In this document: positions 1 through 64,000 of the stretch, piece after piece | How the letters are laid out: every line of letters begins with the position of its first letter | How positions within the stretch are numbered: the stretch's first letter is position 1 | Assembly (NCBI GenBank): GCA_029239755.1 | Contig: JARBUI010000005.1 | Location: 1 to 64,000 of the forward strand | Direction of reading: 5' to 3' | Source of the DNA: Clostridia bacterium | GTDB taxonomy: Bacteria; Bacillota; Clostridia; Lachnospirales; Cellulosilyticaceae | Length of the DNA stretch: 64,000 nt | Made by a program: the position numbers and the translations under genes | The notes under the pieces: generated by a model | Seen by the model: only the letters and a program-made list of their open reading frames with translations | Databases searched by the model: none | What the model was told of the DNA's origin: nothing

Positions 1-534
1 TATCCATACTTTATTTATTGTTGCTGCAACAGGGTCCATAACCACATCCCACATTACCATAATAAAAGATGCAATAACTGGTACTATAAATACACGAACT
101 CCCTTAAGCCTTTTACCATTTTGCCCGTTTAGTATGTTAGATATAGTCCATGCCATATAACCCATTCCAAAGTAGGCTGGCATTATTATCAATGGAACTT
201 CCATTATACGAGGCCCTGGCATCGTATAGTGATAATTCCCAAAGGGAAATCCCATGTAAACACTTAAAGCCTCAAAGGAATTACTGACTATCCATGTAAT
301 AACAAAAAATATAGCCATGTTTCTGAACCCATAACGTTTAAACCCATGCATGAATGCCAAAAGGCTTATGCAAAGAGCACCTACTTGCCATACAATGTCT
401 CTGTTGGTGATAAATAGCATTGAAGTATACAGTATAAACAAAACTGCAATGATCGACCATCTTAAAAAGCTAAATTCTCTGTTTTTTTTCGTTGTAATCC
501 TATTATCATTTAATCCAATTGAACCGTTCGGCAT
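1..534 (-). CDS. Carotenoid-biosynthesis-like (DUF422/CruF-type) membrane protein, 3' end outside window
   Basis: Translating the minus strand from the ATG at 534 gives 178 open codons running off the left edge, so the C-terminus is missing. A GGAGG ribosome binding site precedes the start. The protein is mostly hydrophobic with at least five membrane segments. It carries the pattern SNSFEALSVYMGFPFGNYHY, then GPRIMEVPLIIMPAYF and MWDVVMDP, which resembles the Caroten_synth/DUF422 family; some members of that family are carotenoid hydratases. No carotenoid genes are visible alongside, so the substrate is unknown and the family call rests on motif recall only. It lies 18 bases downstream of the SDR gene on the same strand and could be cotranscribed with it. 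Confidence 0.62.
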   Translation of the reverse strand, partial: MPNGSIGLNDNRITTKKNREFSFLRWSIIAVLFILYTSMLFITNRDIVWQVGALCISLLAFMHGFKRYGFRNMAIFFVITWIVSNSFEALSVYMGFPFGNYHYTMPGPRIMEVPLIIMPAYFGMGYMAWTISNILNGQNGKRLKGVRVFIVPVIASFIMVMWDVVMDPVAATINKVWI

Positions 535-552
535 AATGCTTCCTCCACATTT

Positions 553-1506
553 TTATTTTTCACATATTGATGCTATCTTGTCAAAATCTACATGCGTTAA
601 CTGTTTTGAAATTTCCCACAAGTGTTTTGCCACATTTACATCTTGCGCTTTAGTCGTTATCTTGGCTGGCCCTGGTAAACCTTTAATTTCATAAAACCCA
701 CCCGGTCCGTAATACCCTCCGCCCTCTGCATATGGTGAGGTTGCTGCGTACAGGGAGGGTAAAGCTCCATCCTCAGCCGATTGCCTCATAAATGTAAAGA
801 TATTTAACATCGTTGCTAAAAAACTGTTTTCACCTGGACCATTAGACATCAAATCCGTACTTGAAATTCCCGGATGGGATGCGATGCTCATGATACCCCT
901 GCCCGCTGCATCACTACGACGCTGAAGTTCTAAAGCAAACATTAAGTCTGCAAGTTTTGATTGATCATAAGCCGTCATTGAATGGTAATTACGTACTGAC
1001 TGCAAGTCATCAAAGTTAATTTTAGCTTTCCTTTCTCTGTTTGCTATACTACTTACAGTGACCACTCGTGGTTTATTCCCTTTTCTTAAAAGCGGCATGA
1101 GATGAGCAGTTAATGCAAAATGTCCCAGGTAATTTGTTCCAAATTGCAATTCAAATCCGTCCTTAGTGACTTTTCGCTCTGGTGGCGTCATCACACCTGC
1201 GTTATTGATCAGTAAGTCGAGGCTTTGACGTTGGTTTTTTATACGATTACCGAACGCTTCTATAGACGCAAGATCCGCGAGATCGATACTTTCGAAACTG
1301 ATATTAGCTGAAGGAACTATTTTACGGATATTATTTATTGATTCAGCTCCTTTTTTTTCATTACGGCCTGCCAAAATAACCTCTGCTCCTTGGCGGACCA
1401 AAACCAAAGCGGTCTCGTATCCTAATCCTCCTGTACCTGTAATGATAACTGAACGACCTTGTTGTTTGGGAATATGGGTAGTTATCCATTCTTCTGATTT
1501 TCTCAT
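553..1506 (-). CDS. Short-chain dehydrogenase/reductase (SDR), paralogue of the 2256-3188 gene
   Basis: A 317-residue Rossmann oxidoreductase of the classical/retinol-dehydrogenase-like SDR type. The dinucleotide-binding loop TGTGGLG is at residues 23-29, NNAG at about 100, the catalytic serine in VSSIA, and the catalytic YDQSK pair at Tyr180/Lys184. AGGAGG sits 6 bases before the ATG. It is close to the SDR at 2256-3188 over its whole length (same catalytic spacing, same TPPxRKVTKDGFELQ stretch), so the two look like a duplication that now flanks a TetR gene. The C-terminal part is typical of SDRs acting on hydrophobic carbonyl or alcohol substrates. The true substrate cannot be read from the sequence. 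Confidence 0.9.
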   Translation of the reverse strand: MRKSEEWITTHIPKQQGRSVIITGTGGLGYETALVLVRQGAEVILAGRNEKKGAESINNIRKIVPSANISFESIDLADLASIEAFGNRIKNQRQSLDLLINNAGVMTPPERKVTKDGFELQFGTNYLGHFALTAHLMPLLRKGNKPRVVTVSSIANRERKAKINFDDLQSVRNYHSMTAYDQSKLADLMFALELQRRSDAAGRGIMSIASHPGISSTDLMSNGPGENSFLATMLNIFTFMRQSAEDGALPSLYAATSPYAEGGGYYGPGGFYEIKGLPGPAKITTKAQDVNVAKHLWEISKQLTHVDFDKIASICEK

Positions 1507-1576
1507 GTTTTTCCTCCTAACTTTACTTCATGTATAAATTGAGATTGCTTGTAGTTAATAGATTGATTCAACTCTA

Positions 1577-1607
1577 ACAGTCAAGTATAATAAAAATACT
1601 GGACAGT
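1577..1607. promoter_or_regulatory. Inverted repeat, candidate TetR operator over the SDR promoter
   Basis: Two 12-base arms (1577-1588 and 1596-1607) are inverted copies with 10 of 12 matches and a 7-base spacer. The left arm covers a minus-strand TTGACT (1579-1584) that would serve as the -35 of the 553-1506 gene, with TATTAA 18 bases further on. The adjacent divergent gene encodes a TetR regulator, so repression of the SDR gene through this site is a reasonable inference. Confidence 0.45.
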
Positions 1608-1720
1608 TGTAAGTTAAAGTCATTATATGAAACAATCGATTCTGTATCAATACTCGAACTGGACTAATGGACAAATAGCAAGGTTTTGTAAAGTTATATT
1701 ATTGGGAAATGAGGAATGAT

Positions 1721-2263
1721 ATGAAAGAAGATGCTAGGATAATTCACTCTAAAGCATTATTGCAGCAAGCATTTTTACTACTTTTAAAGGATAAAACATT
1801 TGATGAAATAAGTATTGCTGAGTTATGCAGAAAGGCGGGAGTCTCAAGACAAACCTTTTATAGTAATTACAAATATAAGGAAGATGTATTGCTAGAACAT
1901 TTGGATGATATTCTAAATGAGTTTTATAGCCACAATTTATCACAATTGGACTTTGATGAAGTATTTCAGATTTTAAGTATGATTTTTACAAAATATCATC
2001 AATTTTTACAGAATCTATTTCGAGCAAACCTTGATTTTCAAATAATGTTTCGTTTTGAGAAACTATTGAAACGAATGAATAGTGATGTTTTGAATCACTC
2101 ACTTATTGAATATATTAATTGCTTTTTTGCAGGTGGAATGTACCTTGTACTAAGAAAATGGCTCTTGATGGGAACACCAATAACAGCCCTCGAACTAACT
2201 TCTGTGTTCAAACAAATAAGTACTCCCGTCATTCAACCTTTACGGCAGAAAAACATTAAATAA
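1721..2263 (+). CDS. TetR/AcrR-family transcriptional regulator
   Basis: About 180 residues. The N-terminal helix-turn-helix reads FDEISIAELCRKAGVSRQTF followed by YSNYKYKEDVL, the usual TetR recognition helix and anchor. The C-terminal half is alpha-helical and resembles the TetR_C_7-like ligand/dimer domain. The ATG at 1721 has GAGG six bases before it and is preferred to the in-frame ATG at 1709, whose upstream region has no good ribosome binding site. The gene is divergent from one SDR and its last 8 bases overlap the 3' end of the other, convergent SDR. It probably represses one or both SDR genes; the ligand is unknown. Confidence 0.88.
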   Translation: MKEDARIIHSKALLQQAFLLLLKDKTFDEISIAELCRKAGVSRQTFYSNYKYKEDVLLEHLDDILNEFYSHNLSQLDFDEVFQILSMIFTKYHQFLQNLFRANLDFQIMFRFEKLLKRMNSDVLNHSLIEYINCFFAGGMYLVLRKWLLMGTPITALELTSVFKQISTPVIQPLRQKNIK

Positions 2264-3188
2264 ACTTTACGTTTGTCAGCTTTTCAGATACTTCCCAAAG
2301 CCTTGAAGCAGCCTCAACATCCTTCGCTTGTGGTGCAATTTTAGCTATTGTAGGATACCCTCTCGTTTCATTCATTCTGGAAGGCCCATAATAAGTACCG
2401 CCTGTTGCATCTTCCGCTGTGCCGGCATAAAGCACGGACCACGCCCCATGAGCTGCTGGCTGAAATAAAATCGGTCCCAATAAACGCCGAGCGATTCCTG
2501 CTGGGCTATTCTTTCCGGCCCCATTAGGGATTAGTTCCGTCCTAGAGATTCCCGGATGTGCGGCCATGCTGCTAATACCCCATCCAGCTGCCTCACTTCG
2601 TCGTTGTAGTTCAAGTGCAAACATGAGGCACGCAAGTTTTGACTGAGAATAGGTTACCATTGGTTTGTAATTGTGTTCTGATTGAAAGTCGTCAAAGTTT
2701 ATAATTCCTGAGAGATGAGCTATACTACTCAAAGTAATCACCCGTGGCTTATTTCCTCTTCGCAGAAGAGGGAGTAAATGTGCTGTTAATGCAAAATGTC
2801 CAAGATAATTTGTACCCATTTGCAGTTCAAATCCATCTTTTGTAACCTTCCGATGAGGCGGAGTCATTACTGCTGCATTGTTTACAAGAATATCCAAGCT
2901 TTTGCGCTCCGCCCTTATTCGTTCGCCAAATGCTTCTATAGATGTAAGATCCGCTAGATCAAGCTTTTCAAAACGTATTTTCCCAGCAGGATTCATTTTA
3001 TTAAATTTGCTTATCGCTTCTTCTCCTTTATCTCTATTTCGACCCGCCATTATAACTTCAGCTCCTGCTAGGGCCATCTCCAATGCTGTTTCATAGCCAA
3101 TTCCACCGGTTCCAGTAATAACAACTGAGCGATCCTTTTGAGAAGGAATATCCTTTGCGGTCCAATTACGTTTAATATTTTCTGTCAT
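2256..3188 (-). CDS. Short-chain dehydrogenase/reductase (SDR), second paralogue
   Basis: A 310-residue SDR with TGTGGIG at residues 22-28, NNAA in place of the usual NNAG, the serine in LSSIA and YSQSK with Tyr180/Lys184. The catalytic tetrad is intact. It resembles the 553-1506 SDR along the full length, including the C-terminal TxYYGP motif. Its stop overlaps the end of the TetR gene on the other strand. The promoter upstream has MerR-type geometry (see 3250-3280), so it may answer to a different regulator from its twin. Confidence 0.9.
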   Translation of the reverse strand: MTENIKRNWTAKDIPSQKDRSVVITGTGGIGYETALEMALAGAEVIMAGRNRDKGEEAISKFNKMNPAGKIRFEKLDLADLTSIEAFGERIRAERKSLDILVNNAAVMTPPHRKVTKDGFELQMGTNYLGHFALTAHLLPLLRRGNKPRVITLSSIAHLSGIINFDDFQSEHNYKPMVTYSQSKLACLMFALELQRRSEAAGWGISSMAAHPGISRTELIPNGAGKNSPAGIARRLLGPILFQPAAHGAWSVLYAGTAEDATGGTYYGPSRMNETRGYPTIAKIAPQAKDVEAASRLWEVSEKLTNVKFI

Positions 3189-3249
3189 AATAAATTCCCC
3201 TTATCATCTTATAGTATACTTATATATTCATATCACATGCTTTATATAA

Positions 3250-3280
3250 ATGGTAGCACTTAGAGTTCTATCGATGTCAA
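3250..3280 (-). promoter_or_regulatory. Promoter with 19-base spacer, MerR-type geometry, for the SDR at 2256-3188
   Basis: On the minus strand TTGACA (3275-3280) is separated from TACCAT (3250-3255) by 19 bases, and the spacer contains an imperfect dyad ending in CTCTAAGT. An overlong spacer with a dyad is characteristic of MerR-activated promoters, and many Firmicute MerR operators share a CTCTAAGT half-site. No MerR gene lies in the window, so the regulator would act from elsewhere. Confidence 0.5.
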
Positions 3281-3521
3281 GCATATTTTTCAAGGGAATT
3301 TGGGCTATATATCTCATTAATAAAGTGGCGCAATCTGCGATCTTCTCGTTTATACAATCCTCTTATGATAAAGAAGACCTTATTCCTCTACTTACCCTAA
3401 ACAGCACCGAGAGCCGTAAATTTAGTGAAACTGACCTGAAATTTATAAAGCCAATCTCCTGTCTTAAAAACTCCAGGAGTAAGTCAAAGAAATTAAGCAA
3501 TTTGATAGTAAAAATAGAAAT
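3281..3521. other. Intergenic, no gene called; possible decayed minus-strand reading frame
   Basis: The plus-strand ORF at 3250-3543 starts inside the MerR-type promoter, lacks a ribosome binding site and resembles no family. On the minus strand one frame stays open across most of this stretch apart from two TAG codons, which could be a decayed gene, but no family is recognisable. Confidence 0.4.
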
Positions 3522-3563
3522 AGCAGGCAATCACTTAGAGTAATATCTAAGTAATTGCCTGCT
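3522..3563 (-). terminator. Intrinsic terminator after the carbohydrate operon
   Basis: An 18-bp stem (3522-3539 with 3546-3563, one mismatch) closes a 6-base loop. On the minus strand it is followed by a T-rich run. It lies about 60 bases after the stop of the GH65 gene. Confidence 0.8.
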
Positions 3564-3620
3564 TATCTTAAGACATTCACGTTTTATTAGAGCATGAAAT
3601 GATTCAATAGATCAAAAAAT

Positions 3621-5846
3621 TTAACATAAATTAACTTCAACCTTGTCTTTTATAACTGTAATATGATAGTGTTGATCTTTCCAAATGATTTTAAAGCTTA
3701 CTTTATCCCATCCGCTTGGCAGATAACTATGTCTTGATATAGGCTTCTCTTCCATTGAAGCTGTTTGTATGCCTGCTGCTGCCGTCATGATAAATTGCCA
3801 TAGACAGCCGCAATTAGCTATATGAATGCCTTCTGCTGCCCCTTTTATCTCGGGATTAAAATCTAGTTCCATTGCATACTTTATAAACTTATCCACGTGT
3901 TCTCGTTTATCAAGCCACGCTGCAACAATAGCATGATTAACAGGTGATAATGACGAATCATGGGTGGTTAGTGGTTCGTAGTAATCATACGTATTTTCTA
4001 TCTGTTCTTTTGTAAATTCATTTTTAAATAACATTGCCAGTGCCAAAGCGTCTGCTTGTTTTAAGCATTTTGACCGATACAGTTTTTCCTGCGTAATAAA
4101 AAATCCAAAAGGCCTAGATTTATCTTTCCAGATGCTCTGCACGTCAATAGCTGCATAATTTTCAAAGTCTTCACTCTGCTGAATAATACCTGTTTTCTGA
4201 TCAATTATAACAGGCAATTTATCTGCTATCTGAGCAAAAAGAGCTAACTCATGATCCTCAAGCTTCAATTTATCCTTAAGTTTTTGATAGCTGTTTTCAT
4301 CCTTTTCTTTAATCATTTTTAAGACTTCAATAGCTTTTCTAAGGTTAAAAATGACCATACGGTTTGTAAAACTATTGTTTCTTGTCATAGCAGAATATTC
4401 ATCCGGGCCCATTACATTAAGGAGATTAAAACCGCCTCTCCCGTCTGAATCCACTCTGTCTGTCCAAAACCTGGCTGTTTCTACTAGAATTTCTGCCCCA
4501 TAATTTTTCAAGAAATCAAAATCGTCTGTTGCTCTATAATAGTGCCAAATAGCATAGGCAATGTCTGCGGTAATATGAACTTCGTTATCAGCATATTCCC
4601 ACAAAGAACACTGTTCATCACCTCTTAAAGCGGAGTGCCAAGGATATCTTGCTCCTTTTGAGTGATATTTTGCAGCATTCTCTCTTGCCCCATCCAGAGT
4701 TAAATACCTATACATTAATAAGTTTTTAGCTGCCCTGGGATTCGTATAAATAAAGAATGGGAGAATAAATATTTCTGTATCCCAAAAATACCTTCCATAA
4801 TAGGCTTCTCCTGCAAAACCTTTTGCGCAAATAGCTGCTCTCGGATCATCTTCCATATTGCTTCGCATCAAATGATAAATCGAAAATCTTACAGCCAGCT
4901 GAGCTTCTTTGTCTCCTTCTATGACGACATCGCTTAAATCCCACTTTTTTCCCCACTCTTTTCTGTGATCTTCATAGATAGCTTTACTATTCTTGCTAAA
5001 AAGCTTAACTAAACCCTTGGCTCTCTCTTCAATACTTCCAAGTTCTAAATCTCTTGATGTAAGAATGAGCACTCTTTTTTGAAAAGTATATGTATTTCCT
5101 TCTGATACCAAAAGTTCTGAGGTGTGATAAATACTTTTTTCATCTTTTGATATTTCAAAACTACAGTTTGGAGAGATGGTTTCAGATACTTCGAGAACCT
5201 CCTCTTCCTGATCAGTTTTGCATTTCAAAGCAATATAATCATTGATTTCATAAGCCTCCATCTGTGTGAAATGGCTGTATCCATTAGTCGTTACACGCCC
5301 GTCTATTCCTGACTGTATATAAAGGGCTCCTTTACCGCTTATAACTTCTGCCTCTATTTCTTCTACAAAAAGATGTTTCTCACACATACTTGGAAACCTA
5401 AAGTAATTTAATCTTAATAGACTTCCATCTTTTGTATGCCATTTAAAAGTTCTTGTCAGGGTTCCGTCTTTCAAACAAAGTGTTTGTTTAAAGTCTTCTA
5501 TATGACAGGCTTCCATATCTAAACTTTCTTCGTTAAAGCTTATTTTAAAAGCCATAAAATAGGGCAGATTAATAATAACTTCATTAAGATTAGGGTGACT
5601 TCCCATAATAAGTGGTACATAAGTTCCCCATTTCGATTTGGGACTTAACGGCATTTCTGTTGTTACGCTTTTAAAAGCCCTGTTATAATACTCTCCCTGG
5701 GGGGCATCATCTAATCCTTCTTCAAAACTTGCTCTTATAGAAAAATAACCATTGCCTTGGCAAAAAGCTCCTTCATAATATTTATTCTTCGTCATGTCAA
5801 AGCAATCTTCAGTAATAAGCCATTCCCTATCTTTATCTTTTTTCAT
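3621..5846 (-). CDS. Glycoside hydrolase family 65 disaccharide phosphorylase
   Basis: A 741-residue protein of normal GH65 length. These enzymes cleave alpha-linked glucosides (maltose, trehalose, kojibiose, nigerose, glucosyl-rhamnose, glucosyl-glycerol) with phosphate to give beta-glucose 1-phosphate. The N-terminal beta-sandwich is followed by an (alpha/alpha)6 barrel with YYGRYFWDTEIF near 350 and NVMGPDEY, whose Glu483 is the expected general acid. Its ATG overlaps the pgmB stop by 4 bases, and pgmB would convert the product to glucose 6-phosphate. The neighbouring ABC importer suggests that an imported oligosaccharide is phosphorolysed in the cytoplasm. Which linkage is cut cannot be decided here. 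Confidence 0.92.
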   Translation of the reverse strand: MKKDKDREWLITEDCFDMTKNKYYEGAFCQGNGYFSIRASFEEGLDDAPQGEYYNRAFKSVTTEMPLSPKSKWGTYVPLIMGSHPNLNEVIINLPYFMAFKISFNEESLDMEACHIEDFKQTLCLKDGTLTRTFKWHTKDGSLLRLNYFRFPSMCEKHLFVEEIEAEVISGKGALYIQSGIDGRVTTNGYSHFTQMEAYEINDYIALKCKTDQEEEVLEVSETISPNCSFEISKDEKSIYHTSELLVSEGNTYTFQKRVLILTSRDLELGSIEERAKGLVKLFSKNSKAIYEDHRKEWGKKWDLSDVVIEGDKEAQLAVRFSIYHLMRSNMEDDPRAAICAKGFAGEAYYGRYFWDTEIFILPFFIYTNPRAAKNLLMYRYLTLDGARENAAKYHSKGARYPWHSALRGDEQCSLWEYADNEVHITADIAYAIWHYYRATDDFDFLKNYGAEILVETARFWTDRVDSDGRGGFNLLNVMGPDEYSAMTRNNSFTNRMVIFNLRKAIEVLKMIKEKDENSYQKLKDKLKLEDHELALFAQIADKLPVIIDQKTGIIQQSEDFENYAAIDVQSIWKDKSRPFGFFITQEKLYRSKCLKQADALALAMLFKNEFTKEQIENTYDYYEPLTTHDSSLSPVNHAIVAAWLDKREHVDKFIKYAMELDFNPEIKGAAEGIHIANCGCLWQFIMTAAAGIQTASMEEKPISRHSYLPSGWDKVSFKIIWKDQHYHITVIKDKVEVNLC

Positions 5847-6529
5847 GCATTCACCTCCTGAAAAAAATCCAGCTTCTCTATAATATTCTGTAAACTCGTC
5901 TCTTTTATATTCTTAAATAATAAATCAGCATTAGACAGATTTTTTATATCACCTATCCCAACCGTTTTGATCCCTAAAACCTTTGCAGCTTCTATCCCTG
6001 CAAAAGCATCTTCAACGACTATGCTTTCCTGACTCCTGCAGCCTAATTTGGTGTAGCCGATTTCGAATACTTCCGGATCTGGCTTTGGCCTTTTCACATC
6101 ATTTCCATCAACAATCCAGTCAAAATAGGCATTAAGCTCAAGTCTGTCTATAATATATTTTGCACTTTTACTAGCCGAGCAAACTGCTGTTTGAATGCCA
6201 TTACTTTTTAGTTCTTTTAAGAAGTCCACAACCCCTTCTAATACATCTTCTGGCGTCAGTGTTTCAATCATTTCTAAATAGTAATTATTTTTAAGCGTAC
6301 ACATAATCTCTTTTTCTTGCTGCGTGTATAGCTTATCGCCTTTCTCCAACAATATTTCTAAAGAAGCCATTCTGCTGACTCCTTTTAATCTTTCATTAAT
6401 GATTTCATCAAAATAAATATTTTCTCTGTCCGCCAGCCATTTCCATGCTTTATAATGATACCTCGCTGTATCAACAATCACTCCGTCCAAATCGAAAAGA
6501 ACTGCTTTTAATCTGTTTTTCTCTTCCAT
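5843..6529 (-). CDS. pgmB: Beta-phosphoglucomutase
   Basis: A 228-residue HAD-superfamily enzyme (family length about 220). It interconverts beta-glucose 1-phosphate and glucose 6-phosphate. The FDLDGVIVD motif carries the nucleophile Asp13 and acid/base Asp15. The cap contains the usual RLKGVSRMASLE substrate-specificity segment, followed by CSASKSA and the KPDPEVFE and VVEDAFAGIEAA metal/phosphate motifs. GGAG precedes the ATG. It is followed by the GH65 gene with a 4-base overlap, a classic pairing of phosphorylase and mutase. Confidence 0.95.
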   Translation of the reverse strand: MEEKNRLKAVLFDLDGVIVDTARYHYKAWKWLADRENIYFDEIINERLKGVSRMASLEILLEKGDKLYTQQEKEIMCTLKNNYYLEMIETLTPEDVLEGVVDFLKELKSNGIQTAVCSASKSAKYIIDRLELNAYFDWIVDGNDVKRPKPDPEVFEIGYTKLGCRSQESIVVEDAFAGIEAAKVLGIKTVGIGDIKNLSNADLLFKNIKETSLQNIIEKLDFFQEVNA

Positions 6530-6540
6530 CTTCTTACTCC

Positions 6541-7371
6541 TTAACCTTTGACTGAACCAGCTGCAAGTCCTGATACAACATGCTCCTGCAGTGCAATATA
6601 TACAATAATACTTGGAATAGTTACTAATACTGTAGCAGCAAACATAGCCCCATAATCACTGGCAAAAGAACTTTTAAAATAATACAATGCCAGAGGCAGT
6701 GTTCTGTTATTGTTTCCTGTTGTCAGTGTAAGTGCAAACTGGAATTCATTCCAGCACAACAAGAATTGAAGCACTCCTGCGGTGCTGAAGGCAGGTTTTG
6801 CAACAGGCAGTATAATTTTTACAAAAGTGTTTACAAAACTTGCTCCATCCAGATAAGCGGATTCCTCTAGTTCTTTTGGAAGCGTTAGAAAATAACTCAT
6901 CATGATGTATAAAGTTGTCGGCAGGCCAAAGCCCGCATAGACAATAACAAGTCCAAACAGGCTATCATAAAGACCAGTTGTTTTGACTGTAATATAAAGC
7001 GGCTGAAGCAGTGCTGCTCCTGGCACCAGAAGTGCCATAGAAAGGAGAAGTTTTAATGAGTTTTTCCCTTTAAAATCAAAGCGTGCCATAGCATAAGCAG
7101 CCATACTAAGGAGCACTAAATTCAGCAGCGTTCCTCCAATAGCTACAATAATACTGTTGATATAAAATCTCGCAAGCGGTGCCATCTGAAAGGCTGTTAT
7201 ATAATTTTTAAGCTTAAGTCCATTAGGGAATCCGCTTACAGAAGATAATATTTCACTGTTTCCTTTAAACGATGAGAAAAATACCCATAAAAAAGGACCT
7301 ATAGATATTCCAATAATCAGCGTTAAGAAAATGAAAATGAGTAGTTGATTCATATACTTTAAATACTTCAT
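6541..7371 (-). CDS. Sugar ABC transporter permease, MalG type
   Basis: A 276-residue inner-membrane protein with six predicted membrane segments and the EAA loop ESAYLDGASFVNTFVKIILP that docks to the ATPase. It belongs to the CUT1 family of carbohydrate importers. AAGGAGG lies ahead of the ATG. It follows the MalF-type partner after 21 bases and precedes pgmB by 11 bases. No ATPase is encoded in the cluster, so a shared MsmX/MsmK-type ATPase encoded elsewhere is probably used. Confidence 0.93.
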   Translation of the reverse strand: MKYLKYMNQLLIFIFLTLIIGISIGPFLWVFFSSFKGNSEILSSVSGFPNGLKLKNYITAFQMAPLARFYINSIIVAIGGTLLNLVLLSMAAYAMARFDFKGKNSLKLLLSMALLVPGAALLQPLYITVKTTGLYDSLFGLVIVYAGFGLPTTLYIMMSYFLTLPKELEESAYLDGASFVNTFVKIILPVAKPAFSTAGVLQFLLCWNEFQFALTLTTGNNNRTLPLALYYFKSSFASDYGAMFAATVLVTIPSIIVYIALQEHVVSGLAAGSVKG

Positions 7372-7392
7372 TTTTAGTGCCTCCTTTACAAG

Positions 7393-8262
7393 CTATACAT
7401 CGCTTTTTCCCATGCCATAAATTTTATTAATAAGGACAACAGAAATAAGTCCAAGAGCTATAAGATAAACACCTGCTGTGTTAGCAAGACTAAAATTGTT
7501 TTGACTAAGTGCAGTCTTATAGATAAACATTGGCATGTTAAGTGTCCTGTTACCTGGGCCGCCCGATGTTGTTATCATAATGATATCTAATTTTTGCAGC
7601 ATACTCGTTGCAGCCAGCACGGTCGCTGTTCCAATAATATTTTTCATCATTGGCAAGGTGACATAGATATTAGTTTGGAATTCAGAAGCTCCATCAACTT
7701 TTGCTGCTTCATAAATACCCTCATCTACTGAAGCCATCTCAGCTAAAATCAGAATTGCTACAACCGCTGCAAAAGGCAGCCAGGTCAGAGTAACCGTAAT
7801 AAATGAGGTTCTAGGATCCATAAACCAGTTATGGGAAAAGTTTTTAACACCAAATAACCTAATCAAATTATTAACCGCTCCAAATTGAGGATTAAAAACA
7901 CACAAGAAAAGCATCCCAAGCGCTGCACTTGAAATAATATTAGGAATCATAAAAGCTGTTCTTGCCATTTTGAAATACCATTTTTTTCGTGCTAAAATAA
8001 GTGCAAAGATAACCCCTATTCCAATATGTATTGTAGACTGCAAAACGATCCAAATAAGTGTATTGAGAATACTTTTAATAAAATCAGGCGTACGCAGCAA
8101 ATCAATATAATTTTTTATACCTACAAAATGGATGCTTGAGCCAATGCTCCAATCTGTAAAAGACGTTCCTATTAACACAATTAAAGAGATTGCATAAACA
8201 AATGAAAAAAGGATAATGGCTGGCAATAGAAATAAGACTATCCATTTTTTATTATGACTCAT
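7393..8262 (-). CDS. Sugar ABC transporter permease, MalF type
   Basis: A 289-residue CUT1 permease. It has an N-terminal membrane segment, five further segments and the EAA loop EAAKVDGASEFQ, with VTLPMM following. It forms the translocation channel with the MalG-type partner just downstream. TGGAGG precedes the ATG. The gap to the upstream solute-binding protein gene holds a strong hairpin (8293-8329), so the two permeases are probably expressed less than the binding protein. Confidence 0.92.
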   Translation of the reverse strand: MSHNKKWIVLFLLPAIILFSFVYAISLIVLIGTSFTDWSIGSSIHFVGIKNYIDLLRTPDFIKSILNTLIWIVLQSTIHIGIGVIFALILARKKWYFKMARTAFMIPNIISSAALGMLFLCVFNPQFGAVNNLIRLFGVKNFSHNWFMDPRTSFITVTLTWLPFAAVVAILILAEMASVDEGIYEAAKVDGASEFQTNIYVTLPMMKNIIGTATVLAATSMLQKLDIIMITTSGGPGNRTLNMPMFIYKTALSQNNFSLANTAGVYLIALGLISVVLINKIYGMGKSDV

Positions 8263-8292
8263 ACTTTCATACCTCCATTTAGAAGAACTTAC

Positions 8293-8329
8293 AATATAAT
8301 CCTCATCTCCGTGTGATGAGGATTATATT
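8293..8329 (-). promoter_or_regulatory. Intercistronic hairpin between binding-protein and permease genes
   Basis: A perfect 15-bp stem (8293-8307 with 8315-8329) with a 7-base loop. It is not followed by a real T-tract on the minus strand, so it looks like an mRNA-stabilising or partial-readthrough element rather than an operon end. Such hairpins commonly raise the binding-protein to permease ratio. Confidence 0.65.
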
Positions 8330-8345
8330 TCATTTACTTCTATTC

Positions 8346-9710
8346 TTATTTATTTTTAGCTGCTGCTTCTGTCATCTTTTTAGCCATATCTTCTGGTGTC
8401 AGGCTTCCTAAAGCAAGTTCTGGGTAGTTGACTGCAAAGGTATCTATAACACTTGAGAATGCTGTATTATCGAGATTTGAATATTTATATTTTGCAGCTC
8501 CTCCAAGTTTAATCAAATCACCAATAAGTGGGTTTTCAGACTTATACTCTTCACTCATTTCAATATTAGCTGTAAGCGGCAGCGCCCCTCCCTTTTCAAG
8601 CATTACTTTTTGTGCATAAGCTCCTGTTCTAAACTTAAGGAAAGTTAAAGCGGCATCCATTTTAGCTTGATCTTTAGTACAAACCATAAAACCTACTTCA
8701 AATTGCGAAACAATTCCATCTTCTGGGAAAAGTGCTACACCGACTTTTTTATCTAATCCTGGTTTTGATTTCTCAGGATCTGAAAAATCTGGAGTCATCC
8801 ATGGCCCATTGGCAATTATAGCTGTATTTTCCTGTAAAAAGTTATTAGCTGCGTTTGCATAAATGGCACCAATTGCATCTGAAGTTGTGTATTCTTTTAA
8901 CATTTTCTGTATCATTGTAAGCCCTTTAATCACTGAACTATTTTCATAAGAGTCAGAATTCTTAGTGTTCATAAACTTATTGCCTTCTTCACCATCTGTG
9001 CCTATGATAGAAGCAAGTATAAGATTAGTAGTCCATGCATTTTCTCCGGTCATTAATGCCAGCGGCACTATACCTTTTGCTTTAAGCTTCTCACAATTAC
9101 TCATAAATTCATCCCAAGTTTTTGCTGGCTGGATACCTGCGTTTGCAAACAAATCTTTATTATAGAAGTATCCAATTAATTGGCTGGCATATGGAATATT
9201 ATAAAGCTTTCCATCTCTCATACTTGCTTTTATAGCATCTTCACCGATTTCTGCCTTATAGGCACTATCTTTTTCAACATAAGAAAGCAAATCTGCTGCC
9301 TGCCCATTTTGAATGGCTAAATCAATAATGCCATTTTTACCTTCTACAATATCTGGTAAATCATTTGATGCTGCTAAGACCTTCATTTTCTCTACGTAAG
9401 CTTGATCGCTTGGCAGTTCTTCAACAACGAGCTCAATTTTATCTCCGAATTGTTTGTTGAATTCATCCAGTATTTCTTTTTCAGCAGCAGCTGAAGCATG
9501 TGCCCCTACTCTGTATGTAGGATAATAAATCTTCACTTTTTCTCCAGATGCTGTATCAGCTTCAGTATGTTTAGCAGTATCTGTCGCTGCCGTCTCTGCT
9601 GAAGCCCCTTCTGTTTTTGGCTCTGCACCTTTTCCGCATCCTGCTACTGTAAACATTGCTGTTGAAGCAATTAAACTTGCTGCAATAAGTTTCCCTACTA
9701 TTTTTTTCAC
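8346..9710 (-). CDS. Extracellular sugar-binding lipoprotein of the ABC importer
   Basis: 454 residues. The N-terminus MKKIVGKLIAASLIAS leads to the lipobox VAGC with acylated Cys25, then a Thr/Ala/Glu-rich linker and a family-1 solute-binding fold. The start codon is GTG at 9710 with GGGGG about 8 bases upstream. It should be anchored to the outer face of the membrane and deliver a sugar to the permeases encoded downstream. The GH65 phosphorylase and pgmB in the same run suggest an alpha-glucoside, but the ligand is not readable from sequence. Confidence 0.93.
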   Translation of the reverse strand: MKKIVGKLIAASLIASTAMFTVAGCGKGAEPKTEGASAETAATDTAKHTEADTASGEKVKIYYPTYRVGAHASAAAEKEILDEFNKQFGDKIELVVEELPSDQAYVEKMKVLAASNDLPDIVEGKNGIIDLAIQNGQAADLLSYVEKDSAYKAEIGEDAIKASMRDGKLYNIPYASQLIGYFYNKDLFANAGIQPAKTWDEFMSNCEKLKAKGIVPLALMTGENAWTTNLILASIIGTDGEEGNKFMNTKNSDSYENSSVIKGLTMIQKMLKEYTTSDAIGAIYANAANNFLQENTAIIANGPWMTPDFSDPEKSKPGLDKKVGVALFPEDGIVSQFEVGFMVCTKDQAKMDAALTFLKFRTGAYAQKVMLEKGGALPLTANIEMSEEYKSENPLIGDLIKLGGAAKYKYSNLDNTAFSSVIDTFAVNYPELALGSLTPEDMAKKMTEAAAKNK

Positions 9711-9916
9711 TTTAATTCCCCCTGTAAATTTTGTTTATAAATAAATTATAGAGTTTTATCTCCTCTCATTGAATGCATAATATATTCCATTAATTGTATA
9801 ATTGTTTTTAATTTTAAGGCGGATTGTCTGATGCTTTCCATTTTATCAAATTTACTTGTATTATTTTTGCTTTAGTTGTAAAATCTTACCCAGCATCCAT
9901 TTCAACAGTTTATAAT

Positions 9917-9963
9917 AAAAATAGGATATAGATAAGCATTTTCCTATCTTCTATCCTATTTTT
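9917..9963 (-). terminator. Intrinsic terminator after the two-component genes
   Basis: A perfect 12-bp stem (9917-9928 with 9952-9963) followed on the minus strand by TTTTTATT. It separates the sensor/regulator transcript from the sugar transporter transcript and lies 34 bases after the response-regulator stop. The rest of the 9711-9996 gap must hold the binding-protein promoter, which I cannot place confidently. Confidence 0.8.
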
Positions 9964-9996
9964 ATAGCTGTTCATTATTAACCTCAAGCTCTTCGC

Positions 9997-11592
9997 TTAC
10001 GAATGCTTTAATTTAAATTCTCTTGGGCTTAACCCTGCAAACTTAGTAAAAACATGCGTAAAATAGGCTGGATCTTCAATTCCAATAGCCACACCAACTT
10101 CAAATACCTTGATGTCAGGTTCCTTTAACAGATTTTTTGCGACTTCGATTCTATATTTATTCAAGGACTCTATGACACTTTCCCCTGTTTCTTTCTTATA
10201 TAACCTGCTTAAATAACTGCTGCTCACATGCAGATGAGATGCTATCGTATTTAAGCTAATATTCTTACTGTAATTTTCTCTGATATATCTATCAACGTTT
10301 CTTACTAATACATTCTTTTGCTGTTCTTTTTCTTGGCACAAAGTCATAACATAGTCTAACGTATTTTCAGCTGCTTTCAGCAAACTTTCTAAGGATTTAC
10401 TTTGATTAATCTGCCCATAAAAACTATTTTCTCTAAAATGATAGTCATTATTTGAAATATCGTAATTTGCAATGATAAGGAACCACGAAGAACACATCAG
10501 CAAAACATAGGTTTTAGCCTGCTCAAAATAGAGGTTACTATTTGAAATATCCTGCATCATATCTCGAAGCTGCCCTTTAGCCTCTTCTCCATTTCCTTGT
10601 CTGACATACTCCTTAGCGTCATTAATATACTTATGTATGTCCAAAATATTTCCTTCAGCTTTATGATTTTGTGCGGGGGTATATACTCCCACACTGTTAT
10701 TATTCCCTAAAAGCTTTGCCAGTGCTGCCAGAGACTCTTTATAACTTTCGTAAAGCTCCTGCATTTTATCATGTTCATTACTTATTCCAATTTTAATATG
10801 AAAACGCATAAACTCTTCTACAACTAAAAGGATTTCATGGCATAGTACAATTAAATCTTCGGCTGAACCGCTTTTCTCTCTTAAATAAAGCAATGTTACA
10901 ATGGAATTGGTTTCAACAGGGATAATCCTATAGCGATACTCCTTAAAGACCATTCTTACAAAGTTTTTTATGATATTAAATACGCCAGTGGTATGATAGT
11001 CTTTATCCTGAAACAACGCTACATCATCTATTATTTCCATCGTTATTAAACAATACTTTTCATCTTCGAGTCCGCATTCTAATAGTTTTGATTGGAGTTC
11101 TTGTTTTGGAGCAGCAATCCCTTGAATTCTCTGCAAAATAAATTTTTCTTTTATATTCTCTAAACTATCCTGAATTGTTTCTTTAAGCTGTCCTATACTC
11201 TCTTTGATTTGCTTTTCTGATTCAATCACTTCGATAACCTTTTCAACTGACTTTGGTAATTCTTCTAGAAACTCAGTTTTGATAATAAAATCCGTAACAC
11301 CATGTCTAATAGCCGTTTGAGCATAATGAAATTCTGAATAAGCTGTTAGAATAATGACTTTAGTTTTTATTTCATGTTGTTTAACATATTCCGCAAAAGT
11401 AAGTCCATCCATTCCGGGCATTTTAATATCGCAAATAACAATATCTGCTCCCTGCTGCCCTATATATTCGGCAGCTTCCAGTCCGTTAGCACATTCCTGT
11501 ACAACCTCACAACCTAAGGCTGTCCAATCAATAAGACTTACTATGCCATTTCTTATATACCTCTCATCATCAACAATCATTACGCTATACAT
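9997..11592 (-). CDS. YesN-like response regulator with AraC-type DNA-binding domain
   Basis: 531 residues. The N-terminal receiver domain has the acidic pair Asp8/Asp9, the phospho-acceptor Asp55 in ICDIKMPGMDG and Lys105 in the IIKTEF stretch. A long middle region of about 250 residues follows, and the C-terminal 100 residues form two AraC helix-turn-helix motifs (NTIASHLHVSSSYLSRLYKK and GLSPREFK). It overlaps the sensor kinase gene by 8 bases. The pair is the typical regulator of carbohydrate ABC importers in Clostridia and most likely activates the downstream binding-protein operon. Confidence 0.93.
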   Translation of the reverse strand: MYSVMIVDDERYIRNGIVSLIDWTALGCEVVQECANGLEAAEYIGQQGADIVICDIKMPGMDGLTFAEYVKQHEIKTKVIILTAYSEFHYAQTAIRHGVTDFIIKTEFLEELPKSVEKVIEVIESEKQIKESIGQLKETIQDSLENIKEKFILQRIQGIAAPKQELQSKLLECGLEDEKYCLITMEIIDDVALFQDKDYHTTGVFNIIKNFVRMVFKEYRYRIIPVETNSIVTLLYLREKSGSAEDLIVLCHEILLVVEEFMRFHIKIGISNEHDKMQELYESYKESLAALAKLLGNNNSVGVYTPAQNHKAEGNILDIHKYINDAKEYVRQGNGEEAKGQLRDMMQDISNSNLYFEQAKTYVLLMCSSWFLIIANYDISNNDYHFRENSFYGQINQSKSLESLLKAAENTLDYVMTLCQEKEQQKNVLVRNVDRYIRENYSKNISLNTIASHLHVSSSYLSRLYKKETGESVIESLNKYRIEVAKNLLKEPDIKVFEVGVAIGIEDPAYFTHVFTKFAGLSPREFKLKHS

Positions 11593-13414
11593 AGGGTACT
11601 CTCTCCTTGTCTATAGGTAAATGAATTTTTACAACCGTTCCTTCTCCAATGATACTGTTAATTTCTAAACCATACTTCATACCATAAATAAGCTTAATTC
11701 TCTCATTTGTATTGTTAATACCTATTCTGCTGTGTTTTGGAGTCTCTGCTTCTCTGCTTTCTGATACTTCTTGCAATAATTTTTCTGTATCAAAACCAGT
11801 CCCATTATCAATGACTTCAATCCATAGGTCTTCTTTTTCCTGATAAATCTTTATTGTAATATGTCCACAATCCACTTTATTTTCAATGCCATAAATCACA
11901 GCATTTTCTGTTATGGGTTCGATACAGAGTTTAGGAATGTAACAGTTCAAAAGCCCCTTATCTTCTATTTGAATCGTATAATCCATTCTATCTTCAAACC
12001 TTACCTTTTGAAGATAAAGATAAAATTCAACATACTCCAGTTCTTGTTTAAGGGTTACCTTAGAATCTTTTTCTGTATAAATGCCTGCTCTTAGTAATGC
12101 TGTAAGCGAATTAACCATCTTATAAATACTTTCATCCTGACTGAATTTGGCTTTCATTTGTATGGTTAAAAGCACATTAAACAAAAAATGGGGATTCATT
12201 TGATGCTGCAAAAACTTAATCTGCATATCTTTTAAAAGCAATTGCTTTTCATAGGTATCTTTAATTAAATATTTGATCTCTCTTGTCATACTATTAAAAG
12301 TATTGCTTAAGTTATCTAATCCCTTATCATTATATTTAGGCATTTCACTATCATAATTTTTTTGTCTTATACTACTAATACAAATGGCCAAGTCCTTTAA
12401 AAAAGCCGTTGACCTAATGGCAACCATTAACCCTCCTGCTATTAAAGAGGCGACTATTAATAGGTACATTGCCATATAAGATTTCATACTTTCAATAGTT
12501 TGATGAACAATTGAAGATTTGGGCACAACAACAACAAATATAAGTCCATTGTCTCTAATAGGCTGATAGGCTGCTACATATTGTTTATCTTTTATTTTTA
12601 TCTGTCTGATACGTTTATAATCGATAGCTTTTATCATTTCACTATCTACTTTTTGGCCAATAACTGCTTGATTGCTGCTTGAAAGGATTGTTCCTTGCTT
12701 ATTAATAACATATCCAGCTATTTCTCCTGAATAAACGAGTTCTTCATATTTTTTTGCTATTAAGCTTTGCTTGGTCCCTACTAAAAAAGTAACTGTCTTC
12801 TTTGGATTTTGAGGATTTAATAACTTTTTTGCATGATAAATAGTTCCGTCATAAAGAGTAGGCAGTCTACCCTCTTCATATAATCTATTTTTTTCTATGT
12901 ACTCATTAGCTCGTATGACTTGCTTTTTGATGTTTTCTATAGGTACGGGCTGTATATAAATGCTGTCAATGTAAGTACCATCGATAAATATAGAAACCGT
13001 AGTGATCAATTTCAGTTCCCAAGCATTGTTGAAAAGCAAAGAAGTTCTTATCTGAGTAGAAAGTTTATCTTTCTTTATAAAAAAATCTGGAGCATCTACA
13101 TTTAAATAGCTACTATCATTTAACCACTTACTCATTATTTCCGTTGAAGCGAATCCTATTGCTGTATTATCAATAATATTAAATATATCATTAAGATTTC
13201 TAGAATTTTGCTTAGTAACATTTAAAAGTGTATTGTAAGTATTCTGAACAATGTTTTCATAACTTTTCCTGTACGAATAGCCAGTAAGTATGCTAAAGGC
13301 AAGCACCATAAATAAACTCATATAAACAACTATTTTATTTCTAATGGATATCTCTTTTAAATAATAAAACATTCTATTTAACTTTTTTTTCTCTGCCATT
13401 ATTTTTTTAATCAT
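11585..13414 (-). CDS. YesM-like sensor histidine kinase
   Basis: 609 residues: a membrane segment near residues 27-47, an extracytoplasmic Cache-like sensor to about 310, a second membrane segment, a HAMP-like linker, a His_kinase (LytS/YesM) domain with the phospho-acceptor His in HQMNPHFLFN, and a C-terminal HATPase domain with ENAVIYGIENK and DNGTGF. The RR gene starts inside its 3' end. It presumably senses an extracellular sugar or a binding protein and phosphorylates the YesN-like partner. Confidence 0.93.
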   Translation of the reverse strand: MIKKIMAEKKKLNRMFYYLKEISIRNKIVVYMSLFMVLAFSILTGYSYRKSYENIVQNTYNTLLNVTKQNSRNLNDIFNIIDNTAIGFASTEIMSKWLNDSSYLNVDAPDFFIKKDKLSTQIRTSLLFNNAWELKLITTVSIFIDGTYIDSIYIQPVPIENIKKQVIRANEYIEKNRLYEEGRLPTLYDGTIYHAKKLLNPQNPKKTVTFLVGTKQSLIAKKYEELVYSGEIAGYVINKQGTILSSSNQAVIGQKVDSEMIKAIDYKRIRQIKIKDKQYVAAYQPIRDNGLIFVVVVPKSSIVHQTIESMKSYMAMYLLIVASLIAGGLMVAIRSTAFLKDLAICISSIRQKNYDSEMPKYNDKGLDNLSNTFNSMTREIKYLIKDTYEKQLLLKDMQIKFLQHQMNPHFLFNVLLTIQMKAKFSQDESIYKMVNSLTALLRAGIYTEKDSKVTLKQELEYVEFYLYLQKVRFEDRMDYTIQIEDKGLLNCYIPKLCIEPITENAVIYGIENKVDCGHITIKIYQEKEDLWIEVIDNGTGFDTEKLLQEVSESREAETPKHSRIGINNTNERIKLIYGMKYGLEINSIIGEGTVVKIHLPIDKERVPYV

Positions 13415-13538
13415 ATACTAGATTCCTTACGAGTAACTTTATTTTAACGAGCACTTTAGCTCCCACCTAAATACTATACTATAGTTCAATACTTTTCAAT
13501 TAACAATTGTCTCTTTTATTAATTACTCCTATCTTTTC

Positions 13539-13631
13539 TTATAGAAGGATATAGCTCCCCTTTTCCCACTGAAAGTTTAAATTTACAAACCCAGCTCTTT
13601 CTGCAACCTTGATTGAAGCAATATATTCATT
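13539..13631 (-). pseudogene. C-terminal remnant of a GNAT acetyltransferase
   Basis: One minus-strand frame encodes NEYIASIKVAERAGF and 15 more residues before a stop. NxxSxKVAExAGF is the conserved C-terminal motif of RimJ/RimL-like GNAT acetyltransferases. Nothing of the acetyl-CoA domain precedes it. The remnant begins next to the terminator that ends the YbjQ remnant, which suggests deletions removed the bodies of adjacent genes. Confidence 0.6.
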
Positions 13632-13633
13632 TC

Positions 13634-13671
13634 AAAAAAACAAGCTTAAAAGCATCAATTTGCTTCTAAGC
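13634..13671 (-). terminator. Intrinsic terminator, overlapping the end of the YbjQ remnant
   Basis: An 11-bp stem (13644-13654 with 13661-13671, one G-U type mismatch), a 6-base loop and seven consecutive T on the minus strand. The stop codon of the YbjQ remnant lies in the loop. Confidence 0.75.
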
Positions 13672-13777
13672 CCTTATGTTTTTTCTCTTCATAAGATCCT
13701 GAACGTCCTCCAAAGACAATCCCCTTGTACTCAATAATTTGTTTTCCTTCAATAGTTGGTGTGGTTGTTAAAATCAT
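13655..13777 (-). pseudogene. YbjQ/UPF0145 remnant with internal deletion
   Basis: Forty codons encode MILTTTPTIEGKQIIEYKG followed directly by FGGRSGSYEE, then an unrelated tail. Intact YbjQ-family proteins are about 100-110 residues and have roughly 20-25 residues between those two blocks plus a long C-terminal half, so this copy has an internal in-frame deletion and a lost C-terminus. Its ATG overlaps the stop of the upstream membrane protein gene (ATGA). It may still be translated but is unlikely to fold like YbjQ. Confidence 0.72.
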
Positions 13778-14226
13778 TTTACTTCCTCCTTATCCCACAC
13801 TTCAAATTTTTTACTGTTCCATAAAACTAGCATAATAATACCTAGAGATAATGCCCATAAACCTAGAAACCAATTCCCTGTAACAACTATAAGTGCAACA
13901 GATAAGAAGGCACATACTACTATTCTTTTCATGGACACATCTTTAATTTTATCTTTATCTTTTGCATAGTTGATAAATAGCATAACCCATAAAGCTATCA
14001 TTCCAATTAACGCAACCCAAAGTGGCAAAGAAATAATTTTAGCTGTAACATAAATCGCTGTTGGGCCGTCAGCCGCCCCTATTATACCAACACTCGCTGC
14101 CGAGCGTAGATCTATGCTTAGTATTGGTATAATAATAAGTGCTAGGAAAACGATAGCCCATATGAGTAGTGAACAATTAAAAGCATAAAAATTATATCTA
14201 TTAATATAAAGTCGCTTTTTTTTCAT
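13774..14226 (-). CDS. Small membrane protein with a Na+-decarboxylase beta-subunit (OadB) motif
   Basis: About 150 residues and four membrane segments. The ATG at 14226 has AAAGGAG 8 bases upstream and is preferred to the upstream ATG at 14250. The sequence SVGIIGAADGPTAIY near residue 50 closely matches the conserved region IIIa of the beta subunit of oxaloacetate, glutaconyl-CoA and methylmalonyl-CoA decarboxylases, where the Asp takes part in Na+ translocation. Those subunits have about 380 residues and at least nine membrane segments, so this is far too short to be one. I do not know its function. The gene sits between two decayed genes and overlaps both by a few bases. Confidence 0.7.
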   Translation of the reverse strand: MKKKRLYINRYNFYAFNCSLLIWAIVFLALIIIPILSIDLRSAASVGIIGAADGPTAIYVTAKIISLPLWVALIGMIALWVMLFINYAKDKDKIKDVSMKRIVVCAFLSVALIVVTGNWFLGLWALSLGIIMLVLWNSKKFEVWDKEEVK

Positions 14227-14423
14227 TTCGAAACTCCTTTCAGCATACATTTAACATTATTATTCATCTTATATATTCGCACATCAGGATTAAATATCTG
14301 TTCATCTTCCGTTTTACAGCCGAACATGACACAAAGCGGATGCAGAATATAAGGTGCTCCTGCTTTATCAACCTAGCCTTGATGAGCAGTTGTTGCTATT
14401 AAGATGGATTTTTCAAGGTTCAT
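14223..14423 (-). pseudogene. Truncated HD-domain (RelA/SpoT-hydrolase-like) gene with in-frame stop
   Basis: From the ATG at 14423 (AAAGGAG upstream) the frame reads MNLEKSILIATTAHQG, then TAG, then VDKAGAPYILHPL and KTEDEQI before unrelated sequence. AxxAHxGQxDKAGxPYxxHPL is the N-terminal motif of HD-domain ppGpp hydrolase-like proteins. The TAG replaces the expected Gln codon by a single base change. The catalytic HD pair and everything after it are absent. The frame then runs into the start of the OadB-motif gene (ATGA overlap). Confidence 0.7.
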
Positions 14424-14562
14424 ATGGGATACTCCTTTCCTTTATAACCAGAGCTGCATACCTACTTTTTAGGATATGAAAAAGATAAATAGAAAACAAT
14501 GCATGAGCTGAATCTTCTTATCTTATTATCACTTTACCTCTTAAATTTAGCTCAAATTTGAA

Positions 14563-15303
14563 CTAAACCACAAATACAAATTTTTTCTCATCGGATAATC
14601 CTTCATAGTATGAAAGTCCAAGTTCATTGAACCTCTTAATATCCTGGATATCAGTAATATTATTTTCTGCCATGAACCTGACCATTTCACCTCTGGCCAT
14701 CTTTGCAAAAGTACCCTTTTGCTTCACCCTACCATTTACATATTCACCGAACTCAATAGTAATAAATCTATCCCTTGGTGTAAGATATTTCTCTATTGAC
14801 CGAGAATATTCTTTTGATGCAAGATTAATAATGACGTGATCGTCACCTTTTACTGCTTGGTATAGTTTATCTCCCCAGAAATCATATAAATCCTTACTCC
14901 CATTCACAGAAAACTTTGCCTGCATCTCCAATCGATAGGGTATTACCCCATCAAATGGTGCAAGAACACCATAAAAACCAGATAAAATACGTAAGTTCTC
15001 TGAAATGTAAGTAAATGCCTCCGTAGTAAAAACACCAGGTGACATATGCTGGTATTGCAATCCTTCATAAGTCAACACCGCAGGCGTCAGACATCTTTCT
15101 AAATTCATATTCTGAAATCTATTAAAATTCAACTCTGCCAATTTATCGTTACAATTCCATAATGCCTTTACTTCTTCATATGATAATTGCTTTATTTTCT
15201 CCATCAGAGCTTTTGTCTCTTTAAGATAAATTGGCATTCCCGTTACTGGCAAGGAATCGGTATCTCTATTCATCTTCTTTGCCGGTGAAATAATAATCTT
15301 CAT
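14563..15303 (-). CDS. yaaA: Peroxide stress protein YaaA (UPF0246/DUF328)
   Basis: 246 residues, normal for the family. It begins MKIIISPAKKM and has the conserved YSYEEVKALW, FNGVLxPFD-like YGVLAPFDGVIPYRLEM and NLASKEYSR blocks. In E. coli YaaA lowers free iron and limits damage during hydrogen peroxide stress and binds DNA. It is the last gene of a likely operon with bcp (10-base gap) and an ArsC-like protein, which supports an oxidative-stress role. Confidence 0.93.
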   Translation of the reverse strand: MKIIISPAKKMNRDTDSLPVTGMPIYLKETKALMEKIKQLSYEEVKALWNCNDKLAELNFNRFQNMNLERCLTPAVLTYEGLQYQHMSPGVFTTEAFTYISENLRILSGFYGVLAPFDGVIPYRLEMQAKFSVNGSKDLYDFWGDKLYQAVKGDDHVIINLASKEYSRSIEKYLTPRDRFITIEFGEYVNGRVKQKGTFAKMARGEMVRFMAENNITDIQDIKRFNELGLSYYEGLSDEKKFVFVV

Positions 15304-15312
15304 GTCATCATC

Positions 15313-15765
15313 CTAAATCTCTGAAAGTATCTGTACTGGATTACTTTCGGCCTTCACTTTACCAAATGCTTTTATGATTACACCCTTTTCGTCAATCAAA
15401 TAGGTGGTACGAACTACTCCCATAGTTTTTTTACCATACATATTCTTTTCTTGCCACACATCATATGCCTGAATACAAGAAAGCTCTGTATCAGAAAGCA
15501 GTGTAAATGGCAAGTTATATTTTTCCTCAAATTTCTTATGTGATGTTACGCTGTCCTTACTGACACCAATCACTATAGCATCCTTTTCAATAAACTGAGG
15601 ATACAATTCTCTAAAGCCGCATGCCTGCTTTGTGCAACCTGGAGTATTATCCTTTGGATAGAAATACAAAATGACTTTCTTTCCTTTATGTTCTTCTAAT
15701 GTATGCACTGTTCCATTCTGATCTGGCAATTCAAAAGCCGGTGCCTTCATTCCTACTTCTAACAT
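15313..15765 (-). CDS. bcp: Thioredoxin-dependent thiol peroxidase (peroxiredoxin Q/BCP type)
   Basis: 150 residues with an AhpC/TSA fold. YPKDNTPGCTKQAC carries the peroxidatic Cys44 and a resolving Cys49 five residues later, the arrangement of the atypical 2-Cys E. coli BCP type. It reduces hydrogen and organic peroxides using thioredoxin in the cytoplasm. It stands between the ArsC-like gene (36-base gap) and yaaA (9-base gap) on the same strand. Confidence 0.95.
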   Translation of the reverse strand: MLEVGMKAPAFELPDQNGTVHTLEEHKGKKVILYFYPKDNTPGCTKQACGFRELYPQFIEKDAIVIGVSKDSVTSHKKFEEKYNLPFTLLSDTELSCIQAYDVWQEKNMYGKKTMGVVRTTYLIDEKGVIIKAFGKVKAESNPVQILSEI

Positions 15766-15801
15766 AGTCTGCCTCCCTATCTAACTATTTTTTCTTCCTC
15801 T

Positions 15802-16143
15802 CTACTTCCATTCCTTCCACACGTCTGGCACATATCCAACTGTGGCCTGCTTTCCATTTCTAACAATTGGCGTTCTTAATACCTTCTGATTTTCCAGTAC
15901 CTTCTCGTCCTTATCCTTGTCAGCAATGTACTTTATGAGTAACAATGCTTCTTTATCCTTGATATTTTCATCAAGCATGCTACTTAGGCCACCAACTGCT
16001 TGCTTCACACTGGTGTATTCGCCTTTGCTCATGCCCTTTTCTTTCATATCAATAAACTGGTACTTAATGTTTCGTTCCTTGAAATAACGCATAGCCTTTT
16101 TTGTATCAAAGCACTTATTTGTGCCAAAAACCTGTATATTCAT
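15802..16143 (-). CDS. ArsC/Spx-family thioredoxin-fold protein
   Basis: 113 residues. NKCFDTKKAMRYFKERNI contains the single N-terminal Cys of the ArsC/YffB/Spx family (Cys-x3-Lys pattern rather than the CxxC of Spx), and LRTPIVRNGKQATVGY matches the C-terminal cis-Pro block. Members are arsenate reductases, RNA polymerase-binding regulators, or reductases of unknown substrate. The Arg that activates thiols in arsenate reductases cannot be placed confidently here. Co-location with bcp and yaaA favours a thiol-redox role over arsenate resistance. Confidence 0.85.
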   Translation of the reverse strand: MNIQVFGTNKCFDTKKAMRYFKERNIKYQFIDMKEKGMSKGEYTSVKQAVGGLSSMLDENIKDKEALLLIKYIADKDKDEKVLENQKVLRTPIVRNGKQATVGYVPDVWKEWK

Positions 16144-16447
16144 ATCATCACCTTTGCAAATTATATATTAAGATTGTAATTTCTTTTATTTCCACCCACT
16201 ATCATCTTTATGATTTCCTTCAAATATTATATTCAATTCTTTGCTTCGAAACTCTCATTCAATTATCTCTCTTCAAACATCAATTGCATTGCCTATTGCT
16301 ATAATATTAATAACGCTTCAAGATTTCTAAAACATATATATCCTTCTCTTTATAATATCATAAAAGCATATCCTAACCCTATTAAATATTTGGGACATGC
16401 TTCACCTGTATCATTTTGATTTAGTATACATCTTTGTCCTATATCTA
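16144..16447. other. Intergenic region, nothing recognised
   Basis: Very AT-rich. Both strands carry short overlapping frames without ribosome binding sites or family features. It must contain the promoter of the ArsC-like/bcp/yaaA transcript and the end of the LysR gene, but I could place neither a clear promoter nor a terminator. Confidence 0.5.
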
Positions 16448-17347
16448 TCACAGCTTATTTTTAAAACTGCTGATTAGATGCTGGGTAAAAGCATTTGCGG
16501 CGATTGAAAGAGGAATATCCTTACGGTAGACAATACCAGCTGATCTAACAGGTATGGAAGGATTAATCGGTAATTCAATCAAATCACCTGCAGACAACTC
16601 TTTTTCGATAAATTCTTTAATGAGGACAGTGATTCCAAGTCCAAGTTTTGCAAATTCAACAAGTATATCCATATTACCAGTCTCTATCTCAGGTTTAATG
16701 GTAATATTATTGAGTACCATGTATTGATCAATATATTTCCTCGTAATATTATCTTCTTCTAACAACATAATCGAATGGCCTGAAGAAAAAATATCTGAAT
16801 GATTAAGCTCAAAAGAATCTATATAGGAACGACAAGCAACAAAGATGTCATGAATCTCAATCAATTTAATAAAATGATAGTTTTCAATATTAAATGGCAG
16901 ACTGACAAGACCAAAATCAATGACACCTTGATCCACAAGTTTTAGGGTTTCATAAGTTGAACGATTAAGAACTTGAATTTTTATATGTGGATTTGAATTG
17001 ATGTAAGTTTTAAGGTGAGGTAGTAGAATATGCTTACAAAGAATGGTACTGACACTCATCTTAACTAAACCGTATTTATTATGTTTCATCTTTTCTATCA
17101 CATTTAAACCGGTAGATAATTCTTCCATAGCAGTTTTGACATGACCATATAAGATTTCTCCTTCGCTAGTGAGTCTCACACCTCTTGAGTTCCGTATAAA
17201 TAGAGAAATATTCAGAGTATCTTCTAATTTTTTTATTGACTTACTAATAGCGGGTTGACTAATAAATAATTTCTCTGCTGCTTTTGAAATACTTTTAGTG
17301 TTGGCTACGGTATAAAATACTCTATAGAGTTCCATATCAATGGCCAT
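16448..17347 (-). CDS. LysR-family transcriptional regulator
   Basis: 299 residues. The N-terminal winged helix reads MELYRVFYTVANTKSISKAAEKLF with ISQPAISKSIKKLE as recognition helix. The C-terminal part is a LysR substrate-binding domain. It is divergent from the aconitase-family dehydratase pair starting at 17562, with an inverted repeat between them, which is the normal layout for a LysR activator and its target. The co-inducer could be the hydroxy-acid substrate or a pathway intermediate; not determinable. Confidence 0.9.
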   Translation of the reverse strand: MAIDMELYRVFYTVANTKSISKAAEKLFISQPAISKSIKKLEDTLNISLFIRNSRGVRLTSEGEILYGHVKTAMEELSTGLNVIEKMKHNKYGLVKMSVSTILCKHILLPHLKTYINSNPHIKIQVLNRSTYETLKLVDQGVIDFGLVSLPFNIENYHFIKLIEIHDIFVACRSYIDSFELNHSDIFSSGHSIMLLEEDNITRKYIDQYMVLNNITIKPEIETGNMDILVEFAKLGLGITVLIKEFIEKELSAGDLIELPINPSIPVRSAGIVYRKDIPLSIAANAFTQHLISSFKNKL

Positions 17348-17396
17348 AGTATAACCTCCAATTATGATAAATATAAATATTAGATATTTGAGTTAT

Positions 17397-17416
17397 ATTA
17401 TACACCATTGTATAAT
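17397..17416. promoter_or_regulatory. Inverted repeat, candidate LysR-binding site
   Basis: ATTATAC and GTATAAT, perfect 7-base arms around a 6-base spacer, lie between the divergent LysR and dehydratase genes. This resembles the T-N11-A type dyad bound by LysR regulators. A TATAAT at 17514-17519 may be the -10 for the dehydratase genes. Confidence 0.45.
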
Positions 17417-17561
17417 AATATTTAAGATTTATTATTTGTTTCTCAGAATGAATTCACATCACATATAATCATGAATAACTAAAATTTAAAGATGTGAAAT
17501 CTATAGAATCATGTATAATGATAGTAGTTGATAATAATATATGGAAGGTGAGGAGTATAAA

Positions 17562-18848
17562 ATGGGTAAAACATTAGCAGAAAAAATATTTGATGCACAT
17601 AGGGTAGACATGCCATTTCCTGATACACATGTTTTAAAATTAGACAGAGTTTTTTGTCATGAGATTACGACTCCCATAGCTATTACCGATTTAATGGCGC
17701 GGGGTATGGACCGAGTTTTTGATCCAACAAAAATAAAAGCAGTTATCGACCATGTAACACCTGCTAAAGATTCAAAAACGGCTGAACAAGGTAAAATTTT
17801 AAGAGACTGGGCAAAACGTCATAACATTAAAGACTTTTTTGATATTGGTAAAAACGGTGTTTGCCATGCTATATTCCCAGAAAAAGGGTTTGTGAGACCT
17901 GGATTTACTGTCATTATGGGGGATTCCCACACATGTACACATGGTGCTTTTGGTGCTTTTGCAGCGGGTGTTGGTACGACTGACCTTGAAGTAGGTATTT
18001 TAAAAGGCGTCTGTGCTTTCCACTTCCCTAAAACGATAAAAGTGGTTTTAAATGGTGCAATGAAACCTGGCGTATACGCAAAAGATGTCATTCTGTTTAT
18101 TATTAAGGAATTAACAGTAAACGGTGCTACTAACATGGTTATAGAATTTACAGGACCAGTAGTTGATGCTATGTCCATGGAATCTCGTATGACGTTATGT
18201 AATATGGCTATAGAAGCTGGTGGTACCAGTGGAGTATGTTATCCAGATATGACGACAGTTGAATACTTATGGGACTTTATCAAAGACGATTTTAGTTCAA
18301 AACAAGAAGCCCTAGAAGAGTATTCAAAATGGAAGTCTGACGATGATGCTGTATACGAAAAAGTTTATGAATATGATGTTACAGACTTAGAACCAATGGT
18401 AACCTTTGGTTCTAAGCCAGATCAAGTAAAAACTGTTAAGGAAATGACAGGAACGAAAGTTGATCAAATATATATTGGAAGTTGTACAAATGGCCGTATA
18501 GAAGATTTAAGAGAAGCCGCTCATGTATTAAAAGGAAATAAAATCAGTGATGATGTACGCGGTATCGTTAGTCCTGCAACACCTGCTATCTATTCACAAG
18601 CTCTAAAAGAAGGGATTATCGAAATTTTTCAAGATGCTGGCTTCTGTGTAACCAATCCAACATGCGGTGCTTGCCTTGGAATGAGTAATGGCGTACTAGC
18701 TAATGGAGAAGTTTGTGCATCTACAACAAACCGTAACTTTAATGGTAGAATGGGCAAAGGCGGCATGGTTCATTTGATGAGTCCAGCAACTGCTGCAGCT
18801 ACAGCTATTGAAGGTAAAATTGTTAACTCAAATCACTATAAAGCTTAG
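17562..18848 (+). CDS. Aconitase-family hydratase large subunit (LeuC/DmdA type)
   Basis: About 428 residues, the length of archaeal-type LeuC/homoaconitase and dimethylmalate dehydratase large subunits rather than the 465 of E. coli LeuC. The 4Fe-4S ligands are in GSCTNGR and NPTCGACLG, with MGDSHTCTHGAFGAF as a substrate-site motif. ATG 17562 has AGGAG six bases upstream and is preferred to the ATG at 17541. It pairs with the small subunit at 18865. Isopropylmalate isomerisation is the default call, but leuA and leuB are not adjacent, so (R)-2-methylmalate or 2,3-dimethylmalate are alternatives. Confidence 0.88.
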   Translation: MGKTLAEKIFDAHRVDMPFPDTHVLKLDRVFCHEITTPIAITDLMARGMDRVFDPTKIKAVIDHVTPAKDSKTAEQGKILRDWAKRHNIKDFFDIGKNGVCHAIFPEKGFVRPGFTVIMGDSHTCTHGAFGAFAAGVGTTDLEVGILKGVCAFHFPKTIKVVLNGAMKPGVYAKDVILFIIKELTVNGATNMVIEFTGPVVDAMSMESRMTLCNMAIEAGGTSGVCYPDMTTVEYLWDFIKDDFSSKQEALEEYSKWKSDDDAVYEKVYEYDVTDLEPMVTFGSKPDQVKTVKEMTGTKVDQIYIGSCTNGRIEDLREAAHVLKGNKISDDVRGIVSPATPAIYSQALKEGIIEIFQDAGFCVTNPTCGACLGMSNGVLANGEVCASTTNRNFNGRMGKGGMVHLMSPATAAATAIEGKIVNSNHYKA

Positions 18849-18864
18849 ATATAGGAGGTATAAA

Positions 18865-19389
18865 ATGAAGAATTTTAGTGGAAAAGTATTGTTTTTAGAT
18901 AGAAGTGATATTAACACGGATGAAATTATTCCAGCAAAATATTTAACTGAAATTACAAAAGAAGCATTAACCCCCTATTTATTAGAAGACTTATCGCTAC
19001 CAAGTTTTAACAATAAAGAAGACATTAAAGATAAAGTTGTTATTGTGACAAGAGAAAACTTTGGCTGCGGTTCATCAAGAGAACATGCGCCATGGGCTTT
19101 AGAAGTAAATGGAATCAATGTTGTCATTGCTGAAAACTTCGCTAGGATATTTAGACAAAACATGTATAATTGCGGGATGATGGCTATTGAACTATCAAAA
19201 GAAAAAATTGAGCATTTATTTAATACCTATGCTGGTAAAAGCACATCCATTGCAATTGATATTGAAAATGATAAAATCATCGTAAGTTCTGAAGACACTT
19301 CAGAAGAGATTGATTTCAAAGTAGGTGAATTTGATAAAACCCTTGTCCTCGAAGGTGGATGGGTTGGTTATGCAGATAAGAATTATTAA
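18865..19389 (+). CDS. Aconitase-family hydratase small subunit (LeuD/DmdB type)
   Basis: 174 residues. It has the swivel-domain motifs DINTDEIIPAKYLTE, FGCGSSREHAPWAL and NFARIFRQNMYNCG. AGGAGGT ends 6 bases before the ATG at 18865, which lies 16 bases after the large-subunit stop; the longer frame beginning at 18808 overlaps the large subunit and is not needed. It forms the heteromeric dehydratase with the upstream gene product. The variable YLTEIT loop is near the residues that set substrate choice in this family, but I cannot read specificity from it. Confidence 0.88.
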   Translation: MKNFSGKVLFLDRSDINTDEIIPAKYLTEITKEALTPYLLEDLSLPSFNNKEDIKDKVVIVTRENFGCGSSREHAPWALEVNGINVVIAENFARIFRQNMYNCGMMAIELSKEKIEHLFNTYAGKSTSIAIDIENDKIIVSSEDTSEEIDFKVGEFDKTLVLEGGWVGYADKNY

Positions 19390-19423
19390 TTTAAAAACTA
19401 CAAATAATCGTCTATGAGTCTAT

Positions 19424-19461
19424 TAAAGCCCGCTATATAAAATGTAGCTGGGCTTTTTTTA
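19424..19461 (+). terminator. Intrinsic terminator after the dehydratase genes
   Basis: AAAGCCC with GCTA pairs with TAGC and GGGCTTT across a short loop and is followed by seven T. Confidence 0.85.
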
Positions 19462-19730
19462 GGTTTTATTATAATAAAAAACTTAATTCTATGTGTGCAT
19501 TTTATACTCGCTGTGGATGTTTGTAAGTTTACTAAATCAGAATATGGATTTAATAGTGACTTCAGTGTATCTTTAAAGTTATTTGCAGATAATGCAACTC
19601 AAAGACTATGAATTCTATAAACACATATACTGAGTAAAGACACCCACTTTACACTGTCTCACATGTATGTTAGTATTGATTTTAAAATGAAATTTTTTTG
19701 AAAAAGCTAGATAGACTTGAGGTGGCAATA
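19462..19730. other. Intergenic region, no gene recognised
   Basis: AT-rich. No frame with a ribosome binding site or family feature is visible until the hydrolase gene at 19731. A GAGACAGTG-type string at about 19650-19665 (minus strand) is reminiscent of insertion-sequence ends but has no partner. Confidence 0.4.
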
Positions 19731-20264
19731 ATGAATATAAAAATAGTTCCTGGCCTTAATAACTCCGGGCCAGAGCATTGGCAGACAATTTGGGAGAAGA
19801 AATATGGATTTAGAAGAGTATCCCAAGAAGAATGGGATTATCCTGTGTATAAAGAATGGGAAAAAAGTTTGATAGAAAATCTTTCAAGAGAAAATAGCTG
19901 TGATGTGGTATTGATTACCCATAGCCTCGGCTGCTTGCTTACTGTAAAAGCCATGCCTAAGATCCGAAAGTACTTGAAGGCAGTCTTCTTAGTGGCTCCA
20001 CCAGATCCTAAAAACCAACAGTTTCCAGATTTTTTAGATTCCTTTGAGTATTTACCAGAAGCTAACCTGGAATTGCCTGGAATGCTGGTTTACAGTGAAA
20101 ATGATCAATACTCCTCACCTCTGTTTTGTATAGAGAAAGGTGAACAGTGGGGCCTCGAAACAATATCTGTTGGCAGAAAGGGTCATATAAACAGTGATTC
20201 CAATATAGATGATTGGAGTGAAGGCTTCAATTTATTTCAGAAACTATTGGAAAGAATTCAATGA
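19731..20264 (+). CDS. RBBP9/YdeN-like alpha/beta hydrolase
   Basis: 177 residues. It begins MNIKIVPGLNNSGPEHWQ and has THSLGCL, the modified nucleophile elbow with Ser of this family, then VAPPDP and GHINSDSNIDDW carrying the catalytic His. These are the RBBP9-type serine hydrolase features; biochemical roles in bacteria are mostly unknown. ATG 19731 is preceded by GAGGTGG at good spacing, whereas the frame upstream opens only with a TTG at 19698. It stands alone, just before an insertion-sequence remnant. Confidence 0.85.
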   Translation: MNIKIVPGLNNSGPEHWQTIWEKKYGFRRVSQEEWDYPVYKEWEKSLIENLSRENSCDVVLITHSLGCLLTVKAMPKIRKYLKAVFLVAPPDPKNQQFPDFLDSFEYLPEANLELPGMLVYSENDQYSSPLFCIEKGEQWGLETISVGRKGHINSDSNIDDWSEGFNLFQKLLERIQ

Positions 20265-20316
20265 AATAATTAATCAAATAATTTGCCTATTTTTCCTATT
20301 TGTTCGATATCTTTTA

Positions 20317-20575
20317 TTTACAAATCCCGATTATCTGCGCCTGCTTCACAAATACGAAGTAAAAGCTTTCATGTGCTAGCAAAGACCAGGCTCTTGATAA
20401 TATCCGTATAGATCGTATTTCAGGACGCTGAAATACGATCTGACTTATATAAATGAGTTCGACAATCCACGTGAGCTGAGGAAATCCATCAGCAAATATA
20501 TCAATGAGTACAATAACTATATGTCACATTCCTCTATAGGAAACGCTTGCCCCACTGTCCTGGTATTGTTTCATT
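20317..20575 (+). pseudogene. Decayed IS3-family transposase (orfB C-terminus)
   Basis: Broken frames spell FTNPDYLRLLHKYEVK, then LDNIRIDR, then after a frame change RTLKYDLTYINEF and ELRKSISKYINEYNNY with SHSSIGNACP. These are the ordered last blocks of the DDE integrase domain of IS3-family OrfB, interrupted by several stops and at least one frameshift. No orfA, no terminal inverted repeats and no target duplication were found, so only a fragment of about 260 bases remains. Confidence 0.75.
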
Positions 20576-20580
20576 TGGTT

Positions 20581-21111
20581 TTATTTATATTTAGAGATAT
20601 ATTTAATAAAATCATTTGCACTTTGTTCAACCTCTTCGCTACTGATTTGAAAAGAAGCTCTAAAAACAGAAAAGTATGGCAGTGCAATAGCACCTATATG
20701 AGCTGCAGTGGCTTTAAATGGTGTTATAATTTCATCTGCAGAAAATCCAACAGAGCCTGTATGTGAGTAATTTTCTTCCTTATCCCCAATTGACATTGCC
20801 ATTCCAATTTTTTTTCCTTTTAGCTTATTTCCGTTTGAACCATATGCCCATCCGTGAGTAAAAACATCATCCAGCCATTTTTTCAATAAGGGTGGATAAC
20901 TGTACCAATATACAGGAAACTGCAAAATAACAAAATCATTACTTTCTAACAATTGCTGCTCTTTTGCAATATCAATATTCCAATCGGGATATTCCTCATA
21001 AAGCTCATGAATTATAATATCGTTTGGGTACTTCTCTAATTCCTCTTTCCACCTTTTGTTTACATTTGAATGATTAATGTCAGGGTGAGCTAAAATGACG
21101 AGAGTCTTCAT
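20581..21111 (-). CDS. Flavodoxin-fold NAD(P)H (quinone) oxidoreductase, KefF/MdaB-like
   Basis: About 176 residues. MKTLVILAHPDINHSNVNK is the FMN-binding start, and FPVYWYSYPPLLKKWLDDVF plus GSNGNKLKGKKIG are typical of the Flavodoxin_2 quinone reductase family. Such enzymes reduce quinones, azo compounds or nitroaromatics by two electrons. The start is uncertain: ATG 21111 fits the family, whereas GTG 21120 lies very near the AGGA. It is divergent from an HxlR regulator, a common pairing for quinone or electrophile response. Confidence 0.88.
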   Translation of the reverse strand: MKTLVILAHPDINHSNVNKRWKEELEKYPNDIIIHELYEEYPDWNIDIAKEQQLLESNDFVILQFPVYWYSYPPLLKKWLDDVFTHGWAYGSNGNKLKGKKIGMAMSIGDKEENYSHTGSVGFSADEIITPFKATAAHIGAIALPYFSVFRASFQISSEEVEQSANDFIKYISKYK

Positions 21112-21230
21112 TAAAATCACTAATCCTTTCTATTTTTTATAGTATTCAGCTTTACTTAAAACCTGCCGAACCAATTAGAGCATTTGAAATTAACTTTATA
21201 AGTATTATCTGCTAAAAAATATCTACTGTA

Positions 21231-21276
21231 AATACACACAATAAAGTCAGTAAATACTTACTTGAAAGTGTGTATT
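21231..21276. promoter_or_regulatory. Dyad between oxidoreductase and HxlR genes, candidate HxlR operator
   Basis: AATACACAC (21231-21239) and GTGTGTATT (21268-21276) are perfect inverted arms, and inside them lies a second near-palindrome, AGTAAATACTTACT (21249-21262). HxlR/YodB-type regulators bind AGTA/TACT dyads in such divergent regions. TATAAT at 21299-21304 is the likely -10 of the regulator gene. Confidence 0.45.
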
Positions 21277-21322
21277 ACTATTGATTAAGCCGATATAGTA
21301 TAATTAAGTTGGAGGTGGTATT

Positions 21323-21670
21323 TTGAAGCAATATAATTTAGGAATTGAAGCAACTCTCGAAATCCTTGGCGGCAAATGGAAAGCTTTAATTGTATGTCTA
21401 CTTATGTCTGGTACCAAAAGAACCAGTGAATTAGAGCGCCTTATTCCGGATATCTCTCAAAAGGTACTCATACAGCAGCTTCGCGAATTAGAAAGAGATG
21501 GGATTGTAGGAAGAATAAATTATCATCAAATGCCTCCCAAGGTTGAATACTACGTTACAGAATATGGCAAAACAGCCAATGAAATTATTGATGTAATGTG
21601 TTCCTGGGGACGAGAGAATATTATACTTAGAAAAAAACAAGGGGAAGATATCACTTTATTAGAAAAATAA
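21323..21670 (+). CDS. HxlR-family transcriptional regulator
   Basis: 115 residues, opened by TTG at 21323 with GGAGGTGG four bases upstream. The HxlR signature IEATLEILGGKWKALIV is followed by the winged helix with ELERLIPDISQKVLIQQLRELERDGIV. The conserved N-terminal Cys that senses quinones in YodB is absent here (MKQYNLGIEA); the only cysteines are Cys29 (in IVCLL) and one near the C-terminus (MCSWG). It is expected to repress the divergent oxidoreductase gene. Confidence 0.9.
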   Translation: MKQYNLGIEATLEILGGKWKALIVCLLMSGTKRTSELERLIPDISQKVLIQQLRELERDGIVGRINYHQMPPKVEYYVTEYGKTANEIIDVMCSWGRENIILRKKQGEDITLLEK

Positions 21671-21681
21671 CCACTTCAAAA

Positions 21682-22114
21682 TCATTGTTTATTACGTTTG
21701 TAATGTATACTCCTCTTGAATACTGAGTTTGATGAGTTCCTTTCTTTATACATTTTCTTAAATGTTTTTTGTGCGTGTCCTACAGGTGAATTGGTAAGTA
21801 TTTTCTTTACTATTCCTTTTGTAAGCTTTCCATTACATTTACACAGTTGATTGAATTTCATTTGAGCCTTTTCGATTTGACCAGAGTGTTTTAGTGCATA
21901 GTTGCAAATAGTAAAGTGATGCGTCGATATCATACCTTAATTCACATAAGATCATTGCTAATAAGCATACTGCATCAACATTATTTGAGTTATGTAAGAT
22001 TTTTTCTTTTAGGATACTTTTATATTTTTCAAAAACAGGCTTTCTTTGCTCAAAATCTAAGTTCATTACTTTACTCATTACACATATACACGCTTCTACA
22101 TCCATTGTATTCAC
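21682..22114 (-). pseudogene. Frameshifted small helical (TPR-like) protein gene
   Basis: Two overlapping minus frames appear to be halves of one gene. The first (from ATG 22114) reads MNTMDVEACICVMSKVM to CELRYDIDASLYY, and the second continues ICNYALKHSGQIEKAQMKFNQL to the end near 21682. A one-base change near 21910 joins them into a single helical protein of about 140 residues. Family unknown; the helix pattern with AxxxxGxxxxA-like spacing suggests TPR-type repeats. It could be a sequencing error rather than a real mutation. Confidence 0.5.
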
Positions 22115-22283
22115 TCTTTTTCTATCAGAGATTGTATGTACTTGTTAATATATTATACAGTATTATTCAAACCTTTTGGCAATTCTCTATGCTTTTACGC
22201 AAAACTACCGACTTTTGCCAAATTGCCCCCCTACTTGTTAGGGAACATATATTTACCTTGCATATGCCTAAAAACACATCAAA

Positions 22284-22313
22284 GCTTAAAGCGCATATGT
22301 GCTCTAAGCCTTG
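22284..22313 (-). terminator. Hairpin after the methyltransferase remnant
   Basis: GCTTAAAGCGCA pairs with TGTGCTCTAAGC (one mismatch, one wobble) and on the minus strand is followed by a T-rich stretch. It is probably the original terminator of the lost methyltransferase gene. Confidence 0.5.
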
Positions 22314-22326
22314 GTATCATTAGGTT

Positions 22327-22386
22327 TTATCTACTCAACTTAACTACAGTCTCAACGTGTGGTGTTTCAGGAAATATAGCATGCAT
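22327..22386 (-). pseudogene. Last codons of an RlmD/RumA-type rRNA methyltransferase
   Basis: The minus frame reads IFPETPHVETVVKLSR and stop, preceded by a stop codon four codons upstream of that stretch. FPxTPHVExVxLLSR is the conserved C-terminus of 23S rRNA (uracil-5)-methyltransferases of the RlmD/RlmCD group. No other part of the gene remains, and a hairpin follows as expected for the gene's end. A deletion that spared only the last 20 codons is the simplest explanation. Confidence 0.65.
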
Positions 22387-22471
22387 AAATTAAATATGCG
22401 CATTTTAACAAAATAAATATCTTATACGATTTATTATCACTTGCTCTTATCATTTAATGCACTAATTGTTT

Positions 22472-22575
22472 AAGTAAAAAGCAAGGGGATGTGAGGAGAG
22501 GTTTCTGCTAACTTGGAAGCCCAAGGGCGGAAGATGAAACCTCTTCTCACAGCGCCCTGCGGAACTCAGACCAAC
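22472..22575. ncRNA. Unassigned structured element with a 16-bp stem and apical hairpin
   Basis: TGTGAGGAGAGGTTTC at about 22492-22507 pairs with GAAACCTCTTCTCACA (15 exact and one G-U pair, plus-strand sense). The loop contains a second hairpin, CTTGG with CCAAG around AAGC. Outside the stem AGGG can pair with CCCT, and the local GC content is far above the surroundings. No coding frame covers it. It could be a small RNA on either strand; the minus sense ends in a short T-rich run. I tried 6S, SRP and RNase P features without a convincing match. The flank up to 22611 holds nothing else. Confidence 0.4.
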
Positions 22576-22611
22576 TATCTTAAATGACCAACATCAATTA
22601 TTTTAAAAATC

Positions 22612-22646
22612 AAAAAGCGCCCAACCCTCATAAACAGGTCAGACGC
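22612..22646 (-). terminator. Intrinsic terminator of the pyrimidine operon
   Basis: Minus-strand GCGTCTGACC pairs with GGTTGGGCGC (allowing three G-U pairs) around a 10-base loop, followed by TTTTTGATTTTT. It lies 27 bases after the pyrE stop. Confidence 0.75.
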
Positions 22647-22672
22647 ATCCTTTTGATATTCTCTATCCTACT

Positions 22673-23344
22673 TTATTTCACGCAATACTCTTCAAGATAA
22701 GCTTCCATCCTAGCTCTCATAGCATCATCTATCACAACTTTGCCATCCACTGGTACATTATGCAAATTATCAATAATCTCACGTACAGTGACAATTGGAT
22801 AAGTCTTGATTCCAAATTCATCATATATCTCTTGAATAGCCGTTTTATTTTGCTGACCTCTTTCCATACGGTCCACAGAAATAATAAGTCCTGCTATTTC
22901 TACATTCGCAGCTTCTTTTAATATAGGAAAACACTCTCTAATCGCTGTCCCTGCTGTAATAACATCTTCAATAATAAGGACTTTGTCCCCATCCTTTAAT
23001 TTGTAGCCAACCATTGAACCGCCTTCACCGTGGTCTTTGGCTTCTTTTCTATTAAAGCAGTAGTTTAAATCCTTATCAAATTTATTAGATAGTGCAATAG
23101 CAGTAGCTACTGACAGCGGAATCCCCTTATAAGCTGGCCCAAATAACGCATTGATATCTTCTTTAATATTTTCTTCGATACAACTTGCATAAAACTCACC
23201 TAATTTCGCCGCTTGAAAACCTGTTTTATAATTGCCTGTATTAACAAAGTAAGGCGTCTTACGACCGCTTTTAGTTGTGAAATCTCCAAAAGTAAGAACC
23301 CCTGATCTAACCATAAATTCGATAAACTGTTTTTTATAACTCAT
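22673..23344 (-). CDS. pyrE: Orotate phosphoribosyltransferase
   Basis: 223 residues. It joins orotate and PRPP to form OMP. The PRPP-binding motif is VLIIEDVITAGTAIRE, and the flexible loop NRKEAKDHGEGG carries the Lys that contacts pyrophosphate. AGGAGG precedes the ATG. It is the last gene of the pyr operon, 58 bases after pyrD, and is followed by a terminator. Confidence 0.96.
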   Translation of the reverse strand: MSYKKQFIEFMVRSGVLTFGDFTTKSGRKTPYFVNTGNYKTGFQAAKLGEFYASCIEENIKEDINALFGPAYKGIPLSVATAIALSNKFDKDLNYCFNRKEAKDHGEGGSMVGYKLKDGDKVLIIEDVITAGTAIRECFPILKEAANVEIAGLIISVDRMERGQQNKTAIQEIYDEFGIKTYPIVTVREIIDNLHNVPVDGKVVIDDAMRARMEAYLEEYCVK

Positions 23345-23402
23345 TTGTGAGCCTCCTAATCATTAGTTAAGGCAGGCATGTAAGCCTGCCGCTGCAGTAG
23401 TT

Positions 23403-24308
23403 TTAATCTATAAATGCTTCTCTGATTTCTTGAAGTGTTTTGAAGTTATATCTTTCCATGTAGGCTATAAGCTCATTTTTAATGTCTACTGGTGCTGTTG
23501 GATTTGCAAAAGCTGCTGTTCCTACAGAAACCGCATCTGCTCCTGCCATGATAAATTCAACAACGTCTTCCCCTGTCATAATGCCCCCAAGGCCTATTAT
23601 AGGTAAGTTAATGGCTCTTCTTACCTGATAAACCATCCTTACAGCCACTGGCTTAATCGCAGGGCCAGAAAATCCGCCCATCTTATTGGCGAGTACTGGT
23701 CTTCTTTTATGCACATCTATTTTCATCCCAAGCAGCGTATTTATAAGAGACACTGCATCTGCCCCTTCTGCTTCTACAGCTTTTGCAATCTCTGTGATAT
23801 CTGTAACGTTTGGTGTGAGTTTAATAATAATAGGTTTCTTTGATACCTTCCTTACTTCCTTCGTCACCTTAGCTGCCATCTCACTATGAGTTCCAAAACC
23901 TATGCCGCCTTTTTTCACATTAGGACACGAGATATTAATCTCCAGCATATCTACATCCGTCTCACTAAGCTTTTCAGCAACCTCGCAGTAATCTTCTATG
24001 CTGCGGCCTGCCACATTGACAATCACTTTGGTATCAAACGCTTTAAGGTAAGGCAGTTCATGCTTAATAAAATAATCTATTCCTGGATTTTGAAGGCCCA
24101 CTGAATTAAGCATGCCTCCATAGGTCTCTGCTATACGAGGGGTATTATTGCCTTCCCATGGGATATTGGCTACGCCTTTTGTAATCATAGCCCCTAGTTC
24201 GTTAAGGTTATAAAACTCACCGCTGTCATGACCTGAAAAAGTCCCTGAAGCTGTAGTGATTGGGTTACTGAGGATCACTCCTGCAAGGTTAACACTAAGA
24301 TCAATCAT
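23403..24308 (-). CDS. pyrD: Dihydroorotate dehydrogenase, class 1B catalytic subunit
   Basis: 301 residues. The FMN-binding TIM barrel contains NVAGRSIEDY, the catalytic Cys in NISCPNVKKGG and GLGGIMTGEDVVEFIMAGA. The Cys base and the partner PyrK immediately upstream (8-base overlap) mark it as the NAD-dependent class 1B heterotetramer. It oxidises dihydroorotate to orotate in the cytoplasm. Confidence 0.96.
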   Translation of the reverse strand: MIDLSVNLAGVILSNPITTASGTFSGHDSGEFYNLNELGAMITKGVANIPWEGNNTPRIAETYGGMLNSVGLQNPGIDYFIKHELPYLKAFDTKVIVNVAGRSIEDYCEVAEKLSETDVDMLEINISCPNVKKGGIGFGTHSEMAAKVTKEVRKVSKKPIIIKLTPNVTDITEIAKAVEAEGADAVSLINTLLGMKIDVHKRRPVLANKMGGFSGPAIKPVAVRMVYQVRRAINLPIIGLGGIMTGEDVVEFIMAGADAVSVGTAAFANPTAPVDIKNELIAYMERYNFKTLQEIREAFID

Positions 24309-25068
24309 TCCAAATCACCTCACTTCCAAGGAATACTGGTCCATCCTTACATACTTTTTTATGCTCATAGCCTGACTCAGTACTTTCTTTTACTTTACAT
24401 ACACAGCCTACGCATGCGCCATAACCGCATCCCATACGTTCTTCCAGTGAAACCTGCACCGGTACATTTTTTGCCATGCAATAATCAGCTAACGCCTTTA
24501 ACATCACTTTAGGCCCGCAGCTATAAAAGTAATCTCCTTCTATGCCTTCTTCTTTAATAAGCTCAATAACATTTCCCTTAAAGCCTGCCTTGCCGCTGTC
24601 TGTAGCGATGTAAACTTTAGCTCCAGCCTTTTCTAACTCTTCCTTTAAGAAAGGCTCGTCTCTAAATCCAATCACAGCGACTTTCTCACACGTTAACTGC
24701 TTCGCTAGTTCCACAAGGGGAGGAACACCTATTCCCCCGCCTACTAGAACAGCACATTTGGTATTTTGAGGCTTAAAGCCAGTTCCTACTGCTGTACTTA
24801 TTCTAATGGTTTCACCCACTTTATAACTTGCAAACTCCTTAGTCCCTTCACCTACTACACCGTATACAAGGGTAATGGTTTCTTCCCCTATTTCACAAAT
24901 ACTGATAGGTCTTGGTAGGAGTGTATGCTTTGCTCTTGGATAGAGGTTCACAAACTGTCCGCAACTTGCAGAGGCAGCAACTTCTTTATTTTCGATGACC
25001 ATACGGTAAACATCTGCTGCAATTTCTGTATGCTGTACTATTTTGCCCTCTGCAACTTTTTTACTCAT
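24301..25068 (-). CDS. pyrK: Dihydroorotate dehydrogenase electron transfer subunit
   Basis: About 255 residues from the ATG at 25068, which overlaps the carB stop by 8 bases and has GGGAG and AGGTG upstream; the longer frame to 25089 lies inside carB. It has an FAD-binding domain (RPISI), an NAD-binding domain with [14 protein letters not shown] and a C-terminal 2Fe-2S cluster in [13 protein letters not shown]. It passes electrons from PyrD to NAD+. Confidence 0.95.
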
Positions 25069-28000
25069 CTGCACCTGCTCCCATATCATAGATATTCGTT
25101 TCTTCTGTTCTAATTTGTTTCTCTACTATATCTGCCATTGCACGGAGTGTATCGAGTGAAGTAAGAATCTGCAGTGAAGCTTCAATCGCAGCTCTTCTTA
25201 TTTTGAAGCCGTCACGGTTGGAGTCATTACCTTTTGTAGGGGTGTTGACTACAATATTAACTTCTCCACTTCTTATCACATTAATGATTTCATCGCTGCC
25301 TTCTGATAACTTCTTCACTACTTTAGCATCGATGCCGCTGGCTTGTAATTTCTTAGCTGTCCCTTCTGTTGCAACAAAGTTATATCCAAGAGCCGCAAAA
25401 CGTTTAGCAAGCCCTGCAAACTCATCCTGGTCATACTTTTGTATCGTTGCGAAGATGGTTCCGCCTTGTCTTGGAAGGCTCTTACCTGCTGCTATAAAAC
25501 CTTTGTAAAGTGCTTCTTCCACTGTAACCCCTACCCCTAGAACTTCTCCTGTTGATTTCATCTCCGGTCCAAGGCTTACTTCTACTCTTGGAAGCTTTTC
25601 GGTTGAGAAGACTGGTACTTTAACCGCATAGAAATTTTGTGGTTCTGGATAAAGTCCTGTTCCATAGCCCATGTCACCTATCTTTTCGCCAAGCATTGCT
25701 CTCACGGCAAGGTCGATAATTGGTACGCGGGTTACCTTTGAAATGTACGGTACTGTTCGGCTCGAACGTGGGTTTACTTCTATAATATATAGGTCATTTT
25801 TGTATTCAATGTACTGGATGTTAATCATCCCTAATACCTTTAACTCTTTTGCAATCATTCTTGTACAGGTCACAATTTTTTCTTTGATATGCTCTGGTAT
25901 ATTAACACTTGGATAAATACTTGTACTGTCTCCTGAGTGAATCCCTGCTCTTTCTAAATGCTCCATAATACCTGGTATCAGGATTTCTTCACCGTCACAA
26001 AGGGCATCAACTTCTATTTCACGGCCCATTAGGTATCTGTCTATTAAGACTGGATTTTCCGGGTCTCTTTCAAAGGCATTCACAAGATATCTTCTAAGCT
26101 GTTCTTCTTCGTAAGTGATTTCCATCCCTTGGCCGCCAAGGACATAGGATGGTCTTACAAGCACTGGGTATCCAAGATCTTCAGCAACCTGCAAGCCTTC
26201 TTCCATAGACCAGATTGCCTTGCCTTTTGGCCTTTTGATTTGAAGCTTTTCGAGAACTTCATCAAATTTTTCTCTATCTTCTGCTGCGTCCACTTGTTTT
26301 GGATGTGTGCCAAGTACTGGGATATCCATTTTATCACAGAATTTAGCAAGCTTAATGGCTGTCTGCCCGCCAAACTGTAAGATAACACCCATTGGTTTTT
26401 CTTTAAGGTAGATATGGTAGAAATCTTCATCTGTTAATGGCTCAAAGTAAAGTTTATCTGAGATATTAAAGTCTGTACTTACAGTTTCTGGGTTATTATT
26501 AACAATGATTGTCTCGATGCCGCGTGCTCTAAGAGCCATGATCGCATGTACTGAGCAGTAGTCAAACTCAATTCCTTGACCAATTCGGATAGGCCCTGAG
26601 CCAATAACCATAATCTTTTGTTTGTCTGATACTTCAACTTCATCTGTCTTATCGTAGGTTGAGTAGTAGTATGGAGACTCAGCTTCGAACTCTCCTCCAC
26701 AGGTATCAACCATTTTGTAAACAGGCACAATGTCCCATTTAAAGCGGAGGTCTCTTATATCATCTTCTACTACGCCGATAAGTTCAGCAATAGCTTTATC
26801 TGAAAACCCACGTCTTTTAAGTTTGCGAAGGTAATGAGGGGTAAGCTCATCATAAGCCATTTCTGAAAGAAGCTCTTCCTGCTCTACGATCCATTTGAAT
26901 TTTTTAACAAAGAAGATATCCATGCCTGTTATTTTGCAAACTTGCTCTTCTCTATAGTGTCTGCGAAGCATTTCTGCTAAGGCAAAGATTCTTTCATCAT
27001 CTGCTATAACAACTTTCTCTTTTAGCTCATCCAGTGAACACTCCTGCAGCTTTTTGTGCTTAAAGCTAAACTGACCGATTTCAAGAGACCTGAGGCCTTT
27101 TAGAAATGCGCTTTCGAAGCTGTTGCCGATGGCCATAATTTCACCTGTTGCCATCATCTTTGTTCCTAGCGTACGTTTAGCGGTATAGAATTTGTCAAAT
27201 GGCCATTTTGGTATTTTACAAACGACATAATCAAGAGTTGGTTCAAAGCAGGCATAGGTCTTGCCTGTTACAGTATTAGGAATTTCATCAAGCCCATAAC
27301 CTAGTGCAATTTTTGCTGACACTCTGGCGATCGGATAACCCGTTGCTTTTGAAGCAAGAGCCGATGAGCGGCTTACACGAGGATTGATTTCAATAACTGC
27401 ATACTCAAAGCTGTCTGGATTGAGAGCTAGCTGAACATTACAGCCTCCTCTGATATCACAGGCTGAGATAATGTCTAAAGAAGCTCTTCTAAGCATTTGA
27501 TATTCTTTATCTGAAAGGGTTTGAGAAGGGGCTACGACAATACTGTCTCCTGTGTGAATTCCTACTGGATCAATGTTTTCCATATTACATACCGTAATAG
27601 CTGTGCCATAACTGTCTCGCATCACCTCGTATTCTACTTCTTTCCAGCCTTTAATACACTTCTCAATAAGGACTTGGTGTACACGGGATAGGTGAAGACC
27701 GCTTGCGGCAATTTCTCTAAGTTCTTCTTCTGTCTCAGTAATACCACCTCCTGTTCCTCCTAAGGTATAAGCTGGTCTTACAACAACTGGATAACCAATC
27801 TTTCTTGCAAACGCTACAGCATCTTCTACTGTCTCTACAGTCTTACTCTCAATAACAGGCTGATTAATTCTATCCATCAGAGCTCTGAAGTCTTCTCTGT
27901 CTTCGCCCTCTTTAATCGCTGATATTTGTGTTCCTATAACTCTTACATTATATTTTTCTAAAATACCTTTATCATGAAGCTCAACCGCAAGGTTCAGACC

Positions 28001-28282
28001 CGTTTGTCCGCCTACGCCGGCTAAGAGACTGTCTGGTTTTTCTTTTGCAATAACTTTCTCGATGAAGTCTATTGTAAGGGGTTCAATATATATTTTATCC
28101 GCTACTTCTTTGTCTGTCATGATTGTAGCGGGGTTGCTGTTTACTAAAACAACTTCTATGCCTTCCTCTTTAATGGCTTGACAAGCCTGAGTTCCAGAAT
28201 AGTCAAACTCTGCTGCCTGCCCAATAACAATGGGGCCTGATCCTATTACCAGTACTTTTTTTATGCTCATGTCTCTTGGCAT
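25061..28282 (-). CDS. carB: Carbamoyl phosphate synthase large subunit
   Basis: 1073 residues, full family length. Two homologous ATP-grasp halves are visible: [20 protein letters not shown] at the start and [20 protein letters not shown] in the second half, each followed by ATP-binding loops such as [12 protein letters not shown] and [11 protein letters not shown], and a C-terminal MGS-type allosteric domain. It makes carbamoyl phosphate from bicarbonate, two ATP and the ammonia delivered by CarA. It starts one base inside the carA stop (TAATG) and is part of the pyr operon, with no arginine genes in view. Confidence 0.97.
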
Positions 28283-29343
28283 TATAATTTACCTCCCTGC
28301 ATTACTTTAATGAACTCGTCAAAAATGTGCGCTGTGTCTGTTGGTCCTGGAGCTGCTTCCGGATGGAATTGTACGCTGTAGATGTTAAGGTCTTCAAAGT
28401 ACATTCCCTCTACTGTTTGGTCATTAAGGTTCGTGTGTGTAATCCTTGCTCCGGCTGGAATGGTTTCAACCACATAGTTATGATTTTGTGAAGTAATATA
28501 AACACGGTTTGTGATGAAGTCTTTAACCGGGTGATTACAGCCATGATGGCCAAACTTGAGTTTCATTGTGTCTCCGCCTAGCGCAAGAGATAAGAGCTGA
28601 TGCCCTAAACATATTGCTGTAATTGGCTTTTTACCTACGATTTGCTTAACCGCTTCTACCACCTCTGGAACGTCCTTAGGGTCTGCAGGTCCATTGGATA
28701 GGAATACGCCGTCTGGATTTACGCTAAGGATTTCTTCGGCTGTAGCCGATGCCGGAAATACTGTCAGCTTACAACCTCTTGCTTCAAGGGAGCGCAGAAT
28801 GTTTTGTTTAATCCCGCAGTCAATAACTGCTACGTGAATTTTCTTGCCCTTAATTTCATACTTTTCTTTAGTCGTTACTTCTGATACAGCCATTTGATTG
28901 TTAAAAGCATCTATTTTAAGTTTAATTTGACTTGGTGTAAGCTCTCTTACGGCTATAATCGCTCTCATCGTACCATGTTCTCTAATGACTTTTGTAAGTG
29001 CTCTTGTATCAATCCCTTCAAGACCGATGATCTTCTGAGACTTAAGGTACCCGTCTAAAGTAAGCTCACATCTGAAGTTATTTGGGTAATCACTTCTCTC
29101 TCTTACAATAAAAGCTCTTACGTGTGCTTTATAACTTTCCATATCTTCAAGGTTAATCCCATAGTTACCAACAAGCGGATAAGTCATAACAACCATTTGA
29201 CCGTAGTAAGACGGGTCAGTCAGTATTTCCTGATAGCCTGTCATCCCTGTATTAAAGACAACCTCTCCTATTGTTTCTTTTAAATACCCAAAAGCCTTGC
29301 CCTCAAAAACCATGCCATTTTCTAATATAAGTTGTGCTTTCAT
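28282..29343 (-). CDS. carA: Carbamoyl phosphate synthase small (glutaminase) subunit
   Basis: 353 residues. An N-terminal CPSase domain ([19 protein letters not shown]) is followed by a class I glutamine amidotransferase with nucleophile Cys in AICLGHQLL and the His/Glu pair in [12 protein letters not shown]. It releases ammonia from glutamine for CarB. It overlaps pyrF by one base upstream and carB by one base downstream, so the genes are translationally coupled. Confidence 0.97.
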
Positions 29344-30257
29344 CAGCTCATCACTCCTTGTAAATCATCTCTCATAGCTAGTACTGCTTCTCTAGAAGCT
29401 TGTGCAAATTCTTTTTCTGATATTTCTTTATTACTCTGGTAAGCTGCGATAATACCTCTTGAAGAGTTAACAATAATGCCTGTTCCATCTTTATCAAAGT
29501 ATTCTTTAAGATCCTCGGCTTTGCCGCCTTGAGCGCCGTATCCAGGTACTAAGAAGAACGTATGTGGCATTCTCTTTCTGAGTTCTATGCCCTGTTCTTT
29601 GTATGTAGCCCCTACTACGGCTCCTATTTTGCTATAACCGAGTTCTCCCATGGCGAGTTCTCCCCACTTACTTACCAAATCTGCTGCTTTATCATAAACC
29701 GGCATTCCGTCAGTTAATAGATCCTGAAGCTCGGTGCCGCTTGGATTACTTGTCTTTACTAGGATAAAAAGTCCTCTATCATACTTGTTGCATGCTTCAA
29801 TGAAAGGGGATATCCCGTCAAACCCCATATAAGGATTGAGGGTCACTGCATCTTCCTGCCAAAGATCTATATGAACATCTTCTATATCAACTCCTGCAAT
29901 ATGCCCTGCATAAGCTGCTGCTGTTGAAGCAATATCACCTCTTTTAACATCTCCTATGACAACAAGTCCTTTTGCTCTTGCATAAGCAATGGTTTCTATA
30001 TACGCTCTAAGGCCCTCTAATCCATATTGTTCATACATGGCTACTTGCGGCTTCACAGCAGGTATAAGTCCACTTACTTCATCTAAGATGGCTTTATTAA
30101 ACTTTAAGAACATTTCAGCTACTGCTTTAGGTGACTTACCATATGCCTCAAGCATCTCTTCTTTAATAAAAGAAGGAATCATAGCATAGGTTGGGTCAAG
30201 CCCTACAACTGTTGGATTTTGTGTCTGCTTAATTTTAGTTATTAATCTATCTATCAT
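29343..30257 (-). CDS. pyrF: Orotidine 5'-phosphate decarboxylase (long type)
   Basis: 304 residues, the longer class of OMP decarboxylase. The catalytic motif is VVIGDVKRGDIASTA with the Lys/Asp charge network, and VGATYKEQ and FLVPGYGAQGG form the phosphate site. The ATG at 30257 has AGGAG seven bases upstream; a GTG three bases earlier is the alternative. It makes UMP, the last step of the pathway encoded here. Confidence 0.95.
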   Translation of the reverse strand: MIDRLITKIKQTQNPTVVGLDPTYAMIPSFIKEEMLEAYGKSPKAVAEMFLKFNKAILDEVSGLIPAVKPQVAMYEQYGLEGLRAYIETIAYARAKGLVVIGDVKRGDIASTAAAYAGHIAGVDIEDVHIDLWQEDAVTLNPYMGFDGISPFIEACNKYDRGLFILVKTSNPSGTELQDLLTDGMPVYDKAADLVSKWGELAMGELGYSKIGAVVGATYKEQGIELRKRMPHTFFLVPGYGAQGGKAEDLKEYFDKDGTGIIVNSSRGIIAAYQSNKEISEKEFAQASREAVLAMRDDLQGVMS

Positions 30258-30348
30258 CACTTTTCTCCTTTATTCTGCTTACTCTACTCTTATTGTATCT
30301 ACTTTTGAATTTTTATGCAATATATTTAATAATTATTCTATGCATATT

Positions 30349-31623
30349 CTACTGTTTTTGATAAACAATTTTTCCCTTTACGATGGTATAGCTCACTTCA
30401 CCTGACACAGCCATTCCAGTAAAAGGTGTATTTTTACCTTTACTTACAAATTTTGCAGGATCAATGTTATAAGCTGCCTCGGTATCTATGATGGTAATAT
30501 CTGCTGTTTTGCCGACCTCAATACTCCCTTTGTCAATCCCGAGTATTTTAGCAGGCTTAGTACTCATTTTGTCTATAAGCTCCATGGGTGATAAAATACC
30601 TGTTTTAACAAGGTGCGTATAACTAAGTGCAAAACTCGTCTCAAGTCCTACAATGCCAAAAGGAGCTTTATCAAACTCTACATTTTTTTCATCATAGTGA
30701 TGGGGCGCATGATCGGTTGCAATTACATCTATAACCCCTTCTTTAAGTGCTTCCTTCATGGCTTCTACATCTTCTTTTGTTCTAAGCGGAGGATTCATCT
30801 TTTTGTTAGTATCGTAATCTCCGAGTATACTGTCATCCAGTGTAAAGTAATGAGGTGCAGTTTCAGCGGTTATATTTACTCCCTGAAGTTTTGCCATGCG
30901 GATAAGATCTATACTGCCTTTAGTACTCATATGTGAAAGATGAAGTTTTGCTCCTGTATATTTTGCTAAGATAATATCTCTTGCAACAATCACTTCTTCT
31001 GCTTCTCTTCCTATTCCTTTGATGCCAAAAAGCTGTGCATTTTCTCCTGCATTCATGGAACCCCCTGCAAGGGTATGGTCTTCAGTATGGGAGAAGATGG
31101 GGATATCAAACGGTTTAACATATTGCATAGCCTTTTTCATAAGACCTGCGTCCATAACAGTCTTGCCGTCTTCACTAACTGCGCAGATGCCGTGTTCTCT
31201 CATCTTACCAATGTTAGCAAGGCTCTCTCCTTCCTGCCCTTTAGTAATGGCTCCTACAGGAAGAACATTAACACCATTTGCCTTTGCTGCCATCGCATGT
31301 ATATATTCTACTACACATTCATTGTCTATAACAGGATTTGTATTGGGCATGCAGCATACGGTCGTAAAACCACCCCTTGCAGCTGCCTCACATCCACTTT
31401 TAATATCCTCTTTATGTTCAAAGCCTGGTTCTCTAAAATGAACATGGAGATCAATGAGGCCGGGAACAACCCACTTGCCGCTGGCATCAATTGTCTGATC
31501 TGCTGTTTGATTGTTATCTTCACCTATCTCTATAATTTTACCATCTTCAATCCAAATATCAGTAACCTCTTCTGTTTGTGTTTTAGGATTAATCAGTAAC
31601 CCATCTTTAATACACATTTTCAT
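30349..31623 (-). CDS. pyrC: Dihydroorotase
   Basis: 424 residues, class I dihydroorotase of the amidohydrolase family. The metal motif DLHVHFREPGFEHKED is near residue 55, followed by PNTNPV, SHMSTKGSIDL and the final metal Asp in ATDHAPHHYDEK. It cyclises carbamoyl aspartate to dihydroorotate. Its start overlaps the pyrB stop by four bases (ATGA). The 88-base gap before pyrF is the widest inside the operon. Confidence 0.96.
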   Translation of the reverse strand: MKMCIKDGLLINPKTQTEEVTDIWIEDGKIIEIGEDNNQTADQTIDASGKWVVPGLIDLHVHFREPGFEHKEDIKSGCEAAARGGFTTVCCMPNTNPVIDNECVVEYIHAMAAKANGVNVLPVGAITKGQEGESLANIGKMREHGICAVSEDGKTVMDAGLMKKAMQYVKPFDIPIFSHTEDHTLAGGSMNAGENAQLFGIKGIGREAEEVIVARDIILAKYTGAKLHLSHMSTKGSIDLIRMAKLQGVNITAETAPHYFTLDDSILGDYDTNKKMNPPLRTKEDVEAMKEALKEGVIDVIATDHAPHHYDEKNVEFDKAPFGIVGLETSFALSYTHLVKTGILSPMELIDKMSTKPAKILGIDKGSIEVGKTADITIIDTEAAYNIDPAKFVSKGKNTPFTGMAVSGEVSYTIVKGKIVYQKQ

Positions 31624-32549
31624 GATTTTGCTCTCCCTTCACTTAGCAGTGTTAAAATAGCCATTCTTACTGCTACACCATTTGTGACTTGTTCGTCTAT
31701 CACCGAAACGCCGCTGTCAATGAGCTCCGGCATTAGTTCTACCCCTCTGTTAACAGGGGCTGGATGCATCAAGATGGCATCCTCTTTTGCATAAGAAAAC
31801 GTTTCTTCATCCAGGCCATAAAGCTGACTATATTCTCTAAGGTTCGGAAAAAGTCCGCCTTTTTGCCTCTCCAGCTGAATACGAAGCGCCATCACAACAT
31901 CAGCATTTCTAACAGCAGATTTTATATCCGTTGTTACCTCACATCCAAGAGCCTCCATACTTTTTGCAGTTAGGGTACCTGGACCTGCCAGCGTGACATG
32001 TGCCCCTAGCTTGACAAGACCAAAAATATCAGATCTTGCAACCCTGCTGTGAGCTATATCTCCTACGATTGTTACATTAAGTCCTTTGAAGCTGCCTTTC
32101 TTTTCGTAGATCGTATAAAGATCTAAAAGTGCCTGTGTTGGATGTTCGTTAGCTCCATCCCCTGCATTCATAACGGATGCTTTTACATTTTTAGCTAAGA
32201 GGTGTGCTGCCCCGCTCATACTATGCCTTATAATCATATACTCTATACCCATTTTATCAAGTGTAATACCTGTATCTGCGAGTGTTTCACCTTTTTGTAC
32301 ACTGCTTGAAGCAATGCCAAGGTCCACCACGTTCGCTCCAAGATACATCCCAGCCATAGTAAAGGCTACTCTTGTTCTTGTACTATTCTCATAAAATAGG
32401 GTAACAATGCTTTTATCTTTTAATACATCTAATTTACTCCTAGACCCTAAAACGATTGGTTTCATGTCCTTTGCGAGTTCTATTATCGACATGATTTCTG
32501 AAACTCCTAAATCTCTTATACCTAGTAAGTCTTTTTTATGAAGCATCAT
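31620..32549 (-). CDS. pyrB: Aspartate carbamoyltransferase catalytic subunit
   Basis: About 309 residues. It has the carbamoyl-phosphate loop YENSTRTRVAF, HPTQALLD and HPAPVNRGVE. The ATG at 32549 (or the next ATG at 32546) is preceded by AGGATGG and fits the family N-terminus LLGIRDL; the longer frame begins only with TTG inside the attenuator. No pyrI regulatory subunit is present. First gene of the operon, controlled by the leader described at 32588-32881. Confidence 0.96.
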   Translation of the reverse strand: MMLHKKDLLGIRDLGVSEIMSIIELAKDMKPIVLGSRSKLDVLKDKSIVTLFYENSTRTRVAFTMAGMYLGANVVDLGIASSSVQKGETLADTGITLDKMGIEYMIIRHSMSGAAHLLAKNVKASVMNAGDGANEHPTQALLDLYTIYEKKGSFKGLNVTIVGDIAHSRVARSDIFGLVKLGAHVTLAGPGTLTAKSMEALGCEVTTDIKSAVRNADVVMALRIQLERQKGGLFPNLREYSQLYGLDEETFSYAKEDAILMHPAPVNRGVELMPELIDSGVSVIDEQVTNGVAVRMAILTLLSEGRAKS

Positions 32550-32587
32550 AGCACCATCCTTTATAAACTTATTTTTTGGCAAAATAA

Positions 32588-32624
32588 AAGGTAATAAAAA
32601 GATTTATCATCTTTTTATTACCTT
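32588..32624 (-). terminator. Attenuator terminator in the pyr leader
   Basis: A perfect 16-bp stem (32588-32603 with 32609-32624) and a 5-base loop, followed on the minus strand by TTTTATTTT. It lies 39 bases before the pyrB start. Its 5' strand can instead pair with the upstream antiterminator segment at 32820-32828. Confidence 0.88.
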
Positions 32625-32783
32625 ATAACTTGCGAGAGATACTAATTTTTGGAAAACATAAGCTAAGACACCTATGCCATTAGAAACAAAGCATGTATCC
32701 GCTGTTTTTATATTTAATTTTACGTGTTTATTATATCTTACCAAATCCATTATACTGGTTGTTTGAGTGTTTATTTGTCTCAT
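32607..32783 (-). CDS. Pyr leader ORF (58 codons) ending in the attenuator loop
   Basis: The minus strand has ATG at 32783 with AAAGGAG six bases upstream and stays open for 58 codons (MRQINTQTTSIMDLVRYNKH at the start, SLASYKVIKR at the end), stopping in the loop of the terminator. The protein resembles nothing I know. The ribosome binding site adjoins the 3' arm of the PyrR-binding hairpin, so translation may be affected by PyrR, and ribosomes finishing the ORF would cover the terminator stem. It may also be a fortuitous frame. Confidence 0.5.
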   Translation of the reverse strand: MRQINTQTTSIMDLVRYNKHVKLNIKTADTCFVSNGIGVLAYVFQKLVSLASYKVIKR

Positions 32784-32791
32784 GATAATCT

Positions 32792-32828
32792 CCTTTTTGG
32801 CCTCTCTGGACCAAGCTTAAAGGTAATA
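32792..32828 (-). promoter_or_regulatory. PyrR-binding anti-antiterminator and antiterminator segment
   Basis: On the minus strand CCTTT and TTGG pair with CCAA and AAAGG around the loop TCCAGAGAGG, which fits the conserved PyrR-binding loop of Bacillus pyr attenuators. The segment TATTACCTT (32820-32828), partly locked in this hairpin, is perfectly complementary to the 5' part of the terminator stem (32616-32624). With UMP-bound PyrR the terminator forms; without it the long-range antiterminator can form. No pyrR gene is in the window. Confidence 0.85.
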
Positions 32829-32852
32829 TTTATATTCAATTTTCTGTGTTAT

Positions 32853-32881
32853 ATCATATCACAGCTGACTGGCAGTGTCAA
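32853..32881 (-). promoter_or_regulatory. Sigma-A-type promoter of the pyr operon
   Basis: On the minus strand TTGACA (32876-32881), a 17-base spacer and TATGAT (32853-32858). It lies just upstream of the PyrR element, so the leader would begin at about 32846. Confidence 0.85.
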
Positions 32882-33009
32882 CATATTCGACGCATATTTT
32901 TAGGACAAGTTTACTATATTCCATTTCCATAAATATCCATATATTTTTCACCCTTTAAGCCTTAGTGAATATATTAATACTGATATTGTTTATAATCTAG
33001 GAGTACACT

Positions 33010-33936
33010 ATGCTGACCAAACAACAATTTATTCATCACTCTCTGCACCTTAATTTGTTTTTCCTTAGAATCATTAAAGAACATTTTATATTTTTAGAAG
33101 CAGCCTTATTTATGAAAAATAAAAAGCTAATGGGAGAGGCAGAATTCTTTAAAAATGAATTCGAACGGCTACTGAAGCACACTATTATGCTGGCAGAAAG
33201 TGCGATGGATTTTAAAATGCCAAACGCTAATGAGTTTGTAACAAAATATACCTTAGATGCAGAAAAAATAACTCAATTTGCAACTGGCATCCCTATTGAT
33301 ATGAGTATTACTAAAATGGAAATATCTTTGATGTCTGAAAAAGATTCTAAGCATCATCATGCTTTACTAGAAGACCATGTCTATAAACTTAATGACCGCA
33401 TCATTAAAACAGTTACTGCCGTTATCAAGGTGAAATCACAGCTTTTAGAAGATGTCTTGTCCTGCAAGCTTTTTGTCAATACCTATCCCTCTCTTTTAGA
33501 ACATGTACTTGAAGAAACGAAGCACTACCTGGACCTGTTAAGCAAATTGCAGGGCCGTATAGAAATCCATATGAAACAAGATCTTATGAGTGAAGAAAAT
33601 TTCTGGAATCACATTATGTCCGAGCACTCCTTATTTATTAGAGGCTTATTAGATCCATCTGAGAAACAATTATTTGATATTGCAGATGAATTTGCGGAAG
33701 AATTTGAGACACTTGAGAAACAAACAGAGGATTTAAATATGTTATCAAGTGGTTTATCAGCACTTACTGAACGTACAATAAGATCAGTTACTGCCCTTAG
33801 AGACTTTAAAGCGCAGGCTACAGAGGGACTGCTTGGCTGTAAAATTAAAGCTATTATTCTTCCGCTGCTTGCTGATCACGTTCTTAGAGAAGCTAATCAT
33901 TACTTACATCTTTTAAACATGCCTGATGATATGTAA
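33010..33936 (+). CDS. DUF2935 domain protein (two helical-bundle repeats)
   Basis: 308 residues, all-helical. Two copies of the same unit are visible: one around HLNLFFLRIIKEHFIFLEAALF with LLEDVLSCKLFVNTYPSLLEHVLEE, another around FWNHIMSEHSLFIRGLLDPSE with TEGLLGCKIKAIILPLLADHVLRE. Regular His and Glu residues in the helices (KEH, EE, SEH, DHV, RE) could bind metal as in hemerythrin-like or ferritin-like bundles. The family is common in spore-formers but has no established function. It ends before a shared terminator with the convergent efflux operon. Confidence 0.85.
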   Translation: MLTKQQFIHHSLHLNLFFLRIIKEHFIFLEAALFMKNKKLMGEAEFFKNEFERLLKHTIMLAESAMDFKMPNANEFVTKYTLDAEKITQFATGIPIDMSITKMEISLMSEKDSKHHHALLEDHVYKLNDRIIKTVTAVIKVKSQLLEDVLSCKLFVNTYPSLLEHVLEETKHYLDLLSKLQGRIEIHMKQDLMSEENFWNHIMSEHSLFIRGLLDPSEKQLFDIADEFAEEFETLEKQTEDLNMLSSGLSALTERTIRSVTALRDFKAQATEGLLGCKIKAIILPLLADHVLREANHYLHLLNMPDDM

Positions 33937-33995
33937 CCATTAATAATCTTCTATTTATAAATAGGCTATCCCCTCTATTTTTCATAAAGCCAAAT

Positions 33996-34024
33996 GAGGT
34001 CATTAGATTTTTACTAATGACCTC
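33996..34024. terminator. Hairpin between convergent DUF2935 and efflux genes
   Basis: GAGGTCATTAG pairs perfectly with CTAATGACCTC around a 7-base loop. It overlaps the stop region of the permease gene; T content on either side is modest, so it could serve both strands. Confidence 0.65.
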
Positions 34025-35196
34025 TATATACTTCTTAATGCATCTATTGGACTTAGCTTTGAAGCTTTCCTCGCAGGAGCCAGGCCAAACACAATACCGA
34101 TTGAAGCCGAAAATCCAAGAGCCAGCGCAACTGTAGCCATAGATAGTATAAAAGCTGTTTCTATCATCATACATACCAAGAAGGCAATAACGATACCAAG
34201 CAAAAGACCAATAACGCCGCCAAAACATGATAGAAATATGGCTTCAATTAAAAATTGCTGCTGTATTCGCCTAGGCTTTGCTCCCAGTGCTTTTCTAAGG
34301 CCTATCTCAGCTGTACGTTCTGTCACAGATACTAACATCATATTCATAATACCAATCCCTCCAACTACAAGAGATATAGAAGCTATGCCTGCAAGCATCA
34401 GACTTAGTGTATGAGTCATTTGACTGATTGTGTCTAAAATATCCTGCATATTAGTAATAGAATATCCTTCTTCATTGTAATTAAACGCTTCGCTAAGCAC
34501 ACTCTGAATATCTGTTGTTATCGTATCTGAATACTCACTATTTGACATATATACATCTACACTTGATATATATTTTGTCCCTAAAAAGCTCATAGCCGTT
34601 GTATAAGGAATGATAACCGAGTCATCATTTAAACTTATTGCAAAACCCTTTGAACCTTGCAGGGTACCGATTACAGTATAGGTAACTCCTCCAATCATTA
34701 AATCCTTCTCCAGCGGATTTTCACTCCAAAACAATTCCTCTACGATGTTCTGGCCAATTAAACAAACTTTATTTTTATTTTTGATATCTAAAATATTTAT
34801 CCCTCTGCCAGTTTGTATAAGATCATCTGATTTTAAAAAGTATACTTCATTCTTTCCCTGAACAGCAACATCTTCTTTAACTATTTTATTGTGAACTACA
34901 GCTGTCTTACCTGTTATCGTAGGCGATACACCTAAAACATTCTCCACTTCTGCAATTTTATTAATATCACTATTTAAAAGTCCTTGTTTAAGAGGTGTGC
35001 CCCTTGTTTGTATTGTTATTTTATCAGCTCCAATAGATGCAACCTGGCTTGTAACGCTGTCAGTAGCTCCCTGTACTATTGTAATGAGTGCAATGATAGA
35101 TGACACGCCTATGACAATCCCTAAAATAGTAAGAAGTGATCTTACTTTATTATGAATAATATTCTGCCACGACATTTTTATACTTTCTTTAAACAT
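34024..35196 (-). CDS. MacB-like ABC transporter permease (FtsX domain)
   Basis: About 390 residues. It has an N-terminal membrane segment (SLLTILGIVIGVSSIIAL), a large extracytoplasmic MacB core domain and three C-terminal membrane segments of the FtsX fold with MNMMLVSVTERTAEIGLRKA, the segment that couples to the ATPase. ATG 35196 overlaps the ATPase stop by 8 bases; the longer frame begins with TTG at 35211. With the adaptor and ATPase it forms a MacAB-like exporter of peptides, lipids or drugs. Confidence 0.92.
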   Translation of the reverse strand: MFKESIKMSWQNIIHNKVRSLLTILGIVIGVSSIIALITIVQGATDSVTSQVASIGADKITIQTRGTPLKQGLLNSDINKIAEVENVLGVSPTITGKTAVVHNKIVKEDVAVQGKNEVYFLKSDDLIQTGRGINILDIKNKNKVCLIGQNIVEELFWSENPLEKDLMIGGVTYTVIGTLQGSKGFAISLNDDSVIIPYTTAMSFLGTKYISSVDVYMSNSEYSDTITTDIQSVLSEAFNYNEEGYSITNMQDILDTISQMTHTLSLMLAGIASISLVVGGIGIMNMMLVSVTERTAEIGLRKALGAKPRRIQQQFLIEAIFLSCFGGVIGLLLGIVIAFLVCMMIETAFILSMATVALALGFSASIGIVFGLAPARKASKLSPIDALRSI

Positions 35197-35878
35197 ATGC
35201 CACGTCCTCAATCAGTCTTCCGTCTAATATACGTATAATCCTGCCGGCTCTCTTCGCAATATTTAGATCATGAGTAATCATAATGATTGTTCTGCCTTCT
35301 TCATGCAGCTCACGAAAAAGCTCCATGATCTGCTGCCCTGTCGTTTGATCAAGGGCTCCTGTTGGCTCATCCGCAAGGAGTATTGTTGGTTCTGTAACCA
35401 TTGCTCTTGCAATGGCAACACGTTGCTGCTGTCCTCCTGAGAGCTGATTTGGCCGATTTTTCATCTTATCACTAAGGCCAACTCTAGTAAGCATATTCGC
35501 TGCCCGTATTTTCCTCTCTTTTTCGGGAAGCCCTGCATAAATAAGGGGCAGCTCCACATTATCAAGAGCAGATAGACGCGGCAGGAGCTGAAACTGCTGA
35601 AATATAAATCCAATTTCTTTATTTCTGATATAAGCCAGTTCTTCCTCATCAAGTCCCTCTACTTCGTGCCCAGATAAGATATACTTCCCGCTGGTTGGTA
35701 CATCCAAACAGCCAATGATATTCATAAGGGTTGATTTACCAGACCCTGATGGCCCTAATATAGAAACAAATTCCCCTTGGTCAATACTTAACTCAACATC
35801 TTGAAGTACTGTCTGAATTTCCTCCCCCATTAAGTAGGTTTTAACAATGTTTTGCATGTTTAAAATCTGTCTGCTCAC
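35189..35878 (-). CDS. MacB/LolD-type ABC transporter ATPase
   Basis: 229 residues. Walker A is [12 protein letters not shown], the signature [14 protein letters not shown], Walker [12 protein letters not shown] and the H-loop ITHDLN. The start is GTG at 35878, overlapping the adaptor stop by four bases, with GGAGGTG upstream. It energises the FtsX-type permease encoded just downstream. Confidence 0.95.
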
Positions 35879-36771
35879 TCATTTTCACCTCCAGCGGATC
35901 TTCCAGCCATCCCCTGTCCTGGTCTAAACCTATTATTAGTCTTTGTCGTCTTAGGGATCATGATAATATCTCCGGCTTTGAGTCCCTCTTTTATCTCTGC
36001 GGTCTTGCCGTCATTGACACCTGTCTGTACATATACCGCAGACGGAACACTTTTTTCTCCCTTTATAAAGACATAAGGCTGATTATTTTCATCAAACTGC
36101 AGAGCTTTCATAGAAACAACTGTAACCCCTTTAACACTTTGATTAATTATTTTTATCTCTGCACTCATGCCGACTTTTATAGCCTCATCTTTCTCCAGAT
36201 CTATGGCAGCTGTAAAAAATGATACACCATTCACATGAACAGCTTCTTTAGACACACTAGAGATCTTCCCTTTTATTTCCTTATTAACTGCTCCAATAGC
36301 AACCATCACTTCCTTATTCACGGCAATAGCAGATAAATCATACTCATCCACCTTAACTGTTATCTGCAGATTTTCGTAGTCAACAATATCTGCAAGTGCA
36401 GCTCCTGGCATAACCTGAGCATTCTCATCTACATATATTTTTGAAATCTCTCCGTCAATCGAAGCTTTTAGCTTATCCCCTTGGGTTGTTTTAAAAAGAA
36501 CATCATCCTTTTTGACAAGATCTCCTTCTGCTAATTCTATTTCATCAATCTGTACCCCCTTTTCACTTATGATGCTCTCTCTGTTTTTACTTTCTACCAC
36601 ACCGCTGAAACTATAATTGGTTATGATATCTCCAATCTTTACAGTTTCCTCAGTATATCCGCTCTCACGATTACCTCCTAGCAGCCTAGGAAAGGCTAAA
36701 AGGAAAATCACAATTACTCCTATACTGATTCCTATTAATAAGCCTTTTTTACGTTTCTTTTTTACTGTCAT
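35875..36771 (-). CDS. Membrane-fusion (HlyD/MacA-like) efflux adaptor
   Basis: About 298 residues from ATG 36771, which has GGAGG eight bases upstream. After a basic N-terminus there is one membrane segment (LLIGISIGVIVIFLLAF), then a barrel-sandwich region with ISEKGVQIDEIELAEGDLVK and a beta-barrel region with GMSAEIKI. There is no long coiled-coil hairpin, as is usual for Gram-positive adaptors. It begins the three-gene efflux operon. Confidence 0.9.
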   Translation of the reverse strand: MTVKKKRKKGLLIGISIGVIVIFLLAFPRLLGGNRESGYTEETVKIGDIITNYSFSGVVESKNRESIISEKGVQIDEIELAEGDLVKKDDVLFKTTQGDKLKASIDGEISKIYVDENAQVMPGAALADIVDYENLQITVKVDEYDLSAIAVNKEVMVAIGAVNKEIKGKISSVSKEAVHVNGVSFFTAAIDLEKDEAIKVGMSAEIKIINQSVKGVTVVSMKALQFDENNQPYVFIKGEKSVPSAVYVQTGVNDGKTAEIKEGLKAGDIIMIPKTTKTNNRFRPGQGMAGRSAGGENE

Positions 36772-36863
36772 ATACATTTCCTCCAATATGTTTATGATGA
36801 CCCTATATTCATCTCTTTATTAGCCTAATCCTGTATTTTACTTAGTTCATAATTTATACCAAC

Positions 36864-36906
36864 AAAAAAAGCCCGTCAAGGTGACCGCAATCACTTGAAC
36901 AGGCTT
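36864..36906 (-). terminator. Intrinsic terminator after the HAD phosphatase gene
   Basis: AAGCC and TCAAGGTGA pair with TCACTTGA and GGCTT (one bulge), and on the minus strand seven T follow. It ends the operon running from 40591 to 36915. Confidence 0.8.
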
Positions 36907-36914
36907 ATTTTACT

Positions 36915-37733
36915 TTACATGGTACTGAAATTCTTTTCTTCTATCCACTTTATAACATACGCAATAGCATTCTCATTATTACTAGGCGCAAAGTGCCTAG
37001 CCCGATCAAGCAGCCTCTTGGCACCGTTTGCTACACAAAAACCGTAAGCAGCATTCTCTAAAAGGTCAATATCATTCATATTGTCTCCTACAGCTATGAC
37101 TTTAGAATGATCAATATCGTAGAGATTAGTCAGGTAATTAAGGGCAGCTCCTTTGGTACTATACTGCGGAACTATTTCCAGATATCTTGCTCCGCTTCGT
37201 ATCACAAGTCCTTTGTCATAAGTCTCATGGAAAATGCCCTCTAGGTAATCGATTTCTTCTTCTTCACCGATTAAAAGAACCTTTGTCCAGTTTCTTTCCC
37301 ATACTTCAGGTTTGATCTCACGTATGACATCATAACCTTGTCTTGAAAACCGATAAGAATACTTACAAGACTTATAGATATATACATTTTCGTCAATATA
37401 AAGTTCTATGCCTAAATAGGGCTGTTCTTTCTTTAGTACTTCAACAATCTTTTTTCTTTCATCCTCCAAAAAAGACTGATACAGCGTTTGATTCTTTTCA
37501 TAGTCATAAATCTTACATCCATTATAAAGAATCGCAGGAAAATTAATGTGAAGAGGATAGACAACATTTTTAGCTGAAGGCGTCATTCTGCCTGTTGCTA
37601 TGGTAAAACGCCCTCCCTCATTCATAAAATAGGCAATTGCCTCTTTATTAGCTCTTGATATTTTTCCTTTATCGCTTAGCAGTGTACCGTCCATATCTGT
37701 CACAAGTAAGTATCCATCAAATTTTTTTTGCAT
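36915..37733 (-). CDS. Cof-type HAD-superfamily phosphatase
   Basis: 272 residues. Motif I is LVTDMDGTLLSDKGKIS, the Cof cap lies in the middle, and motif IV is VIAVGDNMNDIDLLENA. These cytoplasmic enzymes dephosphorylate sugar phosphates, nucleotides or cofactor intermediates. It lies 3 bases after the thymidine-kinase-like gene and is last in the operon. The specific substrate is unknown. Confidence 0.92.
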   Translation of the reverse strand: MQKKFDGYLLVTDMDGTLLSDKGKISRANKEAIAYFMNEGGRFTIATGRMTPSAKNVVYPLHINFPAILYNGCKIYDYEKNQTLYQSFLEDERKKIVEVLKKEQPYLGIELYIDENVYIYKSCKYSYRFSRQGYDVIREIKPEVWERNWTKVLLIGEEEEIDYLEGIFHETYDKGLVIRSGARYLEIVPQYSTKGAALNYLTNLYDIDHSKVIAVGDNMNDIDLLENAAYGFCVANGAKRLLDRARHFAPSNNENAIAYVIKWIEEKNFSTM

Positions 37734-37736
37734 TTA

Positions 37737-38339
37737 TTATTCCTCTACTTGGCCAAGCATTTTATAAATTTTGTAAAAGTCAAGCTTAGAAACTGTAGTA
37801 TAGCTGGTTTTATCTAAATCTCCAACTACAATAGAATTTTCATCGCTTAAGAGCTGGCTTGGCACGCCATTAGTATATTTAATGTGGTGATTAAGCGTAT
37901 TTTGATCTTTGTCCACCATACGGATAATTTCTATTTCATCTGCATAAGCAAGTGCGAGTGCTGCACTTGGGAAAGGGGTTCCTTTCCAAGACATTCTAAG
38001 CCCATACATACTAACATTGGCTGTACATATAGCACTTAATTTATATAGTTCATTAATTTGCTGTTCACTAAGCATATGAAATTCATCTACTACTATGTAA
38101 TCATAATTATTAAAAATAATATCATTAATATTTAAACACTCTTCCGGCTTAAGCAGAATATCGGCCTTCACTTTATCTTTAATCAGTCTGCTGCATATGT
38201 ATCCGCCGTCTCTTGTATCTAGTTCTGGTTTAATAACCAATGTTTTTAAATTGCGCAACTTTAAATTTTGCACCTCAGCTATCGCTCTAGCTGATTTTGA
38301 TGAACCCATAACCCCTACTGTAACTTTAAAAAAACCCAT
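37737..38339 (-). CDS. Thymidine-kinase-like protein without the zinc-binding cysteines
   Basis: 200 residues, matching type II thymidine kinases in order of motifs: P-loop GVMGSSKSA (residues 9-17; family GxMFSGKT), DTRDGGYICSR, the Walker B-like VVDEFHML (family DEAQF) and YGLRMSWKGTPFPSA (family YGLxxDFRGxPF). The C-terminal lasso usually carries four Zn-binding cysteines, but here that region (residues 145-200) has none. The catalytic Glu is kept. It may be a divergent thymidine/deoxyuridine kinase or have another role. SD AAAGGAG precedes the ATG. Confidence 0.75.
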   Translation of the reverse strand: MGFFKVTVGVMGSSKSARAIAEVQNLKLRNLKTLVIKPELDTRDGGYICSRLIKDKVKADILLKPEECLNINDIIFNNYDYIVVDEFHMLSEQQINELYKLSAICTANVSMYGLRMSWKGTPFPSAALALAYADEIEIIRMVDKDQNTLNHHIKYTNGVPSQLLSDENSIVVGDLDKTSYTTVSKLDFYKIYKMLGQVEE

Positions 38340-38353
38340 CTTCTTTCTCCTTT

Positions 38354-38947
38354 TTATTGTTTTAGTAAATGCTCTCCATATTCTTTAAGTTCTGCTCTAT
38401 CCATATCCACAAGGCTTCTTAAGAGATCTGCTTTATCGGCCTCACATAAACTTTGTTTTAAAATATGCTGTCTTATTTCTCCTAATAAACTTACATAGGC
38501 TTCATAGCTTATATCATATCTGTCTTCTAGTTCTTTTTTTATTTTATGAGCGAGTGCAGGACTGTTACCCGCTGTTGAAACACTGATTATGAGGTCGCCC
38601 CTTCTCATACAGCTAGGCACTATAAAGCTGGATAATTCCTGGCTGGATACGACGTTACAAAGCATTGAGTGCTGCTTACAATAAAGTCCAATTTCTCTAT
38701 TAAGCTCTTTGTTATCTGTTGCTGCAACGACTATATAACTTCCGTGTAAATATTCCTCTTTATAAGTGTCCTCTATAAAATGCATACCAACCTTTATTTT
38801 TTCAAAATCATCTATAAAATCTGGGCTGATGGCTGTTACATCTCCATTAAAACTTAAGAAATGTTCTGATTTTCTATAAGCAACCTTGCCGCCGCCTACT
38901 ATTGTTATCTTCATTTCAGCTATGTTAAGCATCATAGGGTAGTACAT
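38354..38947 (-). CDS. Precorrin-2 dehydrogenase/sirohydrochlorin ferrochelatase (SirC/Met8-like)
   Basis: 197 residues. The N-terminal Rossmann part has ITIVGGGKVAYRKSEHF, then VAATDNKELNREIG, NVVSSQELSSFIVPS and GDLIISVSTAGNSPALAHK, the signature of the CysG N-terminal/Met8 family. It oxidises precorrin-2 with NAD+ and in some members inserts iron or cobalt. It follows hemB by 4 bases, which connects porphobilinogen synthesis to siroheme or cobalamin formation; the intermediate enzymes (HemA, HemC, CobA) are not in the window. Confidence 0.9.
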   Translation of the reverse strand: MYYPMMLNIAEMKITIVGGGKVAYRKSEHFLSFNGDVTAISPDFIDDFEKIKVGMHFIEDTYKEEYLHGSYIVVAATDNKELNREIGLYCKQHSMLCNVVSSQELSSFIVPSCMRRGDLIISVSTAGNSPALAHKIKKELEDRYDISYEAYVSLLGEIRQHILKQSLCEADKADLLRSLVDMDRAELKEYGEHLLKQ

Positions 38948-38951
38948 GAAT

Positions 38952-39923
38952 TTATCTCATTCCTTTTAGTTTTTTTGCAATATCTTTAGCAAAATACGTA
39001 ATGATGATGTCTGCACCAGCACGTTTGATGGATAAAATAGTCTCCATAACAGCCTGCTCATCTAAAAGTCCAGCTTCCACTGCAAGCTTAAGCATTGCAT
39101 ATTCTCCGCTTACATTATAAGCAGCAATAGGCACATTAAAAGTATCTTTTACCCTTCTGATAATATCGAGGTAAGCAAGAGCTGGTTTTACCATTACAAT
39201 ATCAGCACCCTCTTCGATATCTAAGCTTACTTCTCTTAGTGCCTCATTACTGTTGGCATAATCCATTTGATAAGTTTTTCTGTCTCCAAAGGCTGGCGTC
39301 GACCCAGCAGCTTCTCTAAAAGGACCATAGTAGCTGGAAGCATATTTTGCACTATAACTCATAATAGGAACATGTGTATACCCACATTCATCTAATTCCT
39401 TACGCATGTAACCCACTCTGCCATCCATCATATCAGATGGTGCGACCATATCTGCGCCGGCCTTTGCATGGCTTACAGCCACCTGACCTAGATAATATAA
39501 GGATTTTTCATTGTGTACATAACCATTTTCGTCTAATATGCCGCAGTGTCCGTGAGAAGTATATTCACACATGCATACATCAGTAATCACATACAGTGAA
39601 TCCGTTATGCTCTTAATTTTTCTAATCGCCTTCTGTACTATCCCCTCATCATTATACGCTTCACTGCCTTTATTATCTTTGTGCTCTGGAATACCAAAAA
39701 GCAAAACATATTGGATCCCAAGTGCTGTAATTTCATGAATCTCTTCTTCAAGTCTATCCAGTGAAAATCTATAAACCCCTTTTAATGAACTAATTTCCTC
39801 CTTAATATTAGTCCCTTCTATAATAAACAGAGGATAAATAAGATCAGACACTTGTAGGTCTGTCTCTCTCACTAAACCTCTTATATGTGCATTATATCTT
39901 AATCTTCTTGGTCTTTTATTCAT
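38952..39923 (-). CDS. hemB: Porphobilinogen synthase (delta-aminolevulinate dehydratase)
   Basis: About 323 residues from ATG 39923 ([10 protein letters not shown]). It condenses two aminolevulinates to porphobilinogen. Zn-type cysteines are in [14 protein letters not shown], and the two Schiff-base lysines in [15 protein letters not shown] and [10 protein letters not shown]. First steps of tetrapyrrole synthesis; neighbour of a SirC-like enzyme and a histidine phosphatase that might be a CobC-type cobalamin enzyme. Confidence 0.96.
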
Positions 39924-39976
39924 GATTACCATCTCTTTCTATATTTAAGTTTCAAGTTCAAAACTGCCATCCAACA

Positions 39977-40591
39977 TTATACCATATCTTGTATAAAACA
40001 TGTATCATTAAGCCTCTCAATAACTGCAAAATCATTTTCTATAGTCACAATAGTGAGAGATGCATTATCTATTTTAAAATGCCAGTGAAGACTTGGGCTT
40101 TTACTTATTAAGTGAGATAAAACATTACGAATGGTCCCTGCATGTGCACATATAAGTATAACCTGTTCATTATGTATTCGTTTAATGTCATCAATCTTCA
40201 CTGCTGTTCTTTTATATGACTGTACTAAGCTTTCCCCGCCAGGATAAACATAGTTATCCCCTAAGTCTATCATTTTTATAATTTCATCCGGATATTCTTC
40301 TTGAATTGTTTGAAAACTAATGCCCTCAAAATTTCCGAAGTGGATTTCCCTTAGTTCATCTGCTGTTTGGATAGGTAATCTTTTCTTATCAGCTATATCT
40401 TTTACCGTTTGCCAAGTCCTATTGGATGGACTTGCATAAATAGCATGGATTTTATAGTGACAGAGCCTTTTTGTAAGTGCATCAATTTGTTTTTTGCCAG
40501 CTGCACTTATCTGTGTTTCTTTAAAGCCTGAGAACGTTTGATGCTCATTCGCTTCTGTTGTTGCATGTCTAATTAATATCAGAGTAATCAT
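39977..40591 (-). CDS. Histidine phosphatase family protein (CobC/GpmB-like)
   Basis: 204 residues. The catalytic motif ILIRHATTEAN lies at the N-terminus; the second His is in ICAHAGTIRNVL. ATG 40591 has GGAGG six bases upstream and is preferred to the longer frame. Location ahead of hemB and sirC-like genes suggests alpha-ribazole phosphatase in cobalamin synthesis as one possibility, but the sequence alone only supports a broad phosphoglycerate-mutase-like phosphatase. Confidence 0.85.
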   Translation of the reverse strand: MITLILIRHATTEANEHQTFSGFKETQISAAGKKQIDALTKRLCHYKIHAIYASPSNRTWQTVKDIADKKRLPIQTADELREIHFGNFEGISFQTIQEEYPDEIIKMIDLGDNYVYPGGESLVQSYKRTAVKIDDIKRIHNEQVILICAHAGTIRNVLSHLISKSPSLHWHFKIDNASLTIVTIENDFAVIERLNDTCFIQDMV

Positions 40592-40643
40592 TGATTGCCT
40601 CCTGTACTTTATCAAATATACTGCATGTCTTCTTGTAAATACT

Positions 40644-40693
40644 ATTGTATATGCTGGGTATGAGTGATGTAAAGTAACTTTGTAAAGTAACTT
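40644..40693 (-). promoter_or_regulatory. Promoter with two tandem 13-base direct repeats
   Basis: TGTAAAGTAACTT occurs twice in direct succession (40668-40680 and 40681-40693). The first copy supplies TTTACA on the minus strand, 18 bases from TACAAT (40644-40649), a plausible promoter for the phosphatase-hemB operon. Direct repeats across a -35 are typical of activator or response-regulator sites. Confidence 0.5.
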
Positions 40694-40796
40694 TATAGAT
40701 TATTCTTTTAAGCTCGTGTTACTCTTTTAAACACGTGATCTCTACGCAGTCTATAGCATAGGATGCCTAAGTGTACTAAAAAATATGAACTAAAAA

Positions 40797-40824
40797 CAAA
40801 AAAGACTCACCCTAAGGAAAGTCT
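40797..40824 (-). terminator. Weak terminator-like hairpin after the M55 peptidase gene
   Basis: A short stem (AGACT with AGTCT, plus CCT with AGG) followed on the minus strand by a T-rich run (about 40791-40803). Confidence 0.5.
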
Positions 40825-40869
40825 CTATTTTATATAGCTTTAGAATACTATCAGCCGTACGCTCTTTTG

Positions 40870-41664
40870 TCAGATAAACATCAAAAGTGTTAAAATATCC
40901 ATATAATTCTGCGAAGTATATTTAATTGTATACTCTCCAACTTGCTCAGCTTTAGGATAAAAAGAGTATTTATAGGCATCTTGATGTTTTTTAAACTCTA
41001 CTTTGAGTTCATAGGAATCTAGTGGCAGCGTTTTAAAACTTGCAATATTTTCTACTGCACGCTTTGCTACTTTTTGAATACGGGATACCGCTAAATCTGG
41101 ATGAATACTTACAACAGCTCCTCCAAATCCCTCCTGTACAGCAACCGTTTTAATCATTGGATCAAATGCTCTCACGTGTCTTATAAGCTCCCCATCTCCC
41201 GATACGGCGATAACTGGAACGCCTATCATATGTGCAGCATAGGTATAAATCAAAAACTCATCAGCCTTTTTTCCATTAATAGATATACTTCTTATACTGT
41301 CAATGGATAAAGTATGGGCAAGAGGTGTGCCATTTGAGCTTCCGCCGCTGTGATAGCCTATGAACATGACGCCGTCAAAACTCTCATCCAAGCCTTCTAC
41401 CATATTGTAAGGATGATTACTCCAGCCTGATATGATTTTGACTCCCTTAGGCAGCATGGAATGAATGAGGTTTTTGCCATCCTCGTGAGCATCTTTAACA
41501 ATAATATAATCTGCCCCGCCATCAAGCGCCCCCTGACATGCAGCTGCCACTTCTTTTGTCATTTGTTCTCTATATCTTCCATAGTCTCCACTACCTTTAT
41601 GTGTCTCCTGCCATGATGAAATCCCCGTTGTCCCTTCAATATCTGCACTAATATAAATGCGCAT
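40870..41664 (-). CDS. M55-family D-aminopeptidase (DppA-like)
   Basis: About 264 residues. The zinc ligands appear in SADIEGTTGI, VKDAHEDG and GYHSGGSSNGTPLAHT. DppA enzymes are self-compartmentalising decamers that release D-amino acids from peptides. ATG 41664 has GAGGGGA about 8 bases upstream; the longer frame is not needed. It stands alone, between a terminator-like hairpin and the sigma-factor pair. Confidence 0.93.
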   Translation of the reverse strand: MRIYISADIEGTTGISSWQETHKGSGDYGRYREQMTKEVAAACQGALDGGADYIIVKDAHEDGKNLIHSMLPKGVKIISGWSNHPYNMVEGLDESFDGVMFIGYHSGGSSNGTPLAHTLSIDSIRSISINGKKADEFLIYTYAAHMIGVPVIAVSGDGELIRHVRAFDPMIKTVAVQEGFGGAVVSIHPDLAVSRIQKVAKRAVENIASFKTLPLDSYELKVEFKKHQDAYKYSFYPKAEQVGEYTIKYTSQNYMDILTLLMFI

Positions 41665-41759
41665 AGCGTGATCCCCTCTCATTTGTATACCCTTTTACAA
41701 ATATTTTGGTTATAAAAACTTATCTCATAAATCTTATTATAGCCTACTCCAAGTAAATT

Positions 41760-42350
41760 TTAAATACTACCAAGCTTTCTTTGGATAAATTTTAATATAA
41801 GTTCACGGTCATCATTAAAGATGTTGATACCAATTCTTCTATTGACAAAAGGATAAAGCAGCCAATTGCCAGCTGTTCTAAATTGATTATACTTATCTTT
41901 TTCTACTTTAAAGAACAGTTTAATATAGTCCTTATATTTTTTGAACTTAAAATGAGAAATATCAGTATACTCAAATACATACTGCCTTCCAATGTGTTTT
42001 AGAGATCCTATTTCATAAATGATTACTTTTTTAGTTGTTAAATAGACATGATATTTAACTGGAAAGTCGTTATAGGCAGCAAGCATCATAAATGCATAGT
42101 CTGCACTTGTCATGTTCCCTAGATAATTTAATGCTGTTAGACTGCCTTCGCACTCGGCTTCAATATATTCTTCTTCCTGTAGTTCACCTTGAGCGGTTTC
42201 TTTCATCTTTTTCAAGTTTCTTTTTATGATATATTGTTTTGTCTTAGCTTTACTATTCTTCTCATTTTTCTTATAGGCTGCTCCTAGCTGCTCAAATTCT
42301 TCAACTGTATCATCACTAAAGATCTCATACTCATTACTTATCTCATTCAT
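41760..42350 (-). CDS. Protein with PH-like C-terminal domain, coupled to a sigma factor
   Basis: 196 residues, no signal peptide and no obvious membrane segment. The first 75 residues are acidic/basic and probably coiled or disordered (many Glu and Lys). The C-terminal 110 residues alternate strands (YHVYLTTKKVIIYEIGS, YVFEYTDISHFKFKKY, YIKLFF) like bacterial PH domains. It overlaps the sigma-factor gene by 8 bases. Partners of ECF sigma factors are often anti-sigma factors; this one lacks a zinc-binding anti-sigma motif and a membrane helix, so its role is open. Confidence 0.6.
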   Translation of the reverse strand: MNEISNEYEIFSDDTVEEFEQLGAAYKKNEKNSKAKTKQYIIKRNLKKMKETAQGELQEEEYIEAECEGSLTALNYLGNMTSADYAFMMLAAYNDFPVKYHVYLTTKKVIIYEIGSLKHIGRQYVFEYTDISHFKFKKYKDYIKLFFKVEKDKYNQFRTAGNWLLYPFVNRRIGINIFNDDRELILKFIQRKLGSI

Positions 42351-42888
42351 TATAAATCCCCCCTATCCATTTTCTTAGTTTCCCTTTGCTTCTAGAAATA
42401 CGTGTATAAACAGCTTGTGGGGTCATATTCAGCCTGGTACTTATTTCTTCAACAGATAGTTCATCTAAATATCTCCATGTGAAAATCTTTTCATCTACTT
42501 TATTTAATTTTTGAATAGCCTTTTTAAGTGCTGAGTGGTTTTCTTTACATATTACAGCGTCCTCCAAAGACTGACCTAAAACACTGTCATTCTCTTCAAC
42601 AGTATCCCTAGGTAGTTTTTTACACTTTCTTATATAATCAATTGTTTTGAATTTTATAATAGAAATCATCCAGTTTCTAAACGTTCCTCTTTTCGAATCA
42701 TACTGATCTATCTTACTCCAAATGTTAAAAATAACGTCATTATAGCACTCTTCAATGTCCTCATGTTTCATTTGATGATGCCCCATGCTGTAAATAACCC
42801 CATAAATTAAATTGCTGTACCTATCCATTAATAAGTCAATGCCTTTAGCCTGCTTTTTCTGCAATAAATCAATGATTTGCTCCTCCAT
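42343..42888 (-). CDS. Sigma-70 family (ECF-like) RNA polymerase sigma factor
   Basis: 181 residues with only sigma regions 2 and 4. Region 2 spans residues 15-85 (HEDIEECYNDVIFNIWSKID, TFRNWMISIIKFKTIDYIRK) and region 4 residues 110-170 (VDEKIFTWRYLDELSVEEIS, NMTPQAVYTRISRSKGKLRK). It should direct polymerase to alternative promoters. The overlapping downstream PH-like gene probably modulates it. No ECF-type promoter could be recognised in the window. Confidence 0.9.
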   Translation of the reverse strand: MEEQIIDLLQKKQAKGIDLLMDRYSNLIYGVIYSMGHHQMKHEDIEECYNDVIFNIWSKIDQYDSKRGTFRNWMISIIKFKTIDYIRKCKKLPRDTVEENDSVLGQSLEDAVICKENHSALKKAIQKLNKVDEKIFTWRYLDELSVEEISTRLNMTPQAVYTRISRSKGKLRKWIGGIYNE

Positions 42889-43112
42889 CTATTCACTCTC
42901 CTCCATTATACCCTCATATGTATATACGAAAACACCTTCATATTTCTTACAATTTAATTGCATCTAGAAAACATTTAATCAGCTGTATCTTTTTACAGAG
43001 ATGTAATATTTTAATCGTTATTTATATATTATATTATTTTTATGATCATTTATTATTTTTAAGATAAACGTAGTATACTATAAAAGAATTAATTACTAAA
43101 GGAGCTGATAAA

Positions 43113-44909
43113 ATGCCTGCTTCATTACCTAAAAGAGCTGAAGTCAAAGTAGAAGATACTTGGAAGCTCGAAGATATTTTTTCAACTGATCAAGTATTCG
43201 AAGAACAATTCAGTAAGGTTAAAGGCCTTATAGGAGCCTTTGCAGCCTATGAGGGCAATCTGACTTCAAATGGAATGACTTTATTTGAATTTTTATCTAA
43301 ACAAGATGAAATTTCAGAGCTTAGCAATAAACTTTATGTGTATGCACATATGCGCCTTCATCAAGATGGCGGCAATGCTTACTATCAAGACCTCACAAGT
43401 AAAACGGAAGTCCTGTCGACAGAGATATCTGCAAGTCTATCCTTTGCAAATTCAGAACTGTCTTCCCTCACCTTAGAAACCCTTGAAGGGTTATTGGATC
43501 AAACGCCAGAACTCAAGTTGTATGAACGTTACCTCAAGGAAATATTAAGACAAAAAGATCATATTTTAGATAGTAAAACTGAGAACTTACTTGCAAGAGT
43601 GACTGAAATAGCAAATGCCTCTCAAAATGTATTCAGTGTATTTAATAATGTGGATATGAAGTTTCCGATTATAAATGATGAAAAAGGTGAAGCTGTCAGA
43701 CTCACCCATGGCACCTATATTAAATACTTGGAAAATAAAGATATAAGCGTCAGAAAAGCTGCATTTACTGGTATGTATGAAACCTATAGCAGTTATCGCA
43801 ATACGCTTGCAACAACTTTTGCGGCAAATATTAAACAGTATGGACTATTTTCAAGTGTCAGAAAGTTTGAAACCCCGCTTCACTATGCTCTTTCTGATAA
43901 CAACATTCCTGTATCTGTTTATAATAACTTGATCGAAACTGTTAACAAACATATGGATATCATGCATGAGTATATCTCTTTAAGACGCTCTTTACTCGGT
44001 CTTCAGGAACTGCATATGTATGATTTGTTTGTCCCGCTTGCCAAGAATTTTGATAAGCGTATCTCATATGATGAAGCTTGTGAAACCATTCTTAAAGCAC
44101 TGGAACCGCTTGGCAAAGATTATGTGGAAATGATTAAAGAAGGCTTTAGTAACAGATGGATTGATAAATATGAAAATGAAGGCAAGCGCAGCGGAGCCTA
44201 TTCCTGGGGAACATATGGCATCCCCCATCCCTATGTGCTTATGAACTACATTGATAATGTAAGTAATATGTTTACGCTCGCTCATGAAATGGGTCATGCT
44301 CTTCATAGCTATCTTTCTGAAAAAACGCAGCCTTTTATTTATTCAGGGTATTCTATTTTTGTAGCCGAAGTAGCTTCAACCGTTAACGAAGCACTCCTTA
44401 TGCAATATCTGCTTAAAACAGTTGCGGATAAAGATTATAGGCATTACCTCATTAATTATTTTATGGAACAATTCAGAAGCACTCTCTATAGACAGACGAT
44501 GTTTGCTGAATTCGAAAAGGATGTTCATCTCACTAATCAAAATGGGGAAACTCTAACATCAGAACTCCTTTGCAGCAAATATTATAGTCTGGTTAAAAAA
44601 TATCATGGGAATGACCTATGTGTTGACCAGCTTATTGAAAACGAATGGGCACGTATTCCCCACTTTTATTCTCCTTTTTATGTTTATCAATATGCCACAG
44701 GCTACTCAGCAGCTATCGCACTCTCAACACGCATCCTGACAGAAGGACAGAGTGCTGTAGATGATTATCTTAAGTTTTTAAGCGGAGGTTCTTCAAAAGA
44801 CCCTATTGACTTACTTAAAATAGCTGGTGTGGACATGAGTTCACCCGCTCCTATCGAAGCGGCTCTAAGTGAATTCAGAAACCTCATTAAGCAAATGAAA
44901 GCTCTTTAG
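43113..44909 (+). CDS. pepF: Oligoendopeptidase F (M3 family)
   Basis: 598 residues, normal length. The zinc site is LAHEMGHALHSYLSE with the third ligand in VAEVASTVNEAL. Cytoplasmic metallopeptidase that cuts oligopeptides of about 7-17 residues. AAAGGAG is seven bases before the ATG. It is monocistronic and ends at a strong bidirectional terminator. Confidence 0.96.
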   Translation: MPASLPKRAEVKVEDTWKLEDIFSTDQVFEEQFSKVKGLIGAFAAYEGNLTSNGMTLFEFLSKQDEISELSNKLYVYAHMRLHQDGGNAYYQDLTSKTEVLSTEISASLSFANSELSSLTLETLEGLLDQTPELKLYERYLKEILRQKDHILDSKTENLLARVTEIANASQNVFSVFNNVDMKFPIINDEKGEAVRLTHGTYIKYLENKDISVRKAAFTGMYETYSSYRNTLATTFAANIKQYGLFSSVRKFETPLHYALSDNNIPVSVYNNLIETVNKHMDIMHEYISLRRSLLGLQELHMYDLFVPLAKNFDKRISYDEACETILKALEPLGKDYVEMIKEGFSNRWIDKYENEGKRSGAYSWGTYGIPHPYVLMNYIDNVSNMFTLAHEMGHALHSYLSEKTQPFIYSGYSIFVAEVASTVNEALLMQYLLKTVADKDYRHYLINYFMEQFRSTLYRQTMFAEFEKDVHLTNQNGETLTSELLCSKYYSLVKKYHGNDLCVDQLIENEWARIPHFYSPFYVYQYATGYSAAIALSTRILTEGQSAVDDYLKFLSGGSSKDPIDLLKIAGVDMSSPAPIEAALSEFRNLIKQMKAL

Positions 44910-44923
44910 ACATTAGGATTTTT

Positions 44924-44984
44924 ATAAAATGAAAACCCGTTATTGGCCCTTATAATAGGCCTCAATAACGGGTTTTCATTTTAT
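44924..44984. terminator. Bidirectional terminator between pepF and the DMT transporter gene
   Basis: A 20-bp-plus stem (44926-44945 with 44963-44982) with an inner GGCC/GGCC hairpin and A/T tracts on both flanks. It serves pepF on the plus strand and the convergent transporter on the minus strand, whose stop codon it overlaps. Confidence 0.85.
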
Positions 44985-45892
44985 AATGTCATTTCCTCTT
45001 TTGCTTTAACACTTATTGTGTACTGGGAAATATAAAGACCTGCTAAAGTAAGTACCGCCCCAAGGAGCGCCATCCATGTGATTTTTTCATCCAGTACAAG
45101 TGCTGAGGTAACAATAGTAACAACCGGAACTAAATAGATATAGACACTGGTTTTTACTGCTCCTAAGAGACTCACAGACCAGTTCCAGGTTGCAAAACAT
45201 AAGGCCGATGCGCCAAGGCCTAGATAAAGAATATTAAATAAGTTTCCTGCAGATGTCAGCCTTACCAAATTCAGACGAAAATCAAAAATGAATAACGCAG
45301 GTATCATGAAGATAAGCCCATATAAAAAGACTTTTCTAGTGCCTTGAATCGTACTGTACTTAAAACTGCTTACTTTTTTCATCAGTATAGAATAAAATGC
45401 CCATGCAAGTGCTGCAAGAATAGCTAATAGATCTCCCATCGGACTTAGCCTTAAGACATAACTTCCATTTAGTGCTACAAGACTAATCCCCATAATCGCG
45501 GCTATAAATCCAAAAAAGAAACGTTGTTCCAGTTTTTCTCCATCTAACAAAAGATGGGCTAAGAGTGCCGTAAAGATCGGTGCAATTGAAATGATAATGC
45601 CTACGTTTGATGCGAAGGTATAGGTAAGAGCAATGTTTTCAAGCAAAAAGTAAAGTGTTACTCCGCACAAACCGGCCATAGCAAAATGAATTTCCTCTCT
45701 CCAGCATTTAGGTTTTAATACCTTGGGACTTATGACAAACAACGTGGCATACCCAATCACAAATCTGAAAAACAGAATTTCAATCGGTGTGAAATCCTTA
45801 AGCAGTATTTTAGTTGCTATAAAGGTTGTTCCCCATATAAAAATGGTAATAATTGCTGAGCCATGGGCAGCTGCTAAGCGATGTTCTTTCAT
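44981..45892 (-). CDS. EamA-domain (DMT superfamily) transporter
   Basis: About 303 residues from the ATG at 45892, which has AAGGAGG nine bases upstream. Ten membrane segments in two EamA repeats; second-repeat motif WAFYSILMKKV. Probable metabolite exporter (amino acids, drugs). It is 14 bases downstream of an AraC regulator on the same strand, so the regulator may control it. Confidence 0.9.
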   Translation of the reverse strand: MKEHRLAAAHGSAIITIFIWGTTFIATKILLKDFTPIEILFFRFVIGYATLFVISPKVLKPKCWREEIHFAMAGLCGVTLYFLLENIALTYTFASNVGIIISIAPIFTALLAHLLLDGEKLEQRFFFGFIAAIMGISLVALNGSYVLRLSPMGDLLAILAALAWAFYSILMKKVSSFKYSTIQGTRKVFLYGLIFMIPALFIFDFRLNLVRLTSAGNLFNILYLGLGASALCFATWNWSVSLLGAVKTSVYIYLVPVVTIVTSALVLDEKITWMALLGAVLTLAGLYISQYTISVKAKEEMTL

Positions 45893-45905
45893 ACAAATGA
45901 CCTCC

Positions 45906-46745
45906 TTAAAGTAAATTCTGTTTCTTGATATCTTCAAACAAAATCTTTCTATATTGATTAGGGGTAAGTCCAATTAGCCTTTTAAAAAAGTGATTAAAAT
46001 GACTTTGATCACTAAAACCTGTTTGAAATGCTGCATCAATCGGTCTAATCCCCTGTTCTAAAAGCTCTTTTGCACGGTTGACACGGATTGTTTCAAGATA
46101 TCTGTAAGGAGATATGCCCTTTTGCCTTGTAAAAGTTCTTAATAAATGGTATTTGCTTAGCCCTGCGAGTCCACTTAGCTCATCAAGCGTTATATTTGAT
46201 ATGTAGTGTGACTCTAAATAGTCACATACTGTCTTTATCTCATGCGTTAATTCTTGATTACTATTTAAAGGATTCAAGCCTGAATAATCTCGTATTAACT
46301 CTTCAATGAGAAATAAATAAAGTTCTTCCTTTTTGAAGTCTTTCTCTTCTTCGGCTATCATATGATGCAAATCCCTTAAGCAAGATGAAAGTTCGCTGTT
46401 ATAATGTACAGGCCTCATAAAGTATGGCTGATCATCTTTGCCAGTTATTTCAAAAACAGCAGTTTTCATTACTTCTGGCTTGATATGTATGCAGCGAAAA
46501 TCTAAAGTTTTGCCATCTATTTGTTCACAAGCATGGCTGTCTCCCGGATTAAAAACGATTAAATCCCCCGAATCAACGTAATAGTCTTTGTCTTTATACA
46601 CAAGGTATCTCTTACCACTTTCTATAAAACCAATGGTATAATGCTCATGAAAATGCATAGGAAACTTCTGCATAATTCCTTTAAAATGGTAAGCCTCTAT
46701 ATTTAATTCTGGATCTAGATATATGGTTCGTATTTCATTTATCAT
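45906..46745 (-). CDS. AraC-family regulator with cupin sensor domain
   Basis: 279 residues. The N-terminal cupin shows MHFHEHYTIGFIESG and GDLIVFNPGDSHACE; the C-terminal 100 residues hold two helix-turn-helix motifs with LDELSGLAGLSKYHLLRTF and FSDQSHFNHFFKRLIGLTP. AraC-type activators of this form bind small molecules through the cupin. It is cotranscribed with the DMT transporter, and divergent from adenine deaminase 198 bases away. Confidence 0.92.
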   Translation of the reverse strand: MINEIRTIYLDPELNIEAYHFKGIMQKFPMHFHEHYTIGFIESGKRYLVYKDKDYYVDSGDLIVFNPGDSHACEQIDGKTLDFRCIHIKPEVMKTAVFEITGKDDQPYFMRPVHYNSELSSCLRDLHHMIAEEEKDFKKEELYLFLIEELIRDYSGLNPLNSNQELTHEIKTVCDYLESHYISNITLDELSGLAGLSKYHLLRTFTRQKGISPYRYLETIRVNRAKELLEQGIRPIDAAFQTGFSDQSHFNHFFKRLIGLTPNQYRKILFEDIKKQNLL

Positions 46746-46885
46746 GCAGCCCTTCTCCTTATCCGGTTATTCTTTTTTAATCTTACCATATATATTAGCG
46801 TTTTTCTTGTATGATATTGCTCCCTCAACCTCCTAAATGCATCTTATTTTTACATATAGAGAAATTTTGTAAACTTCTATTAAGC

Positions 46886-46914
46886 TTGCAAAAGGCATAT
46901 GCTGGTGTTATGAT
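46886..46914 (+). promoter_or_regulatory. Promoter of adenine deaminase
   Basis: TTGCAA (46886-46891), a 17-base spacer and TATGAT (46909-46914), 29 bases before the ATG. No purine riboswitch-like core was seen in this leader, which is too short for one. Confidence 0.65.
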
Positions 46915-46943
46915 AGTTGAAATAACTTTTAGGAGGCTTAGGG

Positions 46944-48737
46944 ATGGAAAAAAGATATGCACTTGCTGATGTTACTAAAGAACTCGTTTTAGTAAGCCAA
47001 GGACAAAAAAGTGCTGACCTTGTCATAAGAAACGGACGCTTAATTAATGTTAATACAGCAGAAATACTTTCAGATATAGATATTGCGATAACCCATGGAC
47101 GTATTGCTCTTGTAGGAGACGCATCCCATACCATAGGTGAATCGACCACGGTTATTGATGCCAAAGGACTTTATATTGCCCCAGGATTTATGGATGGCCA
47201 TATTCATGTAGAAAGCAGTATGTTGACTGTCAAAGAATATGCCAAAGCAGTTATTCCAAATGGCACAACTGCCATTTTCATGGATCCCCATGAAATTGCA
47301 AATGTCCTTGGCCTTGAGGGGGTTAAACTTATGATTGAAGATGGTATGAATATTCCTCTTAATGTCTATACGACGATGCCGAGCTGCGTACCTGCCACCC
47401 CCGGGTTTGAAGATACCGGTGCGGTTCTTGATGCCAAAACGATTGAAACAGCTATGAAATGGGATACTATTATTGGCCTTGGTGAAATGATGAACCTCCC
47501 TGGGGTGCTGGGTGCAAATGAGGAGGTTCATAAAGCCCTAAAAGCTACATTAGCAGCAGATAAAACGATAACGGGACATTATCCCATGCCAGAACTAGGA
47601 TCCCCGCTTAATGCTTATATCGCTGCAGGCGCCCGCTGCTGTCATGAGACTGTAACATGCGAGGAAGCTCTTGCTAAGATGAGACTGGGTATGTATGTTC
47701 AGATCCGCGAGGGCTCAGCATGGCATGATGTTAAAGAAACCGTTAAAGCCATTACAGAGCATCATATTGACACCCGTTTTGCAAACTTGGTAAGTGATGA
47801 TGCGCATCCTGATACACTTCTTCATCTAGGTCATATGAATCATATTATTAAACGTGCCATTGAAGAAGGCGTTAACCCCATTACAGCTATTCAAATGGCT
47901 ACTATCAATGTTGCAGAATGCTTTAATCTTACCCGTGACCTTGGCAGTGTTTCACCTGGCAAGTGGGCTGATATTGTTCTTCTTAGCGATCTTTCTAAAG
48001 TTAAGGTTGAAAAGGTACTTATTAATGGAGAAGTGGTTGCAAGCGGCGGCCGAATGACCGCAGATATCCCCAAAACTAGTTATCCAGATTTTGCTAAACA
48101 CACTATGCATATAGGTAAAATCTTGACAAGTAAAGATTTTGAGGTTACCGCCCCTGACTTCTACGCTCAAGATACCATAAACGTACATGTTATGGCTGTA
48201 AGTGATGCCAAAGTAGGAACACATCATGATGCTCATGAACTTAAAGTTATCAATGGCTGTGTAATGAATGATTTAGAAAAAGATATTGTTAAAGCAGTTG
48301 TTATTGAAAGACACAAATCAACTGGCAGTATGGGAAAAGGATTCGTAACTGGTTTTTCAATTAAAGAAGGTGCTGTAGCTTCAACAGTAGCTCATGATGC
48401 CCACAACCTCTTGGTTGTAGGAACAAATGATGAAGATATGGCGCTGGCTGCGAATGCCCTTGCTGAAGCAGGCGGAGGCATGATAGTTGTTAAAAATAAT
48501 AAAGTACTTGCACTGAATCCTCTGCCGATTGCTGGACTCATGTCTGAAGATCCTATAGAAATAGTAGCAGCTAGAGTGGCTCATATTGATGAGGCATGGA
48601 AAGAACTTGGATGTAATATGGTATCTCCTTTTATGACTATGGCACTTCTTTCACTTGCTGTGCTCCCTGAACTTCGTCTTACTAACAGGGGTCTTGTAGA
48701 TACGGTTAATTTTAAATTCCTTGATTTATTTGTATAA
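46944..48737 (+). CDS. ade: Adenine deaminase
   Basis: 597 residues, full length. It is an amidohydrolase with the metal motif GFMDGHIHVESSML, MDPHEIANVLG, GHYPMPELGS and VSDDAHPDTL; the C-terminal domain has the characteristic EGAVASTVAHDAHNL. It converts adenine to hypoxanthine and ammonia for purine salvage. AGGAGG precedes the ATG. It ends in a terminator whose stem includes the stop codon. Confidence 0.96.
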   Translation: MEKRYALADVTKELVLVSQGQKSADLVIRNGRLINVNTAEILSDIDIAITHGRIALVGDASHTIGESTTVIDAKGLYIAPGFMDGHIHVESSMLTVKEYAKAVIPNGTTAIFMDPHEIANVLGLEGVKLMIEDGMNIPLNVYTTMPSCVPATPGFEDTGAVLDAKTIETAMKWDTIIGLGEMMNLPGVLGANEEVHKALKATLAADKTITGHYPMPELGSPLNAYIAAGARCCHETVTCEEALAKMRLGMYVQIREGSAWHDVKETVKAITEHHIDTRFANLVSDDAHPDTLLHLGHMNHIIKRAIEEGVNPITAIQMATINVAECFNLTRDLGSVSPGKWADIVLLSDLSKVKVEKVLINGEVVASGGRMTADIPKTSYPDFAKHTMHIGKILTSKDFEVTAPDFYAQDTINVHVMAVSDAKVGTHHDAHELKVINGCVMNDLEKDIVKAVVIERHKSTGSMGKGFVTGFSIKEGAVASTVAHDAHNLLVVGTNDEDMALAANALAEAGGGMIVVKNNKVLALNPLPIAGLMSEDPIEIVAARVAHIDEAWKELGCNMVSPFMTMALLSLAVLPELRLTNRGLVDTVNFKFLDLFV

Positions 48738-48776
48738 AAGAGAATGCAGGCCCAGGGCCTGCATTCTCTTTTATAC
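48732..48776 (+). terminator. Terminator of adenine deaminase, long perfect palindrome
   Basis: Arms of 22 bases (48732-48753 and 48755-48776) are exact inverted copies around a single base. The stop codon TAA lies in the left arm. CTCTTTTATAC follows the GC-rich part. Confidence 0.85.
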
Positions 48777-48848
48777 GGTACTGCAAAAACATACTCTTTT
48801 TCTGTGAAAATCAAACTGCTGATTTATAGTTTTTTCATAGTCTGTATG

Positions 48849-50360
48849 TTATAAGCCGCATCCGAAAGTTATAATAATCATAATGCTTGTAAATATAAGT
48901 GCTAAAAGCATCATGTTTTTAATAATATTCGCTCTGGTTCTTCTTCTGTTCCACGTACATAGAGCAATCATGCTAAGTATCGGCAAGAATACATAACCAT
49001 TCATCCACAATCCGACGTTTTTATCCAGCCACCATCTTACAATTTCTTCTTTAAAAATGTTCATCCCGAAAAATCCTGTTGCAAAGGTTGGTATAACAAG
49101 TGCAGCTCCTATGATGGTTAAGATTTGCACTTTAAACTTTGACTGAGACTGTTCAATAAGTGTGGCATACTCATGGACTTCATCGATTTCAAAATTAAGC
49201 TGCTTTAATTCTTCTTCTATCTTAAGCTGTTTAGAGAGCTTATCATAAATATGTGATCCTTGTATATCCTCAGTTACTTCTTTGAAATAAAGCTGATTAA
49301 TAAACTGAATATAAATCTCATAAATACTTTCTATAGCTGGAACCAAATCATATTTGGGCAGTGTAGAGACTCTGGCGATTTCTGTAGATAAACTTAGAAG
49401 CGTTGCCCTCTGCATAATAACAAGTGATACAAGCTGATCAAAAAGCTTACTTTTTAGCATCTGATTGGAGATACAAATCAGTGAAAAACGGCTTATACCA
49501 TAAATATTGCTTTCACTTTTAAGATAATAAATCGAACCTGCATGGCTTCCCATAGGGTCTTCTTCATGAAAAAGCACCTTTTTATTAATCATCATAAATT
49601 TTTCTACAAAATTATAATCTATGCTGCCACTATGAATACCTTTAACAATCTCAGTATTTTTAAAAAGACAAAGGCAAAACATTTGGTTGCCTAGTATGGG
49701 CTCAATAAAGATACTTCCCGATTTCAATTTACTTTCTTTGCATATAAAGGGTTCTCCTAAGATATTCATTACAAGAGACGTTATTGTAATAGGCTCAGTA
49801 CGGTAATCTTTTTCAAAGTACTCCTCTATCTTTTGATCTTCATTAATTCTCATTTTGATATAGTCAGGAAAAAGTTCTTCTTTAGCTTTCTCAATAGGAA
49901 GAAGCGGAGGATAAATACACTTGCTAAAGCTATTAATATTTCGTATGTCCTCAGTATTCTGATATGATGTATTGCAGATATTAAGTGAGAGGACTCCTAT
50001 TCCTGTTTTATAAATCTTAAGATGAATATCACATATACTAAGTAAATATTCCTTTCCTTCAACTCCAATAATAAAATAGTTGTTTTCTCCTATAGCTTTA
50101 TAGCTATAATTACGTACAATAAGTGCTGATTTTGGAAATGTATAAAGCGCCGCACGTACAGGTTTGTAAAAATAGACAAACTCATTATAATCTTTATCTT
50201 CTTCGATCGCCACATCATTTATATCCCAATTTTTTAATCTCTCAAATTCTCTGTTTTGAATTTGTACATGCTGCAAAAAAAGATAACTATTTTTTTCACT
50301 GCTATACTTCCATGTAAAGGGAAATAAAAAAATGTGCTCACTTATTATATTTTTTTCCAT
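48849..50360 (-). CDS. CorA-like membrane protein with an enlarged N-terminal domain
   Basis: 503 residues. The last 100 residues resemble the CorA Mg2+ channel: a long helix (YATLIEQSQSKFKVQILTII), a membrane segment, the signature FFGMNIF (family YGMN), and further hydrophobic segments with a basic RRRTRANIIK between them. The first 330 residues are soluble and not obviously CorA-like, and there is one more hydrophobic segment than the usual two. It may be an ion channel or only share the pore architecture. It is 52 bases from the DMT gene upstream. Confidence 0.65.
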   Translation of the reverse strand: MEKNIISEHIFLFPFTWKYSSEKNSYLFLQHVQIQNREFERLKNWDINDVAIEEDKDYNEFVYFYKPVRAALYTFPKSALIVRNYSYKAIGENNYFIIGVEGKEYLLSICDIHLKIYKTGIGVLSLNICNTSYQNTEDIRNINSFSKCIYPPLLPIEKAKEELFPDYIKMRINEDQKIEEYFEKDYRTEPITITSLVMNILGEPFICKESKLKSGSIFIEPILGNQMFCLCLFKNTEIVKGIHSGSIDYNFVEKFMMINKKVLFHEEDPMGSHAGSIYYLKSESNIYGISRFSLICISNQMLKSKLFDQLVSLVIMQRATLLSLSTEIARVSTLPKYDLVPAIESIYEIYIQFINQLYFKEVTEDIQGSHIYDKLSKQLKIEEELKQLNFEIDEVHEYATLIEQSQSKFKVQILTIIGAALVIPTFATGFFGMNIFKEEIVRWWLDKNVGLWMNGYVFLPILSMIALCTWNRRRTRANIIKNMMLLALIFTSIMIIITFGCGL

Positions 50361-50412
50361 AATAAAAGCATCCTATATCTGTTTTTATATAGAATGCCCT
50401 CAATGATCTTTT

Positions 50413-51270
50413 TTATCCTCTAGTCGTTTCATCTGCAATTAAGGCTGCTTCTTTAGTATACATCCCTCTTACAGTCACTCCGATTATAACAATCATTCCG
50501 CCTATAACAGCATAAAGACTCGGTACTTCTTTTTGAAGCAGCATAACCCATATTGGATTTAATATAGGTTCAATAATAGGGATAAGCACCGCTTCCAGTG
50601 CACTGACATGTTTGATCGCCTTACTATAAAGAACATAAGAAAGTCCCAATTGAAAGACGCCTAATAACAAAATTCCTATTATACTAGGTACTGTAATAAC
50701 TATTCCTCCCATAAAAGGAATGGTTATGATAAAGGCCAGTATGTTCCCCCAGAAAACACTTTGCATAGGCGCGTTATCTTTTTCTATTCGCATAAAAACA
50801 CTCATGAAACCAAATGAAACCCCTGATAAAAGTGCAAACAAATCTCCAAGTATATTCCCTGCTTTAAGACTATCTATAAAAAATAATATCATTCCTGCAA
50901 AAATAATAAAAATACAAGTGATGTCTTTCTTATAAACCCGCTCTTTTAAAAGCCATGTCCCTAGTATTGCTGTATAAATAGGAGCTGTATATTGCAGCAG
51001 GATGGCATTAGCTGCAGTTGTTTTTTTAGTAGCAATAACAAATAACAGAACAGTTGCAGCATAAGATACAATAGCTCCAATGCGAGGCCAGGTAAATTTA
51101 AAGTTTGGTTTTCCCATAAAACATAAAATCACACATGCTGCGATTATACTCCTAATCCCTGCTACCGCAGTGCCATTCCATGTAACTCCCTTTATAAGAA
51201 CGCCTCCAAGGCTCCATAAAACAGCAGTCCCCACTAGTAAAAAAATTCCTTTTTGCCTATTATCGTTCAT
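50413..51270 (-). CDS. EamA-domain (DMT superfamily) transporter
   Basis: 285 residues in ten membrane segments, two EamA repeats. It begins MNDNRQKGIFLLVGTAVLWS and has PIYTAILGTWLLKERVYKKD in the first repeat. GGAGGG precedes the ATG. Probable exporter of small metabolites; not closely similar to the DMT protein at 44981-45892. Confidence 0.88.
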   Translation of the reverse strand: MNDNRQKGIFLLVGTAVLWSLGGVLIKGVTWNGTAVAGIRSIIAACVILCFMGKPNFKFTWPRIGAIVSYAATVLLFVIATKKTTAANAILLQYTAPIYTAILGTWLLKERVYKKDITCIFIIFAGMILFFIDSLKAGNILGDLFALLSGVSFGFMSVFMRIEKDNAPMQSVFWGNILAFIITIPFMGGIVITVPSIIGILLLGVFQLGLSYVLYSKAIKHVSALEAVLIPIIEPILNPIWVMLLQKEVPSLYAVIGGMIVIIGVTVRGMYTKEAALIADETTRG

Positions 51271-51363
51271 AGACCCTCCAATAAATATGTATTTTTTAAC
51301 GTTTTACTCCTTATCCATTATAAAGAGTGCCCCTTGGATTTACAATATAAAATGCTAAAATGC

Positions 51364-51406
51364 AAAAAAGGTGATATAAGCACCCTGTACTTGTATCACC
51401 TTTTTC
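51364..51406 (-). terminator. Intrinsic terminator after the Asn-rich gene
   Basis: AAAAAAGGTGATA (51364-51376) pairs with TATCACCTTTTT (51394-51405); on the minus strand the right end gives a run of T. Confidence 0.8.
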
Positions 51407-51413
51407 TTATTAA

Positions 51414-51575
51414 TTATCTGCATTCTTTTGAATTATTTTTGTTATTATTTCTACTAGTTAAATCGCTTCCTATTTCCATGTTATTAGAAGTTTTGTTATT
51501 AGTATTGTTGTTAGTTTTATTACTAGTATTGTTGTTAGCTCTATTGTTTGAATTGTTATTTGAATTATTAGCCAT
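51414..51575 (-). CDS. Asn-rich small protein (53 residues)
   Basis: ATG 51575 is preceded by AAAGGAGGG. The product begins MANNSNNNSNN and contains 23 Asn in 53 residues, with short N-T-S-N-K-T type repeats, a middle MEIGSDLT and an end KECR. The DNA is correspondingly a degenerate tandem repeat of about 24 bases. Low-complexity Asn/Lys/Thr proteins of this size occur in spore-formers, including some coat or small acid-soluble proteins, but I recognise no family. Strong ribosome binding site and own terminator support a real gene. Confidence 0.6.
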   Translation of the reverse strand: MANNSNNNSNNRANNNTSNKTNNNTNNKTSNNMEIGSDLTSRNNNKNNSKECR

Positions 51576-51671
51576 TGTCTTAACCCTCCTTTCAAGCATT
51601 CATTTAGTAATTTGAATAACTCAATTACAAGGATAGTATTAACAGCTAAATAATTTTTATACACAATTTTT

Positions 51672-52472
51672 TTAAATAAAATGCACCTCTGAAACACTGT
51701 CTCTTTTTGCTACACTTACTCTAATATCTCTGTCTACAATAATATTTTTTTCTTCTAGTGCCATTTTGGCTGTGAGGTATGCAAGGTCCGGCACATTGTT
51801 GTCTTTGCTTAAATGTCCTAGTATTGCCCATTGCATCTCGTTATGGTAGATATCACATAGTGCTTCAGCAGCTGCTTCATTGTTAAGATGTCCTACATCA
51901 CTTAAAATACGTTTTTTAAGATAATATGGATAAGTTCCAGCCTCAAGCATATGAATGTCATGATTAAATTCTAACAAGATGCCGTTGGAACCTCTAAGAT
52001 TATTTTTGATACGTTCATCAATCACTCCTATGTCAGTGGCTATCGTTATCTTTTTATTTTTATATTCAAAGTTATAGCCTACCGGGTCTACTGCATCATG
52101 ATAGATTGTGTAAGGAAATATACTAAGCTCATCTATCTGAAGATACGCTTCTTTAACAATAGGCCTTATATTATGATCCTTTACAGCTCCTATCATATTT
52201 TCACTTAACATTTGATCCCATACTTTTTGTGTAGCATAAATAGGCGTATCATATTTCCTGCTGAATATACCTACTCCTTTGATATGATCAACATGCTCAT
52301 GTGTAATAAAAATGCCTTGTATAGCCTTAGGATCTATACCAAGTGCCTCTAGGCCAAGCACAGTCTTTTTCCCGCTGATTCCTATATCTATTAAAAACAT
52401 CTTGCTTCCGGCCTGCAGAAAAGTACAGTTACCGCTGCTTCCGCTTGCAATTGGGCATAACTTAAAATCCAT
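51672..52472 (-). CDS. Metallo-beta-lactamase-fold hydrolase, WalJ/YycJ-like
   Basis: 266 residues. MDFKLCPIASGSSGNCTFL is the characteristic start, the metal site is FITHEHVDHIKGV, and DVGHLNNEAAAEAL follows. YycJ/WalJ proteins are linked to the WalRK cell-wall regulon and to DNA repair or cell-cycle coordination in Bacillus and Streptococcus. No walRK genes are adjacent. GGAGG precedes the ATG. Confidence 0.9.
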   Translation of the reverse strand: MDFKLCPIASGSSGNCTFLQAGSKMFLIDIGISGKKTVLGLEALGIDPKAIQGIFITHEHVDHIKGVGIFSRKYDTPIYATQKVWDQMLSENMIGAVKDHNIRPIVKEAYLQIDELSIFPYTIYHDAVDPVGYNFEYKNKKITIATDIGVIDERIKNNLRGSNGILLEFNHDIHMLEAGTYPYYLKKRILSDVGHLNNEAAAEALCDIYHNEMQWAILGHLSKDNNVPDLAYLTAKMALEEKNIIVDRDIRVSVAKRDSVSEVHFI

Positions 52473-52668
52473 ACTGCGTCCTCCGTCTGACTCATTGTTC
52501 TTTAACTCTCCTTACTATAACACATTTAAATGACTTCGTCCAAATAAATCCCTTCATTAATATTGTGTTTTTCTCATAAATATGCAATAATCTTAATAAA
52601 TCATCATTTTTTTACAACTATCGATTTATCTAAAATTTCAGTATATATAATGACTAGGAGGTACTATT

Positions 52669-54852
52669 TTGAAACTTAAATACCTGCTTAACAGGTCTTT
52701 AAAATCCCATTCTGAGCAAGTTTTTGAAGGGATTTCTAAAGGCAGAAAGAAAGCACTCGACAATTGGTTTAAAGATACCTGGGTAGCCCTTGAGCTTACT
52801 CGCGATACTGTTTTAGCTTATTTTAATCAGAATGAACTTAATTATGATGAGATTACTGCCATTCTAGCAGCTAAAGCTGAGCAGTTTAAAGACTTCTCAG
52901 AGCTTTTTCTCATTAATCAAGAAGGTAAGGTCTATTCTTCCACTTACAAAAAAAATATTGGTACATATATGAATAACCTGCCAAATTATATCTCCGGCAT
53001 AGATCATAAACCTCTTATGTACGGCCCCTATACAGATGCCTGCACCCTAGAAATTGGAAAATTCAATTCAAACTTCTCTGACGAAGTTACTCTAATGTTT
53101 TCGCTGCCTTTTAAAAATGAAAACACAGGCAGAACCTCCATCCTTTGCGGAAGGATTCCTAATGATGTGATGAGTGATATTATTCAGGATGAAGATACGC
53201 ACGTCTACAAAGATTCAGGAGATAACTATTTGTTTATGGTAAAATCCAACAGAGGCATTGCTCCTGGAACAGCCATTTCAAGAAGCCGCTTTGAAGATGA
53301 TACTTTTACAATGGGTGAAAACTTAAAGCAAGGAGTTAAAACCAAGCGCTGGGGCGTTATTCAAATTAAAAAACATACAGAATTCGAAATAGTATTTACT
53401 GACCCTGCCACAGGGTCGCTTCACGTAGGTGTTAATAATACAATAAAAAATGGTGAAAACTTAGATTGTTGGCCTGGTTATCCAGACTACAGACATATTC
53501 CTGTAGGCGGGAAAGGAATTATTATTAATCCTCCCCACTCCGAGGAAGTCTGGGGTATGATGTGTGAAGGTGATATCGCTGAAATTTACAACTTCTCGAG
53601 TTTAAGTTTAAAAATTCCTGTTATAAGCGGCCTAACAAGTGGTGTACTTATTTTCGGCAACTATCTACTGTCCTATTTAAGTGATTCTTTTGCGCTCACC
53701 AGATTGAGTATTATTTGGATACTCATGACGCTCGCTACCTCTTATATGATTAAGAAGTTAGTCACTGCTCCTTTAAATAAAACTATTACTATACTGCAGC
53801 AGATAGCTGAAGGTGAGGGAGATCTTACCATCAGGGTGAACAAGTCTTCCAAGGACGAAATTGGGGAACTTTCCAGATGGTTTAATAAGTTTATCAATAA
53901 TCAAATGAGTTTAATTAAAAGAATCGGAAGTGCTTCAAAAGAAGCTAAAACTTCTGCTAAAGGTCTCTCAGCTATGACTGAAAGTGTAAAAGAGAATACA
54001 AAAGTTATCGAAACCTCTGTATCCTATCTGATAAAAAACTTTGAAAAACAAAATAAGATATTCCAAACAGCAGATGAAAAGTTCATGCTTATCTCTAACT
54101 CCATAAAGGATGTTAAGCAGCTTATTAGTGACGTAAGTCATAAGACACAAAATACAAACGAACATGCTCTTGCAAATACTGAGTCATCAAAAAAAGTCCT
54201 TGCTACTGTGAGTGAACTTGAAGACATGATGAATAATACACTTCAAAGTATTATTGTTCTTCAGAAATACTCTGAAGAAATTAGTCAAGTAACAAGCTTA
54301 ATCAGTTCTATCAGTAAGCAAACTAAGCTGCTTGCTCTTAATGCTTCAATAGAGTCTGCCCGTGCTGGAGAAGCTGGAAAAGGTTTTGCAGTAGTAGCGA
54401 GTGAAATTTCTAAGCTTGCTGTAGAATCTAGCGAGGCTACTGAATCTATCTCTAAACTTATTTCATCTGTTCAAAATGAAACTCAAAATACAATACAAAA
54501 TGTTGAAAGTATCGGTACTAAAGTAGATGAAGAAAGTTCTATTGTAAAAGCTTCAATTGCTACTTTTAATAAAATCCAAGAAGATATTTCAAGTGTAACT
54601 GAAAATGTTCAGTCTATTTCAGACCTAATCAAAATTCAGTCTGATGAAATCAATGAAATTTCTTTAAACATTCAGGAAACTGCTGCTACACTTGATAAAA
54701 ATACGCTAAAAAGTGCAAATCGAAGTGAAACTGCCTTAGAACTCGTTCAGTCCATACTGACTCAAACTTCTCAGGTGGAACAAGTTTCTAAAGTACTGTC
54801 TCATTCTTCTGAAAATCTCAATGATACCATAAGTGCATTTAAATTCAAATAA
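52669..54852 (+). CDS. Methyl-accepting chemotaxis protein, sensor domain without leading membrane helix
   Basis: 727 residues, opened by TTG at 52669 with AGGAGGT seven bases upstream. Residues 1-310 are soluble and Cache-like ([16 protein letters not shown]), with no N-terminal signal or membrane segment. A pair of membrane segments lies at about 316-361, followed by HAMP ([11 protein letters not shown]) and a full MCP signalling domain with the hairpin tip [20 protein letters not shown]. Ordinary chemoreceptors have a membrane helix before the sensor, so this sensor should stay in the cytoplasm. Ligand unknown. Confidence 0.9.
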
Positions 54853-54889
54853 AATTAAACGACTGGGCTACGCTCAGTCGTTTAATTTT
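54851..54889. terminator. Bidirectional terminator between the chemoreceptor and spoVR genes
   Basis: AAAATTAAACGACTG pairs with CAGTCGTTTAATTTT, with short A and T runs on either side. It separates two convergent genes. Confidence 0.85.
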
Positions 54890-56177
54890 ATTTATCATTT
54901 TCTATACATACTTTTTTGTTTTCATTACATACAATCTGTCTTGGTACTTGAGATAAGGTTGTCTTTAGGATAACCTTGCCACCCCATAGGGTTTGAATAT
55001 ACTTTAGTGTTTCTGTAGCATAAGAAAGATTGAGTTCTCGTTCATCGTATAAATGGGAAAGAACCAGCGCATTTTCACTTTTAAGTACATCCTGAACTTG
55101 TATAACTGGAATACTTCCAATCCCTACACTCTCTGCTAATGTACTGCGGATTTTTTTCCACCCCGAATCATTTGCTACTTCAGAAACAACATAGTATCTT
55201 TCTTCTTCTTCAAATTCACATAATTTACTCTCGAAACATAAATCATAAGTCAAATAGCTCCTGATAAAGGATGCATCTCTTTCTGTGCTTCGTATACATG
55301 CCAGCTTTTTAAAATCTCCTTCATATTTTTCATACAATGCCTGCCATATTTTAAACCCTAAATAATAGGGATTTAAACTGCCAGGTCTTTGACAAATGAC
55401 ATTATGGTGAACCTTATAAAATTCCATCTGCATATCCTGACTAAGACCTAGAGCATTTAGAATAGTATAATGCCAAAATGTTGCCCAGCCTTCATTCATA
55501 ATCTTAGTTTCTATTTGCGGTAAAAAGTATCTGCTTTCTTCCATAACAATACTTACAATATCTTTTTGCCATTCATCCATGCGTCCATATTGAATGAGAA
55601 AATCAAGTACATTTTCATAAGGATAATCAATTTTTTTGCTGCCATTCCATTCATAATTTACCTTATTGAATGCGCCGCAGTGGAATTTGATAGAATGTGC
55701 GGCATCTAATATTTTTTCTACTTCTTCATACCCGATACTTGGATCACCAATATAGGTTCTTATTCTGGCTGCATGGTTTTTGAACCGCTCAATGGTTAAG
55801 TTCGCATTTGTATATTCTTTAAAAAGCCTGTTATTCTTAAAAAAATCATTATGTCCGTAGACATGAGCTATGGTCAGGATTTGAAGCAGCAGGGTATTAT
55901 CTTTCATAAGATAGGCAATACATGGATTTGAATTAATGACCATTTCATAGGGAAGCCCCGCTAAATTATATTTGTATGTGGTCTTTAATTTCTCATAACT
56001 CTTACCAAAACTCCAGTGGGGGTAATGGGACGGCATCCCTACATAGGCTTCATAGCATAGCATATCTTCGAAGCTTATAATCTCGAACTCTTGAGGATAA
56101 TAGCTAAGTCCTAGCTTCTTTGCTTCCTCCTCTATCTTTTCATTAAAGGATTCTAGATCTTTTAAGGTATAGTTCAT
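54888..56177 (-). CDS. spoVR: SpoVR-family protein
   Basis: 429 residues, within the family range (about 430-510). Contains the conserved GLPYEMVINSNPCIAYLM, YGHNDFFKNN, MNEGWATFWHYTIL and the GSLNPYYLGFKIW blocks. Involved in spore cortex formation in Bacillus; in E. coli ycgB accompanies yeaGH. Overlaps the upstream yhbH gene by four bases, forming the well-known prkA-yhbH-spoVR block. Confidence 0.95.
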   Translation of the reverse strand: MNYTLKDLESFNEKIEEEAKKLGLSYYPQEFEIISFEDMLCYEAYVGMPSHYPHWSFGKSYEKLKTTYKYNLAGLPYEMVINSNPCIAYLMKDNTLLLQILTIAHVYGHNDFFKNNRLFKEYTNANLTIERFKNHAARIRTYIGDPSIGYEEVEKILDAAHSIKFHCGAFNKVNYEWNGSKKIDYPYENVLDFLIQYGRMDEWQKDIVSIVMEESRYFLPQIETKIMNEGWATFWHYTILNALGLSQDMQMEFYKVHHNVICQRPGSLNPYYLGFKIWQALYEKYEGDFKKLACIRSTERDASFIRSYLTYDLCFESKLCEFEEEERYYVVSEVANDSGWKKIRSTLAESVGIGSIPVIQVQDVLKSENALVLSHLYDERELNLSYATETLKYIQTLWGGKVILKTTLSQVPRQIVCNENKKVCIENDK

Positions 56178-57361
56178 CCCTCATTGTCACCCCCTGCAGT
56201 CAATTTCTCTACCTTCAGCATATCAACAAATGCTTTCCATACATCTTCTTTTTTTAAGATTTTCACGGTAGTAAAGTTAGGTTCTGTCACATCCTCACAG
56301 TACCTGTTCATAATCGTGCTTGTATACGTACTTGTTTTTATTTCGCCGTAACCAAATAAATTGCATACACTACAGAGCTTATTTGCAAGCTCAACTGCTT
56401 TATCATTATCCTCTCCCCAATTATCTCCATCACTGCAATGAAATGCATAAATATTCCAGTTATCTGGATGATATCGTTCTTCAATAATATCTAAAGCTTT
56501 TTGATACCCACTGCTAATATAAGTTCCTCCGCTTTCGCCTCTGTGGAAAAAGTCATTTTCGTTTACTTCCTTAGCAACAGTCGTATGCGCAATAAAGACA
56601 ATCTCTACATTAATATACTTTATAATCAAAAATTGATAGAGCAAGAAGTAAAAACTTCTTGCTAAATATTTTTTAGTCTGCCCCATTGATCCTGATGTGT
56701 CCATAATGCACAGTACAACAGCATTGGAATCTCTTTTAAGCTTTGGTTTTTTATAAAAATACTTTAGATCATCCAGATGAAAAGGACGTCTTTCGATTTC
56801 TCCCTGATCCGCTTCTATTTCACAACTGCTACGCTGTTTTTTTTCTCTTTTAATCTTCTCTATAACAGTATGTTTTTTAGATAATTTACATCTTGCCCCT
56901 TTATCTCTCACCCCTGATCTTTTAGAACCATACTGAGTTTGGATTTCATTAAATTTTTTATGCTGCAGGTAGGGTAAATTAAGATCTTCAAATAAAAATT
57001 GTATCGCATCTTCTATCGTAATTTCCGTTTCGTAAATATCTTCCCCTTCATCATTACCTGCTCCCTCATCTCCATTTTCTTTTGCGTAATCACCTTTTGA
57101 TATTTTTTTCCCTTTCTCTTCTTCACCGTTGCCTGCTACAACTGTTTTTTGATTCTTGCCATATTTGAAGTAATATTCTTTCAGCCCTTTTATAGGAATT
57201 TTTATCTTTTTGTTCTTACTTTTTCCAATGATACTTTCCTCTGAGATAATACTGCCAATATTATCTTTAATACTTTTTTCTACTAATTCTCTATGTCTTC
57301 TTCTGTCCTCAACACTGCGATCTCTGCTATTGGGTTGAAATTCCTTAAATACTGTTCCCAT
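56174..57361 (-). CDS. yhbH: YhbH/YeaH-type protein (DUF444, VWA-like)
   Basis: 395 residues. The N-terminus RSVEDRRRHRELVEKSIKD is typical. A long acidic and basic middle (ENGDEGAGNDEGEDIYE) precedes the von Willebrand A-like domain with the metal site VLCIMDTSGSMGQTKKY. YhbH is needed for efficient sporulation in Bacillus and probably acts with PrkA. Sits 9 bases after prkA. Confidence 0.95.
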   Translation of the reverse strand: MGTVFKEFQPNSRDRSVEDRRRHRELVEKSIKDNIGSIISEESIIGKSKNKKIKIPIKGLKEYYFKYGKNQKTVVAGNGEEEKGKKISKGDYAKENGDEGAGNDEGEDIYETEITIEDAIQFLFEDLNLPYLQHKKFNEIQTQYGSKRSGVRDKGARCKLSKKHTVIEKIKREKKQRSSCEIEADQGEIERRPFHLDDLKYFYKKPKLKRDSNAVVLCIMDTSGSMGQTKKYLARSFYFLLYQFLIIKYINVEIVFIAHTTVAKEVNENDFFHRGESGGTYISSGYQKALDIIEERYHPDNWNIYAFHCSDGDNWGEDNDKAVELANKLCSVCNLFGYGEIKTSTYTSTIMNRYCEDVTEPNFTTVKILKKEDVWKAFVDMLKVEKLTAGGDNEG

Positions 57362-57370
57362 ATCGAGAGC

Positions 57371-59293
57371 CTAGTCTTTCCATAAATTGTTGGCAGCATA
57401 TTTTAAGATAACATTGCAGCAGTGATCACAGTACCCATTATTTTTCATCTCATCAACCATTGCATCGTATTTTACACTTTGTTCTCTATTACGCACTTTA
57501 CTTTGTGTAATAATTCTTGAAAGTTCTCTTACCGAAGATGTAAGCTTTTTCTCAATAGCTTCTTTAAGGGGCTCATAACATGTATAATCCACCTTGCCCC
57601 CATTTCTTATAACTGAGAACATATAGGCAGTTACATCCTGCCTGAATCCTTTAGCTCCCGCCTGCGTGATCCCTAATTGTTCTTCTATAGAACGCATAAA
57701 TTCTTCATCTGGACTTAATTCTTCACCTGTACTCGCATCTTTCATTTTGGTTTTATTAGCATAGGCTTCAGCATGGTCCAGATAATTGTTAAATAAATCT
57801 TCAGCTTGTTCTTTGTATCCATGAATAAAAGCCTTGGTAACTTCATGTTCTAACATCTTGTGATATTCTTTTTTGATAGTATCTTGTAAAAACGCCAGGT
57901 ATTTCTTTTTCCCCTCATCAGAGACTGTCATTTCTTTGACTTCTCTTGCAAGTACATCCATAAGACCTATAGGATTAATGCAATCACATTCTGATTCTGA
58001 AAGGGCTGTATCTATTGCCTTAGAGATAAACCTGGTCGATAAGCCAGTCATTCCTTCTCTATCTGCTTCTTCTTTAAGCTCTAAAATATCTATACGTTTT
58101 GTAGTCCCTTTTTCTATTATCTCTTCACCATTATAAATTTTAAGCTTTGTAAGCGGATCAACTTTTGTAGATGGCGTGAGTCTTGATAAAATGGCAAACA
58201 TTGAAGCTATTTCAATGGTATGGGGTGCCATATGAGATTTGAAGTTAGAATGCTTAAGCATTTTTTTATAAATTTTTATTTCTTCATTTAATTCTAAGCA
58301 GTATGGTACTTCAACTTTAACAATACGATCAAGAATAGCTTCATTCGTGTGATCGGATTTGAATTTATTCCATTCTGCTTCATTTGAATGTGCTAAAATA
58401 ACTCCGTCAAAATAAATCATTGCATTTTTCCCTGGAGATGGAATACTCTTTTCTTGTGTTGCAGTAATCATAGTATGTAAGTATTCTACATCATTTTTAA
58501 AGACTTCAATGAATTCTACCAGGCCTCTGTTCCCTGCATTAAAAGCACCATTAAGTGAAAGGACGCGCGGATCATCTTCTGGATAAAGATCCATCTTAGA
58601 TATATCTATAGATCCTATTAAAACAGAAGTGTCCTGATTATTTGGGTCTACAGGTGGTACAACGCCTATGCCTTTTCTTGACCTTATTGAGAAATCAGTC
58701 TGAACAACAGGGAATTTTTCATATTCTCCATGAAATTCATTTATAAGTCTATACTTGCAGACTGGACATAAGTCCCCTTCTATTCTAATATCTAATGCTT
58801 CTTCCAAAGATTTTCTAAGATGTTTTGGAATAAGATGCAGCGGTTCTTCTCTCATGGGACATCCCTCTAGGGCATAAATTGGCTCACTATCCTCAAGAAG
58901 CCGCTTGATGGCATCAATAAGTGATGACTTCCCAGCGCCCACTGGTCCTACTAAATAAAGTACTTGCCTTGCTTCTTCCCCTTGCATAGCTGCTGAGTAG
59001 AAGTATCTTATAATCTTCATAAGTGTATAGTCTATACCATAAAAATCATGTTTAAAAAAGTTGTACTTTTTAATAATATCTCGGCCATATATTCTCATGA
59101 GCCTTGCATCTTCTTCAGTTCTAATCATCTCAACTCCGGATTTAACCAGCAAACGGTACATACGTTCATGAGCCAGCTGATAAATGGTGTGATCTTCTTC
59201 TAGAATATTTAAATATTCAAGGAAAGTTCCCTTGAAGCCAGCTGCTTTCCTTTCCTTTCTGTCTTCCAATATTAGTTTAGAAAAATCTATCAT
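57371..59293 (-). CDS. prkA: PrkA-type serine protein kinase/AAA protein
   Basis: 640 residues, normal length. The AAA-like N-terminal half has Walker A LVGPVGAGKSSLID and a Walker B-like VILAHSNEAEW; the C-terminal PrkA domain is distantly related to eukaryotic kinases. CPVCKYRLINEF and a C-terminal CDHCC could bind zinc. PrkA acts in sporulation in Firmicutes and in nitrogen-starvation response in E. coli. AGGAG precedes the ATG. First gene of the three-gene operon. Confidence 0.95.
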   Translation of the reverse strand: MIDFSKLILEDRKERKAAGFKGTFLEYLNILEEDHTIYQLAHERMYRLLVKSGVEMIRTEEDARLMRIYGRDIIKKYNFFKHDFYGIDYTLMKIIRYFYSAAMQGEEARQVLYLVGPVGAGKSSLIDAIKRLLEDSEPIYALEGCPMREEPLHLIPKHLRKSLEEALDIRIEGDLCPVCKYRLINEFHGEYEKFPVVQTDFSIRSRKGIGVVPPVDPNNQDTSVLIGSIDISKMDLYPEDDPRVLSLNGAFNAGNRGLVEFIEVFKNDVEYLHTMITATQEKSIPSPGKNAMIYFDGVILAHSNEAEWNKFKSDHTNEAILDRIVKVEVPYCLELNEEIKIYKKMLKHSNFKSHMAPHTIEIASMFAILSRLTPSTKVDPLTKLKIYNGEEIIEKGTTKRIDILELKEEADREGMTGLSTRFISKAIDTALSESECDCINPIGLMDVLAREVKEMTVSDEGKKKYLAFLQDTIKKEYHKMLEHEVTKAFIHGYKEQAEDLFNNYLDHAEAYANKTKMKDASTGEELSPDEEFMRSIEEQLGITQAGAKGFRQDVTAYMFSVIRNGGKVDYTCYEPLKEAIEKKLTSSVRELSRIITQSKVRNREQSVKYDAMVDEMKNNGYCDHCCNVILKYAANNLWKD

Positions 59294-59452
59294 GTATTTT
59301 TCACTCCTTTTCGAAGGATAACTCTCTCTTTAAAAATATATGGTGAGTCTTATGAATACATGATAATTTTTTGCTAGGTTAACAACTATTTGCATATTTA
59401 CTTTATTAAAGTGCAAAATAACACTATATGAACGAAAGAAGGTGAAGGAGAG

Positions 59453-59569
59453 ATGCACTTAAATCCATACTATGCCACATTACTTGATTTCTATGAGGAT
59501 GAAGAAGATATGTGCGATCAATTAGGCATTCGTTTAACTGACATTTATACAGATGATGATTGGGTTTAA
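59453..59569 (+). CDS. Small acidic protein (38 residues)
   Basis: ATG 59453 with GAAGGAG just upstream, stop at 59567-59569 and a hairpin terminator immediately after. The product reads MHLNPYYATLLDFYEDEEDM, then CDQLGIRLTDIYTDDDW, with 11 Asp/Glu and a net strongly negative charge. No family recognised. It lies divergent from prkA, 159 bases away. Confidence 0.55.
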   Translation: MHLNPYYATLLDFYEDEEDMCDQLGIRLTDIYTDDDWV

Positions 59570-59573
59570 AATA

Positions 59574-59602
59574 AAAAGCAGCAGGAATCTCCTACTGCTT
59601 TT
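59574..59602. terminator. Bidirectional terminator after the acidic micro-ORF
   Basis: AAAAGCAGCAGGA pairs with TCCTACTGCTTTT (one mismatch) around ATC. The stop codon of the convergent lipoprotein gene lies in the right arm. Confidence 0.8.
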
Positions 59603-60821
59603 CACTTTTATAGTAAATATCGATATATTGTTTAACATCATCAAGTTTATAGTACTTTTCACCATTTAAATCTTCCAGCATAGTCACTTTAGAGAGAGGT
59701 ACCTTTCTAAAAAGTGCATTCATATATTTTTTTGAAAGATAAAGCTCTTCCCCAAATTGAGCAGCTGTAATATCGTATTTCATATAGATTGGTGCTTCAT
59801 TTTGATCACTTTCCTGCAGTTCATCTAAAAAATCTTCTCTTTTAAAGATATGCTTCATGTAGTCTGCTAGTTCTTTTTGACTCGTAATGCGATAATCTTC
59901 TTTACCATTCTTAACAACTTCTCCCATGTCCACATCGATATAAAGTATTCCTTTTATTCTTGGATAGATAGAAAGCATCTCTTGGTAAAATAGATTGAGT
60001 TTATATTCTGCATCTTTTAAAGAATAAGTATGATCTACTCTTGAAAAATGAGAAATGGCAAGGGATGAAATCATCATAGGCTTAGACTTCTGAAAACTTT
60101 TGTACCAAAAGTCTATCCCTTCTAAGTTGCTAAATGAATATTTAACATTATCTTTATACTGTGGGATATACAGATTAATACCAACCCAGTCAGCAAGATG
60201 ATCTCCTGGATAATAAAGGGGCATATCATAAAGCCGGCTGTCATCAACACTCCATACAATAACCGCATGTTCTAGATATTTCTCTATAATCTCATACGCC
60301 CTTTGATAAATCTCTTTATAAGCTAGCGGCTGAGATAAGTTTTGAGTAAGCGGAAATAATTCTATAAAAATAGGTACACTGTAAGAGGAATTGAGGTCAG
60401 AAATCATACGATATAGAGGCGTCAAATCCCGGTCATTACCTAAAAGTATTTTTATATAAGGTACTTTTCTTTGTGCTATACACTTTAAAATATCTTGTGA
60501 GGAAAGTCCTTTTCCCATAGTATATTGAAATACTTTAAACGTCTGGGGCTGGCCAACAATCTCTTCAAATGCAGTAATGTCTGCGTGAATATCACTGTTT
60601 CTGTCAACATATGCCCCTAAATAAACGCCTTTCGGCGGTTCATATTTACCTAGTTTAATATCTTGTTTAATATATAATTCTATATTGCAGTCTTTTTTAC
60701 TTGCCTCTGTTAAGATGACAGGCTCATTATTTGGTTCTATTCTTTGAGAACAGCCTGCAGAGCTAGCCATAAAAACTGAGAGCATTAAAAAAATAATTCC
60801 TATAGAGATAACTTTTTTCAT
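59592..60821 (-). CDS. Lipoprotein with GH26-like barrel and altered catalytic positions
   Basis: About 409 residues. MKKVISIGIIFLMLSVF leads to the lipobox SSAGC (Cys24), so it should be anchored outside the membrane. PPKGVYLGAYVDRN, FKVFQYTMG, WSVDD and YYPGDHLADWVGINLY resemble the GH26 beta-mannanase family, where YPGDxxVDWxGxxxY is conserved. The catalytic acid (normally HEMN) and nucleophile (normally in an xEFG-type strand) are not evident: the matching stretches read FIELFPL and MISSLAIS. The C-terminal 80 residues may be a small stalk or copper-amine-oxidase-N-like domain. Likely a non-catalytic or divergent wall protein. Confidence 0.6.
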   Translation of the reverse strand: MKKVISIGIIFLMLSVFMASSAGCSQRIEPNNEPVILTEASKKDCNIELYIKQDIKLGKYEPPKGVYLGAYVDRNSDIHADITAFEEIVGQPQTFKVFQYTMGKGLSSQDILKCIAQRKVPYIKILLGNDRDLTPLYRMISDLNSSYSVPIFIELFPLTQNLSQPLAYKEIYQRAYEIIEKYLEHAVIVWSVDDSRLYDMPLYYPGDHLADWVGINLYIPQYKDNVKYSFSNLEGIDFWYKSFQKSKPMMISSLAISHFSRVDHTYSLKDAEYKLNLFYQEMLSIYPRIKGILYIDVDMGEVVKNGKEDYRITSQKELADYMKHIFKREDFLDELQESDQNEAPIYMKYDITAAQFGEELYLSKKYMNALFRKVPLSKVTMLEDLNGEKYYKLDDVKQYIDIYYKSEKQ

Positions 60822-60870
60822 CATAATCACCCATAGAAATTATTGTCATTTTGCTTTACTTATATACATA

Positions 60871-61401
60871 TTAAGATTCATTTAAATACTTTTCCAGTGT
60901 TTTTAAATAATTAATGTACATACCGCCTTCGACAGGAATAAGATAATCTTTTTCAAAGAGTGCATAGGCGATAGATTTTTTCCCTCCCTGTATGGCCTCT
61001 TCATAATAGGTATCCAGGGTATTAATATCTATAAAGAAGTATTCTTCATACTTTTTAAAATGAACAACTAAAAATGCTTCCCCTCCTTGCCTCTTAAAAT
61101 CTTTCATAAAGTCTATTTGGTGTTTATGTATATTATTAATCGGCAAGAAGTTTTTAGTCGTTTCCTTCGCATCGAAGCATATTGCAACGCCTTGAGCAAC
61201 GCCTACATAGTCAACTGTACTTTTCTGCTCAAAATAGGCAAGTGTAATCGTTCTTTTCTCTTTATCGATTGTAATAGGTTTAATAGGCGTAGGTACTTTT
61301 TGTACTACTGCTAACCTTTTTTGTCTATATAACTCATTAGTGACATTAATCATCTCTTCTAATTCACTGCCTCTTAGACCCCGTGTATTCCAATATCCCA
61401 T
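60871..61401 (-). CDS. recU: Holliday junction resolvase RecU
   Basis: 176 residues. Starts MGYWNTRGLRGSELEEMI and has the nuclease motif STVDYVGVAQGVAICFDAKE, then HQIDFMKDFKRQGG, as in Bacillus RecU. It resolves recombination intermediates in Firmicutes together with RuvAB. GAGG precedes the ATG. Divergent from the TPR-like gene; the usual penicillin-binding-protein neighbour (ponA) is absent. Confidence 0.93.
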   Translation of the reverse strand: MGYWNTRGLRGSELEEMINVTNELYRQKRLAVVQKVPTPIKPITIDKEKRTITLAYFEQKSTVDYVGVAQGVAICFDAKETTKNFLPINNIHKHQIDFMKDFKRQGGEAFLVVHFKKYEEYFFIDINTLDTYYEEAIQGGKKSIAYALFEKDYLIPVEGGMYINYLKTLEKYLNES

Positions 61402-61487
61402 TATTTTTACCTCTTTTCTTGATTTTTTGTAAAATATTGGTTAAAATTAAATTAAGTACCAATTTTCTAACTATAGGGGGTATTCTA

Positions 61488-62366
61488 TTGTATTATTTAA
61501 CTTTTTTTATGAAATGTATGAAAAATAAGTTCAGATTCTTTTTATTGCCTCTTGATAAGAAAGCATCCATACTCGAAAAAAACAAACTCTACTTTTTAGC
61601 CGGTATTCTCTATATGGAACTTAAAAACTATTTAAAGGCTGCTGAGTGCTTTAACATCACCCATTCTTACAGGCATCTTATCCTAGTTTACCAAAAACTA
61701 GGGTTATATTCAAAGGCAATTGAGATCGCCGATCAAAAAAAATATTATAAAATCGGGGCGGCCATATGCGAAAAAATAAATAATGTTAAAAAAGCTGCTT
61801 ATTTTTATTCTTATTTTAAACCTCTCTATGCAGCAAGACTTTATAAAAACGAGCATTTTTTTTATGAAGCCGGAGAGTGCTACCTTAAAATTTATCAATT
61901 ATCCAGTGCTATTGAGTGCTTTAAAAACTGTGAAGATCTCTCTAAACGAAGTGAAGGTCTTAAGCAGCTTGAGGAATTTGCTGCTGTTTTATACTTCACT
62001 AAACATTATGATGATGCCTTTAAACTGTTTATTAAGCTTGGGGATTATTACTCCGCTCTCGAGTGCGCTAAAAAACTTAAAGAAAGTATACTTATCCGTC
62101 AAATGTCACTTTTAATAGGAAATACAGAAGCACAAAATAAAAATTACTTAGTTGCCGCAAAGTTTACTGAACCCTATGATAAAAAGAAAGCGCTCCTTTA
62201 CTATTATCTGGGACAAGCTAAAACCGATGCCATCAGACTGCTGGTTGAACAGAGTAATTATGAAAAAGCATTTAATCTATGTATTCACCATAATGATTTA
62301 GACTTAGCTTATACTCTAGCGAATACCTATAACATTCCGCTTACCCCTGCTGCTTGTTCTGGCTGA
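61488..62366 (+). CDS. TPR-like helical repeat protein
   Basis: 292 residues from a TTG start at 61488 with AGGGGG seven bases upstream; the longer frame back to 61383 overlaps recU and is not needed. The body contains about eight helical pairs with Ala-Gly-rich turns (LAGILYMELKNYLKAAECF, SKAIEIADQKKYY, AGECYLKIYQLSSAIECF), typical of tetratricopeptide or alpha-solenoid repeats. No signal peptide. Presumably a scaffold for protein interactions; partner unknown. Ends at a strong terminator. Confidence 0.75.
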   Translation: MYYLTFFMKCMKNKFRFFLLPLDKKASILEKNKLYFLAGILYMELKNYLKAAECFNITHSYRHLILVYQKLGLYSKAIEIADQKKYYKIGAAICEKINNVKKAAYFYSYFKPLYAARLYKNEHFFYEAGECYLKIYQLSSAIECFKNCEDLSKRSEGLKQLEEFAAVLYFTKHYDDAFKLFIKLGDYYSALECAKKLKESILIRQMSLLIGNTEAQNKNYLVAAKFTEPYDKKKALLYYYLGQAKTDAIRLLVEQSNYEKAFNLCIHHNDLDLAYTLANTYNIPLTPAACSG

Positions 62367-62379
62367 TAAGAGAACTTTC

Positions 62380-62426
62380 CTATTTCTTAATAAAAATAGG
62401 TTATAACTATTTTTATTAAGAAATAG
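62380..62426. terminator. Bidirectional terminator between the TPR-like and pseudouridine synthase genes
   Basis: A perfect 20-bp stem (62380-62399 with 62407-62426) around a 7-base loop, AT-rich, with T stretches on both strands. Confidence 0.8.
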
Positions 62427-62433
62427 TTATAAC

Positions 62434-63402
62434 CTATAAAAGTGATTCTCCCCGGCATATTTCTGAATAACTCTGGGGTGCTGGTACAGTAAAAACCCTA
62501 TTTTGCAAATAAGCAAAGGGACCTGAACACAGCTCAAACTTTATTTTATATGCACATAAGATTTGATATTTCAAATGATACTTTTCTTTAAAATACTTGT
62601 TTTCCAGTGGATCGCCATACTTAGGATCTCCTATAATAGGATGTCCTATCTGACTTAAGTGTGCACGAATCTGATGCGTCTTGCCCGTCACCAGCTGAAC
62701 TTCAACTAAAGTGTACCGTCCATTTGTTTTTAAGGGCAGAATCCTTGTTTCTACTGGTTTAGCTCCTTCTGAATAATGATTCGTTATAACAACTTCATTT
62801 TTCCCTTCTTGTTTAAGATGATACCCTTTTAATATAATAGGCGCTGTAATCATCCCAAGAACAATACTCATGTAGTATTTAGATATTTGTTTTGTTTTGA
62901 GCATTTCACTTAGAGTCTGCGTAGAGATAAGGTTTTTACCAATCAGCACAATGCCTGCTGTATTTCTATCTAACCTGTTGCACGGAGCTGGCGTAAATCC
63001 TTTTGACACTTCCGGGTCATAACTTTTATTCTCTAATAGATAACTAAGTACCTCGTCTGCTAAGCTATGTCCGGTCTTAGTATCTTTTTGTGTTAAAAGT
63101 CCCATTGGTTTGTTAACAATAAGAATGTTATGATCTTCGTAAACAGGCTTAAAAGTAATATCCACCTTTTGTATCTCTTTTTGAACTTCAAATTCACTAA
63201 ACTGTTCCTCAGTAAAAAATACATTAATGACATCATTTTTCTGTAAGATTTCATTACCTTGAGGTTTTTTAGAATTATATTTTACCTTCTTAGTTCGAAT
63301 TGCACGATAAATGAAGCTTTTAGGACATTTTTTAAAATACTTCATTAAAAATTTATCTAATCTTTGATTAGCTTCAATATCGGATATGATTATTTGTCTC
63401 AT
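62434..63402 (-). CDS. RluC/RluD-family pseudouridine synthase
   Basis: 322 residues. The N-terminal S4-like RNA-binding domain reads ANQRLDKFLMKYFKKCPKSF, and the catalytic motif is CNRLDRNTAGIVLIGK with the conserved Asp; TGKTHQIRAHLSQIGHPIIGDPKYG completes it. It modifies uridines in rRNA or tRNA in the cytoplasm. The S4 domain fits RluC/RluD/YjbO/YlyB-type enzymes; target positions cannot be assigned. A GG-GG site precedes ATG 63402. Confidence 0.94.
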   Translation of the reverse strand: MRQIIISDIEANQRLDKFLMKYFKKCPKSFIYRAIRTKKVKYNSKKPQGNEILQKNDVINVFFTEEQFSEFEVQKEIQKVDITFKPVYEDHNILIVNKPMGLLTQKDTKTGHSLADEVLSYLLENKSYDPEVSKGFTPAPCNRLDRNTAGIVLIGKNLISTQTLSEMLKTKQISKYYMSIVLGMITAPIILKGYHLKQEGKNEVVITNHYSEGAKPVETRILPLKTNGRYTLVEVQLVTGKTHQIRAHLSQIGHPIIGDPKYGDPLENKYFKEKYHLKYQILCAYKIKFELCSGPFAYLQNRVFTVPAPQSYSEICRGESLL

Positions 63403-63414
63403 AGGGCCACCTGA

Positions 63415-63975
63415 CTACATCAACATTGTTTCAATAACTTTGGTATTTTGATCAAGTATTTCACTTGTATAACAGGCATCCTTTTCTATTTTTAACGCAG
63501 TATTCTTGATGTTATTGATGCTGGCTATATGTATAAAATGAATTTGTTTAAGAGGAATACCCTTAGCTGACAATCTATTTTGAATCCAGCCGCTATTTGT
63601 ATCTATACTGTTTTTATTATAGCTTAAAAAGTAAATACTTTTGGATGTTACAATAAGGTGTTCAAATAATATAGTTCCCATTGTATCTGGAATAATAGCA
63701 CTATGAAAGATTTGATAGCTTCCTTTCATTTGTTCAAGTACTGAGGCAAATTCAGGATCAGGATCTTTAAACCTATTAAAGGATATAAATCGTGTAATAT
63801 TTTGTGCTAATGGCAAAACAAAGATTGCTGCCATTAGTGTAAAATAATTATTCCGAGACTTAGTTAACATTAACCCTGCTATAAATATAACCAAAACAAC
63901 GCCTGCCCATACAAGAGACATGCTTAAAAACTTCTTCTTACGCCTAGCAATATAATCTTTTTCTTGTTTTATCAT
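63415..63975 (-). CDS. Hypothetical membrane protein with a cytoplasmic C-terminal domain
   Basis: 186 residues. Two membrane segments (residues about 17-37 and 45-63) are followed by a soluble C-terminal part of about 115 residues with alternating strands (LIVTSKSIYFLSYN, KQIHFIHIASINNIKNTALKI), which resembles a regulatory or PH-like fold but no named family. It lies 12 bases before the pseudouridine synthase gene on the same strand and is probably cotranscribed. The start at 63975 has no strong ribosome binding site visible within the window. Confidence 0.65.
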   Translation of the reverse strand: MIKQEKDYIARRKKKFLSMSLVWAGVVLVIFIAGLMLTKSRNNYFTLMAAIFVLPLAQNITRFISFNRFKDPDPEFASVLEQMKGSYQIFHSAIIPDTMGTILFEHLIVTSKSIYFLSYNKNSIDTNSGWIQNRLSAKGIPLKQIHFIHIASINNIKNTALKIEKDACYTSEILDQNTKVIETMLM

Positions 63976-64000
63976 CTTATCACCTATTCTGAATAAATCA

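Follow-up and report, generated by a model that had tools for sequence, protein, structure and literature searches.

The leader of the pyr operon in the window (the whole 64,000-nucleotide stretch of DNA analysed here) is, in our judgement, quite likely an attenuator of transcription that is controlled by PyrR and uses a ribosome, at least in part, as its antiterminator. Its layout points to a mini-gene that would be hidden by PyrR and whose ribosome would block the terminator, a mode of gene control that is probably genuine and has received little notice. All elements of the switch lie on the minus strand, in the leader ahead of an operon with the order pyrB-pyrC-pyrF-carAB-pyrK-pyrD-pyrE. 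The first gene controlled is pyrB (aspartate carbamoyltransferase, 31620..32549; NF002032, E 1.3e-110). Protein-family matches likewise identify pyrC (dihydroorotase, 30349..31623), pyrF (orotidine-5'-phosphate decarboxylase, 29343..30260), carA (carbamoyl phosphate synthase small subunit, 28282..29343), pyrD (dihydroorotate dehydrogenase, 23403..24308) and pyrE (orotate phosphoribosyltransferase, 22673..23344). The carB open reading frame (carbamoyl phosphate synthase large subunit, 25061..28282) is named from its sequence and place, and the best model for pyrK (dihydroorotate dehydrogenase electron-transfer subunit, 24301..25089) scored below its cut-off. The genome belongs to a family shared with Cellulosilyticum, Sporanaerobium and Epulopiscium (relatives G001-G023). 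A pyrR gene is present in three of five congeners and in 15 of 24 genomes of the family. The window's own assembly (G000, 73% complete) carries two PyrR sites, yet a search for pyrR gave no match there, nor in the assembly of one congener (G019, 92% complete).

The promoter (32853..32881) consists of TTGACA (32881-32876) and TATGAT (32858-32853) separated by a 17 nt spacer, with 11 of 12 consensus matches. A PyrR-binding hairpin is predicted at 32792..32823, with the loop TCCAGAGAGG at 32810-32801 and a stem formed by CCUUU (32823-32819) and AAAGG (32796-32792) plus a UUGG/CCAA pairing. This corresponds to the definition of the PyrR-hairpin element as a two-part, internally bulged stem topped by a UCCAGAGAGG-type loop. 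The Rfam RF00515 covariance model gave 35.2 bits (E 0.004), aligning the hairpin core and not the rest of the model; as the score lies below the gathering score of 54, curated annotation would miss the site. The hairpin core is nevertheless invariant across 13 relatives. On the evidence of sequence and fold, four bases of the putative Shine-Dalgarno (SD) sequence AAGGAG (32790..32795) lie inside the 3' arm of the hairpin.

This SD sequence precedes a leader ORF of 58 codons (32607..32783, ATG at 32783), which ends at an intrinsic terminator of 16 bp (32588..32624). The terminator comprises a 5' arm (C, 32624-32609), a loop (32608-32604) and a 3' arm (D, 32603-32588) followed by UUAUUUUG, and the TGA of the leader ORF (32609-32607) covers the last stem base and the first bases of the loop. 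It is the sole terminator-like site in the region, where shuffled sequences give a mean of 0.0, and its covariation in 13 leaders exceeds that of all 500 shuffles. It follows the PyrR site and precedes the first gene, as a Bacillus-type attenuator requires. The consensus promoter, the PyrR loop, the SD-led ORF ending in the terminator loop and a complementarity between the hairpin region and the terminator had all been proposed in the original prediction, and all are present. Dinucleotide shuffles of the window's leader leave such an ORF open to the terminator with a probability of 0.009. The leader and its ORF were found in four of the four other congeners examined, with an amino-acid identity of 41-55%. 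The frame conservation on which the original prediction depended thus holds in every congener examined, and five further families of Clostridia share the layout.

This recurrence was established by gathering PyrR sites by loop pattern from two samples of approximately 390 genomes each, one from the order and one from the class. Sites were classed by how far off the first terminator lies and by the presence of an SD-linked start after the hairpin, with long leaders defined by a terminator at least 85 nt away; terminators were picked as single hairpins, apart from that of L164, which was set by hand. Three architectures were found: a compact attenuator, a hairpin placed on the SD sequence of a gene, and an SD-sequestering hairpin followed by a leader ORF that reads into the terminator. 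Compact leaders (terminator <85 nt away) precede pyrR, uraA or pyrB and mostly have no SD-linked start (23 of 33), while at the 12 sites without a terminator the hairpin covers the gene's own SD sequence (pyrB, uraA or pyrC). Long leaders all precede pyrB, pyrC or carA, and an ORF runs into or past the terminator in 26 of 35. In a hand-listed set of leaders with both an SD-linked start and a terminator, the window's included, 30 of 32 ORFs stay open as far as the terminator or beyond it, compared with 1.5 expected from dinucleotide shuffles. Three short leaders in this set (L262, L267 and L283) were added with their ORF already known; the tables of the rule-based classification are independent of them. 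Leaders within a genus are related, so that counts of leaders overstate independence, and the safer figure is that at the level of genus, at which 12.6 of 13 groups are open in the hand-listed set (1.0 expected). A second batch of two further families, analysed with rules fixed beforehand, yielded an ORF in 10 of 11 leaders with a terminator at 85 nt or more and, overall, 23 of 25 open ORFs against 3.7 expected. The remaining two frames are open in none of 45 leaders. Sequence comparison therefore demonstrates the layout, its conservation and selection for a frame that is open into or through the terminator.

The ORF class spans approximately 20 genera in six families (f1, f7, f14, f22, f64 and f92, assigned by genus labels). 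Its ORFs begin 9-20 nt past the hairpin, matching the structural genes that lie under SD-overlapping hairpins, including the uracil permease gene of the window's own genome. The stop codons fall in the terminator 5' arm, the loop, the 3' arm or shortly beyond, and AT-rich loops are inherently rich in stops. No clear case of the class was seen in a wider-phylum sample from outside the Clostridia (25 loci with a gene).

In the window's family, a second candidate for the antiterminator role is provided by the RNA itself. Segment A (UAUUACCUU, 32820..32828), which comprises the 5' flank and the 5' arm of the hairpin, is a candidate for distant pairing with the terminator 5' arm: TATTACCTT at 32828-32820 is perfectly complementary to 32624-32616, the part of C that would form the antiterminator contact (32616..32624). 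An inverted-repeat search extends the pairing to 17 nt at 82% (32812-32828 with 32616-32632). By chance, a run of 9 nt is expected with P = 0.03 and the duplex energy with P = 0.005. This raises the alternative of an attenuator operating through RNA only, in which the A:C pairing would antiterminate, PyrR would stabilise A:B (A paired with the hairpin 3' arm), and the ORF would be accidental or a relic. The A:C pairing spans 8-13 nt in 12 of 13 leaders of the family, and 94% of its cells are paired in the family alignment, compared with 29-56% when the segments are slid against each other. In an energy model of the window, A:C outcompetes A:B by 7.7 kcal/mol until D is transcribed, and the terminator is favoured once D is made with A:B in place. 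Furthermore, four of seven Cellulosilyticum leaders (L150, L151, L154 and L155) have lost the ORF through differing start-codon lesions or early stops while retaining the hairpin, the terminator and 10-13 nt of A:C. The ORF is thus dispensable in the window's family where A:C is long. However, an RNA-only attenuator leaves unexplained both the ORF that is open in nine of 13 family leaders and the five families of the ORF class from which A:C pairing is entirely absent; one congener (G018) retains the ORF with A:C reduced to 5 bp. The covariation expected between 32616-32624 and 32820-32828 in the original prediction did not materialise at a significant level: it amounts to one base pair, doubly changed in two sequences, a score that is reached by 55 of 500 shuffles. 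The long-range antiterminator proposed there is therefore upheld as a complementarity conserved within the family, and not by covariation, in G018 or in the other families. We regard the RNA-only attenuator as unlikely. The ORF and A:C as two partly redundant routes in the window's family fit the data as a lead, with all losses lying within one genus. An inverse trade-off between the presence of the ORF and the length of A:C is suggestive; with four losses in a single genus, no significance is claimed for it. These four leaders constitute a natural deletion experiment on the leader ORF.

Alternatively, the ORF could be the gene of a functional small protein, such as a regulator connected with pyrimidines, that happens to lie in the leader. 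The conserved open frame agrees with this, as does a Phe/Tyr-Cys motif near the N-terminus that recurs in other families. However, a search of Pfam and NCBIfam with the leader ORF found no family above cut-off, and pN/pS is approximately 0.85 in the window's genus (0.6-0.8 in other genera), with peptides that are dissimilar between genera. The length of the ORF is set by the distance to the terminator, the C-terminus is encoded by the terminator arm, and four species have lost the ORF altogether. A small protein is consequently a very improbable explanation. The near-neutral divergence of the peptide indicates that selection, as read from these sequences, acts on the frame reading into the terminator more than on the peptide, which is probably disposable. 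Weak matches of the ORF by tblastn to frames of 177-182 aa in Cellulosilyticum (E 0.03-0.09) lie on contigs other than that of pyrB and were rejected as homologues.

In the Bacillus subtilis-type leader, the PyrR hairpin acts as an anti-antiterminator ahead of an intrinsic terminator (PMC4347634). The leaders described by RF00515 and the window have the PyrR hairpin and the intrinsic terminator in common. They differ in that the 3' half of the Bacillus subtilis-type hairpin pairs with the terminator arm, while here that half is the SD sequence, the arm of the terminator is rich in purines, and the 5' half would be the alternative partner. The survey extends this difference to the class as a whole. 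The terminator 5' arm has a pyrimidine fraction of 0.28 in the ORF class and of 0.70 in compact leaders (p = 4e-18); only in compact leaders does the hairpin 3' arm (B) pair with the terminator arm (p = 4e-9). The latter agrees with the contiguous antiterminator that the original prediction had ascribed to known leaders. In the window, B and C are both purine-rich and do not form the Bacillus-type antiterminator; with B serving as the SD sequence, A takes its place as the putative partner of the terminator arm. A purine-rich terminator 5' arm without 3'-half pairing is expected if the hairpin 3' half must serve as an SD sequence. It is scarcely credible that the leader is an ordinary compact Bacillus-like attenuator with an ORF open by chance in AT-rich sequence: the loop, the operon and the partial RF00515 match are alike, but the hairpin 3' arm, being an SD sequence, is unable to pair with a terminator arm rich in purines, compact leaders have another polarity and spacing, and chance-open frames are expected at only the 1.5 of 32 and 3.7 of 25 given above. 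The canonical antiterminator is absent from the class, and none is visible outside the window's family; the role therefore likely falls to a translating ribosome. Where pairing between A and the terminator is also missing, in five of the six families, the ribosome is likely the one antiterminator that can be discerned.

We infer PyrR binding, its effect on translation and the blocking of the terminator by a ribosome in vivo, in the following scheme. With UMP plentiful, UMP-PyrR would clamp the hairpin, hiding the leader SD sequence and tying up A. Neither a ribosome nor A would then occupy the terminator 5' arm, the terminator would fold and transcription would end before pyrB. With UMP low, the hairpin would open, and A could bind C upon its synthesis, ahead of the ribosome. 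A ribosome would load on the freed SD sequence and translate the 58 codons; with the stop codon in the terminator loop, the terminating ribosome would cover C, and RNA polymerase would proceed into pyrB. The suggestion in the original prediction that PyrR blocks translation of the ORF and that its translation in turn antiterminates gains strength from the conservation of the ORF. A caveat for a ribosome in this role in Clostridia is that ribosomes reportedly fall behind RNA polymerase in Bacillus subtilis. In E. coli, a terminator located a few bases past a stop codon is suppressed almost fully (PMC4824070).

A broader reading is that the Clostridia contain an undescribed, widespread class of attenuator in which PyrR acts only via translation of a leader ORF and the ribosome is the antiterminator. 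The window's family would have added A:C, and some Cellulosilyticum would since have dropped the ORF, amounting to a hand-over from ribosome to RNA antitermination. We put the chances of this reading a little short of even. A literature search of partial coverage found no account of the class in Clostridia. In Thermus strain ZO5, a PyrR attenuation in which a ribosome replaces the antiterminator was reportedly proposed by Van de Casteele et al. in 1997 (J Bacteriol 179:3470). That system shares with the present one the control of a pyr operon by PyrR and a translating ribosome that prevents the terminator; it comes from another phylum and was a proposal from one sequence, whereas the present class covers six families of Clostridia with statistics. 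The Thermus-type proposal further involves an SD-overlapping hairpin and a leader ORF into the terminator, which are found here with translation being putative, and reportedly no RNA antiterminator, which does not apply to the window's family with its A:C pairing and does apply to the other families of the class. If the Thermus proposal took this form, the idea itself has a precedent, and what is new is the recurrence in six families with statistics, the inverted terminator polarity and the added A:C.

In Mycobacterium smegmatis, a PyrR hairpin is said to cover the ribosome-binding site and to repress the first structural gene directly (Fields and Switzer, 2007, cited in PMC10672894). A hairpin covering the ribosome-binding site is common to both systems; here repression would act on a leader ORF and, through it, on a terminator. 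The window's genome has the direct form as well, in that a second PyrR hairpin lies directly on the SD sequence of the uracil permease gene without a terminator (L156, G000:C20:186606-186626). By its sequence, this site is one of direct translational control in the same genome as the leader-ORF switch, and one hairpin module would serve both structural genes directly and leader ORFs. Ribosome-mediated attenuation usually senses charged tRNA, an antibiotic or polymerase speed, while here access of the ribosome itself would be controlled by a protein that responds to a metabolite. In E. coli pyrBI, the terminator is kept from forming by a ribosome that spans the pyrL leader (PMC5021804). Leader translation into the terminator permits pyr transcription in both cases; the E. 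coli system has no PyrR hairpin and depends on the spacing between RNA polymerase and ribosome (PMC5021804), whereas here it would depend on the access of PyrR to the leader SD sequence.

A number of further features were observed among the leaders. In four of them (L161 from Sporanaerobium, L284, L318 and L320) the ORF crosses the entire terminator and stops 24-76 nt past it; that of L161 ends approximately 15 nt ahead of pyrB and could couple translation of the leader and the gene. The Phe/Tyr-Cys motif recurs at about codons 6-11 of ORFs outside the window's family, as AFFYC, SFCC, ACFCY, FFCC, CFYC or AFCY (examples are L163, L176, L182, L284, L318, L343 and L407), and is absent from the leader ORFs of the window's family. 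It corresponds to a U-rich tract approximately 39-51 nt past the hairpin, which may act as a polymerase pause sensitive to UTP or as a signal in the nascent peptide. In f7, f14 and f22 (L163, L164, L169, L171, L173, L174, L176, L178 and L181-L187), a segment 5' of the hairpin (e.g. ACGCA) pairs with codons 5-8 of the ORF. The same leaders place the start codon in a short hairpin of the form (G/C)AUG...CAU(C/G), in which one double change is seen. The ribosome-binding site would lie inside a larger fold, of which 93% of cells are paired and the covariation is weak. In f64, tandem PyrR hairpins occur approximately 105-250 nt apart (G844, G872, G859, G822, G788, G904, G873, G824, G806 and G841), and those that were fetched lie ahead of uraA.
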